In this document: positions 1 to 64,000 of the stretch, piece after piece | Layout: every line of letters begins with the position of its first letter | Position numbering within the stretch: the first letter of the stretch is position 1 | From: Bryobacterales bacterium | Lineage (GTDB): Bacteria; Acidobacteriota; Terriglobia; Bryobacterales; UBA6623 | Assembly: GCA_028819575.1 (NCBI GenBank) | Contig: JAPPLB010000172.1 | Span: forward strand, 1 to 64,000 | Direction: 5' to 3' | Length of the DNA: 64,000 bases | Made by a program: the position numbers and the translations under genes | The notes under the pieces: generated by a model | What the model saw: the letters and a program-made list of their open reading frames with translations, nothing else | Databases searched by the model: none | What the model was told of the DNA's origin: nothing

Positions 1-119
1 CGCTTGCTTGCCGTGCTCAACGTACTGTTCAAGTACGCCTGCGCGCGCCCAGCGCGCGCGCCACGTCCTGACGGCCCTCTCACTAACTTCGCCTCGCCGT
101 GTGGTGAGAAATGCAGGCT
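1..119. repeat. Dispersed inverted-repeat element, copy A (cut by window start)
   Basis: This is the right-hand part of an element seen again at 15078-15255, 53748-53924 and 61905-62085. It ends in the arm GTGGTGAGAAATGCAGG (103-119), preceded by the conserved inner block GACGGCCCTCTCAC (70-83). The internal palindromic core CGTACTGTTCAAGTACG lies at 20-36. The left arm is outside the window. From 120 to 309 I see no gene, only the leader of the aminotransferase gene. Confidence 0.8.
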
Positions 120-309
120 AGGACGCCGAGGAGAGCCCCTGCGTCTTGCTGCTTGATGCGGCTCTGCTGATGACTGTGGGCGTGCGGGCAGGCCGGTCTG
201 CTGGGAAAGCGAATGTTTTTTCCGTCCATCTGGACAAACAGCGTGCCGAACCGATCCCAGCCGGGCTAGGATGAGTAGTTGCGGGCCGCCGTAGGTCCGC
301 CTTGCGGCC

Positions 310-1644
310 ATGACCGGCTTCTCTGCATCCGATCGGATTCTCGATCGCAACCGCCAGTACATTCCCGGCGGCATCTCTTCCATCAATCGCCTCACGGATC
401 CGAACATCGCCTTCGTACGCGGCGAAGGTTCACACCTGTGGGATGCCGAAGGACGTGAATACATCGACTATCACGGGGCCTTCGCACCGCAATTCCTCGG
501 CTACCGGCACCCGGAAGTGCAGGCGGCGGTCCAACACGTGTTGGAAGACGGACAGGACCTGTGGGGCTCCGGCCCGACGGAACTCGAAGGCCGGCTGGCG
601 TATCTGATCTGCGAGAAGATCCCCTGGATCGAGCGGGTCACGGTGCTCAACAGCGGCAGCGAAGCGACGGCCCAGGCGATCCGCCTGGCGCGGGCGGTAA
701 CGGCCAAGGATCACGTCATCGTGATGCAGGGCGGCTATAACGGCTGGCACAACGACGTCGCGGTCAACCTGATGACGCCGCTCGATCAACTGGGCCCCCG
801 CCGTTCACCGGGAGAATACCCGTTGGCACCGCTCAGCGCCGGCATTCCCGCCGCCCATCAGTCGCTGCTGCACGCCGTCAACTTCAACGATCTCGATTCG
901 GTGCGGTACGTGTGCGAGCGGTACCCCGTGGGGGCGTTGATCACCGAGCCGATCTTGCAGAACATCGGTCTGATCAAACCGCAGCCCGGCTATTTGCAAG
1001 GCCTTCGCGACCTTGCCGACGAGTTTGGTTTTCTGTTGATCTTTGACGAGATCAAGACCGGCTTCCGGCATGCATTCGGGGGCTACGCGGAGGTGAGCGG
1101 CGTATTGCCGGACCTGGCCGTCTACGGGAAAGCGATCGCCAGCGGGTACCCACTAGCGGCAATCGCCGGCCCGGCCCGCTGGATGGAGCACTACGCCCAC
1201 GACGATCCGTCCCGGCGCGTTCTGCTCGCCGGAACGTACAACGCCCATCCGGTGCCGACAGCCGCCGCAGTGGCGACCATCGAGTTCCTGCTCCGGGACG
1301 GCGGCGCACTGTACGAAAGGCTCGAACGACTCGGGTCCCGGATCGAGCAGGGCCTGACGGAGCGGCTCGCCGCGCACGACATGCAAGGGGTCGTCGTTCG
1401 CCAAGGCAGCGCGTTCGTCGTTTTCTTCATGGATCACCATCCGGTCGACTGGCACGACCTGGCGGGGAATCATGACTACGAGCTCGACAGAACCTTCCGG
1501 TTGGCGCTGATTGAAGACGGCATCTTCTTCTTCCCCATCGCCACCAAGCAGTGTTCGATTTCGGCCGCCCACACGGAAGCAGACATCGAGCAGACGATAG
1601 CGGTCGTGGACCGCGCCCTGACGTCTGTGCTGGCCACCCGCTAG
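310..1644 (+). CDS. Class III PLP-dependent aminotransferase, glutamate-1-semialdehyde aminomutase-like
   Basis: This 444-residue protein is a fold-type I PLP enzyme of the class III aminotransferase family, closest in appearance to glutamate-1-semialdehyde 2,1-aminomutase (HemL). The visible signatures are LNSGSEAT at 113-120 (phosphate and substrate binding), the aspartate that pairs with the PLP ring nitrogen in FDEIKTGFR (about 245-253), and the Schiff-base lysine K274 in YGKAIASGYP. Length matches the family. It stands alone, with no heme-synthesis gene next to it, so it may be an amino-sugar or amino-acid aminotransferase of the HemL-like group and not the tetrapyrrole enzyme. A run of seven T follows the stop codon but I see no clear hairpin. 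The family call is sure; the substrate is not. Confidence 0.9.
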   Translation: MTGFSASDRILDRNRQYIPGGISSINRLTDPNIAFVRGEGSHLWDAEGREYIDYHGAFAPQFLGYRHPEVQAAVQHVLEDGQDLWGSGPTELEGRLAYLICEKIPWIERVTVLNSGSEATAQAIRLARAVTAKDHVIVMQGGYNGWHNDVAVNLMTPLDQLGPRRSPGEYPLAPLSAGIPAAHQSLLHAVNFNDLDSVRYVCERYPVGALITEPILQNIGLIKPQPGYLQGLRDLADEFGFLLIFDEIKTGFRHAFGGYAEVSGVLPDLAVYGKAIASGYPLAAIAGPARWMEHYAHDDPSRRVLLAGTYNAHPVPTAAAVATIEFLLRDGGALYERLERLGSRIEQGLTERLAAHDMQGVVVRQGSAFVVFFMDHHPVDWHDLAGNHDYELDRTFRLALIEDGIFFFPIATKQCSISAAHTEADIEQTIAVVDRALTSVLATR

Positions 1645-1873
1645 TTTTTTTCTTCGCCGCCAAGGGTCACTTTCGAGTCAAGTTGACGCGGCGATCCGTT
1701 GTCCTGCTTACCGGTCTGAGGACTCCCTCGCCAGTTTCCACCCCAGCGTCGGACCTCCCTGCCCCACCCGCTCAGCGGGCGCACTGCCGGCACGAACGGG
1801 CCGTGAAGCGAGGCGGCGGATTCGAGCCGCCCCGGATTGAAACTGCGCGGGGACGCGGGGATAATGGCTTGCC

Positions 1874-3682
1874 ATGACGAGCAAATACGATTCGGCGCTT
1901 ACGCGAAGACTGTTTCTGAAGGCCGCGTCGGCATCGGCGTTGGCCGCCGCCGCGCCCGGTGACGCGCCGCCGATCTATCTGGCGGACATGAGCAAGTGCC
2001 TGCCCGCGTCGGCCTTGACGAATAAACCGCAGCGTGGACGCTGGCGGCTGCTGCCCTACGAGACGGAGACCTTCTCCGGCTCGATGCTGGTGGCGGGCCG
2101 GAATACCGGGGCTCCGGAGGTTCGCTACCCGCTGTCGCAGAAGGGATGGCACCGCGTTTCGCTGGGATTGCGGTCCTACCGGGGCGGCGAGTCGGCGACG
2201 CTCGTCGAGGTGCGTCTCGGCCGGGATTCCAACTCCGTCATGGTGCGGCACGCGCACGGCGAGGAGGACCGCATCGACGACTACTACTGGCGGACCGTCG
2301 AGCTGACCGGCAGTGACGAGCTGGTGTTCAGTCAATGGCGCCGGCGGCTCGTGCCGGACGATGCGGGATCGGTGGGCAACTCGTGCAGCGCGGTCTGGTT
2401 GGCCTACATCAAACTGGAACCGCTCGATCGGCCGGAGGAGGCCCGGCTCCGGGAGGAGCGGCGCTCGGGAAGAACGCGCGTGCTCTTCTGCCATAACGAT
2501 GCCTGGAGTTACACCTATCGATACCGTCCGACGAGCGAAGCCGAGATCCGGCGCGAGATCGAGCCGTTCCGGGACACGGACTTTTCGCGCATCTATTGGG
2601 AAGCGGGCATGGGCGACCGCATGTACTACCCGACGAAGATCGGGCGCATCACGGCGGCGGACGATTGGATCGACGACCCGTACCGGATCGGGGACCGGCT
2701 CGCCAAGGAGACCTGGCGGACCTGGCGCGAAAAAGGGATCGATCCGCTGAAGGTGGCTGCAGAACACGCCCACGCGATCGGGTTGGAGTTTCACGCGACC
2801 TACCGGCCGAGCGGCTTTCACTTCCCGGTACCGCAGGATGAGTGGAACGAGGGCGGGGCGTATGACAGGCATCCGGAATGGCGGGGTCAGGACAAGGTGG
2901 GCCGGCCGACGCCCCGTCTGTCTTATGCTTTCCAGGGGGTGAGGGACCTTGTCGCCGGTTTCCTTAAGGAGATCAGCGGCTACGAGATCGATGGGGTCTG
3001 CATGGCCTACAATCGGCGGCCGCCGTATCTGGAATATGAGCAGCCTCTGCTCGACGGGTTTCGGAAGACGCACGGCAAGGACGCGCGAGCCGTCGGCGAC
3101 CGGGACCGGGAGTGGCTGAAATACCGGGCAACCTTCATGACGTCGTTCATGAAGCAGGTTCGGCAAGTGATGGAGGCCGCACGCCGGGAAAAAGGACGGA
3201 GCAGGCCGCTGGAAGTGTCGGCGATCGTTCTGAGCAGCGAGATGGAGAACCTCTATTACGGATTGGATCTCGAAGAGTGGGTGAAGCAGGGCCTGCTCGA
3301 CACGATCATGCCGTACTCGTCGGTTCGGGGAATCAACAGCTCCAGGGACTCATGGACCGACCCGGCGGAGGCGGAATTCTTCTATCGGATCACCGGGGAC
3401 AGCTCGTGCAGGCTGGCGCTGAACCTGATGCCGCGCCGGTTGAGCCCGGATCAGTACCGCGAGAGGGCCCACGCCTTGTACGAGGCGGGGTCCGAACACT
3501 TCTTCTTCTGGGACACGAATGCCCGTAACGATTTCAGCCCGTCGTGGGACGTCTTACGCCGCCTTGGCCACCGGGACGAGTTGGCGCGTTGGGCCGACGA
3601 TGGCAAGCCTGCCTACGAGGCGCCGGGATCGCATTTGCGGAAGCTGGGGACCTGGAACCTGGGGTATGAGACTCCGGGATAG
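1874..3682 (+). CDS. Tat-exported protein with probable TIM-barrel glycosidase-like fold
   Basis: This protein of 602 residues begins with a twin-arginine signal: TRRLFLKAAS near residue 10 is followed by an alanine-rich hydrophobic stretch. The middle (about 200-560) has the alternating pattern of a (beta/alpha)8 barrel, with segments such as FSRIYWEAGMGD, IGLEFHATYRP, IDGVCMAYNRRPP and LLDTIMPYSS. These resemble the family-10-like glycosyl hydrolases (GHL10 type). The first 200 residues look like a beta-rich binding domain. I cannot name catalytic acids with confidence. It lies about 200 bp upstream of TonB-dependent receptor 1 on the same strand, so a role in carbohydrate processing linked to uptake is plausible but only inferred. 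Confidence 0.6.
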   Translation: MTSKYDSALTRRLFLKAASASALAAAAPGDAPPIYLADMSKCLPASALTNKPQRGRWRLLPYETETFSGSMLVAGRNTGAPEVRYPLSQKGWHRVSLGLRSYRGGESATLVEVRLGRDSNSVMVRHAHGEEDRIDDYYWRTVELTGSDELVFSQWRRRLVPDDAGSVGNSCSAVWLAYIKLEPLDRPEEARLREERRSGRTRVLFCHNDAWSYTYRYRPTSEAEIRREIEPFRDTDFSRIYWEAGMGDRMYYPTKIGRITAADDWIDDPYRIGDRLAKETWRTWREKGIDPLKVAAEHAHAIGLEFHATYRPSGFHFPVPQDEWNEGGAYDRHPEWRGQDKVGRPTPRLSYAFQGVRDLVAGFLKEISGYEIDGVCMAYNRRPPYLEYEQPLLDGFRKTHGKDARAVGDRDREWLKYRATFMTSFMKQVRQVMEAARREKGRSRPLEVSAIVLSSEMENLYYGLDLEEWVKQGLLDTIMPYSSVRGINSSRDSWTDPAEAEFFYRITGDSSCRLALNLMPRRLSPDQYRERAHALYEAGSEHFFFWDTNARNDFSPSWDVLRRLGHRDELARWADDGKPAYEAPGSHLRKLGTWNLGYETPG

Positions 3683-3877
3683 CCTGGAAATTTCCCTGTA
3701 TCCAGCTTGCCCTAAGTGCAGTCACCTTTCACCTCGAACAAGAAATTAGACGACGCCGTGTAATAACCATCACCTAACGGTGGTGTATAGGCTACGATAA
3801 GAGCAACCGGACGGCTACAATGGGATTCAGTATCTACTATGTTTGGTAAAGTTTCGGGGACCAGATTGGATCAGCTC

Positions 3878-3883
3878 AGGAGG
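3878..3883 (+). promoter_or_regulatory. Perfect Shine-Dalgarno AGGAGG deciding the GTG start of TonB receptor 1
   Basis: AGGAGG lies six bases (TTTGAC) upstream of a GTG at 3890. An in-frame ATG at 3839 has no comparable ribosome-binding site. The GTG start gives a normal signal peptide, so I prefer it. Confidence 0.75.
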
Positions 3884-3889
3884 TTTGAC

Positions 3890-6800
3890 GTGCTTTACAA
3901 AGCAGATCGAAAGCTACATGTCTCGTTTGTTCACAGAGTCATCACCGTGACGGGAATCCTGATTGCCGTGGCCATTGCCGTGGCCATTCCCGCGGCCGGG
4001 CAGGTTCTCACGTCCCGAGTGGATGGGACGGTTCAGGATCAAAGCGGCGCCGTCATACCGGGCGCTTCAGTGACGTTGACGAACGTCGAAACGAATATAT
4101 CGTTGGAGGCCGAGACGAACGAAGTCGGCCTCTACGTGTTCCCGCAGGCGCCCGCGGGACCCTACACCATCACCACAAAGCTGTCGGGGTTCAAATCGAC
4201 TGTGCTCGAAGGCATCCAGATCGAAGTGGATACGGCCGCCACGATCGACATCGTTCTCGAGGTGGGTGTGGTGGACGAGACGGTGGTGGTGACCGCGTCT
4301 CAACCGGCGATGAACACGGTCAACGCGGAAATCAACACCAACCTCAACCGCGAGCAGGTCAAAGAGCTTCCCCTGAACGGACGCAGCGTGACCCAGTTGG
4401 CTCTCACGCAAGCCGGCGTGACCAGCCCTGGCGGAACTCGCACGGCATCCATCAACGGAAATCGAGGCACCTTCAACAACTTCACGCTCGACGGCATCAA
4501 CAACCAGGACACGTTCATTCGAACGGACGCTCTTTTCGGAACCATCCCTCTCCAGGAAAGCTTCATCGAGGAGATCAACATCACGACCGCCAACTCGGAG
4601 GTCGATGCCGGGTTGGGATCATCGCAGACCCAATTCGTCACCCGGTCCGGAAGCAACGAGTTTCATGGGGAGGCCTTCTACTATCACCGAAACGACGCGC
4701 TCAACTCGAACACCTTCTTCAACAACGCCGCCGGGATCAAGAAAGAGAAGGTTCTGATCCACCAGTTCGGCTTCAACGTAAGCGGCCCCGTCGTGAAGGA
4801 CAAGCTGTTCTTCTTCTTCGACTATGAGGAGGAACGCAGCCCCGGTTCGGCCTCCGTGGTGCGGAGCGTCCTGACGGATTCCGCGCGCGCCGGCAATTTC
4901 AGCTACGTCCGGCAGGACAACGGCGAAGTGGTCACGCTGGACCTGTTGGGACTCACCGGAATCACGATCGACCCGGCCATCCGATCGCTGATCGATTCGA
5001 CGCCGCGGCCCAACGACACCAGCGTGGGTGACGACAGGAACGTCTCCGGCTTCCGCTTCAACAGCCCCGACCAGTCCGATGCCGGTTGGCTGGTGTTCCG
5101 GGGAGACTACCAGATCAACCGCAAGAATTCCTTCACGGGAACCTTTCACCAGTTCGAACTGGAATCGCCGAACTCCGTGTTCAACAATATCGATGCCGTA
5201 TTTCCGGGTCTTCCCGGCGCGGGGCAGGGCTCCACCCGCAGACTGGGCTCCTTTTCCGTGAGAAGCACGTTCAGTCCGACCATCACCAACGAAGCGCGAT
5301 TCGGGTTCCAGGCCGCGAATGTGTCATTCTTCACGAACGAGCCCTTTGCCCAAGGCTATATTCTGGACGTCTCGGTGTTCAGCAATCCGGTTCAGGATTT
5401 TCAGCCCCAGGGACGAGACACCCGCAATCTCGACTTGATGGACAACCTGACATGGGTCGAAGGCAACCACACCATCAAGATCGGCGCGAGCGTCCGCTGG
5501 ACCCGAGTCGACTCGTTCAATGACGCAGGTATCGTGCCCACCTACACCCTCGATTTCGGACCGGGGAACCCGGACCCGCTGGTTCCCGATATCTTTCCCG
5601 GCGGCATTTCCGCCGGTGAACTGAGTACCGCTTCCGGGCTGTTGAGCACTCTGGGCGGTTTCGTTGACTCGGCAGATCAGCAGTTCAACGTCACTTCGCC
5701 AAGTTCGGGTTTCGTCGATGGAGCTTCTCAAACGAACCTTCTCACCCAGAACTTCGTCAACCTGTACCTGGCGGACACGTGGCGCGCCACCTCGAAACTC
5801 AGCCTGACTTTCGGAGTCAGGTGGGAGTTCCACGCTGTCCCGGACGAGGCGCGAGGCCTGGCCCTGTTGCCCGTGGGCGGCATCGATGCGGTGCTCAACC
5901 CCGACGCCGTCGTCGATCTCGCGGGTTCGACCAACGGAAGGCCGTTCTTCAACAACGACGGGAACAACTTCGCTCCCAACGTGGGGTTGGCCTGGCAGAT
6001 TACGGACAAGACCGTTCTGCGCGCCGGATACGGGCTGAACTACGTGGTCGACAACAACCTGACAACGGTGCTCAACGCCCTGCGAGCCAACGATGGGCTG
6101 TCCCAAAGTGTCAGCCTCCCGGGACTCAGCGGCACGGTCAGCGGCGGCGGGCTGGCTCCCATTCCGGAGCCCGAATTCAGGATTCCCCGGACCGCGCGCG
6201 ACGGCATCCTGGCGGACCCCACCGCGGCCCTCTTCACGATCGATCCCGGCTTGCGAACCCCCTACGTGCAGCAATGGAACATCGGGTTGCAGCACCAGAT
6301 CATGCCGGACACCGCTGTCGAGCTGCGCTACGTCGGAAACCATGGCGTCAAACTCGGGCGCGCCGTCGATCTGAACCAGGTCCTGCTGCCCCCGGATTTC
6401 GTCGAGGACTTCCGGCGGGCCCAAAGAAACCTTGCCGCCAATGGAGACCCCAGAGCCGGCGAGCCTCTGCAGATCTTCCCGCAACTGGGTCTCGGCGGAT
6501 TCCTGCAAGCGGGGTACGTGCAAAACTGGATTCGGAACGGTGAGATCGGGCAGTACATCGGCGGCTTTACGGCGCCCAACCGGGCATTCTTCTATGCCGG
6601 CGAGGGAGGAGAGAGATTCGGCGCCACCCTGCCGATCAGCTATTTCCTTCGCAATCCCAATGCCTTCGTCGCCGATTTCGTCGGCAACAACGCGTTCTCG
6701 AAGTACAACGCCCTTCAGTTCGAGATCAGGAGGCGTTTCCGCTCGGGCCTGACCGGCCAGTTCAACTATACCTTCGGCAAGGTGCTGACAAACTTTTCCG

Positions 6801-7519
6801 GCTCCCAATCCAATTTCCGCGGGCTCTTCGACAACGCCCAACCGCACCTCGAGATCATGCGCCCCGATTTCGACATCACCCACACCTTCAACGGCAACTG
6901 GGTGTGGGAGATACCCTTCGGTCAAGGACGCAAATGGATGAACACCGGCAGCGTCCTTAACGCGATCGCCGGCGGATGGGACCTCAGCGGATTTCTCCGG
7001 GTCCGTTCCGGCGAGACGATCAACATCGTCTCCAATAGAGGGACCATCAACCGAGGCGGTTCCAGGGCCCTGACGAACACCGTGCATCTGATCGGCATGG
7101 ATATCAAGGAGCTTCAGGGCCGGACCGGAGTCTTCCGCCACTCGGAGGGCCGCATCAATCTTTTCCATCCCAGCCTGATCGCTACCAGTGGACAGGGCAA
7201 TCCCGGCATCTTTCAAAATCCGGGTTTGCTGGAGGCGGGATCGCTGGCCATGTCCCCCGTCAGCGGGCCCTGGTTCGCGTCGCTGGACGTGGGGCTCCGC
7301 AAGAGCTTTCCGCTGCCCATTACGGAAGAATCGCGTTTCCAGTTCCGCTTCGATTTCTTCAACATTCTCAACCGCAGCAATTTCAACGTAGGTTCCAGGG
7401 GAGGGATCTCCGGCCTGGGTGTCGTCAACATCCACAATCCCAACAACACCCAGTTCGGCCAGATCAGTTCGACCTTCGATGCCCGCCAGATCCAGGTCGG
7501 GATGAAGGTCATCTTCTGA
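3890..7519 (+). CDS. TonB-dependent outer-membrane receptor, Oar-like, with carboxypeptidase-regulatory-like domain (receptor 1)
   Basis: This protein of about 1209 residues is an outer-membrane beta-barrel transporter energised by TonB. It starts with a long signal peptide (about 1-37) ending near IPAAGQ. A carboxypeptidase-regulatory-like beta-sandwich of about 80 residues follows (VDGTVQDQSGAVIPGASVTL). Next comes a plug domain with LPLNGRSVTQLAL and FTLDGINNQD, then a large barrel. It ends in the short aromatic-terminated strand QVGMKVIF, typical of barrels recognised by the Bam machinery. Such proteins are strongly expanded in Acidobacteriota and are usually tied to uptake of large organic substrates; the substrate here is unknown. 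I chose the GTG start because of the AGGAGG upstream. Within the signal-peptide region a 12-base unit encoding AVAI is repeated in tandem (about 3967-3990). Confidence 0.92.
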   Translation: MLYKADRKLHVSFVHRVITVTGILIAVAIAVAIPAAGQVLTSRVDGTVQDQSGAVIPGASVTLTNVETNISLEAETNEVGLYVFPQAPAGPYTITTKLSGFKSTVLEGIQIEVDTAATIDIVLEVGVVDETVVVTASQPAMNTVNAEINTNLNREQVKELPLNGRSVTQLALTQAGVTSPGGTRTASINGNRGTFNNFTLDGINNQDTFIRTDALFGTIPLQESFIEEINITTANSEVDAGLGSSQTQFVTRSGSNEFHGEAFYYHRNDALNSNTFFNNAAGIKKEKVLIHQFGFNVSGPVVKDKLFFFFDYEEERSPGSASVVRSVLTDSARAGNFSYVRQDNGEVVTLDLLGLTGITIDPAIRSLIDSTPRPNDTSVGDDRNVSGFRFNSPDQSDAGWLVFRGDYQINRKNSFTGTFHQFELESPNSVFNNIDAVFPGLPGAGQGSTRRLGSFSVRSTFSPTITNEARFGFQAANVSFFTNEPFAQGYILDVSVFSNPVQDFQPQGRDTRNLDLMDNLTWVEGNHTIKIGASVRWTRVDSFNDAGIVPTYTLDFGPGNPDPLVPDIFPGGISAGELSTASGLLSTLGGFVDSADQQFNVTSPSSGFVDGASQTNLLTQNFVNLYLADTWRATSKLSLTFGVRWEFHAVPDEARGLALLPVGGIDAVLNPDAVVDLAGSTNGRPFFNNDGNNFAPNVGLAWQITDKTVLRAGYGLNYVVDNNLTTVLNALRANDGLSQSVSLPGLSGTVSGGGLAPIPEPEFRIPRTARDGILADPTAALFTIDPGLRTPYVQQWNIGLQHQIMPDTAVELRYVGNHGVKLGRAVDLNQVLLPPDFVEDFRRAQRNLAANGDPRAGEPLQIFPQLGLGGFLQAGYVQNWIRNGEIGQYIGGFTAPNRAFFYAGEGGERFGATLPISYFLRNPNAFVADFVGNNAFSKYNALQFEIRRRFRSGLTGQFNYTFGKVLTNFSGSQSNFRGLFDNAQPHLEIMRPDFDITHTFNGNWVWEIPFGQGRKWMNTGSVLNAIAGGWDLSGFLRVRSGETINIVSNRGTINRGGSRALTNTVHLIGMDIKELQGRTGVFRHSEGRINLFHPSLIATSGQGNPGIFQNPGLLEAGSLAMSPVSGPWFASLDVGLRKSFPLPITEESRFQFRFDFFNILNRSNFNVGSRGGISGLGVVNIHNPNNTQFGQISSTFDARQIQVGMKVIF

Positions 7520-7656
7520 GGGACCCGACATTCGGATAAGGCGAGCCATCGTGGGTTGAGCACGGGGCACCGGCGGCGTTCGGAATGTGAATGGCGGCTT
7601 GCGCGCTCGGCGCTCTGCCACGCCCTTGCTACAATGACCACCGAGGCTTCACCGCC

Positions 7657-8310
7657 ATGTCCTCTTCAACCACCCCCGCCCGGGCTCTTGGGGAACAAAC
7701 AGCGGCCGACCTCTACCGCACAGACGGATATTCCTGGTCTGTCGAGCAGGCCGACGCCCTGCGCCGGCGCGACTTCGCGGCGATCGATTGGGACAATGTG
7801 GTTGAGGAAATCGAGGACGTGGGACGCAGAGAGAAAAATCACTGGCGCGGTTGTTGCGCCAGGGTCCTCGAGCACCTGCTCAAAATCGAACACTACCACG
7901 AAGCCACCCATGAAGTGCTACGGCACTGGGTAAGCGAAATCAATGACTTCCGCCGAGAAATGGCCGATGACATCATCAATAACCCGGGACTGCAAGGGGA
8001 GTACGAGACGATGTTCCAGGGCGCTTGGCGGACCGGAAGAGACTACGCACGCCGCAGGCTGGCTGAATATGACGAGTCCAACGGCACGTCGACGCTGAAG
8101 CAGGCTCGCCGTCAGCGGGACCGGACTCTGCCTGAACAATGCCCCTATCGGCTGGAAGACGTGACGGCCTTCGATCTACAGCGAGACAGAGATCCTGACG
8201 AAGACGTTTGGCCCCCAAGTGTTGCCCGTGTCTTGAACACCCGGCTCGGCGACGACTATCCCGTGCGCCCCGACCGTGACCGGGGCCGCAGCACGGGTTG
8301 GAGCCGGTAA
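7657..8310 (+). CDS. DUF29 family protein
   Basis: This protein of 217 residues begins MSSSTTPARALG and contains the DUF29 pattern: LYRTDGYSWSVEQADALRRR, then FAAIDWDNVVEEIEDVGRRE, then a helical segment rich in His and Glu (HLLKIEHYHEATHEVLRHW). The family is common in cyanobacteria and other bacteria and has no established function. Typical members are about 140-150 residues, so the C-terminal part (about 150-217, charged and ending in an Arg-rich tail) is an extension. The start is the ATG at 7657, which fits the domain start; an upstream in-frame ATG at 7591 would add 22 residues unlike the family. It follows TonB receptor 1 by 137 bp and converges on the MaoC-like gene. Confidence 0.8.
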   Translation: MSSSTTPARALGEQTAADLYRTDGYSWSVEQADALRRRDFAAIDWDNVVEEIEDVGRREKNHWRGCCARVLEHLLKIEHYHEATHEVLRHWVSEINDFRREMADDIINNPGLQGEYETMFQGAWRTGRDYARRRLAEYDESNGTSTLKQARRQRDRTLPEQCPYRLEDVTAFDLQRDRDPDEDVWPPSVARVLNTRLGDDYPVRPDRDRGRSTGWSR

Positions 8311-8508
8311 CCACTGCATCTTGTGGCTTAAGTCGTTTGACGAGCACCACATTTTGCAGCCGTGTTCCTGCCTGCCCGTGTTTTTAGGTGGACTTGCCTC
8401 GCTGCTCGACCACCTTTTGACCAGCTTGGTCTCGGCGCTTCTGCCGATCACTGCCGATCGTCAGCCTCCCGGGCAAACGTGTGCTTGCTTCGCGGTCGTA
8501 TCTCGCCG

Positions 8509-8952
8509 TCATGACCGGCGTTCCACCATGAGCTGGTTGCGGCCCTTCTGGAGGACCCGGCCATCCTGGTTGCTGAGCTCGATCTCGAGAGAAACGACTC
8601 CGCGGTCGGGCTTGGTGCGGGAAGGCTTCTTGCCGGCGACGCGCACGACGGCCTTGACAGTGTCGCCGATGAAGATCGGACCGACGAAGTCCCAGGACCA
8701 GTGCAGCGAGGCGATTGCGTGGACCTGGAATCCGGAGCGGTTCTTGAGGCCGTCGGTGATGGCCAGACCCAACAGTCCGTGAGCGACGCGGCGGCCGAAC
8801 TGGGTTTCCCTGGCGAACTCTTCGTTCGTGTGAAGCTCGAAAAAGTCCATCGAGAGGCCGGAGAATTGCATCACGTGCCAGTCGGTGATGGTCACGCCGG
8901 GGGTTTCGTGCTGCTCGCCGATCTCGATTTCGTCGAAGTAGCGCTTGGGCAT
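8509..8952 (-). CDS. MaoC-like hotdog-fold dehydratase
   Basis: This protein of 147 residues is a single hotdog domain of the MaoC/(R)-specific enoyl-CoA hydratase type. It opens with RYFDEIEIGE, typical of stand-alone MaoC proteins, and carries the active-site helix region GLSMDFFELHTNEEFA, with Asp36 and His41 in the spacing of the family's D-x4-H catalytic pair. The usual GDxNPxH wording is changed to MDFFELH. Other family landmarks are RRVAHGLLGLAI and FVGPIFIGDTV. It probably hydrates an enoyl-CoA or a related thioester. It is transcribed divergently from the CoA-transferase gene at 9137, and the two could act in one acyl-CoA pathway, although that is only inferred from position. Confidence 0.88.
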   Translation of the reverse strand: MPKRYFDEIEIGEQHETPGVTITDWHVMQFSGLSMDFFELHTNEEFARETQFGRRVAHGLLGLAITDGLKNRSGFQVHAIASLHWSWDFVGPIFIGDTVKAVVRVAGKKPSRTKPDRGVVSLEIELSNQDGRVLQKGRNQLMVERRS

Positions 8953-9136
8953 GGTGGGGTTATGGTAGCGCAGCGTGGTCTACCGAGAGGGTGACAGAGC
9001 ACTCCGGCATCGACCACTGAAAAAGGGCTTACCTCTCCGGCTCATCCAGTGCCTCGGGCCTGTCCGGGCATGTTCCCACATGCCGCGCCGGGACGAGTGG
9101 CGAGCCTTGGCCGGGTGATAAGATTTGGTCTCGCTG

Positions 9137-10705
9137 ATGACCACCGGACTGGAAAAGTCATTCGTGAGTGCGGATGAGGCGGCCGCTCGGATCGGCGACG
9201 GCCGCACGATTGCCATCGGCGGTTCCGGATCGGGGCATTGCATTCCCGACATCCTGCTGGAGGCCCTTGGGCGACGGTTCAAAGCGACGGGACACCCGAA
9301 CCACCTGACGCTGGTGCATGCGTTCGGCGTCGGCGATCAGAAGAGCCGCGGCCTGCAGCACCTGGCTCAACCCGGCCTGTTCCGGCGGGTGATCGGCGGA
9401 CATTGGTCGATGGCTCCGCGGATGAGCAAGCTGGCGGCGGCGAACGAGTTCGAGGCGTACAACGTCCCCGCAGGCGTGGTCGTGCAGTTGTTTCATGCCG
9501 CCGCGGCGGGCAGTCCGGGTTGGATGACCGAGGTCGGTCTCGGCACGTTCATCGACCCGCGGCTCGAAGGCGGGAAGCTGAATGCGGCGGCGCGGGAGGA
9601 CATCGTCGAGCTGATCGAACGGAACGGGCGCGAGTACCTGTTCTATCCGGCGATTCCGATTGACGTGGCCTTGATTCAGGGGAGCACGGCAGACGAGCAC
9701 GGCAATATCGGCATGAACCGCGAGGCGGGCTTCTGGCACAACTGCGCCATGGCGCAGGCGGCGAGGACGGCGGGAGGAATCACGATCGCCGTCGTGAAAG
9801 AGCGGGTCGCGGTGGGCGGGATTCACGCGCGGGACGTGCGCGTGCCCGGCTGCTTCGTGGACTTCGTGGTCGTGGACCCCCAGGCCGGCCAGACCTTCCA
9901 GACCCATTTCGAGCCGGCGTATTCGGGCGACTCGCGGAAGCCGGACAGCGAGTTCGGCGACTTCCCCCTGGATGCGCGCAAGGTGATTGCGCGGCGGGCG
10001 GCGCTGGAGCTTGCGCCGGGGACGGTGCTCAACGTCGGGTTCGGGGTCCCCGACGGGGTGATGAAGGTGGCTCGGGAACAGGGCATTGCCAGCACCCTGG
10101 TCCCGACCATCGAGCATGGTCAGTTCGGCGGCATACCGGCGGAAGGTCTCGATTTCGGCGCCACGTACAACAGCGAGGCGATTCTCGAGACCGGACACAT
10201 GTTCGATTTCTATCAGGGCAGAGGGGTGGATCAGGCCTACCTGGGTTTCCTCGAAATCGATCGTGAAGGAAACGTCAACGTGAGCAAGCTGGCGGACACG
10301 ATCATCGGTACCGGCGGCTTTATCGATATCGCCCAGAAGGCGCGCAAGGTGGTTTTCTGCGGGACGCTGGCCGTACGGGCAAGGACGGAGTTGGCGAACG
10401 GCAGCGTGCGCTTCGTGAAACACGGCAAGCCCAAGTTCACCGAAACGGTGAATCAGGTCACGTTCAGCGGACGGTATGCGCGGACCCATGGGCAAGAAGT
10501 GCTTTATGTGACGGAAGCGGCGGTCTTCCGACTGACCGGGCAGGGCGTGCGTCTGGAGGAGGTCGCGCCGGGGATCGATATCGAACGGGACCTGATGCCT
10601 CAGTTGGGCTTCAGACCCTCGATGGCCGATCCGATGGGCGTGATGGCGGCGGAGCTGTTCTGCGAGGACGCGCTGCCGCGGCGTTTGTTTCGGTTCTATG
10701 GCTGA
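9137..10705 (+). CDS. Acetate/propionate (acyl-CoA:carboxylate) CoA-transferase, fused alpha-beta type
   Basis: This protein of about 522 residues has the two class I CoA-transferase domains joined in one chain, as in YdiF and propionate CoA-transferase. The N-terminal half contains GSGSGHCIPDILLEALGRRF and DVALIQGSTADEHGNI; the C-terminal half contains LNVGFGVPDGVM and the catalytic glutamate in PTIEHGQFGG (Glu326 from this start), which forms the glutamyl-CoA thioester in the family. It transfers CoA between short- or medium-chain acyl groups in the cytoplasm. I start at the ATG at 9137; an in-frame TTG four codons earlier is possible. Neither start has a strong ribosome-binding site. The MaoC-like hydratase is divergent upstream. 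Confidence 0.9.
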   Translation: MTTGLEKSFVSADEAAARIGDGRTIAIGGSGSGHCIPDILLEALGRRFKATGHPNHLTLVHAFGVGDQKSRGLQHLAQPGLFRRVIGGHWSMAPRMSKLAAANEFEAYNVPAGVVVQLFHAAAAGSPGWMTEVGLGTFIDPRLEGGKLNAAAREDIVELIERNGREYLFYPAIPIDVALIQGSTADEHGNIGMNREAGFWHNCAMAQAARTAGGITIAVVKERVAVGGIHARDVRVPGCFVDFVVVDPQAGQTFQTHFEPAYSGDSRKPDSEFGDFPLDARKVIARRAALELAPGTVLNVGFGVPDGVMKVAREQGIASTLVPTIEHGQFGGIPAEGLDFGATYNSEAILETGHMFDFYQGRGVDQAYLGFLEIDREGNVNVSKLADTIIGTGGFIDIAQKARKVVFCGTLAVRARTELANGSVRFVKHGKPKFTETVNQVTFSGRYARTHGQEVLYVTEAAVFRLTGQGVRLEEVAPGIDIERDLMPQLGFRPSMADPMGVMAAELFCEDALPRRLFRFYG

Positions 10706-10849
10706 CTATGGCTTTTGCAGTCGATCCGGCGGCCAGGGCAGAGCGAGCAGGCGCTTTATCGCTCGTTCCTCGACAGGTTGCCAAAGCTCACTGGAAGGTT
10801 GCGGATGTTATCGTTTAGCATGCTCGGCGGAAATTTCCGGCAAGACAAG

Positions 10850-12070
10850 ATGACAAGACTCGTCATGGCGCTCTGTGTGTTCGCCGCAACGGCTTCTGCG
10901 GTGGAGGTAAAGGGCATCACCCCGACCGGCGGACAGAAGCCGGCCGGCCCCTACACGTTGGGGGTGATGGCGGGTGATTACCTCTATGTCTCAAGCCAGG
11001 GTCCGCGGCGGCGGGACGGAACGATTCCCGGAACGATCGAAGAGCAGGTCGATCAAGCGGTGGCCAACGTAGAAGCGATCGTTCGGGCCGCGGGGCTCAC
11101 ACTCGACCACATTGTCTACACGCACGTCTACCTCGACGACATCTCGCTCTACGACGGCATGAACCGCGCCTATGCCCGGCACTTCGGCACGAATCCGCCC
11201 GCGCGCGCCGTCGTGGGAATCCATCAGCGCACCAACGGGATGCACGTCACGATCAACGCAGTGGCGGTTCGTGATTTGTCGATGAAGACGGTGGTCGCAC
11301 TGCCCGGGATCGACGTGAAGGAACCCTACTCCCCCGGAATCCTGACTCACGATCGACTTTACGTCTCGGGCATGCTGGGCCGGGACTTGAAGACCGGTCG
11401 GATCCCGGATGGCATCGACAAGCAGGTCGCGCTGGCGCTCGACAACGTCGGCGCAGTGCTCAAGGCCGCCGGTCTCGACCACCGCCACATGGTGTTCGTC
11501 AATCCCTACGTTGGTCCGAACATCGCCTACGGTGAAATGAACAAGGTCTACGCGACGTACTTCCAGTTCGGCAACACCCCGGCGCGGGCGACGATCTTCG
11601 TGACTTCCCTGCCCCACAACGCGCGCATCGAATTCACCGGCGTCGCGGTACGCGATCTGTCGAAGCGTCTCGCGGTGCGTCCGAAGAACATGAAACCCAG
11701 CCCGACCGCCAGCCCTTGTGTCTTCGCCGGCGACACGTTCTTCTGTTCGGCGAAAAGCGGCTTCATTCCAGGAGTCAACGGGGGGATCTGGGCATCAACC
11801 GTCGAGAATCAGCTACGTCAGACGATGCGGAACCTCCTCGACAACCTCGAGGAGGCGGGGATGGACTTCAGCGACGTGGTGGCGACGAACCTCTATCTGG
11901 ACGACCGGGCCGATTACGACAAGGCGAACGCCGTCTACAAGCTGTATTTCCCGGACCTGCTTCCGGCGCGAACCACGGTGCAGCAACTCGCTCCCGCCGA
12001 ACGCCGGCCCCGCGCCAACGGACGATGGCCGACCCTGGAGCAGATCTCATTGATTGCCGTGAAGCGGTAA
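10850..12070 (+). CDS. Secreted protein with three tandem RidA (YjgF/UK114) domains
   Basis: This protein of 406 residues has a signal peptide (MTRLVMALCVFAATASA) followed by three RidA-like domains at about 20-135, 140-260 and 275-400. Each repeat shows the family pattern: PAGPYTLGVMAGDYLYVSSQG, PYSPGILTHDRLYVSG and SPTASPCVFAGDTFFCS at the starts; VANVEAIVRAAGL, LDNVGAVLKAAGL and MRNLLDNLEEAGM in the helix; and ARAVVGI, ARATIFV and ARTTVQQL near the ends. Classical RidA is a cytosolic trimer that hydrolyses reactive imine/enamine intermediates and uses a conserved Arg. A single chain holding three domains could form the trimer on its own. Export to the periplasm is unusual for RidA. Function is unknown. 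The start is the ATG just before the signal peptide; an ORF extension to 10715 looks non-coding. Confidence 0.85.
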   Translation: MTRLVMALCVFAATASAVEVKGITPTGGQKPAGPYTLGVMAGDYLYVSSQGPRRRDGTIPGTIEEQVDQAVANVEAIVRAAGLTLDHIVYTHVYLDDISLYDGMNRAYARHFGTNPPARAVVGIHQRTNGMHVTINAVAVRDLSMKTVVALPGIDVKEPYSPGILTHDRLYVSGMLGRDLKTGRIPDGIDKQVALALDNVGAVLKAAGLDHRHMVFVNPYVGPNIAYGEMNKVYATYFQFGNTPARATIFVTSLPHNARIEFTGVAVRDLSKRLAVRPKNMKPSPTASPCVFAGDTFFCSAKSGFIPGVNGGIWASTVENQLRQTMRNLLDNLEEAGMDFSDVVATNLYLDDRADYDKANAVYKLYFPDLLPARTTVQQLAPAERRPRANGRWPTLEQISLIAVKR

Positions 12071-12525
12071 TCGCAATAACGTCAGTCGCAATATCCCGGA
12101 AGAGAACCGTCCCGCTTCAGAGGGGCACGCCGTCGATTTCGGCTGCTGCCAATGCGGTGCACAGGATTCGAACAAGACTGATAACCATATTTATTTGAGA
12201 TTTTTGCCATTCTATCTCTCGCGTAACGTCTGATCTGTCAACCCCGCGTCCTGACACACCGTACAGTGACTCGCCCTCCTGTGTCCCGGCGGCCATCGGC
12301 ATTTCACTGATCAAAGAGAAAGTTCGTCTATTCCACCGGGAATGAAGGCCTCAGGCCGTCTGTAATCGAACTCGTACCCTGGGCGAATGGAGTGCCCTGG
12401 AGAAACCGCCTTCTCCGTCAAATGCCGGAAAGACAGTTGCGAGGTCCTTCCGCAAGGAGTAGAGTTCTGACAGCAGGAGAATGGAGCCTGCTCATCTCAT
12501 CATTCCGTAGAGGGAACTTTTACAC
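12071..12525. other. 455-bp gene-free stretch
   Basis: No credible coding frame is seen on either strand. The stretch holds an AT-rich patch around 12180-12215 and a short palindrome GGCCTCAGGCC. It probably carries the promoter of the small membrane protein gene at 12526, but no clear -35/-10 pair can be assigned. Confidence 0.5.
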
Positions 12526-12960
12526 ATGCTCAAGCGAATCAGTGGAGTAATCCTCATCGTGATGGCGGTTGCGGTCGCCGTCCAGACCATCGTCGAACCG
12601 CTCTATCACACATCCAGCGAAGGGCAACCCTACAGCCCGCTTTGGTCCATCCTGGGCTGGCTGATGATACTGCCTATCGTGCTGGGCGTGATATACGGCT
12701 ATCACCGCAAGAAAGACGTGGACAGCGAAGGCGGCAACGGCGCGGTCACGCGCGAGTTCCTTGCCGCCAACACGCAGTTCTACGGTTTCCTCTTCGTGGG
12801 CATCATTTTCCTTTGGAACTGGTTCAACCAGATCAGTCCCGGATTCACCGCAATAGGCGCCGATACGGTCACCCTGGTGTGGATACTCGTCGATGCCGCG
12901 CTGCCGCTGCTTTCGGGCGCGATGGGAATGTTCCTGCTGCGAACAGACGGCAACGGATAG
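12526..12960 (+). CDS. Small integral membrane protein of unknown function
   Basis: This protein of 144 residues is mostly hydrophobic. Four likely membrane segments can be seen: near 5-22 (ISGVILIVMAVAVAVQTI), 40-58 (LWSILGWLMILPIVLGVIY), 82-99 (FYGFLFVGIIFLWNW) and 112-136 (TVTLVWILVDAALPLLSGAM). A short polar loop around 60-78 contains HRKKDVDSEGG. I do not recognise a family. It stands alone between a 455-bp empty stretch and grpE. The hydrophobic pattern and normal codon use argue that it is a real gene. Confidence 0.65.
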   Translation: MLKRISGVILIVMAVAVAVQTIVEPLYHTSSEGQPYSPLWSILGWLMILPIVLGVIYGYHRKKDVDSEGGNGAVTREFLAANTQFYGFLFVGIIFLWNWFNQISPGFTAIGADTVTLVWILVDAALPLLSGAMGMFLLRTDGNG

Positions 12961-13198
12961 GGCGGCAACTTCAGCGCACCGTCCTGGAGCGAAGACAAGT
13001 CACCGTGCAAGCGTCCTTGCGGGCCGCTTTTGGCCCATAATGTCTTCCTTTTCGCGGGAATACTACGTGGCACTCGGTCCGCGGCGCTTCACGGCTCGCG
13101 GACCGGAGCCGCTGCGAGCTGCCGGAGGCAACCGCTTCCCCTCCCTGAACCGGTGCTTTCGAGGCCCTTTGATAAAATGAACCTTACCCTTTTCAGAC

Positions 13199-13804
13199 AT
13201 GCTTGAGAGCCCATCCAACGACAAGAATCCGGCGGCGACCGGGACCGAACCGACTGTGCACGATGCAGACGAATCCGCGGCAACCGCTTCGAAGAACGGG
13301 AACCCAAACGGAACGGACGGCCAGGAAAGCGAGCCTCTCGACGAAGCCGCACCAGAGCCCGACCCGGTCGAAAAGCTCGAAGCCGAGAAAGCGGAGTTGC
13401 TGGACCGATTCCGGCGGGCCCAGGCGGAGTTCGAGAACTTCCGCAAGAGACTCCTGCGCGAGAAGGACGAGGTGCGGGAGTACGCCGCCATGGACACCAT
13501 CCGATCCCTGCTGCCGGTTACGGACGATTTCCAGCGAGCGCTCGACGCCGAGGGGCTCGATGCGGAAGTCCGCAAGGGCCTCGATCTGGTGTTGAAGTCG
13601 ATGTTCGACGTGTTCACGCGGGCTGGCCTCAAACCGCTCGACGACGGCGGCTTCTTCGACCCCAACATCCATGAAGCCGTGGATCGGGGGCCCGCCGAAT
13701 CCGATGAAGACGACCAGAAGATTCTCGAGGTGTACCAACGCGGTTACCACTTCAAGGACCGCTTGCTGCGTCCTGCGATGGTCAAAGTAGCCGTCAAGGA
13801 CTGA
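13199..13804 (+). CDS. grpE: Nucleotide exchange factor GrpE
   Basis: GrpE releases ADP from the DnaK chaperone in the cytoplasm. This protein has 201 residues. The first 55 or so are disordered and acidic (many Glu, Asp, Pro). The long coiled-coil helix follows (EKLEAEKAELLDRFRRAQAE, then FENFRKRLLREKDEVREYA). The C-terminal beta-wing domain contains PVTDDFQRALDAEG and ends with GYHFKDRLLRPAMVKVA, the family signature. It lies 39 bp upstream of dnaJ on the same strand, so the two are probably cotranscribed. No dnaK is nearby and no CIRCE element was seen upstream. Confidence 0.96.
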   Translation: MLESPSNDKNPAATGTEPTVHDADESAATASKNGNPNGTDGQESEPLDEAAPEPDPVEKLEAEKAELLDRFRRAQAEFENFRKRLLREKDEVREYAAMDTIRSLLPVTDDFQRALDAEGLDAEVRKGLDLVLKSMFDVFTRAGLKPLDDGGFFDPNIHEAVDRGPAESDEDDQKILEVYQRGYHFKDRLLRPAMVKVAVKD

Positions 13805-13843
13805 TCCCGCACCGCGACCCATATCCGCCAGGGATACTTCAAC

Positions 13844-14956
13844 GTGGCCAAGCCTGATTATTACGAGGTCCTCGGTGTAGATCGAGGAGCATCCGACCAG
13901 GATGTCAAGAGCGCCTACCGCAAGATGGCGCTGAAGTATCATCCCGATCGCAACCCTGGCAACCCCGAGGCGGAAGAGCAGTTCAAGCTCGCCTCCGAAG
14001 CCTACAGCGTCCTCAGCGATTCCGACAAGCGCGGCCGGTACGATCGCTTCGGCCACGACGGGCTGGCCGGAAGCGCGGCCGGTTTTGATCCGTCCCAGTT
14101 CACCGACTTCTCCGATATCCTGGGCGACCTCTTCGGAATGGGCGACTTCTTCGGCGGCGCGGGTCGCCGGACGCGGGCCCGGCGGGGCGCCGACCTGCAG
14201 TACGACCTGGAAATCGATTTCGAAGACGCCATCTTCGGCTTCAATACCGAGATTCAGTTTCCTCGCTCACAGCCTTGCGACGACTGCCACGGCACAGGCG
14301 CGGCGGGAGGCGCTCAACGGCGGACCTGCAGTCAGTGCGGCGGTCGAGGCCAGGTTCATTACCAGCAGGGATTCTTCTCCGTCGGCAGGACGTGCCCTCG
14401 CTGCCGCGGCGAGGGGAGCATCGTTGACAATCCCTGTGGGGCTTGCAGCGGCAGGGGCCAGGTTCGCAAGCAGCGGAAGCTCAAGGTAAACATTCCGCCG
14501 GGTGTCGACGGCGGCACCCGCCTGCGGCTCAGCGGCGAAGGGGAAATCGGAGCCAATGGCGGCCCTCCCGGTGATTTGTACGTTCTGCTCCAGGTCAAGG
14601 ACCACACGATCTTCGAGCGCGACGGCACGGACCTCTACTGCGATGTACCGGTCAACGTGGCTCAGGCGGCGCTGGGCGACGAGATCGAAGTCCCGACCTT
14701 GGAAGGCGGCGAGAAGGTCAAGATCCGTCCCGGAATGCAGAGCGGCTCACGTCTGCGGCTGAGAGGCAAAGGCGTGCCGTTCGTCAACAGCGGCCGCCGC
14801 GGCGACCTCATTGTTCAGGTCGTCGTTACGACGCCGACAAAGCTCACTCAGGAGCAACGCCGGCTGTTCGAAAACCTGAGGGATATCCTTCCGATCGACA
14901 ACCAGCCTTCGGAAAAAGGGATCTTCGACAAGGTCAAGGACTACCTCACCCAATGA
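13844..14956 (+). CDS. dnaJ: Chaperone protein DnaJ
   Basis: This protein of 370 residues is a full type I DnaJ, the Hsp40 co-chaperone that stimulates DnaK ATPase and delivers substrates. The J domain (1-68) has the HPD motif at 33-35. A short Gly/Phe-rich linker covers about 70-110. Four zinc-binding CxxCxGxG repeats start at 145 (CDDCHGTG), 162 (CSQCGGRG), 184 (CPRCRGEG) and 198 (CGACSGRG). Two beta-sandwich domains follow, including [17 protein letters not shown]. The start codon is GTG ([11 protein letters not shown]), the only start that fits the J domain. It follows grpE closely and converges on the sulfatase gene, with inverted-repeat element copy B between them. Confidence 0.96.
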
Positions 14957-15077
14957 CCTGAAACGTATGATCTGAAACGTCCTCCTGATCAAGCGGCGTT
15001 GACACCGGCCCGGATGTTTCCCGCTTGTATGATCCGCACACGGGCGGAGGAAAATAGCCGGATACCAGCCCCGCTAA

Positions 15078-15255
15078 CCTGCATTTCTCACCACATGACG
15101 GCCGCGGAGCACGCGATACGACCGCCAGGACTTCGTTGCGCTTGCTTGCCGTGCTCAACGTACTGTCAAGTACGCCTGCGCGCGCCAAGCGGCTCGCGTC
15201 TCGTCCTGACGGCCCTCTCACGCACTTCGACTCGCCACATGGTGAGAAATGCAGG
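15078..15255. repeat. Dispersed inverted-repeat element, copy B (full length, 178 bp)
   Basis: The arms CCTGCATTTCTCACCACATG (15078-15097) and CATGGTGAGAAATGCAGG (15238-15255) are inverted and nearly identical. Between them lie the shared internal core CGTACTGTCAAGTACG and the block GACGGCCCTCTCAC. The copy at 53748 is the same element in the opposite orientation along its whole length. Copy B fills the space between the convergent dnaJ and sulfatase genes and ends 7 bases from the sulfatase stop codon. No coding capacity is seen, so it is MITE-like or a long REPIN-type repeat. Confidence 0.85.
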
Positions 15256-15262
15256 CAAACAG

Positions 15263-16687
15263 TTATGCGGGGTCCGTCCAAGGCGACTCTCTGTCCCAAC
15301 CCTCGAGGTGTTCCCTCCAGGTCCGCAGGCGCTCGCGCATGGCTTCGAGTTCTCTGTCTCCAGTGCGAGCCAGATTCACAAGCTCGTCAGGATCGGCTTC
15401 GAGGTCGTACAGTTCTTCGAATGCGGGGTCGGTCTCAAGATAGCGCGTGTACTTCCAACGAGCGCCCCGAACCGCCTCGGTTTTCGGGATCGTCCGGTGC
15501 TCGAACAGATGCTCGTAGAACCACTCCGTCCGCCACTCGGGAGAATGCCCTTGGAGAAGCGGCGCGAGACTCCGGCCCTGCATCGAGACCGGAACGTCGA
15601 CGCCCGCCATCTCCAGGATTGTCGGAGCCATGTCGATATTGAGCGCCGTCTCCGCGCAGCGGGCGCCTGCGGTGTGTTTGCGCCTCGGATCCCGGATGAT
15701 CAACGGCGTCCGGATCGACTCTTCGTGCGTCAGCCACTTGCCGGCCCAGCCCCACTCACCGAGGAAGAAGCCGTTGTCGGCCGTATAGATCACGACGGTG
15801 TTGTCGTCCCAGCCGCGCTCACGCAACTTGTCCATGATCCGGCCCACCTGGGTATCGACGCCGCTGATCAGCCGATAGTAGCGCTTGACGGACTCCTGGT
15901 ATCTCTCCTCCGTCCCGAACCGGCGCTCCCACCGAATGCGCCCCTCGTAGTCACCGCGCAGGAACGCCGGGAGCGCCGCGTGAATATCGGGGTCCGACTT
16001 CGCAGCCGGAGGGATCGTCACGTCTTCATACAAGTGATCGTAGGCAGGGTCGTTGAGGAAGTACGGCGGCTCGCGATCCTGTACATGAGGGGACTTGAAA
16101 CTGACCGAAAGGCAGAACGGCGTCTCATCAGTGCATCCGTCGAGAAAATCGAGAGCCTGGACGCCCATGACCTTGGTGAGATGAACCCGCCGGCCCTCGA
16201 TCTCCCGGAAGTACCGGCCCTGCCCGGAAAACCCCTCGAAGAAATCAAAACGTTCTCTGGGCACCGTTCGACCGACACCGTATTTGCCGATGAACCCCGT
16301 CCGGTAGCCTGCCGCACGAACGAGCTCCGGATAGGACGCAGCGTGCTGCTCAGCCGTCAGCGGAGTGCGAAACCCATGAATGCCGTGGGTTCGAGCGTAT
16401 TGTCCGGTGAAAAACGAAGCCCGCGAAACGGCGCAGATCGACGTCGTGACAAAGCTGTTCTCGAACAGCACGCCTTGTTCCGCAAGACGGTCGACGTTGG
16501 GTGTCTGGACGATCGGGTTGCCGGCGCATCCGAGAGCATCGGCGCGCTGGTCGTCGGTCAAGAGAAACAGGATGTTCGGAGGACGTTCCGTCTCAACCGA
16601 ACAGCCCGGCGCGGCGAGAGCCGCCGCGGACATGCCGCGAATAAAGTCCCGCCGCGAAAAAGCCGATGCGTTGTGTCCTGTATTCAA
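15263..16687 (-). CDS. Exported sulfatase (Tat signal, possible lipoprotein)
   Basis: This is a type I sulfatase of about 474 residues, hydrolysing sulfate esters with a formylglycine. It begins with a Tat signal (SRRDFIRGMSAAALAAPGC); the Cys at the end could be a lipobox Cys. The alkaline-phosphatase-like core has the metal-binding DDQ at 45-47 and the modification site ICAVSRA, in which Cys85 would become formylglycine. The usual Cys-x-Pro/Ala-Ser-Arg has Val at the third position here. Later landmarks are DNTVVIYTADNGFFLGEWG and LIIRDPR. I chose a TTG at 16687, preceded by GAGGA, because it gives a normal Tat n-region; the ATG at 16753 would place 33 residues before the Arg pair. The substrate is unknown. 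Confidence 0.88.
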   Translation of the reverse strand: MNTGHNASAFSRRDFIRGMSAAALAAPGCSVETERPPNILFLLTDDQRADALGCAGNPIVQTPNVDRLAEQGVLFENSFVTTSICAVSRASFFTGQYARTHGIHGFRTPLTAEQHAASYPELVRAAGYRTGFIGKYGVGRTVPRERFDFFEGFSGQGRYFREIEGRRVHLTKVMGVQALDFLDGCTDETPFCLSVSFKSPHVQDREPPYFLNDPAYDHLYEDVTIPPAAKSDPDIHAALPAFLRGDYEGRIRWERRFGTEERYQESVKRYYRLISGVDTQVGRIMDKLRERGWDDNTVVIYTADNGFFLGEWGWAGKWLTHEESIRTPLIIRDPRRKHTAGARCAETALNIDMAPTILEMAGVDVPVSMQGRSLAPLLQGHSPEWRTEWFYEHLFEHRTIPKTEAVRGARWKYTRYLETDPAFEELYDLEADPDELVNLARTGDRELEAMRERLRTWREHLEGWDRESPWTDPA

Positions 16688-16957
16688 GTCAAGTCCTCGT
16701 CCGCGGCATGGTCGACAAACCACACGACATTCCGCCCTGCGCGACCAAACCATTGAAGCGGCCGGACAAGGGCTGGGTGCAAACCTTCGGCGACGCTCTT
16801 CATCGTCGAATGTTTGTCTTCATCCCTCGCAAGGGGCAAGATCCGCCGCGTGCTCAAGATAGCAGCCGGCAACAAGTTCACGAGAGAGCACGACCGAACT
16901 TCCAGGCGGACGGTCGCGGCAATCCGCGCTCGATGTTCAATCAGAGCAAGAGTTCGG

Positions 16958-17350
16958 CTACCACTCGTTGTACGGCGTGCCGTCGATAGCGGTCTGGTCC
17001 GAGCCGCTTCTTATGTCAAACAACCCGGACTCACCGGTGGGACCGGTGTCGGTAATTTCCTGCCAGGTGTCGTTCGCCTGAGTAAAAGGGTCGTGCGGGA
17101 TGGCGCGGATATAACCCTCAGCGACCAACTCTTCAAGCGATTGCGGCGGCGCTTCCTTGTCGTAGGTGTACTGGTCGATCAGGTGACGCATCGTCGACAG
17201 ATTGTGCTTCAGCACCGCCTCCTTCGAACGAGTGAGGGCGGTATGGTACATCGGGATCGCGATCGAAATGATCGTCAGCAGGATGGCCAATACGACCATC
17301 AGCTCGACCAGGGTGAAGCCACGCCTCGGAGATCGGCTGTTACCAGTCAC
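16958..17350 (-). CDS. Type II secretion/type IV pilin-like pseudopilin (GspG-like)
   Basis: This protein of 130 residues has a class III prepilin signal: a short basic leader MTGNSRSPRRG, then the cleavage-site region GFTLVELMVVLAILLTII with the conserved Glu at +5. The soluble part has the GspG-like wording KEAVLKHNLSTMRHLIDQYT and VAEGYIRAIPHDPFTQ, and ends ...IDGTPYNEW. Major pseudopilins bind calcium and form the pseudopilus that pushes substrates through the secretin. The gene overlaps the preceding pseudopilin gene by 11 bp and is third in the secretin operon. The sulfatase gene lies downstream, 270 bp away, on the same strand. Confidence 0.88.
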   Translation of the reverse strand: MTGNSRSPRRGFTLVELMVVLAILLTIISIAIPMYHTALTRSKEAVLKHNLSTMRHLIDQYTYDKEAPPQSLEELVAEGYIRAIPHDPFTQANDTWQEITDTGPTGESGLFDIRSGSDQTAIDGTPYNEW

Positions 17351-18032
17351 GATAGTAGGTGCCGTCGAGAGCCTGATCCATGCTCTTCGAAAACACGTCG
17401 AACACGTTGTCGCCGCTCCAACTGAACGACTGAGGATCGTCGTCCACCGAACGAATCCCCCAATCAGCCTGGCCGGTCATGGGGTCAATGGGGACCTTGC
17501 GGAGAAAACGGATGGTTTGCTCGCTTTCTTCGCTGTCACCCAACCTGCCGGTACCACCGGCGCCGCTGCCCGAGCGGTCCATGAAGCCGCCGCGCGAACT
17601 GCCTGATCCCCTCGATGAACTTCCGAAGGCTCCGCCGGGTCGTTGCCTTCCAAACGCGCCCTCCCGCCGTTGGCCACCGAATGCGCCTCCCGATGGGCCG
17701 CCCAGCCTGCCTTGCATGCCCAGACCCAGGCTTGGCTCCGTTCCCATGCCGGCTTGGACCGCTACGCCTTCCACCAGTATTTCCAGGCTTTCCGGATAGC
17801 CGTGGTTGTCGGGATCAAGCCGGCCGAGCCGGCCCGCATCGGCGGCGTCCTTGAAACGGTCGACGGCCTTGCGGATCTCGCTCAACCGACCGCGCAGCAG
17901 TCGTTCCTTCTCTCGTTGCACCTTGATACGCGCCAAAGGCAGCGCCATGGTGGAGAGAATCATCAAGATCGCGAAGGCCACGATCAACTCCACCAGAGTG
18001 AGACCCGACCGGCTCCGGATCGAGAAGGCCAT
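17340..18032 (-). CDS. Pseudopilin with Gly/Arg/Ser-rich insertion
   Basis: This protein of 230 residues begins with a prepilin signal: basic MAFSIRSRS, cleavage before LTLVELIVAFAILMILSTMA, conserved Glu at +5. The beginning and end of the globular part match GspG-like pseudopilins (LSEIRKAVDRFKDAADAGR, then KVPIDPMTGQADWGIRS and a terminal YYRDW similar to the next gene's YNEW). Between them, at about 95-165, sits a low-complexity stretch with repeated GGAFG and GSGSSRGG units, which is not part of a normal pseudopilin. It may be a flexible surface loop. The gene lies between the secretin gene (33 bp) and the second pseudopilin gene (11-bp overlap), so the three are surely one operon. Confidence 0.86.
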   Translation of the reverse strand: MAFSIRSRSGLTLVELIVAFAILMILSTMALPLARIKVQREKERLLRGRLSEIRKAVDRFKDAADAGRLGRLDPDNHGYPESLEILVEGVAVQAGMGTEPSLGLGMQGRLGGPSGGAFGGQRREGAFGRQRPGGAFGSSSRGSGSSRGGFMDRSGSGAGGTGRLGDSEESEQTIRFLRKVPIDPMTGQADWGIRSVDDDPQSFSWSGDNVFDVFSKSMDQALDGTYYRDW

Positions 18033-18065
18033 GACTCTTATCTTATGAACGCTGTCCCTTCCGGC

Positions 18066-20600
18066 CTACTGAACCGTGACTCGGGTTTCAGCCGACTCGA
18101 TCCGGAGAGGTCTCAATTCCCCATCGCGCGCTCCCGTCGGAATCACTCGGAGTCGTGCATCGCCGGCGGATACGCCTTCCACAATCAAGGTAATGATCAG
18201 ACCTTCGCCGTCAACGCCGCCCGTGCCCGGGAATCGTGAAATGTTGACGGCGGCCTGCCCCACTTCGTTGCGGATGTTCTTCGAAAAGATCAGATCACTT
18301 TCATCGCCTTCGAGGAACGTGCCTTTTGTGATGTCCGCCAGACGCATGACCCGGCCGTCAAATCGAATCCGCAACGGGACCCCGAACAGTTGCTTCACGT
18401 TCCGGACTATGACGTCGACCTCGGTTTTCCCTCCGACCTCGACCGTGGGCGCCGAGGGCCGCAGAACGAACCTGGCGCCGTCGCCGGCCGGTGGCTCTGT
18501 CTGAGCGGATGGCGCTGAAGCCGGCTGCGGCTCGGGTTGCGGCGTTGCCTCCGGTTGGGCGATGGACGGGGCCTCCGCGGGTTGCTGCGGCGGCTCGGTC
18601 GGAGCGGGCGCGGGCGCCGGGATCGAGGGGGTGGCGGGCGCCTTCTCGTCCGGTCGGGCTTCGGAGACTTCGACCGGTTGGTCCTCGGACTCCGGATCGT
18701 GGCCAAAGCTCCTCAGAGGAGAAACGGGGTTTTCTTCTTCTTGGTAGCGGATCCGGAAAACCTGGTCCGTACCGGAGGCCACCGATCGCAAGTTGGCTCG
18801 TTGCACATCCGGCATTCGCACGATGTGCGGCACCAGGACGATCAGGATCTCGTTTTCATTCACCTGGACTTGTTCGGTGCTGAAGAACCGGCCCACGATC
18901 GGGATGTCCGACAACAGTGGCACTCCCTTGCGCGTATTGAATGTCTGGGTCTGCATCAATCCGCCAATCACGCTCGAGTGCCCCTGCTCGATGCGGACGT
19001 CGTGCGTGACTTTCCGCTGCCCGATGACCGGCTGTGAGATGCCGCCGATTTCAAGGAAATCGGCCACGTTCGAGATCTCGACTTCGATGTGCAGCGACAC
19101 CTCATGGTCGTTGTGAATCCTCGGCTGAAGATTGACGTTCACACCAACATCCTCATACTGGAACTGCGTATTGACGAGCGGATTGATCCCGACGCCGCCG
19201 ATACCCGGCTGGAAGCTGCCGGTGGCGATTGGAATGCGCTGACCGATGCGCAGTTCGGCCTGGAAATTGTCTGAGGCTCGCACCCGCGGCGACTGGAGCA
19301 GCCGCGTGTCCGATCGAGTGAGCAGAGCCTCGATCGTGCCGCCGGGCAATGTCGTCGCCCAATCGCGGCTGCTTGCGCCCAGGTCGCTGAGCGGGACTGC
19401 GCCCCCTCCGCCCGCTGCGACACCTTCCCCCGTGTATGTCAGCGGGATGTTGATGCCGGGCCTGCCGCCGGAGATGGGAGCGACCCCGAGATCCCGAATG
19501 GAGGACTCGCTCGTTTCGATCACCAGGACGTCAACGATCACCTCCGGTCGCGCCTTGTCGACATCCGTGATGATCTTCTCGGCCAGAGCGATCCTGTCCG
19601 GCGAGCCGCGGACAACGATTGCATTCTGCGCATTCACCGGGAAGAGCCGCCGCAGCTCCGTGAGGCCGCGGATCGCCTGGACGACCTCCTGCAGTTCCTG
19701 GGGCGTGCCGACATTCGACAAATAGAAGGTCTTGACGATCTCGTCGTCGAATTCCCTTCGTTTGTTCGGGCTGTCGTTGGTTACGAAGATCGCGTTCCTG
19801 GTCAGCGGCTTCCAGAAGGCCTTGGCGAGCAGGCTCGTATAGTCCAAAGCTTCGTACAGAGTGACGTTCTTCAACTCGAACGTGATCTTTTCGTCATCGT
19901 AGTCGGAGTCGAAGAGGACGTTGACGCCCGCCAGCTTGCCGATCGTCTCGAATACGACTTTGCTCTCCTGGTCACGGAACGTTAACTCCCCCAACGGACG
20001 TGTCGAGATCGGTTCGAGTTCCGGACGCGCTTTGAGCCGTTCCATCCTGCGTTTGCGCTCGGCGCGGTCCCTTTCCAGCGGGGTCTCGATATCGATCTCA
20101 CCGCTTTCGCTCTTGCTCTGGCGCTCGAGCAGATCGAGGGTCCGTTTCCTCTCCTGGTTGGCGATGGTCGATGCCGGATCGATCTCGAGTGCTCGAAGAA
20201 ACTCATGGGCGGCCTCCTCGAAATACCCCTGATCGCGCTGTATGCGGCCGAGCATGACGTGCCTCTGTCCGGCAACGAAACGCATCCGGCGCGAAGCCAA
20301 TTGGTAACGCGGGTCCTCTGGATCCTCGGCAAGCGCTTGGTCGTAGAGGTCCAGGGCCTGGTCAAAGTCCTTGGCCAGCTCGGCCCGGCGGGCCTGATTG
20401 AAGAGTTTCCTGGCTTTCCGCGAACCCGCCAAACCGGGCTCGGCAACAGCGAGGAACAGGCAAACCGACAGCAGAGCAACGATCCACCGAACGGAGTTCG
20501 CGCCGCCGCGTCGGGGGCGGGAGCTGCCCTCCGTAACTTCTTGAAAACAAGTTGCTGAGGAGATGATCTGGCCAGGAGAGGTCGGCATCACGCAATCCAT
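18066..20600 (-). CDS. TPR-secretin-cohesin fusion protein (GspD/PilQ-like outer-membrane secretin)
   Basis: This outer-membrane pore-forming secretin has about 844 residues. After a signal anchor ([20 protein letters not shown], about 35-55) comes a TPR region (about 60-170). An STN-like domain follows ([20 protein letters not shown]), then a secretin N-domain ([20 protein letters not shown]). The secretin core has [48 protein letters not shown] and [12 protein letters not shown] Pro/Ala/Glu-rich linker then leads to a C-terminal cohesin-like domain of about 130 residues ([20 protein letters not shown] to the end). Secretins normally have neither the TPR nor the cohesin part. It heads an operon with two pseudopilins. 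The start is uncertain (20600 or 20588), and smpB starts only 42 bp away in the other direction. Confidence 0.88.
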
Positions 20601-20642
20601 CCTGTTAACTTGACGAGTGGGCGCCGTCGAACGTGGAGTCAA

Positions 20643-21110
20643 ATGAGCGAGCAGAACGGCATAAAGATCCTCACGAACAACCGTCGGGCCAGGCATCTGT
20701 ACCACCTTTTCGACTACCTGGAAACCGGCATGGTGCTGACGGGCAGTGAGGTGAAGTCGGCGCGCGCGGGCAAGATTCAGCTCGCTGACGCCTACGGGAC
20801 GCTTCGCGGACGGGAGCTGTGGCTCGTCAACGCCCATATCAGCCCGTACGGGCCGGCCAATCGCGAGAACCATGATCCCGTCCGTCCGAGGAAGCTCCTC
20901 GCCCACCGCCGGGAGATCGACAGGCTCGGAGTCAAGACACGCGAGAAAGGATTGACCCTGATTCCCACGAGAATCTATCTCAAGAAAGGTCGAGTAAAGT
21001 GTGAACTTGCCCTAGCCAAGGGTAAGAAACTACATGACAAGCGCGATGCAGAACGCAAGCGCGAATCAGAGAAAGAGGCTCGTTCGGCGATCCGCGGCCA
21101 CCTCGGCTAG
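20643..21110 (+). CDS. smpB: SsrA-binding protein SmpB
   Basis: This protein of 155 residues binds tmRNA and brings it to stalled ribosomes. Family landmarks in order: [66 protein letters not shown] and [20 protein letters not shown]. The basic tail [19 protein letters not shown] enters the decoding centre. Start is the ATG before SEQNGIKIL; an upstream extension to 20610 does not fit the family. It is divergent from the secretin gene with a very short gap. No ssrA gene was recognised in the window. Confidence 0.96.
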
Positions 21111-21138
21111 CAAATCTTCCGCAAAGTCCCTGAGATGG

Positions 21139-21162
21139 GGACGGGATGCCCGCATCCCGTCC
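21139..21162. terminator. Perfect 11-bp-arm hairpin between convergent genes (candidate bidirectional terminator)
   Basis: GGACGGGATGC, a 2-base spacer and GCATCCCGTCC form a perfect inverted repeat between the ends of smpB (21110) and the DUF4870 gene (21188). No T-run follows on either side, so intrinsic termination is uncertain. It could also act in Rho-dependent ending or mRNA protection. Confidence 0.5.
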
Positions 21163-21187
21163 ATGGGGAACCTCTATCGCCCGCTGC

Positions 21188-21628
21188 TCATTGCAGGAAC
21201 TTGATGCTGAAGGGGTAACGATAGTTCTCGCCCCGGCTCGCGGCCGAGGAAGCCATGATGATGAGGATCAAGTCCGCGACCCCGAGGATGGCCAGCAGAA
21301 AGAGGCCGATGTAAACCAGCGCCAGGAACACCGATACCATCAGGGCGATGGTGAAGGTGATCTGGAAGTTCAGGGCTTCCCGACCCTGATCCTCGATGAA
21401 CGCATGCTCCTCCTTCTTGAGTAGCCAGATCAAGAGCGGCCCGACGACGTTGCCTGGTGGAACAATCAAGCCCAGTAATCCGAACAGATGGCAAAGCACC
21501 GCTAGGTTCCGAGCATTTTTGTCATGATCGGCCTGCGGCGCCGCGGTTGGGCCGGTGGATTGCGGTTCGACTTCCAATTCCCGCTCCAGGATGCTGCGCC
21601 CGTGACTCGCACAGCCACGGCGAAGCAC
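21188..21628 (-). CDS. DUF4870 (Tic20-like) membrane protein
   Basis: This is a protein of about 146 residues. A polar N-terminal tail is followed by the DUF4870 pattern: NARNLAVLCHLFGLLGLIVP, GNVVGPLLIWLLKKEEHAFI, then EDQGREALNFQITFTIALMV and a last membrane segment GLFLLAILGVADLILIIMAS. It ends with YRYPFSIKFLQ, also typical. There are three to four membrane helices. The family is widespread and its role unknown; distant similarity to the plastid import protein Tic20 is documented for the family. The start is uncertain: GTG at 21628 is used, and a TTG about 17 codons later is an alternative. Confidence 0.82.
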   Translation of the reverse strand: MLRRGCASHGRSILERELEVEPQSTGPTAAPQADHDKNARNLAVLCHLFGLLGLIVPPGNVVGPLLIWLLKKEEHAFIEDQGREALNFQITFTIALMVSVFLALVYIGLFLLAILGVADLILIIMASSAASRGENYRYPFSIKFLQ

Positions 21629-21816
21629 CTACATCATCGCACAGCGCCGCAAAGCCGCCAGGCGCTGAAAGTGGCAGGGTCGTGATTGACGATTCGAGAC
21701 AGCCTGATGCGCCGTTTACTCGGCTGGCCTGTCTTGCGTTGCTCGCAAAGGGGCGAAACACGGCACAACTTGCGAAGGAATCCGGATTAGGTCTCCTGGA
21801 AAGTACAACGTAGTTG

Positions 21817-23586
21817 CTAATTCACCCGGTTCCAGGGAAAAGCCAGGTCCGGCTGATGAGTGAACCGGCGCATCCCGATCCGCATCTCCACACCGGAGCC
21901 GGCCTTGAGTTGAACCGTGAAGTCGCGGGCATCCACGGACTCCGCTTTGCCGGCTATTTCGACGGTCTCGAAATGATGCTCTCCATAGGAGCCTGCCTGG
22001 ACTGTGATCGACCGCGCTTCTAGCGGGTTGGTATTGACAAGTGTCAACGTGATACCGTCCGTATCGATCTTGCTGACCAGCGCGCCGACGTCCTTGGTGA
22101 GTCCTGCACGGCGTTTGACCGGATCGAAGTAACGGACGCGGCTGTGCAGCACGTTGCCCGCAGTGCCGGGCGAGTTGCCCCCCAACGTTAGATTGACGAG
22201 AGCTGACGTTGCCGCCGGGTTGTAGCGCTGCGACGAGTCGGACCCGCGTTGGTCAGGACTGGTGGGATCCTCGCGCAGCCCCTTGACCTTGCGGCGCACC
22301 GTCTGCAGTTCATCTTGCAACGCCTTGAGTGGATAACCGGAGTTTCTCCCATCGAGGTAGGCGATCCAGGGGTCGTCTTTGATGCGTTCCTTGTCCTTGA
22401 GATCCATCGACCACAGATAGATATCCCGTTGGACGTCGAAATGCTGATTGGGAATGTAGCCGTACCAGCCGTCGTCGCCGTGCTTGTTCGGCAGCAGGAT
22501 GCGGCCGTTCTCAACCTTCTTGACGGCGTACAGGTTGTTAATTTGCTGCCGCAGAGGTTCGACGAAACTCTGGTCGGCGGTCAGCATCAGCGCCTCGCCG
22601 AGCGCGATGCGCGGTCCGCGAATGTAGTAGTTGCGGCTGGCGGTTTGCGGCCAGAAGTTCCATCCGAAGGTCCCTCCGTACCACTTGCCATCCCACTCAC
22701 CACCGATCTTGCCATTGAGTCCGATGTTGGTCGGGATATTACCGCCGTTCTCGAGAATGCGGTCGCGCCAGGCTGAAACATACTCCAGGAGCCACTTCTT
22801 GTATTTGTCTTCGCCGGTCAACATGTAGGCGTTCATGCCGAGCGTCGCCGCGCAGAGATTCAGCGGATTGTCGCCGCGAATGTTGCCCGCGGTCGCGTAA
22901 TTGTCCATGCGCTCGGGCTGACCTTCGACGGGCAGTCCGCCCCAATCCATCTGGCTGGCATCGCTGATCTTCGAACCACGGCTGCCGTTGTGCAGGCTGC
23001 GAATGATCTTGTGCTCCGGATCGTAGTTGTCCGCAAAGGGATCTTCACCGTTGTAGAAACCGGCAAAGCGCTTCAGGCGCTTCAAATACATCGGATCGTC
23101 CGGCTTGCCCAATGCGTAAAAGTAGAAGGCCGCAAGCCCTTCGCCGTTGTGCTCCCAATCGAAGGCCGTGATGAACTCGCGCCAGTACATGCCGTGCTCG
23201 GCCATCTCGATGCCGGGCGCTTTCGCTTCGGTGTATTGCAGGATGTGCCCTTCCCAAGCGCGCTTGTAGAGCTTGAGCACCGACTCGGGCGCACCCAGGG
23301 CATAGAGCAAGGTCCAGTTGTTGAAGTTCTCCATGGCGTCGTCGGGGCCGTCGAGTCCACCCCACCGCTCGACACATTGCAAGTACCCGCGATCGTCGAG
23401 GTAGCGGTCGAAGAACTCCTTGACGCCATCGCTGCTTTCTCTGAGCAACGTGTGTTCGGCCAGCGCCCACGCGGGCGGCGCCATGGGTGTGTCGACAACG
23501 ATCGTCTTGGCTCCGGCCGGCTCGGTAAACGCGGCGAGCAACAGAGATAGCAAAAGGCACTTCATTTCGGTACGAGGTCTTGACAT
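21817..23586 (-). CDS. Secreted protein of unknown function, probable alpha/alpha-toroid plus C-terminal beta domain
   Basis: This protein of about 589 residues has a signal peptide (MKCLLLSLLLAAFTEPAGA near the start). The body has regularly spaced helical stretches with conserved-looking aromatic motifs: FNNWTLLYALGAP, EWDGKWYGGTFGWNFWP, DGWYGYIPNQHFDVQRDIYL and RMDNYATAGNIRGDNPLN. This pattern recalls (alpha/alpha)6 barrels of glycoside hydrolases or polysaccharide lyases. The last 120 residues look beta-rich (ITLTLVNTNPLEARSITVQA, VEMRIG). I cannot assign a family or catalytic residues. An AGGAG lies ten bases before the ATG at 23586; a TTG at 23595 and an ATG at 23565 are alternatives. 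It follows addA on the same strand after 25 bp but is probably unrelated in function. Confidence 0.7.
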   Translation of the reverse strand: MSRPRTEMKCLLLSLLLAAFTEPAGAKTIVVDTPMAPPAWALAEHTLLRESSDGVKEFFDRYLDDRGYLQCVERWGGLDGPDDAMENFNNWTLLYALGAPESVLKLYKRAWEGHILQYTEAKAPGIEMAEHGMYWREFITAFDWEHNGEGLAAFYFYALGKPDDPMYLKRLKRFAGFYNGEDPFADNYDPEHKIIRSLHNGSRGSKISDASQMDWGGLPVEGQPERMDNYATAGNIRGDNPLNLCAATLGMNAYMLTGEDKYKKWLLEYVSAWRDRILENGGNIPTNIGLNGKIGGEWDGKWYGGTFGWNFWPQTASRNYYIRGPRIALGEALMLTADQSFVEPLRQQINNLYAVKKVENGRILLPNKHGDDGWYGYIPNQHFDVQRDIYLWSMDLKDKERIKDDPWIAYLDGRNSGYPLKALQDELQTVRRKVKGLREDPTSPDQRGSDSSQRYNPAATSALVNLTLGGNSPGTAGNVLHSRVRYFDPVKRRAGLTKDVGALVSKIDTDGITLTLVNTNPLEARSITVQAGSYGEHHFETVEIAGKAESVDARDFTVQLKAGSGVEMRIGMRRFTHQPDLAFPWNRVN

Positions 23587-23611
23587 TTCGTTCAAACTCC
23601 TGCGTGTGTCA

Positions 23612-26600
23612 TCACAACGATGTCTGAGTCGATGCCACAGCCGAAGGGCTGTCCGGCGCTGGTAAGTCCGCGGGACAGGCCCCCTTGAAATACGGGCAGC
23701 GGAAACAATGCGTGCCGACCTTGAGAGGAAATTCCACGTTGGACTGCGCCTCGAAAAACTCCTCCGTGATTTGAAAGGCGCGATCCATGGACTGCGCCTC
23801 CAAGTCGATGTCGGCAGTTACATCCGGGCGCAAAAAGTGTAGCACTGCCCGATCCGGTTTGCGTCCGCGCCACTTCTCGATGCCAAGGCTATAGAGTTGG
23901 AGCTGGATTGCATAGGTCTTGGCCGTGCGCTCGACTTCGGCTCTCTCGAGACGATCGGTCTTATAGTCGACAAGCACTTGTTCCCGGCCGTCGTCGAACC
24001 ATAGATCGATCTGTCCGCGAATCAGGCGGCCGTCGACAGCGAAGAGCAGGCTCTCCTCACGGATCGATAGTGAAGCTTCCCGGGAGCGGCGTCCGAGATC
24101 GCTTTGCTCGAATCGCTGCACGAGGTCCAGAACTTCCTGATTCTCGTACTCTTTCGGCGGCTTGCCGGCCAGAATCTCGTGGACCCGTTGACCAAGATCG
24201 GTAGCGGTGATCTCGGTCGTCGTTTCGAGATCGTGGTCATCGACTGCAAACGCATCCGCCGATTGCTGACCGGCAGGAAAACCGAGATACCTCGACAGGT
24301 AGTAGCGGCGCGGGCAGTCGGCGAACAGTGCGATCGAGGTAGCCGCAGCGGCCGAATCGGCCTGATCAACCGGTTCGGCTCGGTAAACGGAAATCACTGG
24401 CCTGGACACGGCCGGCGATCGACCATCCGGCTCGGACACGGCAAACGAGGGGTATTCGTTCGTTACGAGGCTGCGAATTTGCAATCCCTTCCGTGAGTAG
24501 ATCTTTGGAGCGTTCGTGACCTCCTTGAAATCGACGCCCAGTTGATTTCGCAGGTGCTTCGACCAGCCGCGCGCGGCCACCTTTCCCCTGAACGAGGCGC
24601 TGAGAACCAGGTGCTCTTCCGCCCGAGTCATTGCGACGTAAAGCAGGCGGTCGGCTTCATCTTTCTCGCGCTGGTCGTATTTCTGCTTGATCATGCCGTA
24701 GGCGGGGTCCTCCTCGGCTTGATCGGTAGCAGGCAGCACCCACCGCGCGCCGACTCCGTGTTCGGGATGGTACAGCGAACTCGTCTTCCTTCTACTCCCT
24801 TGCCGCTGCAACGATGGCAGGATGACCACGGGAAACTCGAGCCCCTTTGCGGCGTGCATCGTCATTACCTTGACGGCGTCGAGGTCCTCTTGTGCGAGAG
24901 CGGCCTCAGGTTCATCGAGCGCCGATTGCTGTATTTCGTCAAGCCGTGCGACCAGCTCGTCGAAACCGAGCCGGCGGCGCTCGGACAACCGCCGTATGAC
25001 GCCGAGCAACTTGCGAACATTCGCGGACTTCAGGTCGCCGTCTGCCGATTGCTCGAGATAGGCAGTGAAACCCGACTCGCTGAGAAGCCTCGAAACGAGC
25101 ACATGGGAAGAGACATGGTCACGTTGCTGGCGGAACGTGGTGAGGCGTTCACGGGCGCATGCCAACCGCGATGAGTCAGGCAGACCGTTCATGTCAACGG
25201 TAACCAGGGCATCCGCCAGGTTGCGGTATCCGCTGCGGCGTTTCAACTCGAACAGAGCGTCGGCGGAGACCCCTGCCAACGGCGAGCACAGGTAGGCCGC
25301 CAGCGCAATTTCGTTCCGCGGGTTTCGGGCCGAACGCAGGAAGTTCAGCAGGTCGCGGATCTCCGGAGCGTCGAAGAAGCCGCTGCCCGCCGCAAGCTGA
25401 TAGGGTATGCCTGCCGTTCGCAACGCCGGGAGGATGTCCGCGATTACCGGACGCGTTCGCGCCAGAATCGCGAAGTCGCTCCATCGAGGCGACTGCTTGA
25501 GCTTGCCGATCGACAGGGTTCGTCGCAGTTCGAGAATGCGGTCTGCGATCAGCCGCGCTTCGAGTTCCCGTGCGTTCCCGCCACTCCCTGAGCGGGCGAC
25601 GAGTACGTCAACGCATGGCGATTCTTTTGCGGGAAGTTCGCGCGCTGCGGAAAGCTCTCTGCGTTCCACACCCGAATCGGACCGTTCGAAGACCAGCTCG
25701 ACAGCTTGCAGAATCTCGGTGCGGCTGCGGAAGTTATCTCCCAAGTCGACGACGGTTCCCTGCTCATTACGAACCTTCGAACGCAGGTCGCGAAAGATCT
25801 CGGGATCGGCATGACGGAATCCATAGATCGCCTGGTTTACGTCGCCGACGGCGAACATGCGGCTCGAACCAGATCCTGCTCTCTCCTGGATCCGTTCGAT
25901 CAATCGCTTCTGCAAATGATTCGTGTCCTGGAATTCATCGACGAGGATTGCCCGAAACGGGAAACGCACCTCGGGCGAGGACTCGATCAAGTCGATCGTT
26001 TCCTGCTGCAAATCTGAAAAGTCGAGCCAGCCATAGCGCCGTTTCGTTGCGCGATAGTCTTCGTCGACCTGCTTGAGCGTTTCGACGAGCCAAGCCCTGC
26101 CTTCCTCCTGAAGCGGAGAGAACCCGGCGCTATCGCTACCGGATTCGGGCCTTGCGCCCCACTCGCGAATCGTGTTGTAGAGCCCACCGATCTCCTTGTG
26201 CACGCTCGACAGTTCGGTCTCGTTCACGTGGGCGCCGGAACCGTAAAAGTGTTTGAGAAACGTCAGCGCGCTCTTTTGATCAGTCAAACAGCGGCGGTCC
26301 AGTACAGCGGCGATCGAGCGTCGAAGCTGAATCTCGGCCTCCCAGGCATCAATCACCTCGAACGTCGGATCCAGCCCTGCTTGAAGAGAATGCTCGCGCA
26401 ATACACGGGCGCAAAATCCATGGATGGTTGAGATTCGCGCCAGTTGATACGCTTGCCGATTCTCCGGTTCACTGTGAGCCACCAGCCGTTCCAGCATGTT
26501 CGCGGCTGCCTTCTCGGTAAAGGTGATCGCTGCTATTTCGTCCGGCGGCACACCTTTCGCCGAAACAAGCCAACGAAAACGCTCGACGAGCACCGTGGTC

Positions 26601-26686
26601 TTGCCGGAGCCGGGGCCGGCGACGACGCACACGTCACCCTGTGTCGACGCTTCGATCGCTCTGGTTTGGCTGCGGGTCGGAGTCAC
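23612..26686 (-). CDS. addA: AddA-type helicase-nuclease (UvrD-family helicase with PD-(D/E)XK nuclease)
   Basis: This protein of 1024 residues processes double-strand DNA ends for RecA-dependent repair, with AddB. All UvrD-type helicase motifs are present: AGPGSGKTT at 23-31 (Walker A), AITFTEKAAANMLER, ILVDEFQDTNHLQ, GDVNQAIYGFRHAD, LGDNFRSRTEIL, TMHAAKGLEFPVVIL and LLYVAMTRAEEHLVL. The C-terminal nuclease has QIDLWFDDG and VLVDYKTDR. A Cys in FADCPRRYYL plus Cys994, 997 and 1004 (CFRCPYFKGAC) could hold a 4Fe-4S staple, a feature best known from AddB and Cas4. The start is GTG, forming a GTGA overlap with the addB stop codon, so translation is probably coupled. Confidence 0.92.
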   Translation of the reverse strand: MTPTRSQTRAIEASTQGDVCVVAGPGSGKTTVLVERFRWLVSAKGVPPDEIAAITFTEKAAANMLERLVAHSEPENRQAYQLARISTIHGFCARVLREHSLQAGLDPTFEVIDAWEAEIQLRRSIAAVLDRRCLTDQKSALTFLKHFYGSGAHVNETELSSVHKEIGGLYNTIREWGARPESGSDSAGFSPLQEEGRAWLVETLKQVDEDYRATKRRYGWLDFSDLQQETIDLIESSPEVRFPFRAILVDEFQDTNHLQKRLIERIQERAGSGSSRMFAVGDVNQAIYGFRHADPEIFRDLRSKVRNEQGTVVDLGDNFRSRTEILQAVELVFERSDSGVERRELSAARELPAKESPCVDVLVARSGSGGNARELEARLIADRILELRRTLSIGKLKQSPRWSDFAILARTRPVIADILPALRTAGIPYQLAAGSGFFDAPEIRDLLNFLRSARNPRNEIALAAYLCSPLAGVSADALFELKRRSGYRNLADALVTVDMNGLPDSSRLACARERLTTFRQQRDHVSSHVLVSRLLSESGFTAYLEQSADGDLKSANVRKLLGVIRRLSERRRLGFDELVARLDEIQQSALDEPEAALAQEDLDAVKVMTMHAAKGLEFPVVILPSLQRQGSRRKTSSLYHPEHGVGARWVLPATDQAEEDPAYGMIKQKYDQREKDEADRLLYVAMTRAEEHLVLSASFRGKVAARGWSKHLRNQLGVDFKEVTNAPKIYSRKGLQIRSLVTNEYPSFAVSEPDGRSPAVSRPVISVYRAEPVDQADSAAAATSIALFADCPRRYYLSRYLGFPAGQQSADAFAVDDHDLETTTEITATDLGQRVHEILAGKPPKEYENQEVLDLVQRFEQSDLGRRSREASLSIREESLLFAVDGRLIRGQIDLWFDDGREQVLVDYKTDRLERAEVERTAKTYAIQLQLYSLGIEKWRGRKPDRAVLHFLRPDVTADIDLEAQSMDRAFQITEEFFEAQSNVEFPLKVGTHCFRCPYFKGACPADLPAPDSPSAVASTQTSL

Positions 26687-29364
26687 GGGCGGATGCGGCA
26701 GACATCTCGAAAATCGCAGTTGCGGCGGCAGGGCTCGAGGTCGTAGGGATCGGCCTCCATGCGGCCACTTCGGATTTCCTCGACGGCAAGGGTCGTGGTC
26801 TGACGGGCGCGCTCAAGCATCACTTGGAGTTCTTCAGGTGCAACGATCCGCTCCCTGTCCTCGACCATCTCGCCTCCGAGTTCGTCAGAAATCCAACCAA
26901 CCCGAGTGATGCCGCCCCGCAATCCCCAATAGCGGATGCCGGCCGGCTTGACGCCGAGCACTTGTTCCAAGCCGATCAAATAAAGCGAGCCTTGCACGAG
27001 TCGTCCTTCTTCATGGGCAGCGGCCAGCTTGTCCATGCCTGTCTGGCCGGTGTACTTGTAGTCCACGACCAGCGCCAGGTTTTCTTCAAGAAGCTCATAG
27101 CGATCGATGCGCCCACGCACTTGAAACGGTTCCCCGTCCTCCGGCTCCTCGATGAACCCGACCGGGGTTTCAAAGAATCGCTCGCTCGCGCCCGATCCCA
27201 GACACTTCTCTTCCTCGTGGGCAAACGCTTCCAGGTCAGCGCGTAGATTGTTGAACATTACGGCTGTGCGAAAGCTCCTTTGAATCGACTCCCGCTGGCA
27301 AGTGTCTTCGAAAACCTCGGCCAGGACATCGGCGATGGATCTCTCGGATGAGGACCCCCAGCGCCGCAGCGTTTCGTGCACCATTGTGCCCGACAACAGA
27401 TTGTTGATCCGCCACTCCGGGTCTTCGGGAAAACCCTCAAGTTTCAACGAGTGTTGGCCGAAAAACAGGAACGGACACTGCAGGTACGTCTCTACTGCGC
27501 TGGGTTGGAAGTGCCCATGCAGGGCCAGCATGCTTTCCTTGACACCCTCTACGCGGAGCCGCTCCTGGTGTGGCTCCTGGAAGTCGGCCGGTGTCTCTAT
27601 GACGCGCACGCCAGGCGCGTTTGTGTCCTCATCCTTCGGTGTCTCGATGAAGAACGACCGTATGTTGACCCGCCCTCCTTCGTCGGACTCGGGATACGTC
27701 AGGACAAGCGAGTCCGTTGCTCGGGTCGTTGCAATGTCGAACAGTAAGCGCTCCTCTTTTTCGCGGTCGGCAAGCGTGCGTACCGGGATGCCCTGCCCCT
27801 TCATCCGCTGGAAGTTGGCATCAGAGAAGAAGAGGTTTTGCTTGGGATGACGCGGAAACTGGTTTTCGATGAGGCCGCAGACGAACACGACCGGCAGTTC
27901 CCATTGCCGCGCCTCGTAGACGGACAATACATTGACGACGTTGCGTCGTCCATCGCCGACGGGCAGCGGTGCGTTATCGAGACTCGTTGTCAGGCCTCGA
28001 AAGTAGTCGGCGAAATCGACTTGTTCGGATTCCGGCCACAGCTCGGCAGCTTGCGCCGCGGCCTGCTCGAAGCCTTGCAGCGCGCGGGCCGCCATCCTCA
28101 AATCGAGTACTCTCTGCATCGGGAGACCATCGGTGATCTTCGGCAACCGCAGCAACCTCTGCCCTGATTCACAAACCCGCCGGGCCCAGACCGAAGCCGG
28201 CTGCCTCTCACGAGACCAGCTTGAGAGAGCTTCAAGTCTTTTCAGGAAATCCTGTACTCTCGGGAATCGGTCCGCCTGTCGCAAAAGAAAATCGAAACCG
28301 CCGCCGGGGTGTTTCTTGCGGACCTGAAAGTCGTACTCGTCCGCTTCCTTCGTCACACCTGACGGGCACCACTGCTGCCCGAGAAGGGCAAGCAAGTCCT
28401 TTTCCTCGAAACCTCCGGCGATGCCTCGTAGCAGTTGACGGATGTAGGCAACGGCTCCGTGTTGTCCGAGAGAGGTTGCAGCCCTCATGCGAAACGGAAT
28501 CCCGAAACGCTCGAAGACCGTCTCGATCAAAGGTCGATAGACTTCCGGCGTGCGCACGACGACGCCGCACTCGTGGAAAGGCCGCTTCGTTTCCAGGATG
28601 CGCCGCGCGATGTCCTCGACCTCATGCTCCGGGTTGCGCGCCTTGACGACCTCTGGCCTGGGCCGTGGCCGATGCACCGTCTTCAGCCGCTTGACAGGCA
28701 GCTTCGTATACATTGCCTCCACGTCGGCCGGGACCGTCGCGACGAATCGTTCGGCGTGCTGCGCCAGCGAGCTGAACAATGCGCTCTCGCCCGCCGAGGG
28801 TTGAAAGAACCCGTCGAGATAGACTTCGCGCACCTCGCCAAGACCTCCTGCCCTGATTCGCTCCGCCGCTTGCAGAAGCTTCTCTCCATGAACGGCGTAA
28901 CCGTTCTCTTCGAGCAGTGCCTGGAAATTCTCGAATAGCGCAAGGAATGCGAATTGATGCGATCTTTTTGCGAACGGCTTCAGGTCCGCAGGACGACAAC
29001 CGGACGCCATGAACTCTTGCATCGTGGCGAGTAGGTGTTCGCGAAAGCCATCCCGCGACAAGACCTGGCGGAAGGCCGGATGAGGGGCCTGTTGCAGCAG
29101 CCGGTCCACAAGCCACGACTCGACGGCCGGCTCGGCCTCGCGCAGCTCGGGGGTGAACTCCTCGACGTACGTCGCGATCGTGCGAATCACGTGCGCGGGT
29201 ACCGCTACGCCGCGGCGGGCGAGCGTGTGAATGAGATGCTCGGCCATGCTGGCCGTGGGAACGACTAGAACGACGTCGCGGTCCCGCCCTTCGCGGACCG
29301 CGGACTCGACCGCATTCAAAACGAAGTGTGTCTTCCCGGTTCCGGGTGGACCTACGAGCAGCAT
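26683..29364 (-). CDS. addB: AddB-type subunit with PD-(D/E)XK nuclease and Fe-S motif
   Basis: This protein of 893 residues is the partner of the AddA-like gene. It has a Walker A at 5-12 (GPPGTGKT), a degenerate helicase body (VFVCGLIENQFPRHPKQNLF; RLLFDIATTRATDSLVL) and a C-terminal nuclease with RGRIDRYELLEENLALVVDY followed by Lys. Fe-S cysteines are in TYLQCPFLFF and at 879, 883 and 889 (CRRNCDFRDVC), the spacing known for AddB. It is shorter than Firmicute AddB (about 1150). The start lies at the Walker A strand, so a few N-terminal residues could be missing if translation starts further upstream. It is upstream of addA with a 4-bp overlap. No recB, recC or recD is seen. Confidence 0.88.
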   Translation of the reverse strand: MLLVGPPGTGKTHFVLNAVESAVREGRDRDVVLVVPTASMAEHLIHTLARRGVAVPAHVIRTIATYVEEFTPELREAEPAVESWLVDRLLQQAPHPAFRQVLSRDGFREHLLATMQEFMASGCRPADLKPFAKRSHQFAFLALFENFQALLEENGYAVHGEKLLQAAERIRAGGLGEVREVYLDGFFQPSAGESALFSSLAQHAERFVATVPADVEAMYTKLPVKRLKTVHRPRPRPEVVKARNPEHEVEDIARRILETKRPFHECGVVVRTPEVYRPLIETVFERFGIPFRMRAATSLGQHGAVAYIRQLLRGIAGGFEEKDLLALLGQQWCPSGVTKEADEYDFQVRKKHPGGGFDFLLRQADRFPRVQDFLKRLEALSSWSRERQPASVWARRVCESGQRLLRLPKITDGLPMQRVLDLRMAARALQGFEQAAAQAAELWPESEQVDFADYFRGLTTSLDNAPLPVGDGRRNVVNVLSVYEARQWELPVVFVCGLIENQFPRHPKQNLFFSDANFQRMKGQGIPVRTLADREKEERLLFDIATTRATDSLVLTYPESDEGGRVNIRSFFIETPKDEDTNAPGVRVIETPADFQEPHQERLRVEGVKESMLALHGHFQPSAVETYLQCPFLFFGQHSLKLEGFPEDPEWRINNLLSGTMVHETLRRWGSSSERSIADVLAEVFEDTCQRESIQRSFRTAVMFNNLRADLEAFAHEEEKCLGSGASERFFETPVGFIEEPEDGEPFQVRGRIDRYELLEENLALVVDYKYTGQTGMDKLAAAHEEGRLVQGSLYLIGLEQVLGVKPAGIRYWGLRGGITRVGWISDELGGEMVEDRERIVAPEELQVMLERARQTTTLAVEEIRSGRMEADPYDLEPCRRNCDFRDVCRIRP

Positions 29365-29389
29365 ACTTGCAGTTGCCTTGGAATTCTAG

Positions 29390-29416
29390 CCTACATTTCT
29401 CACCGCTTGACGGGCC
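29390..29416. repeat. Solo end of the dispersed inverted-repeat element, copy C
   Basis: CCTACATTTCTCACC followed by GCTTGACGGGCC matches the left arm of copy B and the reverse complement of the right end of the copy at 61905. No second arm is found nearby. It lies between the divergent addB and NHL-repeat genes and looks like a remnant. Confidence 0.6.
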
Positions 29417-29454
29417 GATTCTCTCCCCCGAAACCGCTGCTAAGATGTACACCA

Positions 29455-30528
29455 ATGTCACGCCTACTGACGCTGGTCTTGTTCCTGGGACTCACGGTGC
29501 TGTTATCCCCTGCTGCCGAAATCGTCACGATCGCGGGCACGGGAACGGCGGGGCATTCCGGCGATGGCGGACCGGGAATTGCAGCGAAAGTCGCCAACGT
29601 ATACGGCCTCGAAATCGGACCCGACGGTGCTCTGTATTTCTGCGAAATCGACAACCACATCATCCGGCGTCTCGATTTGAGCAAGAGCACGATCTCAACG
29701 GTTGCGGGTAACGCAACGAAGGGCTACTCAGGCGATGGAGGACCCGCCCTGCAAGCATCCCTGAACGAGCCTTACGAGATTCGCTTTGACCGCGCCGGCA
29801 ATATGTTCTTTGTGGAGATGCGAAATCACATCGTGCGCCGCGTCGATGCCAAGACCAACATCATCTCGACAGTTGCCGGGAATGGAGCGGAAGGATTCGG
29901 CGGTGACGGCGGCAGCGCCACGCAAGCGCAACTCTCCCGCCCCCACAGCATCGCTCTGGACCTCGAGGGATCCCTCTATATCGCCGACATCGGCAATCAT
30001 CGGATTCGCCGCGTCGATTTGAAGACCGGCAGGATTGAAACCTTCGGTGGAACCGGCGAGAGAGCCGCTATCCCCGACGGAGCACCCGTAGCCGGTACGC
30101 CGCTCGATGGCCCGCGTACGATGGCCTTCGATAAGCGGGGCGACATGTTTCTTGCGTTGCGGGAAGGGAATGCGGTCTATCGCATCGACATGAAAAAGCG
30201 TACTCTGCACCACCTTGCGGGGACGGGCGAGAAGGGCTACACCGGTGACGGTGGCAATGCGAAGTCAGCCAAATTGTCGGGGCCGAAGGGCATTGCTGTC
30301 GGCGGCGGCGGTGTCTACATCGCCGATACCGAGAGTCACACGATACGCCGCATCGATTTGAAGCGTGGCATCATCGAGACGGTCGCCGGTGACGGAACAC
30401 AGCATGACGGCCCTGATGGCGATCCCCTGAAATGCGGATTGGCTCGGCCCCATGGTGTTTTTGTAGGCAGCGATGACGCAGTCTACATCGGAGACAGCGA
30501 AAATCACCGAGTACGCTTATTGAGATGA
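29455..30528 (+). CDS. Secreted NHL-repeat beta-propeller protein
   Basis: This protein of 357 residues has a signal peptide (MSRLLTLVLFLGLTVLLSPA). About six NHL-type repeats follow. Each begins with a glycine-rich turn (GTGTAGHSGDGGPG, GNATKGYSGDGGP, GNGAEGFGGDGGS, GTGEKGYTGDGGN) and continues with a strand pair such as GALYFCEIDNHIIRRLDL or GSLYIADIGNHRIRRVDL. NHL propellers act as binding scaffolds or, in some families, as enzymes; no catalytic residues can be named here. The gene ends 12 bp inside the convergent FAD oxidoreductase gene. The start is the ATG immediately before the signal peptide. Confidence 0.9.
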   Translation: MSRLLTLVLFLGLTVLLSPAAEIVTIAGTGTAGHSGDGGPGIAAKVANVYGLEIGPDGALYFCEIDNHIIRRLDLSKSTISTVAGNATKGYSGDGGPALQASLNEPYEIRFDRAGNMFFVEMRNHIVRRVDAKTNIISTVAGNGAEGFGGDGGSATQAQLSRPHSIALDLEGSLYIADIGNHRIRRVDLKTGRIETFGGTGERAAIPDGAPVAGTPLDGPRTMAFDKRGDMFLALREGNAVYRIDMKKRTLHHLAGTGEKGYTGDGGNAKSAKLSGPKGIAVGGGGVYIADTESHTIRRIDLKRGIIETVAGDGTQHDGPDGDPLKCGLARPHGVFVGSDDAVYIGDSENHRVRLLR

Positions 30529-31692
30529 GTTCGCAGCGGGCGAGCAAGCAAAGCGGTCAGGCCGGAAGGCTTCTGCGGGCAGATCCGTCGTTCCCCGGGC
30601 GATGATGTCAGCAAGCATTTTCCCCGTACCTGTGCTCTGCATGATGCCCTTGCGGAAGTGCCCGGCCGCCACATACATGTTCTCTCTTCCCGGCACCGCG
30701 CCAATCACCGGCTTCATATCTTCGCAGTAGGGTCGGAATCCCGACCATGCGCACTCCGTAGGAAGCTCATTGAGCGCGGGCAGCAACTGATTCATTTCTT
30801 CGCGGATCTTTGTGGTGGCATCGGGATCCACGCCCCGCCGAAAACCAACGTCGTCGAGCGTGCCGCCTCCCGCAACGTGGCCCGACGCAAGTTGCCAGTA
30901 ATAGAAGTGTTTCGCCGAGATCGTGTGATGCAAGGTCCTTTTTACCGGACCGACCGCCAGGAGCGTACCGCGAACAGGCCGTATCGGCGGCTCCCAGCCA
31001 AGCACGCGGGTGAGAAGAGGAGTCCAGGCGCCGGCGGCAATGATAATGGTCTTCGCATCGATCGAACCGCGCGAAGTCACCAATTCACGCCGCACATCAT
31101 CCACTTCGACGCTCGTACAGATCCGCACACCGCTTCCGTGCAAAGATCTGAGCAAGACGGAAGCGAGCTTGGCCGGATGCAGATGTCCCTCATCGGGGTA
31201 ATAGAGTGCCCCGCTTGTCTTGATCCCCAAGGACGGCTCGACCGAGCGGACCATGTTCGCATCAATGCTTTCTACACGGAAGCCCGCGATCCGCAAGCGC
31301 TCGGCCCTCGCCGCGGCCTCTTCGACTTCTTCGTCGGAATCGAGTAGCTCCAGCATTCCCGAGCGGTCGAGGCCGAACGAACATTCCTCCGCAAGCTCTC
31401 TGAAGAGACGGCTGCTCTCCCGGTTCAACGCGGCGATCGCGCCCAGCTCGACGCTCTCATGCGCAAACCACAGTCCGCCTGCATTGGCTCCACTGGCCTC
31501 GCCGAGAACACTCCCCCGCTCTACGACGCAAATGTCGCTCAGCCCGCAACGGACAAGGTAGTAGGCCGTGGCGAGACCGACCATTCCGGCTCCGACGATC
31601 ACGACTTCGGCCGTACGCGGCAGTTCGTCACAGCGTTCGAAGGGCTGCCGTTCTCCTTCATCGAGGGTTCGAAACCAGATTGAATCCTGCAT
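30517..31692 (-). CDS. FAD-dependent oxidoreductase, DAO family (glycine oxidase / D-amino-acid dehydrogenase-like)
   Basis: This protein of 391 residues belongs to the DAO family of flavin amine oxidoreductases. The FAD-binding GxGxxG motif is in VVIVGAGMVGLATAYYL (about 30-46), followed by the acidic end of strand 2 (CVVERG) and GEASGANAGGL. Further along are KTIIIAAGAWTPLLTRVLG and, at the C terminus, CAWSGFRPYCEDMKPVIGAV and NMYVAAGHFRKGIMQSTGTG, the usual second FAD-contact region. It probably oxidises a secondary amine or D-amino acid in the cytoplasm. No thiamine genes are beside it, so ThiO is only one option. The start is the ATG of MQDSIWFRTL. Confidence 0.88.
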   Translation of the reverse strand: MQDSIWFRTLDEGERQPFERCDELPRTAEVVIVGAGMVGLATAYYLVRCGLSDICVVERGSVLGEASGANAGGLWFAHESVELGAIAALNRESSRLFRELAEECSFGLDRSGMLELLDSDEEVEEAAARAERLRIAGFRVESIDANMVRSVEPSLGIKTSGALYYPDEGHLHPAKLASVLLRSLHGSGVRICTSVEVDDVRRELVTSRGSIDAKTIIIAAGAWTPLLTRVLGWEPPIRPVRGTLLAVGPVKRTLHHTISAKHFYYWQLASGHVAGGGTLDDVGFRRGVDPDATTKIREEMNQLLPALNELPTECAWSGFRPYCEDMKPVIGAVPGRENMYVAAGHFRKGIMQSTGTGKMLADIIARGTTDLPAEAFRPDRFACSPAANSSQ

Positions 31693-31870
31693 GATTCGAT
31701 TATCTTTGAGAAGGGGGCCTTCGCGCACCAGCAGGGGAACCGGAACCCCCACGAAAGAGATTCGGCCGCTGTGATGGCTATTGCTTCGGCGTCTATCGCC
31801 GCGGATCAACACATTATCAGTTCACGATCCTCAGTTTCGGGCTACCCGGTATTCCGACTATCATGAGCGC

Positions 31871-32734
31871 ATGAGAACTCTTTTCCGCGGCCTCCTGATG
31901 GTTGCTTTGGCAGGAGCCTTCGGTATGGCCTTTGCCCAAGGCGACGTAGAGAATCTGCTGAGACGCGCGATTGATTTATACCGAAATGGCGAGGTCGATG
32001 AGGCGTTAGCGCTGGCGAATGAAGTGGTATCCAAAGCGCCGATGGACCCCACGGCCTACTTTATTCGCGCTTCGGTCTACGAGTCGAAACAGCAGTACGA
32101 CTTGGCGCTCGCTGACTACAACCGGGTCGTGAAGGTCAGTCCGGAACAGCCCTTGGTTTACAACCGGCGAGGCGCCCTCTATTTCAAGCTCGGCCGCTTC
32201 GATGACTCGATCGCCGATTTTGACAGGGAGATCGAGTTGGACCCGCGCAGGAAACTGAACCATTGGCAACGCGGCCTCTCCTACTACTACGCGGGCCGCT
32301 ATGAGGATGGCGCGAATCAGTTCGAACTGGCGTTCAAGACGGAGAACCCCAACGACTACGAGAACGGCATCTGGCATTTTCTATGCCGCGCACGCTTGGA
32401 CGGAGTGGATAAGGCGCGGGAATCGATATTGGACATCGAAGGGGATGAACGCGTCCCGATGCGCGAAATATATGACCTGTATCGAGGTCGTGGGACCGCC
32501 GACGATGTAATGCAGGCTGCCGAGCGTGGGTATCCGAATGCGGCGGAGCTGAATAATCGTCTCTTCTATGCGCTGTTGTATGTCGCGTTATTCGATGATG
32601 TGAGCGGCAATACGGAAACAGCGTTGCGGCTCACCGAGAGAGCGGTCTCGAACTTCCAGGTAACTCACTACATGTGGGACGTGGCGCGGGTTCACCTGGA
32701 AACTCTCAAGACGAGGGCTGGGAAACAGCAATGA
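31871..32734 (+). CDS. Secreted TPR protein
   Basis: This protein of 287 residues has a signal peptide (MRTLFRGLLMVALAGAFGMAFA) followed by TPR units at about 25-175: AIDLYRNGEVDEALALANEV, RASVYESKQQYDLALADYNR, RRGALYFKLGRFDDSIADFD and RGLSYYYAGRYEDGANQFEL. The C-terminal 110 residues are helical and less regular. The middle and end resemble periplasmic TPR proteins of the NlpI or YrrB sort, which act as scaffolds. No partner can be inferred from the neighbours. The start is the ATG at 31871, directly before the signal peptide. Confidence 0.85.
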   Translation: MRTLFRGLLMVALAGAFGMAFAQGDVENLLRRAIDLYRNGEVDEALALANEVVSKAPMDPTAYFIRASVYESKQQYDLALADYNRVVKVSPEQPLVYNRRGALYFKLGRFDDSIADFDREIELDPRRKLNHWQRGLSYYYAGRYEDGANQFELAFKTENPNDYENGIWHFLCRARLDGVDKARESILDIEGDERVPMREIYDLYRGRGTADDVMQAAERGYPNAAELNNRLFYALLYVALFDDVSGNTETALRLTERAVSNFQVTHYMWDVARVHLETLKTRAGKQQ

Positions 32735-33088
32735 CCCATCTCACGGTACGCGCCACTGACAGGCAGGCCACGAACCGCTATGGTGAGATCGCACGATCCT
32801 GCCAGGTCCTACTGATTCTCATCGGCATTGCGCGGGAGATCAACGACCTCCTCTACGACGTGTTGACCGTGCACCCGAGGGGCGATACGACAAAGGCCCG
32901 AAGCTTCCGGGCTCGGCCGTCAAGAAAGCGGCACAGAATCACATCTCGATGGCGGCGAAGCAGTCAGTACCTGCAGCCACTCTATCTGCAAGAAGCGGCG
33001 TGGCTTCTTGCAGAGAAGGTTAGGCGCCTTTACGTGGCGGCCCTCCGCAACGCTAACACAGGGGGAAACGCCCAGCTTGTGCAAGTCT
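32735..33088. other. 354-bp intergenic stretch between convergent genes
   Basis: No credible coding frame is seen. The only structure is the perfect hairpin at 32985-33014. The remaining sequence has no repeat shared with other parts of the window. Confidence 0.5.
32985..33014. terminator. Perfect 12-bp-arm hairpin between convergent genes (candidate terminator)
   Basis: TCTGCAAGAAGC, the loop GGCGTG and GCTTCTTGCAGA form a perfect 12-bp stem with a 6-base loop. It lies between the end of the TPR gene (32734) and the end of the secreted-protein gene (33089). There is no T-run directly after the stem on either strand. Confidence 0.5.
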
Positions 33089-33724
33089 TCAGCGGTATTT
33101 GTCGAGAGAGATCTCGAAATAGAAGAGATCGCGGCCTGTGTTGAGGTTTCGGATGCCCGAGATGTAGATGGCGGCCCCGGGAATGGGATTTGATTCCGTG
33201 CCCGCCTGGTAGTAGAAGAAGCCGCCGACGGAGCTTCGCGGCGGGACGACCGGTGCTTGAAAAGCGCGACTCGAGATTTCTGGTCTGGCAAGTGGACCTT
33301 TCTTGACCTTGGGACGGTTCAAGCCGGGAATACCGGGGATGTAGCGCGGGCGCTCCTTCGGACGGGTGTTGGGTTGATAGTAGGCGAGGTCCTCGGCGGA
33401 AGTGGGTTCTATCCCGTCCCGATCGGATGTGATGAAGCGAACCATTAGGTCCTCGAGACCGAGCGCATCATCGCTGTTGTTGTTGATCACTACGAGGACC
33501 GGCAAGAAACCATGCTTCATAGGCTTGGCCTTGCCGAAGGCTCCCTTGATCTCTTTGTCGGTGTGAAAAGGCTTCACGGCAACAGTGACTTTGTCTTGCT
33601 TCTGGCGGGCCGGATATTTGTTGGCCGGCTTCAGCTTGAAAGTATCGTCGGCGGGGATCGCCAGGGAGCTGAAAACCAGGGTCAGGACAAGGCCTGCGAG
33701 GCCGGAGAAACGGCTTCTTGTCAT
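33089..33724 (-). CDS. Secreted protein of unknown function
   Basis: This protein of 211 residues has a signal peptide (MTRSRFSGLAGLVLTLVFSS). The first half looks like a small beta-sandwich: QDKVTVAVKPF, GFLPVLVVINNNSDDALGLE, LMVRFITSDRDGIEP. A Pro/Lys-rich linker (RPRYIPGIPGLNRPKVKKGP) leads to a final beta part with GGFFYYQAGTESNPIPGAA and FYFEISLDKY. I do not recognise a family. It is divergent from the waaA-lpxK gene, with only 17 bp between start codons if this ATG is used; the alternative ATG at 33748 would overlap the other gene's start. Confidence 0.7.
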   Translation of the reverse strand: MTRSRFSGLAGLVLTLVFSSLAIPADDTFKLKPANKYPARQKQDKVTVAVKPFHTDKEIKGAFGKAKPMKHGFLPVLVVINNNSDDALGLEDLMVRFITSDRDGIEPTSAEDLAYYQPNTRPKERPRYIPGIPGLNRPKVKKGPLARPEISSRAFQAPVVPPRSSVGGFFYYQAGTESNPIPGAAIYISGIRNLNTGRDLFYFEISLDKYR

Positions 33725-33741
33725 AATGGAATAGGTTACGG

Positions 33742-36192
33742 TTGACATATTTGGCGTACAATCTGCTGGCTGCTTTGGCGGCGATTGTTGCCGTTCCCTA
33801 CGACCTGATCCGCGGCTTGAGGCGCGGTCGGCCATGGAGCAGCCTAGCACAGCGGCTGGGCTGGCTTCCTCACTCATTTCATCAGACTGCCTCCGACTCG
33901 ATCTGGTTACATGCGGTGTCGGTCGGAGAGGCCGCCTCATGCGAAGGCTTGGTTCGGAGGTTGAAAGAACGGCACCCCACTCTGCCCGTTTTTGTTTCGA
34001 CCGGCACCGCTACAGGACAGGCTCTCGTACGGGATAAGCTTTCGGGCGTGACGGCAGGTGTGTTCTATGCGCCGTTAGATCTGCCGTTCGCGAACCGTCG
34101 CGTGCTGAATACCATCCGCCCACGATTGGTGGTCATTTTCGAGACGGAGATTTGGCCGAATCTCTATCGGCAGGTCAAGCAGGCAGGCGCGGGCTTGATG
34201 ATTGTAAACGGTCGGGTTTCGGATCGGGCCTTTCCGAGCTATCGGCGTTTTCGGTTGCTGTTTCGGAGTGTGTTGCGTCATGTGGATCTGAGTCTGGCTC
34301 AATCAGAAAAGGACCGCGAACGGATGATTGCCATCGGGGCGGATGCCGCGCGGGTCGAGGTCGGAGGCAACCTGAAGTATGACTTCCAGGCCTCTGACGC
34401 CGTGGAGCCTGATGCTGTGCGCCGGTTCCTTGCTCAGTGTCAACCCGGACCGTTGATCATCGCGGGCAGCACCCGGGAGAACGAGGAACGGCCCGTTGTC
34501 GAGGCCTTTCAGCAAGTGGCTGAGCGCTACGAAAAAGCTCTGCTGATCGTAGCGCCGAGGCATCCGCGCCGGTTTGAAGAGGCGGAGTCGACATTGGTCG
34601 CATCGGGACTGCCAGTGGTGCGGAGATCGGCGTTGAACTCGCTCTCAGCCGGAGTGGAGTTGCCGGCGGTCCTGCTGTTGGATTCACTCGGGGAGTTGTC
34701 GTCGCTGTACGCATTGGCGGATGTGGTGTTCGTCGGTGGCTCGCTCAACGGATGGGGCGGGCACAACGTCTTGGAACCGGCGTCGTCGGGACGGCCCGTC
34801 GTGGTCGGGCCTGCGATGCAGAACTTCGCCGAGATTACTGAGACTTTGCTGTCTGAGCGGGGCATGATCCGGATTGGAGGACAGGAAGAGCTGGGAGCGG
34901 CTTTGCTTGATCTGTTGAGGGACCGTGATGCTGCGCTGGCTATCGGCGAACGAGGACGCCGGGTGGCCGAGGCGCAGCGGGGCGCGACGGCGCGCGCCAT
35001 CAATGCGGGGATGCGGCTGTACGGCAACGCCGTTCCGGTCTCTATTCCGAGTTGGGCGCGCCGGGTCCTGTTGGGCGGGCCCGCAATGACCTGGGGCGCC
35101 GTGGCCCGACGGCGGGCTGCTTCTTTTTCAGCAGGCAACATCTCGGCCAAACGCTTGAAGAGTTTCACTCTTTGCGTGGGAAATCTCTCAGCGGGAGGCG
35201 AGGGCAAGACGCCCGTGGTCGCCTGGCTCGTGGAACGGCTTTACGAGCGTGGTTATCGTCCGGGGGTGTTGACACGGGGATACCGGCGGGACTCGCGGGA
35301 GCCTCGGATCATCGTGGAGCCGGAGTCGGAACCCACAGCCGAACAGATTGGAGATGAGGCTTATCTGTTGCGGAGGAGGTTTCAGGATTTGGAGATTACG
35401 GTTCCAATGGGAGTGGGTGCGGATCGGTTTCAAGTCGGCACGGAGTTGGAAGCCCGGTTTCCGATTGACGTGACCGTGATGGATGACGGATACCAGCATT
35501 TCGCCTTGGAGCGGGATTTCGATTTGCTCGTGGTTGATGCAAGCCGGCCTTTTGGCGGCGGACGGATGTTGCCCCTCGGGCTTTTACGCGAGCCTATTTC
35601 GGGTGCATCTCGAGCTCGATCGATCTTGTTGACGAAGACGCAGCCCAAAGTCCGATACAACGGAATCGAATCAGTGCTGAGACGTGTAAACCCGGAGGCG
35701 CCGATCTTTCGTACTCAGACGCGTGCGGCGGCGATTGTGGACGTGATGTCGGCGGCGGAGAAACCGCTTGACAGTTTGGTGGGCGAGAGATGCGTCGGGT
35801 TCTGCGGACTGGGAAATCCGGATTCGTTTTGGCGCACTTTGGACGCAGTGGGGATTCGCCCGGTGGAGCGTTTGGCGTTTCCAAATCACCATCGGTACTC
35901 CGCGCGCGACATAGACAAGATCACGGAGATGGCGCGACGGGCGGATGCCGGCGTGTTGTTGACGACGGAGAAAGATTTCGCGAACCTGCAGTCGGCGCTG
36001 GATTTGCCTCGAGAGAGCGGGTCTGCGCGGGTCTGCGCGGCTCTCGGTCCGCTGCGCTTGTTCTGTCTTCGCGTCGAGCAAGATGTGGAGCCCGGCTTGT
36101 TGCAGTTCATCTTGTCGGCGCTGCCGAGTTCCCAAATCCGCCCGAACCAGACATGGGGGCCTCCGTCGGTAGTGTCCTCAAGGGAGTCGTGA
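33742..36192 (+). CDS. waaA-lpxK: Fused Kdo transferase (WaaA) and lipid A 4'-kinase (LpxK)
   Basis: One uninterrupted frame of 816 residues carries two complete enzymes. Residues 1 to about 430 are the GT30 Kdo transferase WaaA/KdtA: an N-terminal membrane anchor, HAVSVGEAAS with the catalytic Glu63, GVFYAPLDLP, FETEIWPNLYRQ and the sugar-nucleotide site FVGGSLNGWGGHNVLEPA. Residues of about 432-816 are LpxK: P-loop GNLSAGGEGKTP at 480-491, VMDDGYQHFALERDFDLLV, MLPLGLLREP and LLTTEKDFANL. LpxK phosphorylates the disaccharide-1-phosphate to lipid IVA, and WaaA then adds Kdo from CMP-Kdo at the inner face of the inner membrane, so consecutive steps are joined, in reverse order along the chain. 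The start is TTG. waaF follows after 18 bp. Confidence 0.93.
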   Translation: MTYLAYNLLAALAAIVAVPYDLIRGLRRGRPWSSLAQRLGWLPHSFHQTASDSIWLHAVSVGEAASCEGLVRRLKERHPTLPVFVSTGTATGQALVRDKLSGVTAGVFYAPLDLPFANRRVLNTIRPRLVVIFETEIWPNLYRQVKQAGAGLMIVNGRVSDRAFPSYRRFRLLFRSVLRHVDLSLAQSEKDRERMIAIGADAARVEVGGNLKYDFQASDAVEPDAVRRFLAQCQPGPLIIAGSTRENEERPVVEAFQQVAERYEKALLIVAPRHPRRFEEAESTLVASGLPVVRRSALNSLSAGVELPAVLLLDSLGELSSLYALADVVFVGGSLNGWGGHNVLEPASSGRPVVVGPAMQNFAEITETLLSERGMIRIGGQEELGAALLDLLRDRDAALAIGERGRRVAEAQRGATARAINAGMRLYGNAVPVSIPSWARRVLLGGPAMTWGAVARRRAASFSAGNISAKRLKSFTLCVGNLSAGGEGKTPVVAWLVERLYERGYRPGVLTRGYRRDSREPRIIVEPESEPTAEQIGDEAYLLRRRFQDLEITVPMGVGADRFQVGTELEARFPIDVTVMDDGYQHFALERDFDLLVVDASRPFGGGRMLPLGLLREPISGASRARSILLTKTQPKVRYNGIESVLRRVNPEAPIFRTQTRAAAIVDVMSAAEKPLDSLVGERCVGFCGLGNPDSFWRTLDAVGIRPVERLAFPNHHRYSARDIDKITEMARRADAGVLLTTEKDFANLQSALDLPRESGSARVCAALGPLRLFCLRVEQDVEPGLLQFILSALPSSQIRPNQTWGPPSVVSSRES

Positions 36193-36210
36193 CCGCAGGA
36201 CGGACATCGC

Positions 36211-37251
36211 ATGAAGCTGCTTGTTCGGGCCACGAACTGGTTGGGCGACGCCGTGATGTCGCTGCCTGCGCTACGGGAAATCCGGCAAGCTCACCCCGCT
36301 TGGGAGATCGTGCTTCTGGCGCGGCCTTGGGCGGAGGATCTTTATGGCCGCGAGGGTGTGTGTGACCGGACGATTCCCTACGAGCACACGGGGCGGCATC
36401 GAGGGGCGCTGGGAAGGTGGAGGTTGGCGCGTACGTTGCGCGCGGAGAGATTCGACCGTGTCATTCTGCTTCCGAACTCTTTCGATTCGGCGCTCGTGCC
36501 TTGGCTGGCCGGCGTGAGGGAGCGGATTGGCTATGCGCGAGACGGCCGCAGTCTGTTGCTGACAAAGGCGGTTCGACAACCGCTTACAGGCGAGGTCCCG
36601 CCTCACCAGCGCTACTACTACCTGGAGATGCTGCGCCGTGCCGGATTACTGGCGGATATGCCTGAATGCCGGGAAATACGGCTGGCGTGCGCCGAAGAGG
36701 CCGCCGAGGCGGGGAGGGAGTTCTGGTCGGCGAGGGGCGAGAACGGAACGCCCTGGATCGGAATAAGCCCGGGGGCGGCAAATAGCGTCGCAAAGCAATG
36801 GCCCCCGGAGCGGTTCGCTGAGGCGGCTTGCCGGGTGGCTCGCGAGGTGGGCGCGAAGGTGGTGATCTTCGGATCCGGCGCGGATGTGGAGAGCGGGCGT
36901 TCGATTGCCGAGCAAATCGACCTGCCGGCATACAATCTGGTGAATCAGACGACGCTTCGCCGGTTCATTGACTTGACGGCCTGTTGCGAAGTGTTCCTGA
37001 CGAACGACTCGGGGGGGATGCACGTAGCGGCGGCTCTGGGTGTTCCTACGGTCGTGATATTCGGCCCGACGGATGAAACAGCCACGGGTCCGGCCCATTC
37101 CTGCGCGCGGGTCGTGCGAGAGCCGGTGGATTGCAGTCCTTGCCTGCTGAAGACCTGTCCGATTGACCATCGCTGCATGACACGCGTTACACCGGATCGG
37201 GTGGTTGCGGAAGCGTTGCAGCTCATCCGGAACAAGAATGCAGTTCAGTAG
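36211..37251 (+). CDS. waaF: Lipopolysaccharide heptosyltransferase II (WaaF-like, GT9)
   Basis: This protein of 346 residues is a GT9 glycosyltransferase that adds heptose to the inner core. Landmarks: KLLVRATNWLGDAVMSLPAL at the N terminus (typical of WaaF), FDRVILLPNSFDSALVPWLA, RIGYARDGRSLLLT, WIGISPGAANSVAKQWPPER and the ADP-heptose-binding segment FLTNDSGGMHVAAALGVPTV followed by FGPTDETATGP. A Cys-rich tail (DCSPCLLKTCPIDHRCM) is usual for the family. It lies 18 bp downstream of waaA-lpxK and is surely in the same transcript, which supports an LPS core with heptose in this organism. Confidence 0.94.
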   Translation: MKLLVRATNWLGDAVMSLPALREIRQAHPAWEIVLLARPWAEDLYGREGVCDRTIPYEHTGRHRGALGRWRLARTLRAERFDRVILLPNSFDSALVPWLAGVRERIGYARDGRSLLLTKAVRQPLTGEVPPHQRYYYLEMLRRAGLLADMPECREIRLACAEEAAEAGREFWSARGENGTPWIGISPGAANSVAKQWPPERFAEAACRVAREVGAKVVIFGSGADVESGRSIAEQIDLPAYNLVNQTTLRRFIDLTACCEVFLTNDSGGMHVAAALGVPTVVIFGPTDETATGPAHSCARVVREPVDCSPCLLKTCPIDHRCMTRVTPDRVVAEALQLIRNKNAVQ

Positions 37252-37275
37252 GTCGCGGGTGATAGACTTGCTCTC

Positions 37276-37280
37276 GGAGG
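37276..37280 (+). promoter_or_regulatory. Shine-Dalgarno GGAGG of the MBL-fold gene
   Basis: GGAGG lies eight bases before the ATG at 37289 and selects this start over upstream in-frame codons inside the end of waaF. Confidence 0.7.
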
Positions 37281-37288
37281 TGGTTGGA

Positions 37289-37996
37289 ATGCGGACATTC
37301 TTCCTTCTTCTGGTGATCGGATCACTGATGGCCGCGCCGGGCGGGGACATGGTCTCGACATCAGCCGGCAATGTGAAGATCACGCCGGTGCTGCACGGCA
37401 CGGTATTGATCGAGATCGAGGACAGGGCCTGGTACGTGGACCCCTGGAGCCGCGCGGATTACTCGTCGCTGCCGAAGGCGGACGTGATCTTGATTACCGA
37501 CATCCACGGCGACCACATGGACCCGAAGGCAATCGCGGCAATTCGCAAAGCGGACACTCGGATCGTGGGTCCGGCAGCAGTAGCGAAGACCGTTACGGAA
37601 ATCAAGATTCTGGCGAATGGCGAGACCACCGAACTACACGGAGTCGAGATCGAGGCGATCCCGATGTACAACGTGCAGCGGGGCCCGGCCCCAGGCAAGC
37701 TCTTTCATGACAAAGGGCGCGGCAATGGATATGTCCTCACCGTCGGCGGGAAGCGATTCTACTTTTCCGGGGATACCGAGGGCGTTGCCGAGATGCGGAA
37801 CCTGAAAAACATCGACGTGGCTTTCGTGTGCATGAACCTTCCCTATACGATGCCGCCGGAAGAGGCCGCTGACGCGGTAAAAGCCTTCAAGCCGAAGGTG
37901 GTCTATCCCTATCACTATCGGGGCTCTGACCTAAAGGTCTTCGCGGCGGGACTCGAAGGACAGGGAGTCGAGATCCGCGAGCGGAAGTGGTATTGA
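37289..37996 (+). CDS. Exported metallo-beta-lactamase-fold hydrolase (UlaG-like)
   Basis: This protein of 235 residues has a signal peptide (MRTFFLLLVIGSLMAAPGG) and an MBL fold like that of UlaG-type lactonases. The metal-binding motif is ITDIHGDHMD: the first His of the classical HxHxDH is Asp here. Other fold landmarks are HGTVLIEIEDRAWYVDPWS, NGYVLTVGGKRFYFSGDTEG, IDVAFVCMNLPYTMPPEEA and VVYPYHYRGSD, which supplies a late His ligand. The substrate is unknown. It lies 37 bp after waaF but has its own strong ribosome-binding site and a signal peptide, so a role in LPS synthesis is not implied. Confidence 0.87.
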   Translation: MRTFFLLLVIGSLMAAPGGDMVSTSAGNVKITPVLHGTVLIEIEDRAWYVDPWSRADYSSLPKADVILITDIHGDHMDPKAIAAIRKADTRIVGPAAVAKTVTEIKILANGETTELHGVEIEAIPMYNVQRGPAPGKLFHDKGRGNGYVLTVGGKRFYFSGDTEGVAEMRNLKNIDVAFVCMNLPYTMPPEEAADAVKAFKPKVVYPYHYRGSDLKVFAAGLEGQGVEIRERKWY

Positions 37997-38104
37997 GCTG
38001 ACGGTAAGCTGCCTGAAGTGGATTTGTTCTCTACTTGGGACAAAAACTGGTTGCGGATTGACCACCGCTAGACATTTATGGTATTGAAGATCAGCGGTTC
38101 CCAA

Positions 38105-38111
38105 AAGGGGG
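38105..38111 (+). promoter_or_regulatory. Shine-Dalgarno AAGGGGG deciding the GTG start of TonB receptor 2
   Basis: A purine run lies five bases before GTG at 38117. The in-frame ATG at 38078 has no such site. This parallels the GTG start of TonB receptor 1. Confidence 0.6.
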
Positions 38112-38116
38112 TTTCT

Positions 38117-41100
38117 GTGAAAGGCAATAGAACTAAAATCACGCAGATTTTTCAGGCTCTTGTTGTAACGAGCCTGGTCCTTTGCATGACGGCCAGCGCT
38201 TCGGCGCAAGTCACCGCAGGCGGCGTGCGAGGGGTCGTGACCGATGCGGCCGGCGCCGTCGTGCCTGGCGTGGCCATCGAGATCACAAACCTTGAAACGG
38301 ACTTTACGGCCACCGCCGAGAGCAGCGGCGCCGGAAACTACGTCATGGTGAACATTCCGGTGGGCCCGTACCGCCTCGAAGCGACGCTGGACGGCTTCAA
38401 GACCTATGTGGCAGAAGACCTTCAGGTTCTCACAGCCACCACATCGACGTTGAACATCACCATGGAAGTCGGCGAGCTGGTGCAACAGATCACGGTTTCC
38501 GAGACGATCGCGCCCATCACGGTGGTGGAGACCTCCGAGGTCAGTACGAACGTGGAAGAGCGGGTCGTGATGGACCTCCCACTGCAGGTGCAAAATGGCC
38601 GCCGGCAAGCAGAGAACTTCATTTTCTTGACGCCCGGCGTTGCCGGAGACACCTTCTCGAAGTCCTATAACGGCAGTCCCGACCTGGCGCAGGTAGCCAT
38701 GGTGGACGGCATCGCCTTCTCGAACGCGGAGGTGCCAGGCCGGTTCACCACGTTCGCTCCGCCGTTCGAGTCGGTCGAAGAGTTCAAGGTTTCGAGCACG
38801 CTGTATCCGGCGGAGCTGGGCCGCGGCTTCGGAGTCACGAACTACAAGATCAAGTCGGGCACGAACGACTACCACGGGAACGCTTTCGAGTTCCTGCGCA
38901 ATGAGAAACTGGACGCCAGCGGGTTCTTCGCCGGCTCGAGGGCTCCGACCCGGCAGAACGAGTTCGGAGCAACCATTGGCGGACCGATCATCAAGAACCG
39001 CACGTTCTTCTTCTTCAACTACACGGGTTTTCGGCGCCGCGGCTCGCGTCCGACCTCGCTGCTGACGCTGCCGCCCACCGCCTTCCGTTCCGGCGACTTC
39101 TCGAGGCTCATACCGGAACTGAACATCATGGTCTTCGATCCCGCCACCACGCGCGATGACGGAATGGGTGGATTCGTTCGCGATGCGTTCCCGAACAACA
39201 TGATCCCGGCGAGCCGCCATGATTCCTTGGCGGGGCAGGTGACCTCGCTCATGCCGACCCCGGATACCAGCGCGCTCTTCAACAACTTCCTCACGCGCTC
39301 GGAGTCTCCGACCAACGAAGACCATTTCGTGTACCGGATCGACGAGCAGATCAACGACAGCAACAAGTTCTCCTGGACGCACTGGCGGAACCTTAACCCT
39401 GTTGCGACGGCGATCGGCAGCTTCGGCCGGGATGCGCCGCTGGACAACGGTTTCCCGGGCGGAGGTTATTTCCAGGGCATGCGGGCGAACTGGGACAGCG
39501 TCATCAACCCGACTCTGCTGAACCATTTCGCATTCGGCTTCTCGGGCACCTTCGGGTTTGGCCGCGGGTTCGACACGCGGAACGGCGCCGAGATCCTCTC
39601 CATACCGGGCTTGCCGTCGTCGTACGCCGGCACGACCAGTTTCCGTATCGGCCACTACACGGGATTCGGGAATGCCGGAGCGCAAGGGGACGCCCGGTGG
39701 GACCACACCTATAACTATTCGAACACCACGACGATTATTCGAGGCAAGCATCAGATCAAGGTCGGTGGTGAACACTGGGCGCAGTCGTTCCGGGACTTCA
39801 ATGTCCTCAACGGAGGCGGAACAGCGGGCACGATGACTTTCAACCGGCTCTTCACGTCCCAGCCCAACGCCGACGACTTCGCCCGACAAGGCGAACCCTA
39901 CGCCAGTTTCCTGCTGGGTCAGGTCAATTCGCTTCGACGGCTGGTCGGAGGAGAGGAACGAACGCTGAGAATCCCCTACCTGGGGTTCTTCTTCACCGAC
40001 ACCATTCAGATGGGCCCCAGATGGACACTGAGCCTCGGGGTCCGTTACGACATCGCGTTTCCCTGGCGGGGCAAGGATCCCGACCGGGCCTCCGCGATCG
40101 ATCTCAACATGTCCAATCCGGGCGCCGGCGGGCTGCCGGGAGCGCATGTCTTCGGCAACGACGCCATCGTGCCCGCCGCGGACAAGGGGGCATTCGGCCC
40201 GCGGGGCAGCATCGCCTATCAACTGGACGACAAGACCGTCGTTCGCCTGGGCTACGGGATCATCTACAGCATCTCGAATGCGTCGACCACGGGGTCGGTA
40301 CAGTTCAACAACAACTTCGACAACGGTTTTCTGGGATTTCAGAACCTCGTGAGCACCGACAACGGGATCACGCCGGCCGGTATGCTGAAAGACGGTTTTC
40401 CGTCATTCACGACTCCGCCGCGCGGTCCCGAGCTGGGCATCGGGTCAACGGTTGATTTCTACAACGGGTCCGCCGGCTTGCAGGCCTACCAGCAGACCTG
40501 GACCTTGAACATTCAGCGCCAGTTGCCCTACCTGATCCATCTGGATCTGGCCTACGTCGGCAACAAGGGACAGCGGCTTTCCGCAGGGTTGGAGAACCTC
40601 AACCAGGTGCCGTCCAGCTACCTGAGCCTCGGGCCCTTGCTCAACCAGCGATTCGACTCGCCAGATGCCATTGCCGCCGGCATCACTGCGCCGTGGGACG
40701 GTTTCGGGGCAGCGCTCGGAGGAGCGGCCACCGTGAACCAGGCGTTGCGGCCCTTCCCGCAATTTACCGGCATCAACAACCCCTGGCAGCCCATCGGCGC
40801 GTCGAGCTACCACTCCTTCCAGATGAAACTGCAGAAACGCTTCTCGGACGGCCTGTCATTCTTGACCAGCTACACGCTGAGCAAAAACCTCACGAATACC
40901 AGCCTCGCGGCGTTCGCGGCCTTTAACGGAGGCGCCCGCGATACGGCGAACCGGGGTATCGAAAAGGCCATCGCTCCCAAGGACCAAACACATAACCTCG
41001 TATCGAGCTTCGTCTACGAGTTGCCTTTCGGCAAGAACGTCTCTGGACCGGCCGCCGGGTTCCTGAAAGGCTGGCAAGTCAGCGCCATCGTTCGCTACGC

Positions 41101-41533
41101 CAGCGGGCAGCCTCTTGGGATCAGCGGAGGACCGCCGATTCCGCTGTTCGGAGGCGGCAATCGGCCGCACCGTGTCGCCGGCGTGAGCGGCCGGTCGAAC
41201 GTGAGCGCGGGCAGCTTCGACCCGGGGCGAGGGGACCGGTACCTGAATGCGGATGGTTGGGTTCAGCCGGCTCCTTTCACCTTTGGAACGGGTGCCCCGC
41301 GTGAGCCGAACTTGCGGAACTTCGCGTTCTTCAACGAAGACTTTTCGATCATCAAGCGCACGTATATCGGTGAGACGATGAATGTCGAGTTCCGGACGGA
41401 GCTCTTCAATCTGTTCAACCGAGTGCGATTCGGCAACCCGAATACGAGTTCCACCAGTGGCGCCTTTGGCCTTGTAGGGGGACAAGGCAATCCGCCCCGC
41501 CAGATTCAGTTCGGGTTGAAGTTCAACTTCTAG
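38117..41533 (+). CDS. TonB-dependent outer-membrane receptor, Oar-like, with carboxypeptidase-regulatory-like domain (receptor 2)
   Basis: This outer-membrane transporter of about 1138 residues has the same layout as receptor 1. The signal peptide ends at SASAQ. A carboxypeptidase-regulatory-like domain follows (VRGVVTDAAGAVVPGVAIEI to STLNITMEVGEL). A plug domain contains LPLQVQNGRRQAENFIFLTP, MVDGIAFSN and VEEFKVSSTLYPAELGRGFG. A long barrel follows (EFGATIGGPIIKNRTFFFFN), ending with QIQFGLKFNF. The two receptors share the plan but are not close copies. It is followed by a good intrinsic terminator and then by the LamG/Ig-like secreted protein gene. The substrate is unknown. Start: GTG at 38117 because of the ribosome-binding site; ATG at 38078 is possible. 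Confidence 0.92.
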   Translation: MKGNRTKITQIFQALVVTSLVLCMTASASAQVTAGGVRGVVTDAAGAVVPGVAIEITNLETDFTATAESSGAGNYVMVNIPVGPYRLEATLDGFKTYVAEDLQVLTATTSTLNITMEVGELVQQITVSETIAPITVVETSEVSTNVEERVVMDLPLQVQNGRRQAENFIFLTPGVAGDTFSKSYNGSPDLAQVAMVDGIAFSNAEVPGRFTTFAPPFESVEEFKVSSTLYPAELGRGFGVTNYKIKSGTNDYHGNAFEFLRNEKLDASGFFAGSRAPTRQNEFGATIGGPIIKNRTFFFFNYTGFRRRGSRPTSLLTLPPTAFRSGDFSRLIPELNIMVFDPATTRDDGMGGFVRDAFPNNMIPASRHDSLAGQVTSLMPTPDTSALFNNFLTRSESPTNEDHFVYRIDEQINDSNKFSWTHWRNLNPVATAIGSFGRDAPLDNGFPGGGYFQGMRANWDSVINPTLLNHFAFGFSGTFGFGRGFDTRNGAEILSIPGLPSSYAGTTSFRIGHYTGFGNAGAQGDARWDHTYNYSNTTTIIRGKHQIKVGGEHWAQSFRDFNVLNGGGTAGTMTFNRLFTSQPNADDFARQGEPYASFLLGQVNSLRRLVGGEERTLRIPYLGFFFTDTIQMGPRWTLSLGVRYDIAFPWRGKDPDRASAIDLNMSNPGAGGLPGAHVFGNDAIVPAADKGAFGPRGSIAYQLDDKTVVRLGYGIIYSISNASTTGSVQFNNNFDNGFLGFQNLVSTDNGITPAGMLKDGFPSFTTPPRGPELGIGSTVDFYNGSAGLQAYQQTWTLNIQRQLPYLIHLDLAYVGNKGQRLSAGLENLNQVPSSYLSLGPLLNQRFDSPDAIAAGITAPWDGFGAALGGAATVNQALRPFPQFTGINNPWQPIGASSYHSFQMKLQKRFSDGLSFLTSYTLSKNLTNTSLAAFAAFNGGARDTANRGIEKAIAPKDQTHNLVSSFVYELPFGKNVSGPAAGFLKGWQVSAIVRYASGQPLGISGGPPIPLFGGGNRPHRVAGVSGRSNVSAGSFDPGRGDRYLNADGWVQPAPFTFGTGAPREPNLRNFAFFNEDFSIIKRTYIGETMNVEFRTELFNLFNRVRFGNPNTSSTSGAFGLVGGQGNPPRQIQFGLKFNF

Positions 41534-41596
41534 CGCAAGCCGGTCCGGGGCGGGAAGTTCCGCCTCGGGCCGGCTTCGCCTGCAATACCTCAAGAA

Positions 41597-41626
41597 GGGG
41601 GCGGCGGTGAAGACCGCGCCCCTTTT
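41597..41626 (+). terminator. Intrinsic terminator after TonB receptor 2
   Basis: GGGGGCGGCGGT and ACCGCGCCCC pair around the loop GAAG with one bulged G, and TTTTTT follows at once. It lies 64 bp after the stop codon. This is the clearest Rho-independent terminator in the window. Confidence 0.85.
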
Positions 41627-41797
41627 TTGTCCAAGGACAGCAGAAAAGGTGCAGGTGAAGATCCGTTGGATCGGGTTTTCCAGCACAGAGGGGCAGGACA
41701 CTCCGCCATCACTTCCCCTTGACTAACTCAAATCATGATGGCCACTTCCTTGCGGTAAGGTCTTGAAGGAAGCCGCGGTCTTGACGGCGGTCCGACC

Positions 41798-44137
41798 ATG
41801 AACACCACCGGAAGCAGGTCGACCCGACAGCTTCATTCTTTTATTACCCATCTCGGTTTCGCTATTGCCTTTGCGGCGGGCGCTGCTCAAGGCGGCGCGG
41901 AATCGGACTGGACCAGACCTTTCACGCCGGACGAACACACGGTCGTGCTCTACCATTTCGACGAGGGCCGGGGAAACGAGACCCTCGACGCCTGCGGTGA
42001 TCCCGAGCTGACGTTGCGCGCCATGGAAACGGCGTTATGGGGCAGCCGGCCCGGTTTCGGGGCTACGGCCCGATTCGATCGGAAAGACGCCGGCATCCGG
42101 ATCGGTCCCGTGAACAATGACAAACTTCAGTTGCGCACCTGCCCGAAAGAATGGACCATCGAAATGTGGGTGCGATACACGGGTCCCGGCGGCAAGGATC
42201 ACTGGAAGGCGTTCACCGGGAGAGAGCCTATTGAAGGCTATACCTACGCTAACCTTTGTGGAACGGACGATGAAGGATTCAGCCTGCCTCACGGGTACCG
42301 GCACGGCTGGAGTTTCTCTCTCCACACTACCCGTTGGTCGACCCCTCGAGGCAAGGTCACGCTGAAGGACGGAATCCTGCCTGGGGCCAGATTCCTGGGA
42401 TATCACCGGGGCAGAGACCCGCGTAACGATGCGGGCGGATTTTTCCCGTGGACGCCGTACGGCTGGATCGACAGGGAGCGGGCGCACATCCGTGACACGG
42501 ACTGGCATCACGTGGTCTGGCAGTTCCGCTTCCGGGATCAGACCGGTTTCCTCTATCTTGATGGCAAGATGGTCAGAAAGGTGTCGCTTCCGCCGCCGGA
42601 CGAGCCTCACCGACTCGGCATCATCAACGACGCCCCGACCAGCGGCATCCCTTTCATGGTCGGCGGCATTCCGCATTCCGCCGACCCTCCGACGCACTTC
42701 AGTCCGGCGCTCGGCAACCTGGAAGGCGAAATTGATGAGCTTCGCATATCGAATGTCATGCGCTACCCGGTGGCTGACAAACTGGCCATCATCCACCAGA
42801 AGCTGCCTGACGCGGGACTGAAGATCCCTTACCAGGTCCAACTGGGCACGGATGCCCCCAACGGCAACGTCACCTGGAAGATCGTAAAAGGAGATCTGCC
42901 CGAGGGGTTGTCACTGGATGAAAAAGCCGGCGCCATTCATGGCATTCCCCAGGAAACGGTGGCGGACCGCAAGGTGACCCTCCGCGCTGGGGACGAGGCC
43001 GGGCAGACGGACTCGCACACTTTCACGATCACGGTCGAACGCGGCCGTCTACTCACCGAGTCGCTGCCGCCCGCATTCGAATCGAGCATGTATTTCGCTC
43101 CGTTGAAAACGAAGCATATGACCCAGCCGCTTCGTTGGGAGATCGCCTCGGGAACCCTGCCGCCCGGCCTCGAACTCGAACCTCGGACCGGACTGCTGAC
43201 CGGCGCTCCTGTCAAAGCACGCCGGTCACCGCTTTCTGTACGAGTGACTGATGCCAACGGCTTGAGCGATCGTGCGGAACTGTTGCTCAGGGTGCTCCCC
43301 GAAAAGCTTCGAGCCATAGGCGCCGACCAGAATACGGTGGTGCTCTATGACTGGCAAGGGCCTGGCGGCCGGTTATTCGAGGAACGCATCAGCCGTGACA
43401 AGGCGCTGACCCTGACCTATACGAACATGGGTGGCGATCGTCGTTATAGCTGGCCCGGTCGAGATGGACGATTCCCGCAGGAGACCGGACACGGCGAACA
43501 CGGCTACGCAAACATCGGCAAGGAATGGGGCGTCTACCCAAAGGCCAGAGATCGCTTTGAAGCGGACCCTCGGCTTGACCTGAAGACATGCAACAGGGAG
43601 TGGACCGTAGAGGCGTGGGTTCGCCGCGGCGGAGCTTATGAGGCCTTCGGTAGCGACAAGATCAAAAGGAAGTTCGAGTACGGCCATATCTGCGGCACCT
43701 ATGACAACACCAAGAGTGGCGTGTGGGAGTTGTATCTCTCGAGCATCGATTCACCCGATGGGAGCATGGCCCCGGGAGTCCATTTCCAGAGTGCAGACTA
43801 TATCTGGAAGAATCTCGATCCATGGAAGCGTCCCGAGGGCATCGTAGCCGATCAGCCGGAAGTCGGAATCAAGGACACCGAGTGGCACCACGTGGCCTGG
43901 CAGTACAACTACAAAGAAGATCTGCATCAGCTTTTCGTGGACGGCAAGCTGATCTGGCGCATGAGGAACCCTGACAACCGCAAGCTGGTCAACGATCGCA
44001 AGCACAAGTCCCAGTTCAGCGTCTTCACTCGGCTTGGCGGCTATTCCAAGTATGGTGGGAAGTTCAACTTCCTTGGCTTTGGAAACTTTTTTGGTCAGAT
44101 CGGGGAAATCCGCATCTCGAACGTTCGACGATACTGA
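41798..44137 (+). CDS. Secreted LamG / putative-Ig / putative-Ig / LamG protein
   Basis: This protein of 779 residues has a signal peptide (about 1-35). The first concanavalin A-like (LamG) domain spans about 45-330: VVLYHFDEGRG, EWTIEMWVRYTG, DTDWHHVVWQFRF, FLYLDGKMVRKV and GEIDELRISNVMRY. Two putative-Ig (He_PIG) modules follow, each with the LP-x-GL-x-L pattern: GDLPEGLSLDEKAGAIHGIP and GTLPPGLELEPRTGLLTGAP. A second LamG domain ends the protein (EWTVEAWVRRGG, DTEWHHVAWQYNY, HQLFVDGKLIWRM, GEIRISNVRRY). No catalytic domain is evident, so a carbohydrate- or surface-binding role is likely. The cytochrome gene follows after only 10 bp, suggesting cotranscription. Confidence 0.85.
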   Translation: MNTTGSRSTRQLHSFITHLGFAIAFAAGAAQGGAESDWTRPFTPDEHTVVLYHFDEGRGNETLDACGDPELTLRAMETALWGSRPGFGATARFDRKDAGIRIGPVNNDKLQLRTCPKEWTIEMWVRYTGPGGKDHWKAFTGREPIEGYTYANLCGTDDEGFSLPHGYRHGWSFSLHTTRWSTPRGKVTLKDGILPGARFLGYHRGRDPRNDAGGFFPWTPYGWIDRERAHIRDTDWHHVVWQFRFRDQTGFLYLDGKMVRKVSLPPPDEPHRLGIINDAPTSGIPFMVGGIPHSADPPTHFSPALGNLEGEIDELRISNVMRYPVADKLAIIHQKLPDAGLKIPYQVQLGTDAPNGNVTWKIVKGDLPEGLSLDEKAGAIHGIPQETVADRKVTLRAGDEAGQTDSHTFTITVERGRLLTESLPPAFESSMYFAPLKTKHMTQPLRWEIASGTLPPGLELEPRTGLLTGAPVKARRSPLSVRVTDANGLSDRAELLLRVLPEKLRAIGADQNTVVLYDWQGPGGRLFEERISRDKALTLTYTNMGGDRRYSWPGRDGRFPQETGHGEHGYANIGKEWGVYPKARDRFEADPRLDLKTCNREWTVEAWVRRGGAYEAFGSDKIKRKFEYGHICGTYDNTKSGVWELYLSSIDSPDGSMAPGVHFQSADYIWKNLDPWKRPEGIVADQPEVGIKDTEWHHVAWQYNYKEDLHQLFVDGKLIWRMRNPDNRKLVNDRKHKSQFSVFTRLGGYSKYGGKFNFLGFGNFFGQIGEIRISNVRRY

Positions 44138-44147
44138 ACAACGGCCC

Positions 44148-45836
44148 ATGCGGCCAAGTACATATACGGGAAGAGTCGTGAGACGTTTGACCCTTCTTAT
44201 CCGGGTGTTGGCTGCCTGCCTTGTGGTGATCAACGGCTTGCAGGCACAGGACCGTTCAGATGCTTTTGCCGGGAGCGAGGCTTGCCAGGACTGTCACACC
44301 CGGATCTACGCAACCTACTTCAAGACGCCAATGGGCCGAAGCAGCGGACGAGTCGGCGCTGACGTTTTTCCCGCAGGGTTTCAGTCAACCTCTTTCCAGC
44401 ACGCATCCTCGGGCATTTTGTACCGGATTGATCGAGACAGCAAGGGACAGCATCTATCCTTCGAGAGCACGCGCCCAGCCACGGATCAGGAGGCGTTCCG
44501 CGGCAGCCGGCGCCTCGAATACTACATCGGGTCGGGCGCCGCTGCGCGGGGTTACATCTTCTCGATGGAGGGGTACTGGTTCCAATCACCCGTCTCCTAC
44601 TACTCCCGCCGCCGGAAGTGGGACGTGGCGCCGGGTTATGAGCAGGACAACAGCCTGGACATATCACGGCCTGTCGACCGACAATGCCTGGAATGTCACG
44701 CCAGCCGGGTTCAACTCGTCGAGGGCACCCGGAACAAGTATCACGGGGCGCCTTTTCTCGAAGGCGCCGTCGGATGCGAACGATGCCACGGACCTGGAGC
44801 CGCGCACGTCAAGCGGATGAGCGCGGGAGCAGAGACCGGTTCAAAAGAGATCGTTGACCCGTCTCGACTCGAACCGGCTCAACGCGACAGCGTATGTGCA
44901 CGATGCCACCTGACGGGTGAGATCAATGTTGCTCGCTTGGGACGATCGTTGTCGGCCTTTCGGCCAGGTGACGTGTTGAGCGACCACAGTGTTGCTTTCG
45001 TGTGGTCTCCCCCGGAAGAGGACGGCATCAAGGTCATCGGTCACTTCGAGAGGCTCTGGCAGAGCCGCTGCAAGCAGGAGTCTGGCGACAGCTTGTGGTG
45101 CGGCACCTGCCACGACCCTCACTCCGTTCCTTCAGATGACGAGAGAGCCGAGTACTTCCGGGCGAAGTGCCTCTCCTGTCATGAATCGAAGCTCGACGCC
45201 GGCCATGCCAGGTTGGCTGAGCGCCGGGACAACGATTGCAAGGCGTGCCACATGCCGAATACGCGGGCTCGCGATGGCGGCCACAGCGCTTTCACCGATC
45301 ATTCGATACCCCGCACGTCCCATCGGAAACGCCGGCCAGTCGAGGCGCGGCGCGAACTGGTCCCATTCTGGACTGGGTCGGGATCCGATCGGGAACTGGG
45401 ATTGGCCTATGCCAGGCTTGCCCTCCGGGAACGAGAGCGATCCTATGCTGTCCGTGCTTTCCAGCTTCTGGAGAAAGTTCCGGCAAGCAACGACCCTCAA
45501 GTTGCGATGCAACTGGCGTTCCTCTATGACCGCAGAGGGGACCAGGCAAAGGCTATTGAACTCTACCGGCGCGCGGCGTCTTTGGACCCGAGCCTTCTGA
45601 CCGCAACCGTCAACCTGGGTGGCAAACTGGCGCTTCAGGGCCGTTATCAAGAGGCGGCAAAGCTCTGGGAAGACGCCCTTGCGCGTAATGCAGGATTGGA
45701 GGCGGCTCGAATCAACTCGGCTATCGCTCACCGCCGGATGGGAAACGAAGCGGCAGCGCGCACGCAACTCCTGAAGGTCTTGGAGTTCAGCCCAGGCTCA
45801 CAAGCCGCCAGGAAGCTTCTGCGAAACCGTGAATAA
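44148..45836 (+). CDS. Seven-heme c-type cytochrome fused to C-terminal TPRs
   Basis: This protein of 562 residues is exported by an N-terminal signal (LTLLIRVLAACLVVINGLQA). CxxCH heme motifs start at 46, 180, 210, 250, 318, 341 and 364 (CQDCH, CLECH, CERCH, CARCH, CGTCH, CLSCH, CKACH). Between hemes 1 and 2 is a beta-like segment with the motif GSGAAARGYIFSMEGYWFQS, then PVSYY. After about residue 400 the chain has TPR units (AMQLAFLYDRRGDQAKAIEL, NLGGKLALQGRYQEAAKLWE, INSAIAHRRMGNEAAARTQL). It is a periplasmic electron carrier or redox enzyme; no known catalytic heme site was recognised. A paralogue without TPRs is at 62094. The TPR part suggests docking to a partner, perhaps the TPR proteins downstream. 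Confidence 0.9.
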   Translation: MRPSTYTGRVVRRLTLLIRVLAACLVVINGLQAQDRSDAFAGSEACQDCHTRIYATYFKTPMGRSSGRVGADVFPAGFQSTSFQHASSGILYRIDRDSKGQHLSFESTRPATDQEAFRGSRRLEYYIGSGAAARGYIFSMEGYWFQSPVSYYSRRRKWDVAPGYEQDNSLDISRPVDRQCLECHASRVQLVEGTRNKYHGAPFLEGAVGCERCHGPGAAHVKRMSAGAETGSKEIVDPSRLEPAQRDSVCARCHLTGEINVARLGRSLSAFRPGDVLSDHSVAFVWSPPEEDGIKVIGHFERLWQSRCKQESGDSLWCGTCHDPHSVPSDDERAEYFRAKCLSCHESKLDAGHARLAERRDNDCKACHMPNTRARDGGHSAFTDHSIPRTSHRKRRPVEARRELVPFWTGSGSDRELGLAYARLALRERERSYAVRAFQLLEKVPASNDPQVAMQLAFLYDRRGDQAKAIELYRRAASLDPSLLTATVNLGGKLALQGRYQEAAKLWEDALARNAGLEAARINSAIAHRRMGNEAAARTQLLKVLEFSPGSQAARKLLRNRE

Positions 45837-45869
45837 GGTAGGCCTGCCCCTTCGATAGATCAATTTGAG

Positions 45870-45881
45870 CCCCGATCGGGG
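45870..45881. repeat. 12-bp perfect palindrome between convergent genes
   Basis: CCCCGATCGGGG lies between the end of the cytochrome gene (45836) and the end of the minus-strand TPR gene (45971). There is no T-run. It may be a weak transcript end or chance. Confidence 0.35.
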
Positions 45882-45970
45882 AACGAGTTGCCCTGCATGC
45901 CCTACGGCAGTGAACCTGCCAGCAGAAGCATACATGCCAACCTGTGACACCGATCTCTCGGGCTCCTGGC

Positions 45971-46828
45971 TTAATTGCCCTTGACAGCCGCGTTGTTTTC
46001 CAGGGTGTTCTTGATCTGCACGAGTTGAGAATCGCTCGGATCCAGCTCGATCGCTCGATTCACCGCCTCCAAGGCTTCTTTGAACCGGCCCAGATGTCCA
46101 TAGGACAGCGCCAAGCCCCGGTAGGCGAGAGGGTCCTCGGGATCTAGATCCCGCAGCGCCTCGTAGTGAGCCGACGCGGTTGCGAAGTCCATGTCATACA
46201 TGGCTTCCTGCCCCAGATCAGGAAGCATGTGCTTCTGAAGCTCTTGCCGCAAGTTCGAGAACTGCTTGGCGTCCAAGGCGGCGGCCGCATCCGCTTCGGA
46301 CAGAGCCTTTTGCTGGTCCAGCCGTCCCGCATACGCGCGCGCCAGATTCGCTCGCAGAACGGCCAAATTGGAAAGCGACGTCACCAGAACCTCCAGCCGA
46401 TCGATGGCAGCCTGATAGTCTCCGGTTTCCAAGGCGCGTTTCGCTTGCTTGTTCAGTTGATCAAACTCCTTCTTGCTTAGCAGAACCTGCTTCAGGTCGG
46501 TTTCACCCTCTAGATGGAGGGTTCTCTCTGTCGAGATGTAGGCTTTGAGTTGAGCTTCGAATCGATATGAACCGGGGTCCAGATCGCGGAACTCGATCTG
46601 GCCCTCCTGGTCGGACTCGCGGTATCTGGGGTCACCGGCGTTCTTGCCATTGGCATCCAGACGGGTCAGCCGGGTCTCGACGTCCTTGAGCATGGCGCCG
46701 TCTTTGTCAACAAAGATACAACGCAGCGTCTCGGCATCGGCAATGTATGGGATCAGAAGCAAACCGACGCTCAAGCTTGCGATGACGATGGCTGCTCTGA
46801 CAGGAGGTGAGCTCCGCATATCGTTCAT
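45971..46828 (-). CDS. Secreted protein with carboxypeptidase-regulatory-like domain and TPRs
   Basis: This protein of 285 residues has a signal segment (VRAAIVIASLSVGLLLIPYI) ending near ADA. It is followed by a beta-sandwich like the carboxypeptidase regulatory domain: LRCIFVDKDGAMLKDVETRL, GQIEFRDLDPGSYRFEAQLK. A helical linker (LSKKEFDQLNKQAKRALETG) leads into TPR units, the last being YRGLALSYGHLGRFKEALEA and VNRAIELDPSD. The start is the ATG at 46828, preceded by GGAGAG. It is transcribed against its two neighbours but sits within the group of TPR and cytochrome genes, so it may belong to the same process. Confidence 0.82.
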   Translation of the reverse strand: MNDMRSSPPVRAAIVIASLSVGLLLIPYIADAETLRCIFVDKDGAMLKDVETRLTRLDANGKNAGDPRYRESDQEGQIEFRDLDPGSYRFEAQLKAYISTERTLHLEGETDLKQVLLSKKEFDQLNKQAKRALETGDYQAAIDRLEVLVTSLSNLAVLRANLARAYAGRLDQQKALSEADAAAALDAKQFSNLRQELQKHMLPDLGQEAMYDMDFATASAHYEALRDLDPEDPLAYRGLALSYGHLGRFKEALEAVNRAIELDPSDSQLVQIKNTLENNAAVKGN

Positions 46829-47155
46829 GGGATTCTCTCCATCGGGGTCCGCTAGACCCAAGAACCGGCCAGCAGCCCTGAGCGGTTGACTTCTTCAATA
46901 AGTACGGTGCGCTCTTTCGTTTGCGGGAATGGATGTCGAGTACTTTCAAGCCGCAGAGTCAGACGATCCAAGCATCATTCTAGCTTGCATCGTGCTGGTC
47001 ATGGCTGCTCTCTGTACTTACGTCCGGAGATTCTCCAAGCACGGAATTGGCATAATGAAGACGCACTGGCGATCGGTTCGGAGCAAATGATTGACCACGT
47101 TGCACGGCAGGGCAAACCCTCTGTTGCGACAGACGACAGGTCAGTTTTCGCGAGA
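46829..47155. other. 327-bp spacer between divergent TPR genes
   Basis: This is the shared upstream region of the genes at 46828 (minus) and 47156 (plus). No coding frame is convincing, although the plus-strand frame of the next gene is open through much of it, with an alternative ATG at 47087. TTGACT at 46884 resembles a -35 box, but no matching -10 box follows at the right distance. Confidence 0.4.
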
Positions 47156-49051
47156 ATGATCCGGAAGCTCACCCGCCTGACGGGAGCCGTGATCTTGGCA
47201 AGCATCATGTCGCTTGCTCAATCGCCGCAGGAGCTCGCGTCGCAGGCGGGTAGAGCGATGCAGAGCAAGGACTACCCCGCCGCAGAGCGGCTCTACCGTC
47301 AACTCATCCCGTACGCACCCGAAATGGCGGAGCTCCACAGCAACCTCGGCTTGGCCTGTCATTTACAGAACAAGGGGGATTGCGCGGAACAAGCATTACT
47401 GAAGGCTCTTGAACTCAAGAAGGATTTGTTTCTCCCGAACTTCGTGATGGGGGAGAAGCGGTTCAAGCAGAACCGCTATCAGGAGGCTCTGCCTCTGCTC
47501 GAATCGGCCTTGCAATCCCAGCCGCGGCAGCCGGAAGTACGGCAGTTCTATCTGGCGACGCTCATCGGTCTGCAGAGATACCAAGCCGCCGTCAAGGAAT
47601 ACCGCGCTTTGATCCAGGAGAATCCGTCTGACGTAGAGGCTCGTTACGGCTTGGGAACCGTTTACATGGAGATGAGCCAACTCGCTATCGATGGCCTGAA
47701 CGGGCAAGAGGACAACGGCTACCCTTTCCTCCTTACCGCGCGGCACTACGCCCCGGAACCGCGGTGGCTTACGTTTGCGCTCAGCGCCTATGAGGATGCC
47801 TTCGAAAAGGGCATCGATCTTCCCGGGGCACGAGTCGAGTACGCGAAGCTGCAGCTTTCACAAAAAGCTTGGCAGGCGGCCCGCTCGGCGCTCGAAACAG
47901 AACTCGAAGTGGACCCTTACAGCTATGAAGGTCGTTTCTATCTCGCCCAGCTCGCCCTTCTGGAAGGCGATGGAGAAGAAAGTGCACGGCTGCTGAATGA
48001 GGCTGTCGAAATCCGTCCCGAGTTTTTTCTTGGGACGCAGCCCTGGCTCTTCGTGCCTGAAGGCGAGTCCCGTAGACAGCTCGCCGACGCCCTGAAGGAT
48101 ACGGAGATCGGCTTCGGCTCCGCTTTTCTTCTGGCGCTCCTGGGCAACGCCGCCAACTCACAAGTAGATGCGAAGATGTGGCTGGATCGCGCAGAGAAGG
48201 AACGGGCGCGATTCTTGCAGGCTGTCAGAGACTCTGAACCCCTGCCGACACGCGGCGAAAAGACGGGCTTGGATCTGCTGCGGCACAAGCGTTATGAAGA
48301 GGGTTTGGAAATGCTCCGGCCACTGGCCGCCAGCAATGAACTCCAGCCGAATACATTACGCGAGATGGCGAGAGGTCTCACTCGAGTGGGTAAGTACGAA
48401 GAACTGGCCGCGCTGGTCGGTCTCGAGAAAAGCGACGATCCGGAAACGATCTATCTCACGGCCCTCAGCTACAGGGAGGCTGCTCTATCCCATCTGAAAA
48501 AGATGGTCGAGATGGACCCCGGCTCTGTAAGGGCGCACCAGGTGCTGGGAGAATCCTACATGGTGCAGGAACGGTTCGGTGACGCTCTTCAGGAATTCGA
48601 GAAGGCTGTTGACCTCGAAGCGGGAAACGCCGAGTTGCAGTACTTGCTCGGTACCGCCTTCTACAAGCAAATGGAGTTTCCCCGAGCTGCCGAGGTGTTC
48701 GGGCAAGCGACTGTCCTGGATCCTCTCCACGCGGAAGCACACCTCATGCGCGGCGACGCCCTCGTGCAGATGGGTCGAGTCGAAGAGGCGATTTCCTCAT
48801 TGCAGGAGAGCCTCAAGCTCAACTCCAAGCTTACGGATGCCCACGTTCTGCTGGGCAAGGCATATCGAACGGTAGGTCAGGACGAACAGGCCCTGCGCCA
48901 CTTGGAGAAGGGCGCTCTTGTGGATACCGACGGATCGGTTCACTACCAACTTTTCATTCTCTACCGAAAAACGAAGCAGCTTGAGAAAGCCAGAGAGGCG
49001 TTAAAGGTGTCTCAGAAGCTGCGCGCGAAGGACCGAAAGCCCACAATCTAG
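47156..49051 (+). CDS. Large secreted TPR protein
   Basis: This protein of about 631 residues has a signal peptide (MIRKLTRLTGAVILASIMSL, cleavage near LAQS). TPR units run over nearly the whole length: AMQSKDYPAAERLYRQLIPY, NLGLACHLQNKGDCAEQALL, RYQEALPLLESALQSQP, RYQAAVKEYRALIQENPSD, and near the end HQVLGESYMVQERFGDALQE, LLGTAFYKQMEFPRAAEVFG, RGDALVQMGRVEEAISSLQE and VLLGKAYRTVGQDEQALRHL. No enzyme domain is seen. The start is the ATG just before the signal peptide; ATG at 47087 would add 23 residues without a signal pattern. A further TPR gene follows after 79 bp on the same strand. It is probably a periplasmic scaffold. Confidence 0.85.
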   Translation: MIRKLTRLTGAVILASIMSLAQSPQELASQAGRAMQSKDYPAAERLYRQLIPYAPEMAELHSNLGLACHLQNKGDCAEQALLKALELKKDLFLPNFVMGEKRFKQNRYQEALPLLESALQSQPRQPEVRQFYLATLIGLQRYQAAVKEYRALIQENPSDVEARYGLGTVYMEMSQLAIDGLNGQEDNGYPFLLTARHYAPEPRWLTFALSAYEDAFEKGIDLPGARVEYAKLQLSQKAWQAARSALETELEVDPYSYEGRFYLAQLALLEGDGEESARLLNEAVEIRPEFFLGTQPWLFVPEGESRRQLADALKDTEIGFGSAFLLALLGNAANSQVDAKMWLDRAEKERARFLQAVRDSEPLPTRGEKTGLDLLRHKRYEEGLEMLRPLAASNELQPNTLREMARGLTRVGKYEELAALVGLEKSDDPETIYLTALSYREAALSHLKKMVEMDPGSVRAHQVLGESYMVQERFGDALQEFEKAVDLEAGNAELQYLLGTAFYKQMEFPRAAEVFGQATVLDPLHAEAHLMRGDALVQMGRVEEAISSLQESLKLNSKLTDAHVLLGKAYRTVGQDEQALRHLEKGALVDTDGSVHYQLFILYRKTKQLEKAREALKVSQKLRAKDRKPTI

Positions 49052-49130
49052 ATCGTTAGTCGCAGGTGCAGGCAAGCGTTATACGAATTAGCGGATGCGC
49101 ACCAGATACATAGCCGGCAGCATATTGCCC

Positions 49131-50150
49131 ATGAAGATTGGGTTAGTGCTCTCGCTGGTTTTTCTCATCTGTCCAACAGACGGCTTCTCCCAGTCCGCTC
49201 GTGACATCAACAAGAGAGGTCGGGAGGGCTCGGCCCCCGAATACATCCTCGCCCGGCCCGGCGTCATCTTGGAAGACCCGGCGCTGGCTCTGAAGAATCT
49301 GAATGACGGTGCAGAAGAATTCCCTGAGCTGCACAGCCTGGCCCGAGAGCGGAAATGGGCGGAGTTGGAGAACAAGGCACAGAGCCTTCTCGCCGTGTCG
49401 GATGAGCCCTTTCTGCACTATTGGTTGGGTATTGCTCATTTGCAACGTAACGACTTCGTGCATGCGGCCATCGAACTACGCAAGGCCGAGCGGCTGGGCA
49501 TGATTGAGGCGATACTTTCCAAGGCCCTCGGTATTGCCTATTATGGGCTGCGTCAGTACGCGCTATTCCGAGATCAGATGGAGAAGGCGATCAAGGCCGA
49601 CCCGCAGAACGGCGAACCCTATCACTATCTGGGCCGCTACCACGAACTGGACCTCAACGACTTCAGCACGGCCCTTTCCTATTTCGATCAGGCTTTGGCC
49701 CGTAACTCCGAAGACGTCAAGAGTTATCATTTTCGAGCCGTCTGCCTTGAGATGCTGGACCGGCGAGTCGAGGCGGAGCAGGCTTATCGCACAGCGATCA
49801 AAATGGTCGAACGGCAGGGCAAACCGTACAGTTGGCCCTTCGAAAGACTGGCCCTTCTTCTGCTCGGCAGGGACCCGGAACTGGCCTTGCCTCTCGCTCG
49901 GCAAGCAGTGGATCTTGAACCCTCGCGGGTAGAGAACCGGCTCGTGTTGGCGAAGACATATGAGAACCTGGACCGCCCTCGAGATGCCTTGCCGGTGCTT
50001 CAGGAAGCCGCCCGGCAAAAGCCGAATCAACGCTCGATCCGCTATGTCTTGTTCCGGATCTACCGCAAGCTGGGCAGGCCGGAAGAGGCTGCCCGCGAAC
50101 TCGCCATACATGAAAAGCTGAAGGCCGTGTACGGAACCTCGCAGCAGTAA
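49131..50150 (+). CDS. Secreted TPR protein
   Basis: This protein of 339 residues has a signal peptide (MKIGLVLSLVFLICPTDGFS). After a spacer of about 70 residues with EYILARPGVILEDPALALKN, TPR units fill the rest: LGIAHLQRNDFVHAAIELRK, ALGIAYYGLRQYALFRDQME, KAIKADPQNGEPYHYLGRYH, FDQALARNSEDVKSYHFRAV, AKTYENLDRPRDALPVLQEA and LFRIYRKLGRPEEAARELAI. It lies 79 bp after the larger TPR gene and is probably cotranscribed. The ATG at 49131 is chosen because it starts the signal peptide. The function is unknown. Confidence 0.85.
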   Translation: MKIGLVLSLVFLICPTDGFSQSARDINKRGREGSAPEYILARPGVILEDPALALKNLNDGAEEFPELHSLARERKWAELENKAQSLLAVSDEPFLHYWLGIAHLQRNDFVHAAIELRKAERLGMIEAILSKALGIAYYGLRQYALFRDQMEKAIKADPQNGEPYHYLGRYHELDLNDFSTALSYFDQALARNSEDVKSYHFRAVCLEMLDRRVEAEQAYRTAIKMVERQGKPYSWPFERLALLLLGRDPELALPLARQAVDLEPSRVENRLVLAKTYENLDRPRDALPVLQEAARQKPNQRSIRYVLFRIYRKLGRPEEAARELAIHEKLKAVYGTSQQ

Positions 50151-50211
50151 GCTCGGTGTTCAGGCTGGGATGCCGCGCTCAGCACGACTCGGCTTCGATA
50201 GCGGGCATGGC

Positions 50212-50496
50212 TCAATGCATCTGTTGCGTGGGGGGCACGTACTCGGGCGGAAGCTGACTCCCTTCCCCGAAGAAGAAGTCTTCCATGTGCTTGATGATGA
50301 TCTCCTGGGCTTCCAGGGTGGCAGGGTTGAGGCGGTATTCGTTGATGATCATCTTCAGATGCTCCGCCCACATCCGCCAAGCGTCCATCGATACGTTTTG
50401 GTAGATGCGCTCTCCCAACTCGCCATCGAACGGCGTCTCCTTCAGCCCCGGCAGTTCCTTGCCGAACTTCACACACTTGACCATGCGTTCCGCCAT
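50212..50496 (-). CDS. yggX: Probable Fe(2+)-trafficking protein YggX
   Basis: This protein of 94 residues matches YggX over its whole length. RMVKCVKFGKELPGL carries the conserved Cys (Cys8) near the N terminus. It continues with PFDGELGERIYQNVSMDAWR, WAEHLKMIINEYRLNP and FFFGEGSQLPPEYVPP. YggX helps protect Fe-S clusters from oxidative damage and may supply iron. The start is the ATG preceded by GAGGAA. It is divergent from the PhoD-like gene, with 34 bp between the two starts. It is best known from Gamma- and Betaproteobacteria, so its presence here could reflect transfer or a wider family range. Confidence 0.93.
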   Translation of the reverse strand: MAERMVKCVKFGKELPGLKETPFDGELGERIYQNVSMDAWRMWAEHLKMIINEYRLNPATLEAQEIIIKHMEDFFFGEGSQLPPEYVPPTQQMH

Positions 50497-50530
50497 GCAG
50501 ATTCCTCGCTTGGTCTCTATTCTATGAGGG

Positions 50531-53149
50531 ATGAGACCGCTAGTGCAAAAAGCCAGGATGCAACGAGCGTCTGAGGAGAAAACCACCTTGAGCCGCCGCG
50601 GCTTCACTTGCGGCTCGATGGCCTCGCTTGCCGCCGCCGCTCTTGCTCGTCCCGCTTCGGCGCGGCAAGGGGAAACCGTTGTCGATGACTTCAACCGGCC
50701 CGACTCGTTCTATCACGGTGACGGCTGGGAATCGCTGAATCCCGGCTATTGGAAGCTCCAGGACCGAGCGCTTCGCCGGAGCCTGCGGACCCGCGGGCGC
50801 AAGGCTCGCGCCACGGGTTTCCCCTTCCATCGGTTCATGGAGACGGAGTACGAGACGCGTCCCCCGTATGGCATGATCTGGCGGCGTGACTGGCGGCTCA
50901 CCGGAAACTACCGCATTGTGATGGACGCGACCGTCCGCACCCTGCCGGAAAACGATCCGGAGCCGGACTACTCCTTGATGGGCGTCTGCTTCGGCGGACG
51001 CACGCTCTATGAAAGCTGGAACGGCGCCGGCAAGCCGGAAGACGCCTGCTGGTACACGGCTTGGCGCAGTGACGGCGCATTTGGGGTCTTCAGCCACACT
51101 TCGGACGAGACAGTCAAGGTCCAGCCCGATTCGGCTCGGCAAGCCGGCAAGCCCGAGAGAGGCGAGAGCGTCCGAATCGAACTCGAAGTCACCGGCGAGC
51201 CTTCAGGGCCGGCCGCCGCAACGGCCCGGCTCATCCGCAGCGTCGGCGAGACAACCATCCACTGTGCCAATGTCGAACGGACAGCCTTTCTCGAAGGCTA
51301 TTTCGGCCTTGTAGCCCGCGGTGGCCTGGACTTCGAGGTCAACAAGGTCCGGTTGGAACCGGGCGATAATCGTCCCATCACCGACCCCGTTAACGAGCTC
51401 CAGGTCTGCTACCCGCTCGGCGACTCGCTCCGTCAGGTCGACGGTCATTGGCGCTGCAAGTTCATCGCGATCTTTCGCCAGGAAGGCCGCCGTGCCGAAA
51501 TCCGAATCGCCAATTCCGAAAGCCCTGGGTCCGGCTGGGCTGCGGCAAAGGTCGCCGGGCGCGCCGACATCGTAACCAACGGCTTCCGCCGCGCTACCGC
51601 CGTTGTCGACTGCGTCCTGCCGGGCAACCCCGCTGAGACAACCTTTTACTACACCGTGTGGAAAGACGGGACCGACGTTACGATCGACCCGCGATCCAGT
51701 GCGCGCCAATACGTAGGCCGGCTCCCGCAACTCAAGGCTCCCTACCGCCTCTGCGGGCTGAGCTGCCATGCCATCGTCGGCCGCAAGCCCGGCATGGATC
51801 GCACCGAGAAGTTTCAGGAGAACTGGATTCACGACCAACCGCTCCAGGATGCCTACCAGTACCTCGATGACTACGGCTTTCAAGTAATGGTCTGGGAAGA
51901 CGACATCTGGTACCTAGAGCTTGTTCTCTATACCACCAGCACCGACGACGCCTATAAGATCATCACCACCACTTTGGCCGGCCCTACGACCCGCCAGCAG
52001 ATGATGCGGCACTGGAATGTGCTCAATCCAGGGGATCACGACTATGGCATGGACGATGTGAAGGGGCCGGAGCAGATCGCCGTTCGAACCCGTCACGATC
52101 TCGGACAGGACCCCGAATACATGCAGCGTAACTTCGAGATCGTGCAGCATCTGATCACCGGTGACGACAGCCCCTCCGGCACGGCGAACCCCAAGCGCTG
52201 GCGGCGTTGGAAGATGCCCGGCCGCGACTTCGCTTTGCTGATTGTGGACGCGCGACTGTGGCGAAGTTCGCAGGACACTCATATATGGGCCACTGAAGGC
52301 TGGGCCGATCGCGGGCATATCTACGACCGCAAAGATCCAACTCGCTCGTTGCTTGGCGAGGAACAGTTTGCGTGGCTCCAGGAGACGGTACGAACCGAAA
52401 CCGCATCGTTGATTTGCATAACGGGCCTCAACGGTCTTCACACCGTCTGGCAGCCCTCTGCTGAAGCCGAGCAACGCAACCGCGTGGCGGCTGACTACGC
52501 CGGGTGGGTCAAGGCCGGTTCGGACCGCGTCATCGAACTGCTCAGCTCCCGGGAAGGCATTGTTTCCGTGTATGGCGATGTTCACATCGGGTCCATTCTG
52601 AAAAACCGTGAGGCGAGGCTCTATGAGTGCTCGTTCGGTCCCATCGGGCGGACCGGCGGACGACGCGTGAAAGATGGTTTCGGCCGCCTCATGCAGGATT
52701 ACGACGGCCGCGAAATCGACTTCATCGCGCTGTTCCAACAAGACTACGAAAGCCCCGACCTGAAGCCGCAAACGACGCCTGGCTATTGGAACTTTCTCGA
52801 GATGGTGTTCGATCCCGCACGCCGGGAGCCGCGTATCGCACTTCGCGTTCGGCGGCTCAACGACCGCGTAGGACACTCGCCGCGCGGCGGCGGCTCGGTG
52901 GATATCAGCGCATCGAGTACCGGACGTTTACACTCATGCCGTCTCCCTGAAATTCGCACCATGCCTCTCTCCGATGTGCGCTTCACCATGTTGGATGGCC
53001 GTCCCATTCGCGGTGTGCGGAGTCAGGCTGACGGCACGGTGCCGCTGTCGGGTCTGATCGACGTTCCACCGGAAACAGAAGTTTTGATGACGGCTCACGC
53101 GTCCGGCACGGTCGAGGCTCGGGCGATTCGGACCGCGCCTCTTGGCTGA
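50531..53149 (+). CDS. Tat-exported PhoD-like metallophosphoesterase
   Basis: This protein of 872 residues has a Tat signal (LSRRGFTCGSMASLAAAALA). The first half (about 45-270) is beta-rich and concanavalin-like (VVDDFNRPDSFYHGDGWESL). The second half resembles alkaline phosphatase D: FQVMVWEDDIWY where PhoD has its GDQIY-type motif, HWNVLNPGDHDYGMDD in place of WDDHE, FALLIVDARLWRSSQDT, LLGEEQFAWLQE and VYGDVHIGSI. Thus several metal-ligand positions are recognisable but altered. It may be a phosphoesterase with a changed metal site or a binding protein derived from one. The start could also be the ATG at 50558. Confidence 0.75.
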   Translation: MRPLVQKARMQRASEEKTTLSRRGFTCGSMASLAAAALARPASARQGETVVDDFNRPDSFYHGDGWESLNPGYWKLQDRALRRSLRTRGRKARATGFPFHRFMETEYETRPPYGMIWRRDWRLTGNYRIVMDATVRTLPENDPEPDYSLMGVCFGGRTLYESWNGAGKPEDACWYTAWRSDGAFGVFSHTSDETVKVQPDSARQAGKPERGESVRIELEVTGEPSGPAAATARLIRSVGETTIHCANVERTAFLEGYFGLVARGGLDFEVNKVRLEPGDNRPITDPVNELQVCYPLGDSLRQVDGHWRCKFIAIFRQEGRRAEIRIANSESPGSGWAAAKVAGRADIVTNGFRRATAVVDCVLPGNPAETTFYYTVWKDGTDVTIDPRSSARQYVGRLPQLKAPYRLCGLSCHAIVGRKPGMDRTEKFQENWIHDQPLQDAYQYLDDYGFQVMVWEDDIWYLELVLYTTSTDDAYKIITTTLAGPTTRQQMMRHWNVLNPGDHDYGMDDVKGPEQIAVRTRHDLGQDPEYMQRNFEIVQHLITGDDSPSGTANPKRWRRWKMPGRDFALLIVDARLWRSSQDTHIWATEGWADRGHIYDRKDPTRSLLGEEQFAWLQETVRTETASLICITGLNGLHTVWQPSAEAEQRNRVAADYAGWVKAGSDRVIELLSSREGIVSVYGDVHIGSILKNREARLYECSFGPIGRTGGRRVKDGFGRLMQDYDGREIDFIALFQQDYESPDLKPQTTPGYWNFLEMVFDPARREPRIALRVRRLNDRVGHSPRGGGSVDISASSTGRLHSCRLPEIRTMPLSDVRFTMLDGRPIRGVRSQADGTVPLSGLIDVPPETEVLMTAHASGTVEARAIRTAPLG

Positions 53150-53223
53150 GACCCATGCCTCAGGTAGAATCTCGACTTTTCCGTAAGAGCGAAAGCCTCC
53201 TTCGCCGCAGGCGCATTCCATCT

Positions 53224-53700
53224 ATGACAGTTCGCTGCCTTCCTGTCCTCACCCTGATATTGCTTTCCGGGTGCAGCTCGACACCCTCCGGCTACCCGGA
53301 CGGCTCGTTTGACGAAGCCCGCATCCGCGAAGCCATAGACCGCGCGGTCGGCGCATTTGGAACCTCCGACATCGAAACGCTGATCTCCCTTCGCACAGAA
53401 GATTCCGTCGTTCTCAAACCGGGAGCCGAGCCCCTCCTCGGTAAAAAAGCTCGCCGCGCCTCACTCGAGGATGTCTTTGATCAGTTCGATGTCGATGAGA
53501 CCCGAACCGTCGAAGAAATCGATGTGGTGGGTGACCGCGCCATTGTCTGGGGAACCTATGCCGTCACGTTGACCCCCAAGGACGGCTCCGCGTCTACGAA
53601 CGAATCCGGCAACTACATCGACATCCTTCACCGGCAGGCCGACGGCTCCTGGCTCTTTGCTCGTACGATTTGGAACGCCGCATCGGTGAATGGTCCCTGA
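53224..53700 (+). CDS. Small lipoprotein with NTF2/SnoaL-like (DUF4440) fold
   Basis: This protein of 158 residues has a lipoprotein signal peptide: MTVRCLPVLTLILLSGCSS, with the lipobox LSGC. The mature part fits the DUF4440/SnoaL-like cone fold: IREAIDRAVGAFGTSDIETL, LISLRTEDSVVLKPGAEPLL, VEEIDVVGDRAIVWGTYAVT and the closing YIDILHRQADGSWLFARTIW. Such proteins often bind small molecules and some are isomerases; no function can be assigned. It follows the PhoD-like gene by 74 bp. The ATG at 53224 is chosen because it starts the signal peptide. Confidence 0.85.
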   Translation: MTVRCLPVLTLILLSGCSSTPSGYPDGSFDEARIREAIDRAVGAFGTSDIETLISLRTEDSVVLKPGAEPLLGKKARRASLEDVFDQFDVDETRTVEEIDVVGDRAIVWGTYAVTLTPKDGSASTNESGNYIDILHRQADGSWLFARTIWNAASVNGP

Positions 53701-53747
53701 TGCCCCGTCTGATAGAGTGGGTTAGGTTACACACAAGTCATCCCTAG

Positions 53748-53924
53748 CCTGCTTTTCTCACCACGTGGCGAGACGAAGTGGGTGAGAGGGCCGTTAGGAC
53801 GAGGCGCGAGCCGCTTGGCGCGCGCAGGTGTACTTGAACCGTACATTGAGCGCGGCAATCAGCCACAGCGAAGTCATGGCGATCTGATCGCATGCTTCTT
53901 CCATCGGGTGGTGAGAAAGGCAGG
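53748..53924. repeat. Dispersed inverted-repeat element, copy D (full length, 177 bp)
   Basis: The arms CCTGCTTTTCTCACCAC and GTGGTGAGAAAGGCAGG match as inverted repeats at 16 of 17 positions. The interior is the reverse complement of copy B along its length, including GTGAGAGGGCCGT and the core region around TACTTGAACCGTAC. It lies between the lipoprotein gene and hemQ and ends 11 bases before the hemQ start. Confidence 0.85.
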
Positions 53925-53935
53925 CTCGAAAGAAC

Positions 53936-54862
53936 ATGAGTGCCCCGAACGCCGGCGGTCCGCCGCCGCCCCACGCCCGCAACGCTCCCTCACCGGTGCC
54001 CGCTGTTCCATTGACTTTGGACGGGTCGAGCGTGCTTCATCAGATGTTCCGTATCCGCTGGACCGCCTGGCGCTCCCTGGCGCCGGAAAAGCGTCAGTGG
54101 ATCACGGATGAAGCCGCAGCAGTTCTCAAGCCCCTCGAATTACACCCCGAAGGAGGCACGGCGCTGTTCTCGCAACTGGGCCACAAGGGAGACCTGATGA
54201 TCGTCCACTTCCGCCGGTCGTTCGAAGGCTTGAACGAAGTCGAGCTGGCTCTCGCCCAGCTCAGGCTCAGCGACTATCTGGAAGCGAAGGCCTCCTATGT
54301 CTCGGTCGTGGAACTCGGCCTGTATGCATCCTCTGTTCAACTCTACGAAGAGTTGCAAAAAAGAGGGATCGAGCCTGACAGCGATGAATGGAAGCAGGCC
54401 GAGTCCGAGAAGCTTGAGGAGCAGCGCCAGGCAATGGCGCCTCGGCTCTGGCCCGGCATTCCTCCTCACAAGTATCTTTGCTTCTATCCGATGGACAAGA
54501 AACGAGGCGACGCCCACAACTGGTATTCGGAACCGATCGGCGACCGGGGACGCATGATGCGCGATCACGGCCTCATTGGACGCCGCTACGCCGGCAAGGT
54601 AAAGCAGATCATTTCCGGGTCCATCGGGTTTGACGATTGGGAATGGGGCGTCGATCTTTTCGCCAATGATCCGCTTGTTTTCAAGAAACTCATCTACGAG
54701 ATGCGTTTCGACGAGGCAAGCGCTCTATATGCCTTGTTTGGTAAGTTCTACATTGGATTGCGTCTGCCGGTCTCGCAGATGGAGCGGTTCCTGGACGGCA
54801 AGGTGCCCGAATATGAAGCTCCCGCCGAAACCGCGCATCCCGGAGGACGCCCGCCGGCCTGA
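53936..54862 (+). CDS. hemQ: Coproheme decarboxylase HemQ (chlorite dismutase-like fold)
   Basis: HemQ converts coproheme III to heme b in the coproporphyrin-dependent pathway. This protein of 308 residues has a proline-rich N-terminal tail (about 1-30) and then the two ferredoxin-like halves of the family. FYPMDKKRGDAHNWY carries the catalytic Tyr (Tyr197) and MRDHGLIGRRYAGKV the proximal heme His (His211); these roles are known for the Firmicute enzymes. The segment GFDDWEWGVDLFANDPLVFK is also typical. HemQ instead of HemN/HemG points to the non-classical heme route. The gene has element D almost up to its start codon, so its leader is made of that repeat. Confidence 0.93.
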   Translation: MSAPNAGGPPPPHARNAPSPVPAVPLTLDGSSVLHQMFRIRWTAWRSLAPEKRQWITDEAAAVLKPLELHPEGGTALFSQLGHKGDLMIVHFRRSFEGLNEVELALAQLRLSDYLEAKASYVSVVELGLYASSVQLYEELQKRGIEPDSDEWKQAESEKLEEQRQAMAPRLWPGIPPHKYLCFYPMDKKRGDAHNWYSEPIGDRGRMMRDHGLIGRRYAGKVKQIISGSIGFDDWEWGVDLFANDPLVFKKLIYEMRFDEASALYALFGKFYIGLRLPVSQMERFLDGKVPEYEAPAETAHPGGRPPA

Positions 54863-54905
54863 GACCTGTGACAATCGTGCCGACGTGCATTTCAGAAGCC
54901 TCTCG

Positions 54906-54911
54906 AGGAGG
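54906..54911 (+). promoter_or_regulatory. Shine-Dalgarno AGGAGG of the coiled-coil gene
   Basis: AGGAGG lies nine bases before the ATG at 54921, a strong signal compared with most genes in this window. Confidence 0.7.
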
Positions 54912-54920
54912 TGAGTCCGA

Positions 54921-55835
54921 ATGTCCGCGAACAAGAATACGGTCGATCGTCGCGGCACACGCGAACAAGCGCGGTCGCTCGCGCAGTCGGCCGGCATCAG
55001 TATCTGGCTGGCGATGCTGTCGGTTCTTGTAGCCGTCGCGGTCGGTGGATACTCTTTGTACGCCGTTCACATGTCGTCACGGCAGTTGGAAGAAACGGAG
55101 CAGCAACTGCAAGTCGCCGGACGACGCGTTCAAGAGGCGGAGGAATCGGCCCGTCACGCACGCGAACTGGCTGCCCTTGCGCAGCAGCATGCAGAAGCCG
55201 CTGCCGGAAAAGCTCGGGATGCGGGCGGCATGGCGATGCAGGCTCGCAATCAAGCCACCTCGGCCGAGCAATGGGCTCAACGCTTGCGCGAACGCGCCGA
55301 AAGCGCCGACCGGGAAGCGATCGAAGCCGGTCGGCGGCTCACTGACGGCCTTGCCCGCATGGTGCGTTTGGAAGAGGATCTCCGCGAGGCGGAGTCGCAA
55401 CTCGCCCATGCCATGGATCGCCTTGCCGCTTCGGAACGTCAGGCCGAACAGGCAGCCGGCGATGCTCAATTCGCGCGCGAGGAACTGGCAACGGCCGAGG
55501 CGCGAGCCCAGGGAGTGGAGCAACGTTACAGGCAGTTGGAGGCGCGTCTTACCGAGGCGCTGAATACGGCGCGTTCAGCCATACGCTACGCTCGGCAACA
55601 ACAACAGCTATCCAACCGCAATCAAGCGAATGCCGAGGCGGCGTTGGGGCACGCCTTTCGCCGCATCGGTATCGTGCCGGAAAGAAACTCTTCATCGAAT
55701 CAAACGACTCCGGACTTGCACGACTACCGTAACTTGGAAAAGCGCGCCCAAAGTGCACGCGCTGAGGCCGGGCGCGCTTTGGATCGCGCTCAGTCCGTTC
55801 TCGACGACTTGGCTCTCTCCACCGCGTCGCAATAG
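54921..55835 (+). CDS. Single-pass membrane protein with long coiled coil
   Basis: This protein of 304 residues has a short cytoplasmic-type start, one membrane segment (ISIWLAMLSVLVAVAVGGYS, about 26-46) and then about 200 residues of Ala/Glu/Arg/Gln-rich coiled coil (QLEETEQQLQVAGRRVQEAE, HARELAALAQQHAEAA, EDLREAESQLAHAMDRLAAS). A less charged segment (about 250-270, ERNSSSNQTTPDLHDY) precedes a last helix. No family is recognised. It lies 58 bp after hemQ and 16 bp before meaB on the same strand, so it may be cotranscribed with both. It could be a membrane-tethered scaffold. Only the topology is supported. Confidence 0.75.
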   Translation: MSANKNTVDRRGTREQARSLAQSAGISIWLAMLSVLVAVAVGGYSLYAVHMSSRQLEETEQQLQVAGRRVQEAEESARHARELAALAQQHAEAAAGKARDAGGMAMQARNQATSAEQWAQRLRERAESADREAIEAGRRLTDGLARMVRLEEDLREAESQLAHAMDRLAASERQAEQAAGDAQFAREELATAEARAQGVEQRYRQLEARLTEALNTARSAIRYARQQQQLSNRNQANAEAALGHAFRRIGIVPERNSSSNQTTPDLHDYRNLEKRAQSARAEAGRALDRAQSVLDDLALSTASQ

Positions 55836-55851
55836 CAGACTCCCTGCTGCG

Positions 55852-56808
55852 ATGGACTTTCCCCTCTGGATTGAAAGGATCACGGGCGGCGACCTGCGCC
55901 TTCTCGCACGGGCGTTGAGCGAAATCGAGAATCGCGGGCCGCGGAAACACTCCTTGTTGGAGGCGCTGTTTCCACACATGCGAAAGGCTTGCACCATCGG
56001 TGTCACCGGCGCGCCGGGGACCGGCAAGAGTACCGTCGTGGACGCCCTGGCTGCGTGCTTTCGCAAACAGGACAAACGGGTCGCCATTCTGGCCATCGAT
56101 CCCACGAGTCCGTTCACCGGAGGATCAATTCTCGGTGACCGCATTCGGATGCAATCCCATGAAGCGGATGACGGCGTCTACATCCGTTCGATGGCCACCC
56201 GCGGTTCGCTCGGAGGACTCGCTCCTGCAGCGGCGGATGTGCTGGTCGCTCTCGATGCCGCAGGCTTCGAGGTCATTCTGATCGAGACCGTCGGAGTCGG
56301 CCAGGCCGAGGTAGACGTGGTTCAGCTCGCGTCGGCGGTGGCGCTGCTCCTTAATCCGTCCAGTGGCAGCGACGTGCAAACCATGAAAGCCGGCATCATG
56401 GAAATCGCTGACATATTTGTGATCAACAAAGCGGACCTTGCCGGTACGGACCGTCTCGAGTCTGAATTGCGTGCGATGCTTTCTCTCGCACCTGAAACGC
56501 AGGAAAAAGAGCCGCCCATCGTTCGCACGGTAGCCACGCAAGGGACTGGCATTGAGGAACTGGCGGCTTTGCTCACTACGGCGCCGTTGGCCGTTGAACG
56601 GCCCGCGGACTACTGGGAGCGGCGTCTCATCGAGATGGTGCGCGAGCGCTTGATGGATACGGTTGTCGAGAAAGCCCTGCCCGCCGAGCGTTTGAGCGAA
56701 GCCGCGCAACAGATCGCCGCGCGCCGGCTCAACCCCTTCTCGTTCGCAGACGAATTGACCCGCGACCTATTGTCCGATTCATTGCTCAATCGGCCAAAGG
56801 CAGATTGA
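55852..56808 (+). CDS. meaB: MeaB/ArgK family P-loop GTPase (methylmalonyl-CoA mutase chaperone type)
   Basis: This protein of 318 residues is a G3E-family GTPase that loads and protects B12-dependent acyl-CoA mutases. Landmarks: P-loop GAPGTGKS at 53-60, RVAILAIDPTSPFTGGSILG, DRIRMQSHEADDGVYIRSMA, FEVILIETVGVGQAEVDV (switch region) and the base-recognition motif NKADLAG. These fit MeaB across its length. No mutase gene is visible in the window. Its 3' end overlaps the convergent Gfo/Idh gene by 23 bp. The start is the ATG of MDFPLWIERI. Confidence 0.94.
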   Translation: MDFPLWIERITGGDLRLLARALSEIENRGPRKHSLLEALFPHMRKACTIGVTGAPGTGKSTVVDALAACFRKQDKRVAILAIDPTSPFTGGSILGDRIRMQSHEADDGVYIRSMATRGSLGGLAPAAADVLVALDAAGFEVILIETVGVGQAEVDVVQLASAVALLLNPSSGSDVQTMKAGIMEIADIFVINKADLAGTDRLESELRAMLSLAPETQEKEPPIVRTVATQGTGIEELAALLTTAPLAVERPADYWERRLIEMVRERLMDTVVEKALPAERLSEAAQQIAARRLNPFSFADELTRDLLSDSLLNRPKAD

Positions 56809-57829
56809 CGACCGAGCCGCGCTCCACCGACCGAAAAACGGCTTCCGTGAACTCCATGTATTTGACACCTTCAGCGAATGTCGTCCAGGCGGGTGTGCCC
56901 GTCTTGATGAGATGGATGAAGTCTTGCTCGACAGTACATTCCTTGACTTCGTCATCGGGAACAGGAATCTCGGCGAGACCATCCGCACCCACTTGCGCAC
57001 CGAGGATCGTGTCGTTGTTCAGGTTGTAGATCAACGTTCCTTTGCTGCCATAGGCCTCGATTTGCGGTTCGACTCCGAAGCGAGCGACTCCGGAAAACAG
57101 GAACGCAGCGATAGCGCCGCTTTCCATCTCGCCCGTAACGTAGACGGTGTCAGGCCGCTCCACCGGCCCGCTTCCCTGCCCTGAGGCAAGCGGCCGATCC
57201 CGCGTGAACGTCCGGGCTTGTGCCGAAACGGTCTTCATACAGCCATACCAGCGTTGAACGGTCTCGACGACGATGCCCATGGCCAGAGTGTTCAGGCCCG
57301 AATACCGTGCAACCTGCCGCCAGTGGAGAGGCCTCTCGGCATCAGCGATATGACTCCCGAGAAACCGCACGTGGATGTTGCGGACCTCGCCGAGATAGCC
57401 GTCGTCAATGAGCCGCTTCATGACATTGTGTCCCTTGAACCCGAATAGGGACGGATAAATCTGTGCCGCAAGACCCGTCTCCTGTGCTTTCGCGTACATC
57501 GCTTTCGCCTCGCGAAGATTCATCGCCATGCGGGCTTGCACGAACGTGTGCTTGCCGCGATCGAGTGATTCCAGCACGAACGGGCAGTGCTTGTACGGCC
57601 AAGTGCCGATCATGACGGCGTCGATATCAGCCCTTGCCATCAGGGCGTGCGGATCGGTCATGATGTCCGGATCGAGGCCGAATTCGTCCACGATGGCGGC
57701 GGCGCTCTCTGCGGAGCGGTTGCAGATGGCAACGACCTTGGCATCGTCAATTTTCGCCAATTCGGGGAAATGACGAAGGCGAAAGATCTCGCCAGCGCCT
57801 ATGATGCCGATGCGGATGGGATTGCTCAT
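56786..57829 (-). CDS. Gfo/Idh/MocA family oxidoreductase with altered active-site motif
   Basis: This protein of 347 residues has the NAD(P)-binding Rossmann start IRIGIIGAGEIFRLRHFPEL and the family's second-strand pattern VVAICNRSAESAAAI. The next landmark, normally containing the EKP motif with the catalytic Lys, reads FVQARMAMNLREAKAM (residues 96-111), so Lys is absent and Gln-Ala-Arg stands in place. The C-terminal beta-sheet domain is normal (FGVEPQIEAYGSKGTLIYNL). It may be a non-classical dehydrogenase or have another proton relay. The start is the ATG at 57829, preceded by GGAGAG. It converges on and overlaps meaB. A 171-bp inverted-repeat element lies just upstream. Confidence 0.9.
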   Translation of the reverse strand: MSNPIRIGIIGAGEIFRLRHFPELAKIDDAKVVAICNRSAESAAAIVDEFGLDPDIMTDPHALMARADIDAVMIGTWPYKHCPFVLESLDRGKHTFVQARMAMNLREAKAMYAKAQETGLAAQIYPSLFGFKGHNVMKRLIDDGYLGEVRNIHVRFLGSHIADAERPLHWRQVARYSGLNTLAMGIVVETVQRWYGCMKTVSAQARTFTRDRPLASGQGSGPVERPDTVYVTGEMESGAIAAFLFSGVARFGVEPQIEAYGSKGTLIYNLNNDTILGAQVGADGLAEIPVPDDEVKECTVEQDFIHLIKTGTPAWTTFAEGVKYMEFTEAVFRSVERGSVVNLPLAD

Positions 57830-57852
57830 GAGTTTCTCTCCGTTGGTTGGCA

Positions 57853-58023
57853 GTCCGTGGTAAAAGTCCCGTGGTACGAAGGAAAAAGCGCGTCGGGCTC
57901 CTGCGGTTGCTCGGCGCGGAGTGAGGAGGATGGCAATCCGGGTGATTTCCTCCAACGAACGACCAAGCGTTACTCCATCGGCCCCCGGCGCGTAACACCG
58001 CCCGCGTGACTTTTACCACGGAC
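57853..58023. repeat. 171-bp inverted-repeat element (MITE-like), unrelated to the A-E family
   Basis: GTCCGTGGTAAAAGTC (57853-57868) and GACTTTTACCACGGAC (58008-58023) are a perfect 16-base inverted repeat. The 139 bp between them have no coding frame that I trust. The element lies between the divergent Gfo/Idh and purM genes. No second copy was seen in this window. Confidence 0.7.
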
Positions 58024-58129
58024 AGCAAGGGCTGGCCGCCGCGCCCTCGCCCATCCGATGAGTATAAGCGTGATGCGTCCCTATCCGCGAAGGGCCACCG
58101 GGGCTGGGGTGCGATAATACCTGATTCCC

Positions 58130-59166
<1,037 letters not shown>

Positions 59167-59170
<4 letters not shown>

Positions 59171-59769
59171 AGAAGCTTGGCATCCTCCTCTCGGGGCGCG
59201 GATCGAACTTTCAGGCCATCGCCAGGAACGTGCAGGCAGGCAAGATCCCGGCCGAGATTGCGGTCGTCATCAGCAACAAGGCGGACGCAAAGGGACTCGA
59301 AACGGCTCGTGCGATGGGACTCGAAGCCGTTTGCATCCCGTCCAAGGGCCTCAAGCGTGAAGAATACGACAGCCGGGTAGTCGCTTTGCTCAAGCAGAAA
59401 CAGGTTGACCTGGTCTGCCTGGCGGGTTTCATGCGCCTGCTCAGCGCCTGGTTCGTCGAGCAGTTTCCGAATCGCATCCTCAACATCCATCCGGCGCTGT
59501 TGCCTTCGTTTCCCGGGCTTGACGGGCAGCAGCAGGCCCTGGAGCACGGCGTCAAGTTCAGCGGCTGCACGGTTCACTTCGTAGACGCCGGTCTGGACTC
59601 GGGGCCCATCGTCGCTCAGGCTGTCGTACCCGTCAACGACGATGACACTCTCGCGGCGCTCTCAGCGCGCATTCTTTCCCAGGAGCATCGACTCTATACC
59701 GAAGCGATTAACATTGTATTGAGTGGCAAGTTCCGTATCGCGGGCCGCCGGGTCATGAGGACTTGGTAG
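59167..59769 (+). CDS. purN: Phosphoribosylglycinamide formyltransferase
   Basis: PurN transfers a formyl group from 10-formyl-THF to GAR in purine synthesis. This protein of 200 residues has the substrate-binding LGILLSGRGSNFQAI at the N terminus, the catalytic Asn and His in ILNIHPALLPSFPG, and the catalytic Asp region in GCTVHFVDAGLDSGPIVAQ. Length matches the family. It overlaps purM by 4 bp. Transcription probably runs on toward tyrS, 118 bp downstream. Confidence 0.96.
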
Positions 59770-59887
59770 CGGCCTCAACGGAACAACGCGCTCGGGGGGA
59801 TTCCAGGGACGGGCCAACATGGCGCCAAGAGTACGCTGGTAAGGCCGAGCCGTTCGACATGCCCGTCCGAACGCCTCCTCCCCATCC

Positions 59888-61105
59888 ATGACCATCGACC
59901 AACAACTGGAATATCTGCGCAGGGGCTTCGTCGAGATCATCCCCGAAGACGAACTGGAGCAGCGACTCATCGCCGCCCGGAAAGAAGGACGGCCGCTGCG
60001 GGTAAAGGCCGGTTTTGACCCCACCGCGCCTGATATCCATCTCGGCCACACGGTTGTCATTCGAAAGCTCCGGCACTTTCAGGAATGCGGACATACCGTG
60101 ATCTTCGTAGTCGGCGCAGCGACCGCGCTGATCGGCGACCCTTCCGGCCGCGGCGCTACACGGCCGCCCCTGACGCGCGAGGAAGTCGAAGCGAACGCCG
60201 AGACGTACAAACAGCAGGCGTTCAAGATCCTCGATCCCCAAAAAACCGAGCTGCGCTTCAACAACGAGTGGCTCATGCCGTTGCGGTACGAAGACCTGAT
60301 GCGATTGGCCTCGCGCTACACCGTTGCCCGTATGCTCGAACGGGACGACTTCAGCAAGCGCTACCACGCCGGCCGGCCCATCAGTATCCACGAACTCCTG
60401 TACCCGCTCGTACAGGCCTACGACTCCGTGGCGATCCAGGCGGATGTGGAACTGGGCGGGACGGATCAGAAATTCAATCTTCTCGTCGGCCGCGAAATCC
60501 AACGCGACTATGGACAAGCGCCCCAGATCATCGCCACGACCCCGTTGCTCGAAGGTCTGGATGGCGCTCAAAAGATGTCGAAGTCGCTGGACAATTACAT
60601 CGGAGTCACCGAACCGCCCGAGGTGATGTATCGCAAGGTCATGCAGATCAGCGACGAGCTGATGTTCCGCTACTACGAATTGTTGACCGGGATGAGCATG
60701 CCGGAAATCGACTCGCTCAAGGCGGACATTGAAGCTGGCTCCCGGCACCCGATGCAGGCGAAGCGCGATCTCGCCTTGCGCATCGTCTCCGACTATCATT
60801 CCCTTGAAGATGCCGGGCGGGCCGCTGCCGTGTTTCGCAAGGTCGTGCAGGAACGCCAGGCTCCCGACGACATGCCGGTTCACGACTTGCCGGAGTCAAT
60901 CCATGGTGATTCCGTGATCCGCATCGACAAGCTTCTCCGCGCGATCGGACTATGCATTTCAGGCGCCGAGGCGAATCGTAAACTGAAGGAAGGCGCGGTG
61001 TCCATCAATGGAAAGAAGCACCGCGCAATGAGCTTCGAGGTCGCGGACGGCCTGAGCGAGCTGACGATGCAAGTCGGCAAGAAGTGGGCTCGCGTTAAGC
61101 TCTAG
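59888..61105 (+). CDS. tyrS: Tyrosyl-tRNA synthetase
   Basis: This class I synthetase of 405 residues charges tRNA-Tyr. The HIGH motif is HLGH at 51-54 and the KMSKS loop is present as [12 protein letters not shown]. Other landmarks are [27 protein letters not shown] and a C-terminal S4 RNA-binding domain ([25 protein letters not shown]). The length and motifs fit the shorter TyrS group. The permease gene follows after 10 bp. Confidence 0.96.
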
Positions 61106-61115
61106 AAAGTCGCTG

Positions 61116-61904
61116 ATGGAACTCTTCTTCGTCTCGCTTGCGGCGCTGTTTGTCGCTGCCCTCACCCTCTACTCCGGATTCGGACTGGGCACGCTGCTCA
61201 TGCCTGTCTTTGCTCTGTTCTTCCCGCTCGAGATGGCCGTTGGCGTCACAGCGATTGTCCACCTGCTGAACAACCTGTTCAAGGTGGGGCTTGTGGGGCG
61301 CCATGCATCGTGGCCCGTGTTCTTGCGGTTCGGCCTGCCTGCAATCCCGGCTGCCTACCTGGGTGCGCTGCTGCTGACAAGCATGGCTGAGCGCCGCGTC
61401 GTGGCGGCGTACTCGCTCGCCAGCCGTGACTTCGAGGTCACCGTGATCGGCCTTGTCATGGGAATCCTCATTGGTGCGTTTGCGCTGCTCGATCTCCTTC
61501 CGGGTTTTGACCGGCTCCGTTTCAGTCCGAAAATCCTGCCGCTGGGCGGTCTGTCGTCCGGTTTCTTCGGCGGTCTCTCAGGCCACCAGGGCGCTCTTCG
61601 CTCGGCGTTCCTTGTGAATGCTGGACTCTCGAAAGAAGCTTTCATCGGCACCGGCGTACTTTGCGCCGTCGCCGTCGACGTCACCCGCCTCGCTGTCTAC
61701 AGCGCCGCGGCGTGGAGCGAACAAGCCGGCTCCCTGTTCACCGGCGACGGATTGAGGTTGCTGCTCACGGCGACCATCGCCGCCTTCGTCGGCTCCTACT
61801 TCGGCGCAAAGCTCGTAACGAAGGTCACCATGACACTGGTGCGCCGCTTGGTGGGCGTGATGCTTTTGCTCCTCGCCATAGCAATCGCTGCCGGCTGGAT
61901 CTGA
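61116..61904 (+). CDS. TauE/SafE family membrane permease
   Basis: This protein of 262 residues has about seven to eight membrane segments, starting with LFFVSLAALFVAALTLYSGF and ending with VRRLVGVMLLLLAIAIAAGW. The internal duplication typical of TauE/SafE is visible: FGLGTLLMPVFALFFPLEMA in the first half and LGGLSSGFFGGLSGHQGALR in the second. Known relatives export sulfite, sulfoacetate or related anions; the substrate here is unknown. It is 10 bp after tyrS. Its stop codon directly abuts element copy E. Confidence 0.88.
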   Translation: MELFFVSLAALFVAALTLYSGFGLGTLLMPVFALFFPLEMAVGVTAIVHLLNNLFKVGLVGRHASWPVFLRFGLPAIPAAYLGALLLTSMAERRVVAAYSLASRDFEVTVIGLVMGILIGAFALLDLLPGFDRLRFSPKILPLGGLSSGFFGGLSGHQGALRSAFLVNAGLSKEAFIGTGVLCAVAVDVTRLAVYSAAAWSEQAGSLFTGDGLRLLLTATIAAFVGSYFGAKLVTKVTMTLVRRLVGVMLLLLAIAIAAGWI

Positions 61905-62085
61905 CCTGCATGTCTCACTACGCGGCGAGGCGAAGTGCGTGAGAAGGCCGTCAGAAATTTCTCCTGGAGCGGACCAAACTCCCGCCCATGGTTTTCACGA
62001 ATCACGAGACACGAATCACGGCCTGTAAGGTTTTACTCTAACCACTATCCACTAACCACGGCCGTCAAGTGATGAGAAAGGCAGG
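61905..62085. repeat. Dispersed inverted-repeat element, copy E (divergent interior, 181 bp)
   Basis: The first 45 bases (CCTGCATGTCTCAC and GGCGAGGCGAAGTGCGTGAG onward) match copy D and the reverse complements of A and B. The last arm GATGAGAAAGGCAGG (62071-62085) matches the other end, but the interior is unrelated and holds a short direct repeat of CACGAATCACG. It starts at the base after the permease stop codon and ends 8 bases before the cytochrome stop codon. Confidence 0.75.
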
Positions 62086-62093
62086 CTGGCAGG

Positions 62094-63299
62094 CTATTTC
62101 TGCATCAGCCGCTGAAGAACTTGGTCCGCTACGTCTGGATAAACGGCGATGGTGTGGTTCCGATAGCTTTCGAAAAAAGCTTCCTCGCCTGAATCAATGG
62201 TGATCAGGTTGCTTTTCTCATTGGGCATATGACACTCGATGCATTCGCCCTGCACAGAAACACCGGCCTTCGTGGCGGTTCCGCACTCCTGTGTCCGGTG
62301 GCATTGCATGCATTTCTGGGCTAGCTCTGACAAGTTCCGTTGTTCAGTATGTACGTTGTGGCACGTCGAGCACGACATGTCGTCACTAGCTGTAAAGCAC
62401 CGGCTGAGCCGTAACAAGCCGACTTGGTTCGCATGTACGTCCGGGCGGGAACCTTCACGAACGGGTTCAATCTCGAGGTATTCTGACAACGGCTCGCCCG
62501 GGCGATATGAAAAAGGTGGCTTTATGGGTTTGGCTGCTCCCGAGTGGCAGAGAGCGCATTGGTCAAGCTTCCGTTCTCGGGGGAAATGATCGGGGTTAAG
62601 TATGGACCTCCCTTCAGTTTCCTGCAAATCCTTCTTATGAAAGTCCACGTGTGCGCTGCCGGCGCCGTGACATTTCTCACACGACAGTCCGATCAGGAAC
62701 CTGCTGCTGTAACGCGCCTTGGAACCCTTGATCTCTGCTCGAAACAGCGTGGTGTGGCACTCCAGGCACCGTGGTGAAATGAATCGATCGAACACGATTT
62801 GTCCGTCGATCATCCCCGGACTGTTTGTCCATTTCCCGCTAGCGACAAGATAGGATACCGGCAACTGAAAAAGAAGCCCGTCTTTCCAGTACAGATAGCT
62901 TTGCCCTTTCCTGCCCGATCCCATGACCAGATCAAAGCGTTCTCTTCTTGATCTGATGGTCGACTGCTCGTTTCGATACGCAGTCTGGTGGAAACCATCT
63001 TGCCGTTTCTCCATCCTGAAATAGACGTTGGGGTTCCCGGTCTTCAGGGTATTGCTTCCAGAGGCAAAGCTTCCCTGGATCGAGTGTTCGTCGGCCAACT
63101 GTGAAGTTTCGAAATGCGCGGTCTGCACATAGGTTTCAACGATCTCCTGATGGCATGCTCGGCAGGATTGCGTGCCCGCGAAGAAGACTCTTTGCTCCGG
63201 CTCCTCTGCCTGCGCAAGCGAAAAAACAAAAAGAAAACCGAAGATAGAGACAACCACCGAACTGGGGTATCGAAAAAGATTCGATGGTTTGAACGTCAT
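62094..63299 (-). CDS. Seven-heme c-type cytochrome (paralogue without TPRs)
   Basis: This exported protein of 401 residues has a signal peptide (VVVSIFGFLFVFSLAQA). CxxCH motifs start at 46, 178, 207, 248, 310, 330 and 353 (CRACH, CLECH, CEKCH, CALCH, CSTCH, CMQCH, CIECH). These positions nearly match those of the cytochrome at 44148. Between hemes 1 and 2 the two also share the GSGRKGQSYLYWKDGLLFQL then PVSYL pattern. Unlike that protein it ends shortly after heme 7 (HTIAVYPDVADQVLQRLMQK) and has no TPR tail. A separate TPR gene lies 218 bp upstream on the same strand. It is a periplasmic electron-transfer protein; the substrate is unknown. Confidence 0.9.
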   Translation of the reverse strand: MTFKPSNLFRYPSSVVVSIFGFLFVFSLAQAEEPEQRVFFAGTQSCRACHQEIVETYVQTAHFETSQLADEHSIQGSFASGSNTLKTGNPNVYFRMEKRQDGFHQTAYRNEQSTIRSRRERFDLVMGSGRKGQSYLYWKDGLLFQLPVSYLVASGKWTNSPGMIDGQIVFDRFISPRCLECHTTLFRAEIKGSKARYSSRFLIGLSCEKCHGAGSAHVDFHKKDLQETEGRSILNPDHFPRERKLDQCALCHSGAAKPIKPPFSYRPGEPLSEYLEIEPVREGSRPDVHANQVGLLRLSRCFTASDDMSCSTCHNVHTEQRNLSELAQKCMQCHRTQECGTATKAGVSVQGECIECHMPNEKSNLITIDSGEEAFFESYRNHTIAVYPDVADQVLQRLMQK

Positions 63300-63517
63300 G
63301 TCATTTTCGGAATCAACTCCGAGGAGCCATCTGAATCGCGCAATTCAGGACGTTCCCTGCTGCCTGTTTTCCTGCCGAATCCGAGTATCTCTTGAGACGG
63401 ATAAAGCAGACGTGCTTCCGGGCTGAGCCAGACGAAACTCCGTCAGTCCGGCGCGGGATTTCAACAATTCGCGGTGCTTTTTCGGCCTCCGCCCGATAAT
63501 CTCCCTTTGACGCGGGT

Positions 63518-64000
63518 TCACCGAACCTCCCGGGCCTTTTCACGGATCCTGAACAGGAGCGACGGATTGACCGGCGACCCCAAGTCACCGGCTCTGTCCG
63601 CGTGCTCCAAGGCGGACTCATACCTGCCCTGCTGAAAATAAGCGCTGGCCAAGCTCCGATGGACATCGCCTTTTTCGGGTTGCAGGCTCAGGGCCTCCAA
63701 GTAGGCTTCGATCGCCTTCGAGATGTTTTGCTTCTGCTCATGGGTGAGGCCGCTCTCGAAGAAGATGTCTGATTGCACGTTCTGAAAGTAGGGAGAACGG
63801 CGAAGGTTTTGAGCCTGCGGTAGTGTCAGTCGCAGTTCCGCCAGCGCCAAGTCCAACCAGCCTTTCAGTCGATAAGCCCTTGCAAGTTTAAGGCGGCCCT
63901 CGGGACGCGATGGGTCCAACTCGATCGCCTTCTTGAATGATTCAATCGCCCGGTCGAGAGCGTTCGTTTCCAGGTAGATGGACCCCATGGCCAGGAAAAC
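63518..64000 (-). CDS. TPR protein, cut by window end
   Basis: The visible 156 residues or more are TPR units: MGSIYLETNALDRAIESFKK, AIELDPSRPEGRLKLARAYR, KAIEAYLEALSLQPEKGDVH and LASAYFQQGRYESALEHADR. The C terminus is IREKAREVR. The reading frame stays open through the window edge, so the N terminus is outside. It lies upstream of the second seven-heme cytochrome on the same strand. In the first locus the TPR part is the C-terminal half of the cytochrome itself. Confidence 0.8.
   Translation of the reverse strand, partial: VFLAMGSIYLETNALDRAIESFKKAIELDPSRPEGRLKLARAYRLKGWLDLALAELRLTLPQAQNLRRSPYFQNVQSDIFFESGLTHEQKQNISKAIEAYLEALSLQPEKGDVHRSLASAYFQQGRYESALEHADRAGDLGSPVNPSLLFRIREKAREVR

Follow-up and report, generated by a model that had tools for sequence, protein, structure and literature searches.

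The question raised by this locus is whether WaaA (KdtA) and LpxK are truly carried here by one protein, how widely such a protein occurs and what it might do. The window analyzed is a stretch of 64,000 nucleotides from a Bryobacterales bacterium, and positions 33742-36192 of its forward strand encode a complete WaaA/KdtA and a complete LpxK in a single protein. The frame of this waaA-lpxK fusion gene contains no internal stops, translates into 816 residues and ends at the stop codon 36190-36192; its start codon is uncertain, the candidates being TTG at 33742, 33751 or 33775. The initial annotation had described one 816-residue frame with the signatures of both enzymes, and the coordinates, the length, the motifs and the Pfam and NCBIfam matches agree with that description; Glu63 in SVGE, GGHNVLEP, the P-loop (G485-T490), DDGYQH, LREP and TTEKD were all found. 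Both enzyme assignments hold, and so does its statement that LpxK and WaaA perform consecutive membrane-associated steps. Taken singly, the two halves are unremarkable representatives of established enzyme families.

The WaaA/KdtA half (33742-35034, + strand, residues about 1-431) was delimited by Pfam, NCBIfam, a fold match and conserved residues. The KdtA N-domain Glycos_transf_N (PF04413) was recognized at residues 34-214 (E 5e-58) in Pfam, and the WaaA models of NCBIfam cover residues 5-422 (E 3e-102), the best of them scoring 342 bits, which is below the model's own equivalog cut-off of 438 bits; five WaaA sub-models exist there, with high lineage-specific cut-offs. The family assignment was therefore based on the Pfam match, the catalytic residues and the fold. 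A helix is predicted at the N-terminus (residues 2-28), and model residues 28-429 match the WaaA of Aquifex aeolicus 2xci (VIA: Z 21.7, rmsd 4.8, 354 aligned), a match that, together with PF04413, identifies the GT-B fold of WaaA/KdtA. Glu63, the counterpart of the catalytic E31 of A. aeolicus, and the G, H, N and E of the GGHN..E motif occur in all 42 fused proteins. The GGHNVLEP stretch reads GGHNVLEA in the fused proteins L085, L086 and L090 and in their relatives (genus g168).

The LpxK half (35053-36126, + strand, residues about 438-795) was delimited by fold match, residues and Pfam, and it follows a short linker of about residues 432-437 (35035-35052, + strand) placed from the AF2 model and the VIA ranges. 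The LpxK domain (PF02606) lies at residues 448-752 (E 2e-77; 260.9 bits against a cut-off of 27), and the NCBIfam lpxK model TIGR00682 is matched above threshold (188.8 bits against 91.95). Model residues 438-795 match the whole chain 1-315 of A. aeolicus LpxK 4ehx (VIA: Z 27.8, rmsd 3.8, 311 aligned). The half comprises an N-terminal helix (438-464), the P-loop G485-T490, D538, D581/D582 and H716, taking D99, D138/D139 and H261 as the reference residues for the last three positions; K489, D538, D581, D582 and H716 are kept in every one of the 42 fused proteins. The AF2 model, built from an alignment of 16 sequences, reached a pLDDT of 80.6 and a pTM of 0.76, and it retains the helix 438-464 at low confidence (pLDDT about 53-62). 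As modelled, two complete predicted folds are joined by only a few residues.

LpxK and WaaA catalyse consecutive reactions that complete the anchor holding lipopolysaccharide in the membrane. In the established pathway, WaaA acts on the lipid IVA that LpxK produces (Opiyo et al., 2010; PMC3087551). We consider it highly probable that the fusion gene, which would have arisen in the ancestor of the Bryobacterales, encodes one bifunctional membrane-associated LpxK/WaaA enzyme, and that its benefit is most likely 1:1 synthesis and co-location. The C-terminal half would act as lipid A 4'-kinase, converting tetraacyl-disaccharide-1-phosphate into lipid IVA with ATP, and onto this lipid IVA the N-terminal WaaA half would then add Kdo from CMP-Kdo, as a mono- or bifunctional transferase. 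Both halves would share their membrane placement, and the two consecutive steps would be held together in fixed proportion on the cytoplasmic side of the inner membrane. That lipid IVA might go straight from the LpxK half to the WaaA half is our guess, and an unlikely one; were such channelling true, free lipid IVA would hardly accumulate and the two steps would no longer be separately regulated.

Judging from sequence, both halves are very likely active, because each is present in one copy, serves lipid A synthesis and is under purifying selection. In comparison with the 92%-identical separate assembly L033, dN/dS was 0.26 for WaaA and 0.32 for LpxK and was highest around the linker (0.62 for residues 429-472). 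Across 42 aligned fused proteins the tested catalytic positions are invariant, apart from Thr/Ser exchange in the P-loop and a single deviation at the position equivalent to His143. The genome (5.37 Mb, 98.7% complete, in a 200-contig assembly) contains no second lpxK or waaA copy, the LpxK and WaaA profiles matching once each, both at the fusion, in accordance with the initial annotation, for which a separate complete copy making one half redundant would have counted against the proposal; lpxB is present elsewhere in the genome.

A first alternative to a bifunctional enzyme is that protease cleavage in the linker, or an internal start, yields two separate proteins from the fusion, which then act as two enzymes. 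The junction is indeed short and the least conserved part of the protein, and in a fusion from a distant genome (G279, discussed below) it keeps a start-like ATG with GGAAGG upstream; nevertheless, no conserved internal start was seen in the order, and the methionine at the window's junction (ATG in the region of 35086-35088) is absent from L034 and most others, so that we regard two products as improbable. Even less probable is that one half is a decayed passenger and the fused frame retains a single activity. This could draw on the segment of the first LpxK helix, whose hydrophobicity is slightly lower where LpxK is fused than where it is separate (median over the best 15-residue windows 1.18 vs 1.44, p 0.002, from rows that are not phylogenetically independent); the same reduction might fit a WaaA anchor that now serves both halves, and the retention of catalytic residues, the dN/dS of about 0.3 in both halves and the single genomic copy of each gene all speak against decay. 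The bifunctional LpxK/WaaA enzyme thus remains our preferred reading, and the fusion looks real and functional.

The initial annotation had left the breadth of the fusion as not known, and this can now be answered in part, for the Bryobacterales, a sister family and samples of two other phyla. Across essentially the whole order, the fusion is fixed. Matches to the fusion query were found in 192 of 200 sampled Bryobacterales genomes; the best 150 of these 192 all run through the junction in a single frame, as do 36 of the remaining 42, giving 186 of 192. The one stop that was flagged, in G411, marks where the gene naturally terminates, and the six genomes in which the junction is not covered mostly reflect contig ends. 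In G463, a contig ends at LpxK and the sequence upstream of it is dissimilar, while a weak WaaA match is found on another contig. The named relatives that carry the fusion include Bryobacterales, Bryobacteraceae and Solibacteraceae MAGs. Reversion to separate genes within the order was also considered and, G463 apart, rejected: genomes with two matches, among them G351, G388, G399, G310 and G420, have single frames with a divergent stretch, and contig ends interrupt most of the others. A MAG titled Bordetella parapertussis (L045, CALQCC020000006.1) carries a Bryobacterales-type fusion, as in G187 of the same order, and is probably a mislabelled record.

The single frame is also present in the separate assembly L033 and in single-contig genomes, G300 and G332 among them, and the 38 fused sequences of the order form one clade (SH-aLRT 99) in the quick trees built for either half. 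A sequencing or assembly error that lost a stop or shifted the frame could be imagined, since waaA and lpxK are adjacent in the relatives read, a single substitution or indel being enough to join the pair, and since the window comes from an assembly of 200 contigs, but for the window it is refuted by this order-wide conservation, its probability being practically nil, and it is possible only for the isolated case of G279. The frame is accordingly continuous near 35.0 kb, as the initial annotation required, many independent assemblies reading the junction in one frame.

Outside the order, the two genes are separate nearly everywhere sampled in the phylum. The class is represented in the sample by one further family, the sister family f3, which gave separate WaaA and LpxK matches in 30 of 30 genomes. 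In the unfused pairs read in the phylum, waaA is followed by its neighbour lpxK, the lpxK ATG overlapping the waaA TGA (ATGA, -4) in many of them and a single in-frame stop lying between the genes in others. The fusion probably arose from these two neighbouring genes becoming one, an event in which, in the ancestor of the order, waaA and then lpxK would have come into one frame. The initial annotation had stressed that the domains stand in reverse order of the pathway; the order itself is as described, but it carries no special meaning, because the unfused genes have the same operon order. In G201, G071, G215 and others, LpxK lies within long open frames that resemble fusions; these were rejected, since the frames overlap in GC-rich DNA and waaA is read in a different one. 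The fusion was not seen among the matches listed for 299 genomes around a Pasteurellaceae genome and 118 around a Bacteroidota genome; in about ten of the 299, waaA and lpxK share a reading frame and are separated by one or two stops.

A WaaA-LpxK fusion is also present in the distant Acidobacteriota MAG G279 (L059; G279:C203:5752-8004), the sole genome of its order in the sample. It falls apart from the fusion clade of the Bryobacterales in both trees, and, taken by themselves, the strongly supported branches of the LpxK tree do not require two fusion origins. Being one MAG with a start-like ATG at its junction, G279 is a second and weaker case, probably of independent origin.

The neighbourhood of the gene bears on where the fusion took place. 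Upstream, outside the fusion, an uncharacterised gene (33089-33724, - strand) runs divergently and encodes 211 aa from the ATG at 33724; the N-terminus of its product is hydrophobic, and Pfam gave no match. It is found divergent from waaA-lpxK across the order and from the unfused waaA in f3 (e.g., G023, G049, G094 and G103). Because this gene adjoins waaA in both groups, its position indicates that the fusion occurred in place, at the ancestral waaA-lpxK position. Weaker relatives of it occur elsewhere in the phylum, and its product is possibly an envelope protein linked to LPS synthesis. Downstream, waaF (heptosyltransferase II; 36211-37251, + strand; TIGR02195, E 1e-63; PF01075) begins 18 bp after the fusion stop on the same strand, as first annotated; several relatives also have it beside the fusion, while others do not. 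Further on, a 1151-aa frame (38078-41533, + strand) resembles, by eye, a large TonB-dependent receptor of acidobacterial type whose N-terminal domain is carboxypeptidase-like.

What is new here is an order-fixed domain fusion of two well-known enzymes. No description of a WaaA-LpxK fusion was found in the searchable literature, chiefly papers open without subscription, nor in the sections of Opiyo et al. (2010; PMC3087551) considered here; the combination of domains may already be recorded in protein databases. The fusion represents an old natural experiment indicating that the lipid A 4'-kinase and the Kdo transferase can stay tethered 1:1, which bears on the question of spatial organisation in late lipid A synthesis. 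It also provides a gene-fusion marker for the Bryobacterales and a ready construct for the structural study of two membrane-associated enzymes, and it calls for caution with annotations that name one half only.

Compared with known systems, the WaaA half shares its fold with A. aeolicus WaaA (PDB 2xci/2xcu) and with the C-domain of A. baumannii WaaA (4bfc), together with the catalytic Glu, the motifs of the CMP-Kdo domain and the predicted N-terminal helix, but unlike known WaaA/KdtA it bears an entire LpxK at its C-terminus. The whole chain of A. aeolicus LpxK (PDB 4ehx/4ehy/4lkv) aligns with the other half, which keeps the P-loop and the equivalents of D99, D138/D139 and H261; in contrast to known LpxK, this half has no start of its own, and its N-terminal helix, on average less hydrophobic, comes directly after WaaA. 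The LpxC-FabZ fusion of Bacteroidetes, Chlorobi and Verrucomicrobia likewise joins neighbouring genes around the lipid A pathway in whole groups (PMC3087551), although it involves other enzymes, and LpxC and FabZ do not follow one another in lipid A synthesis. The waaA-lpxK gene cluster reported as frequent by Opiyo et al. (2010; PMC3087551) has the same two genes in the same order as the fusion, but as two genes where the Bryobacterales have one.
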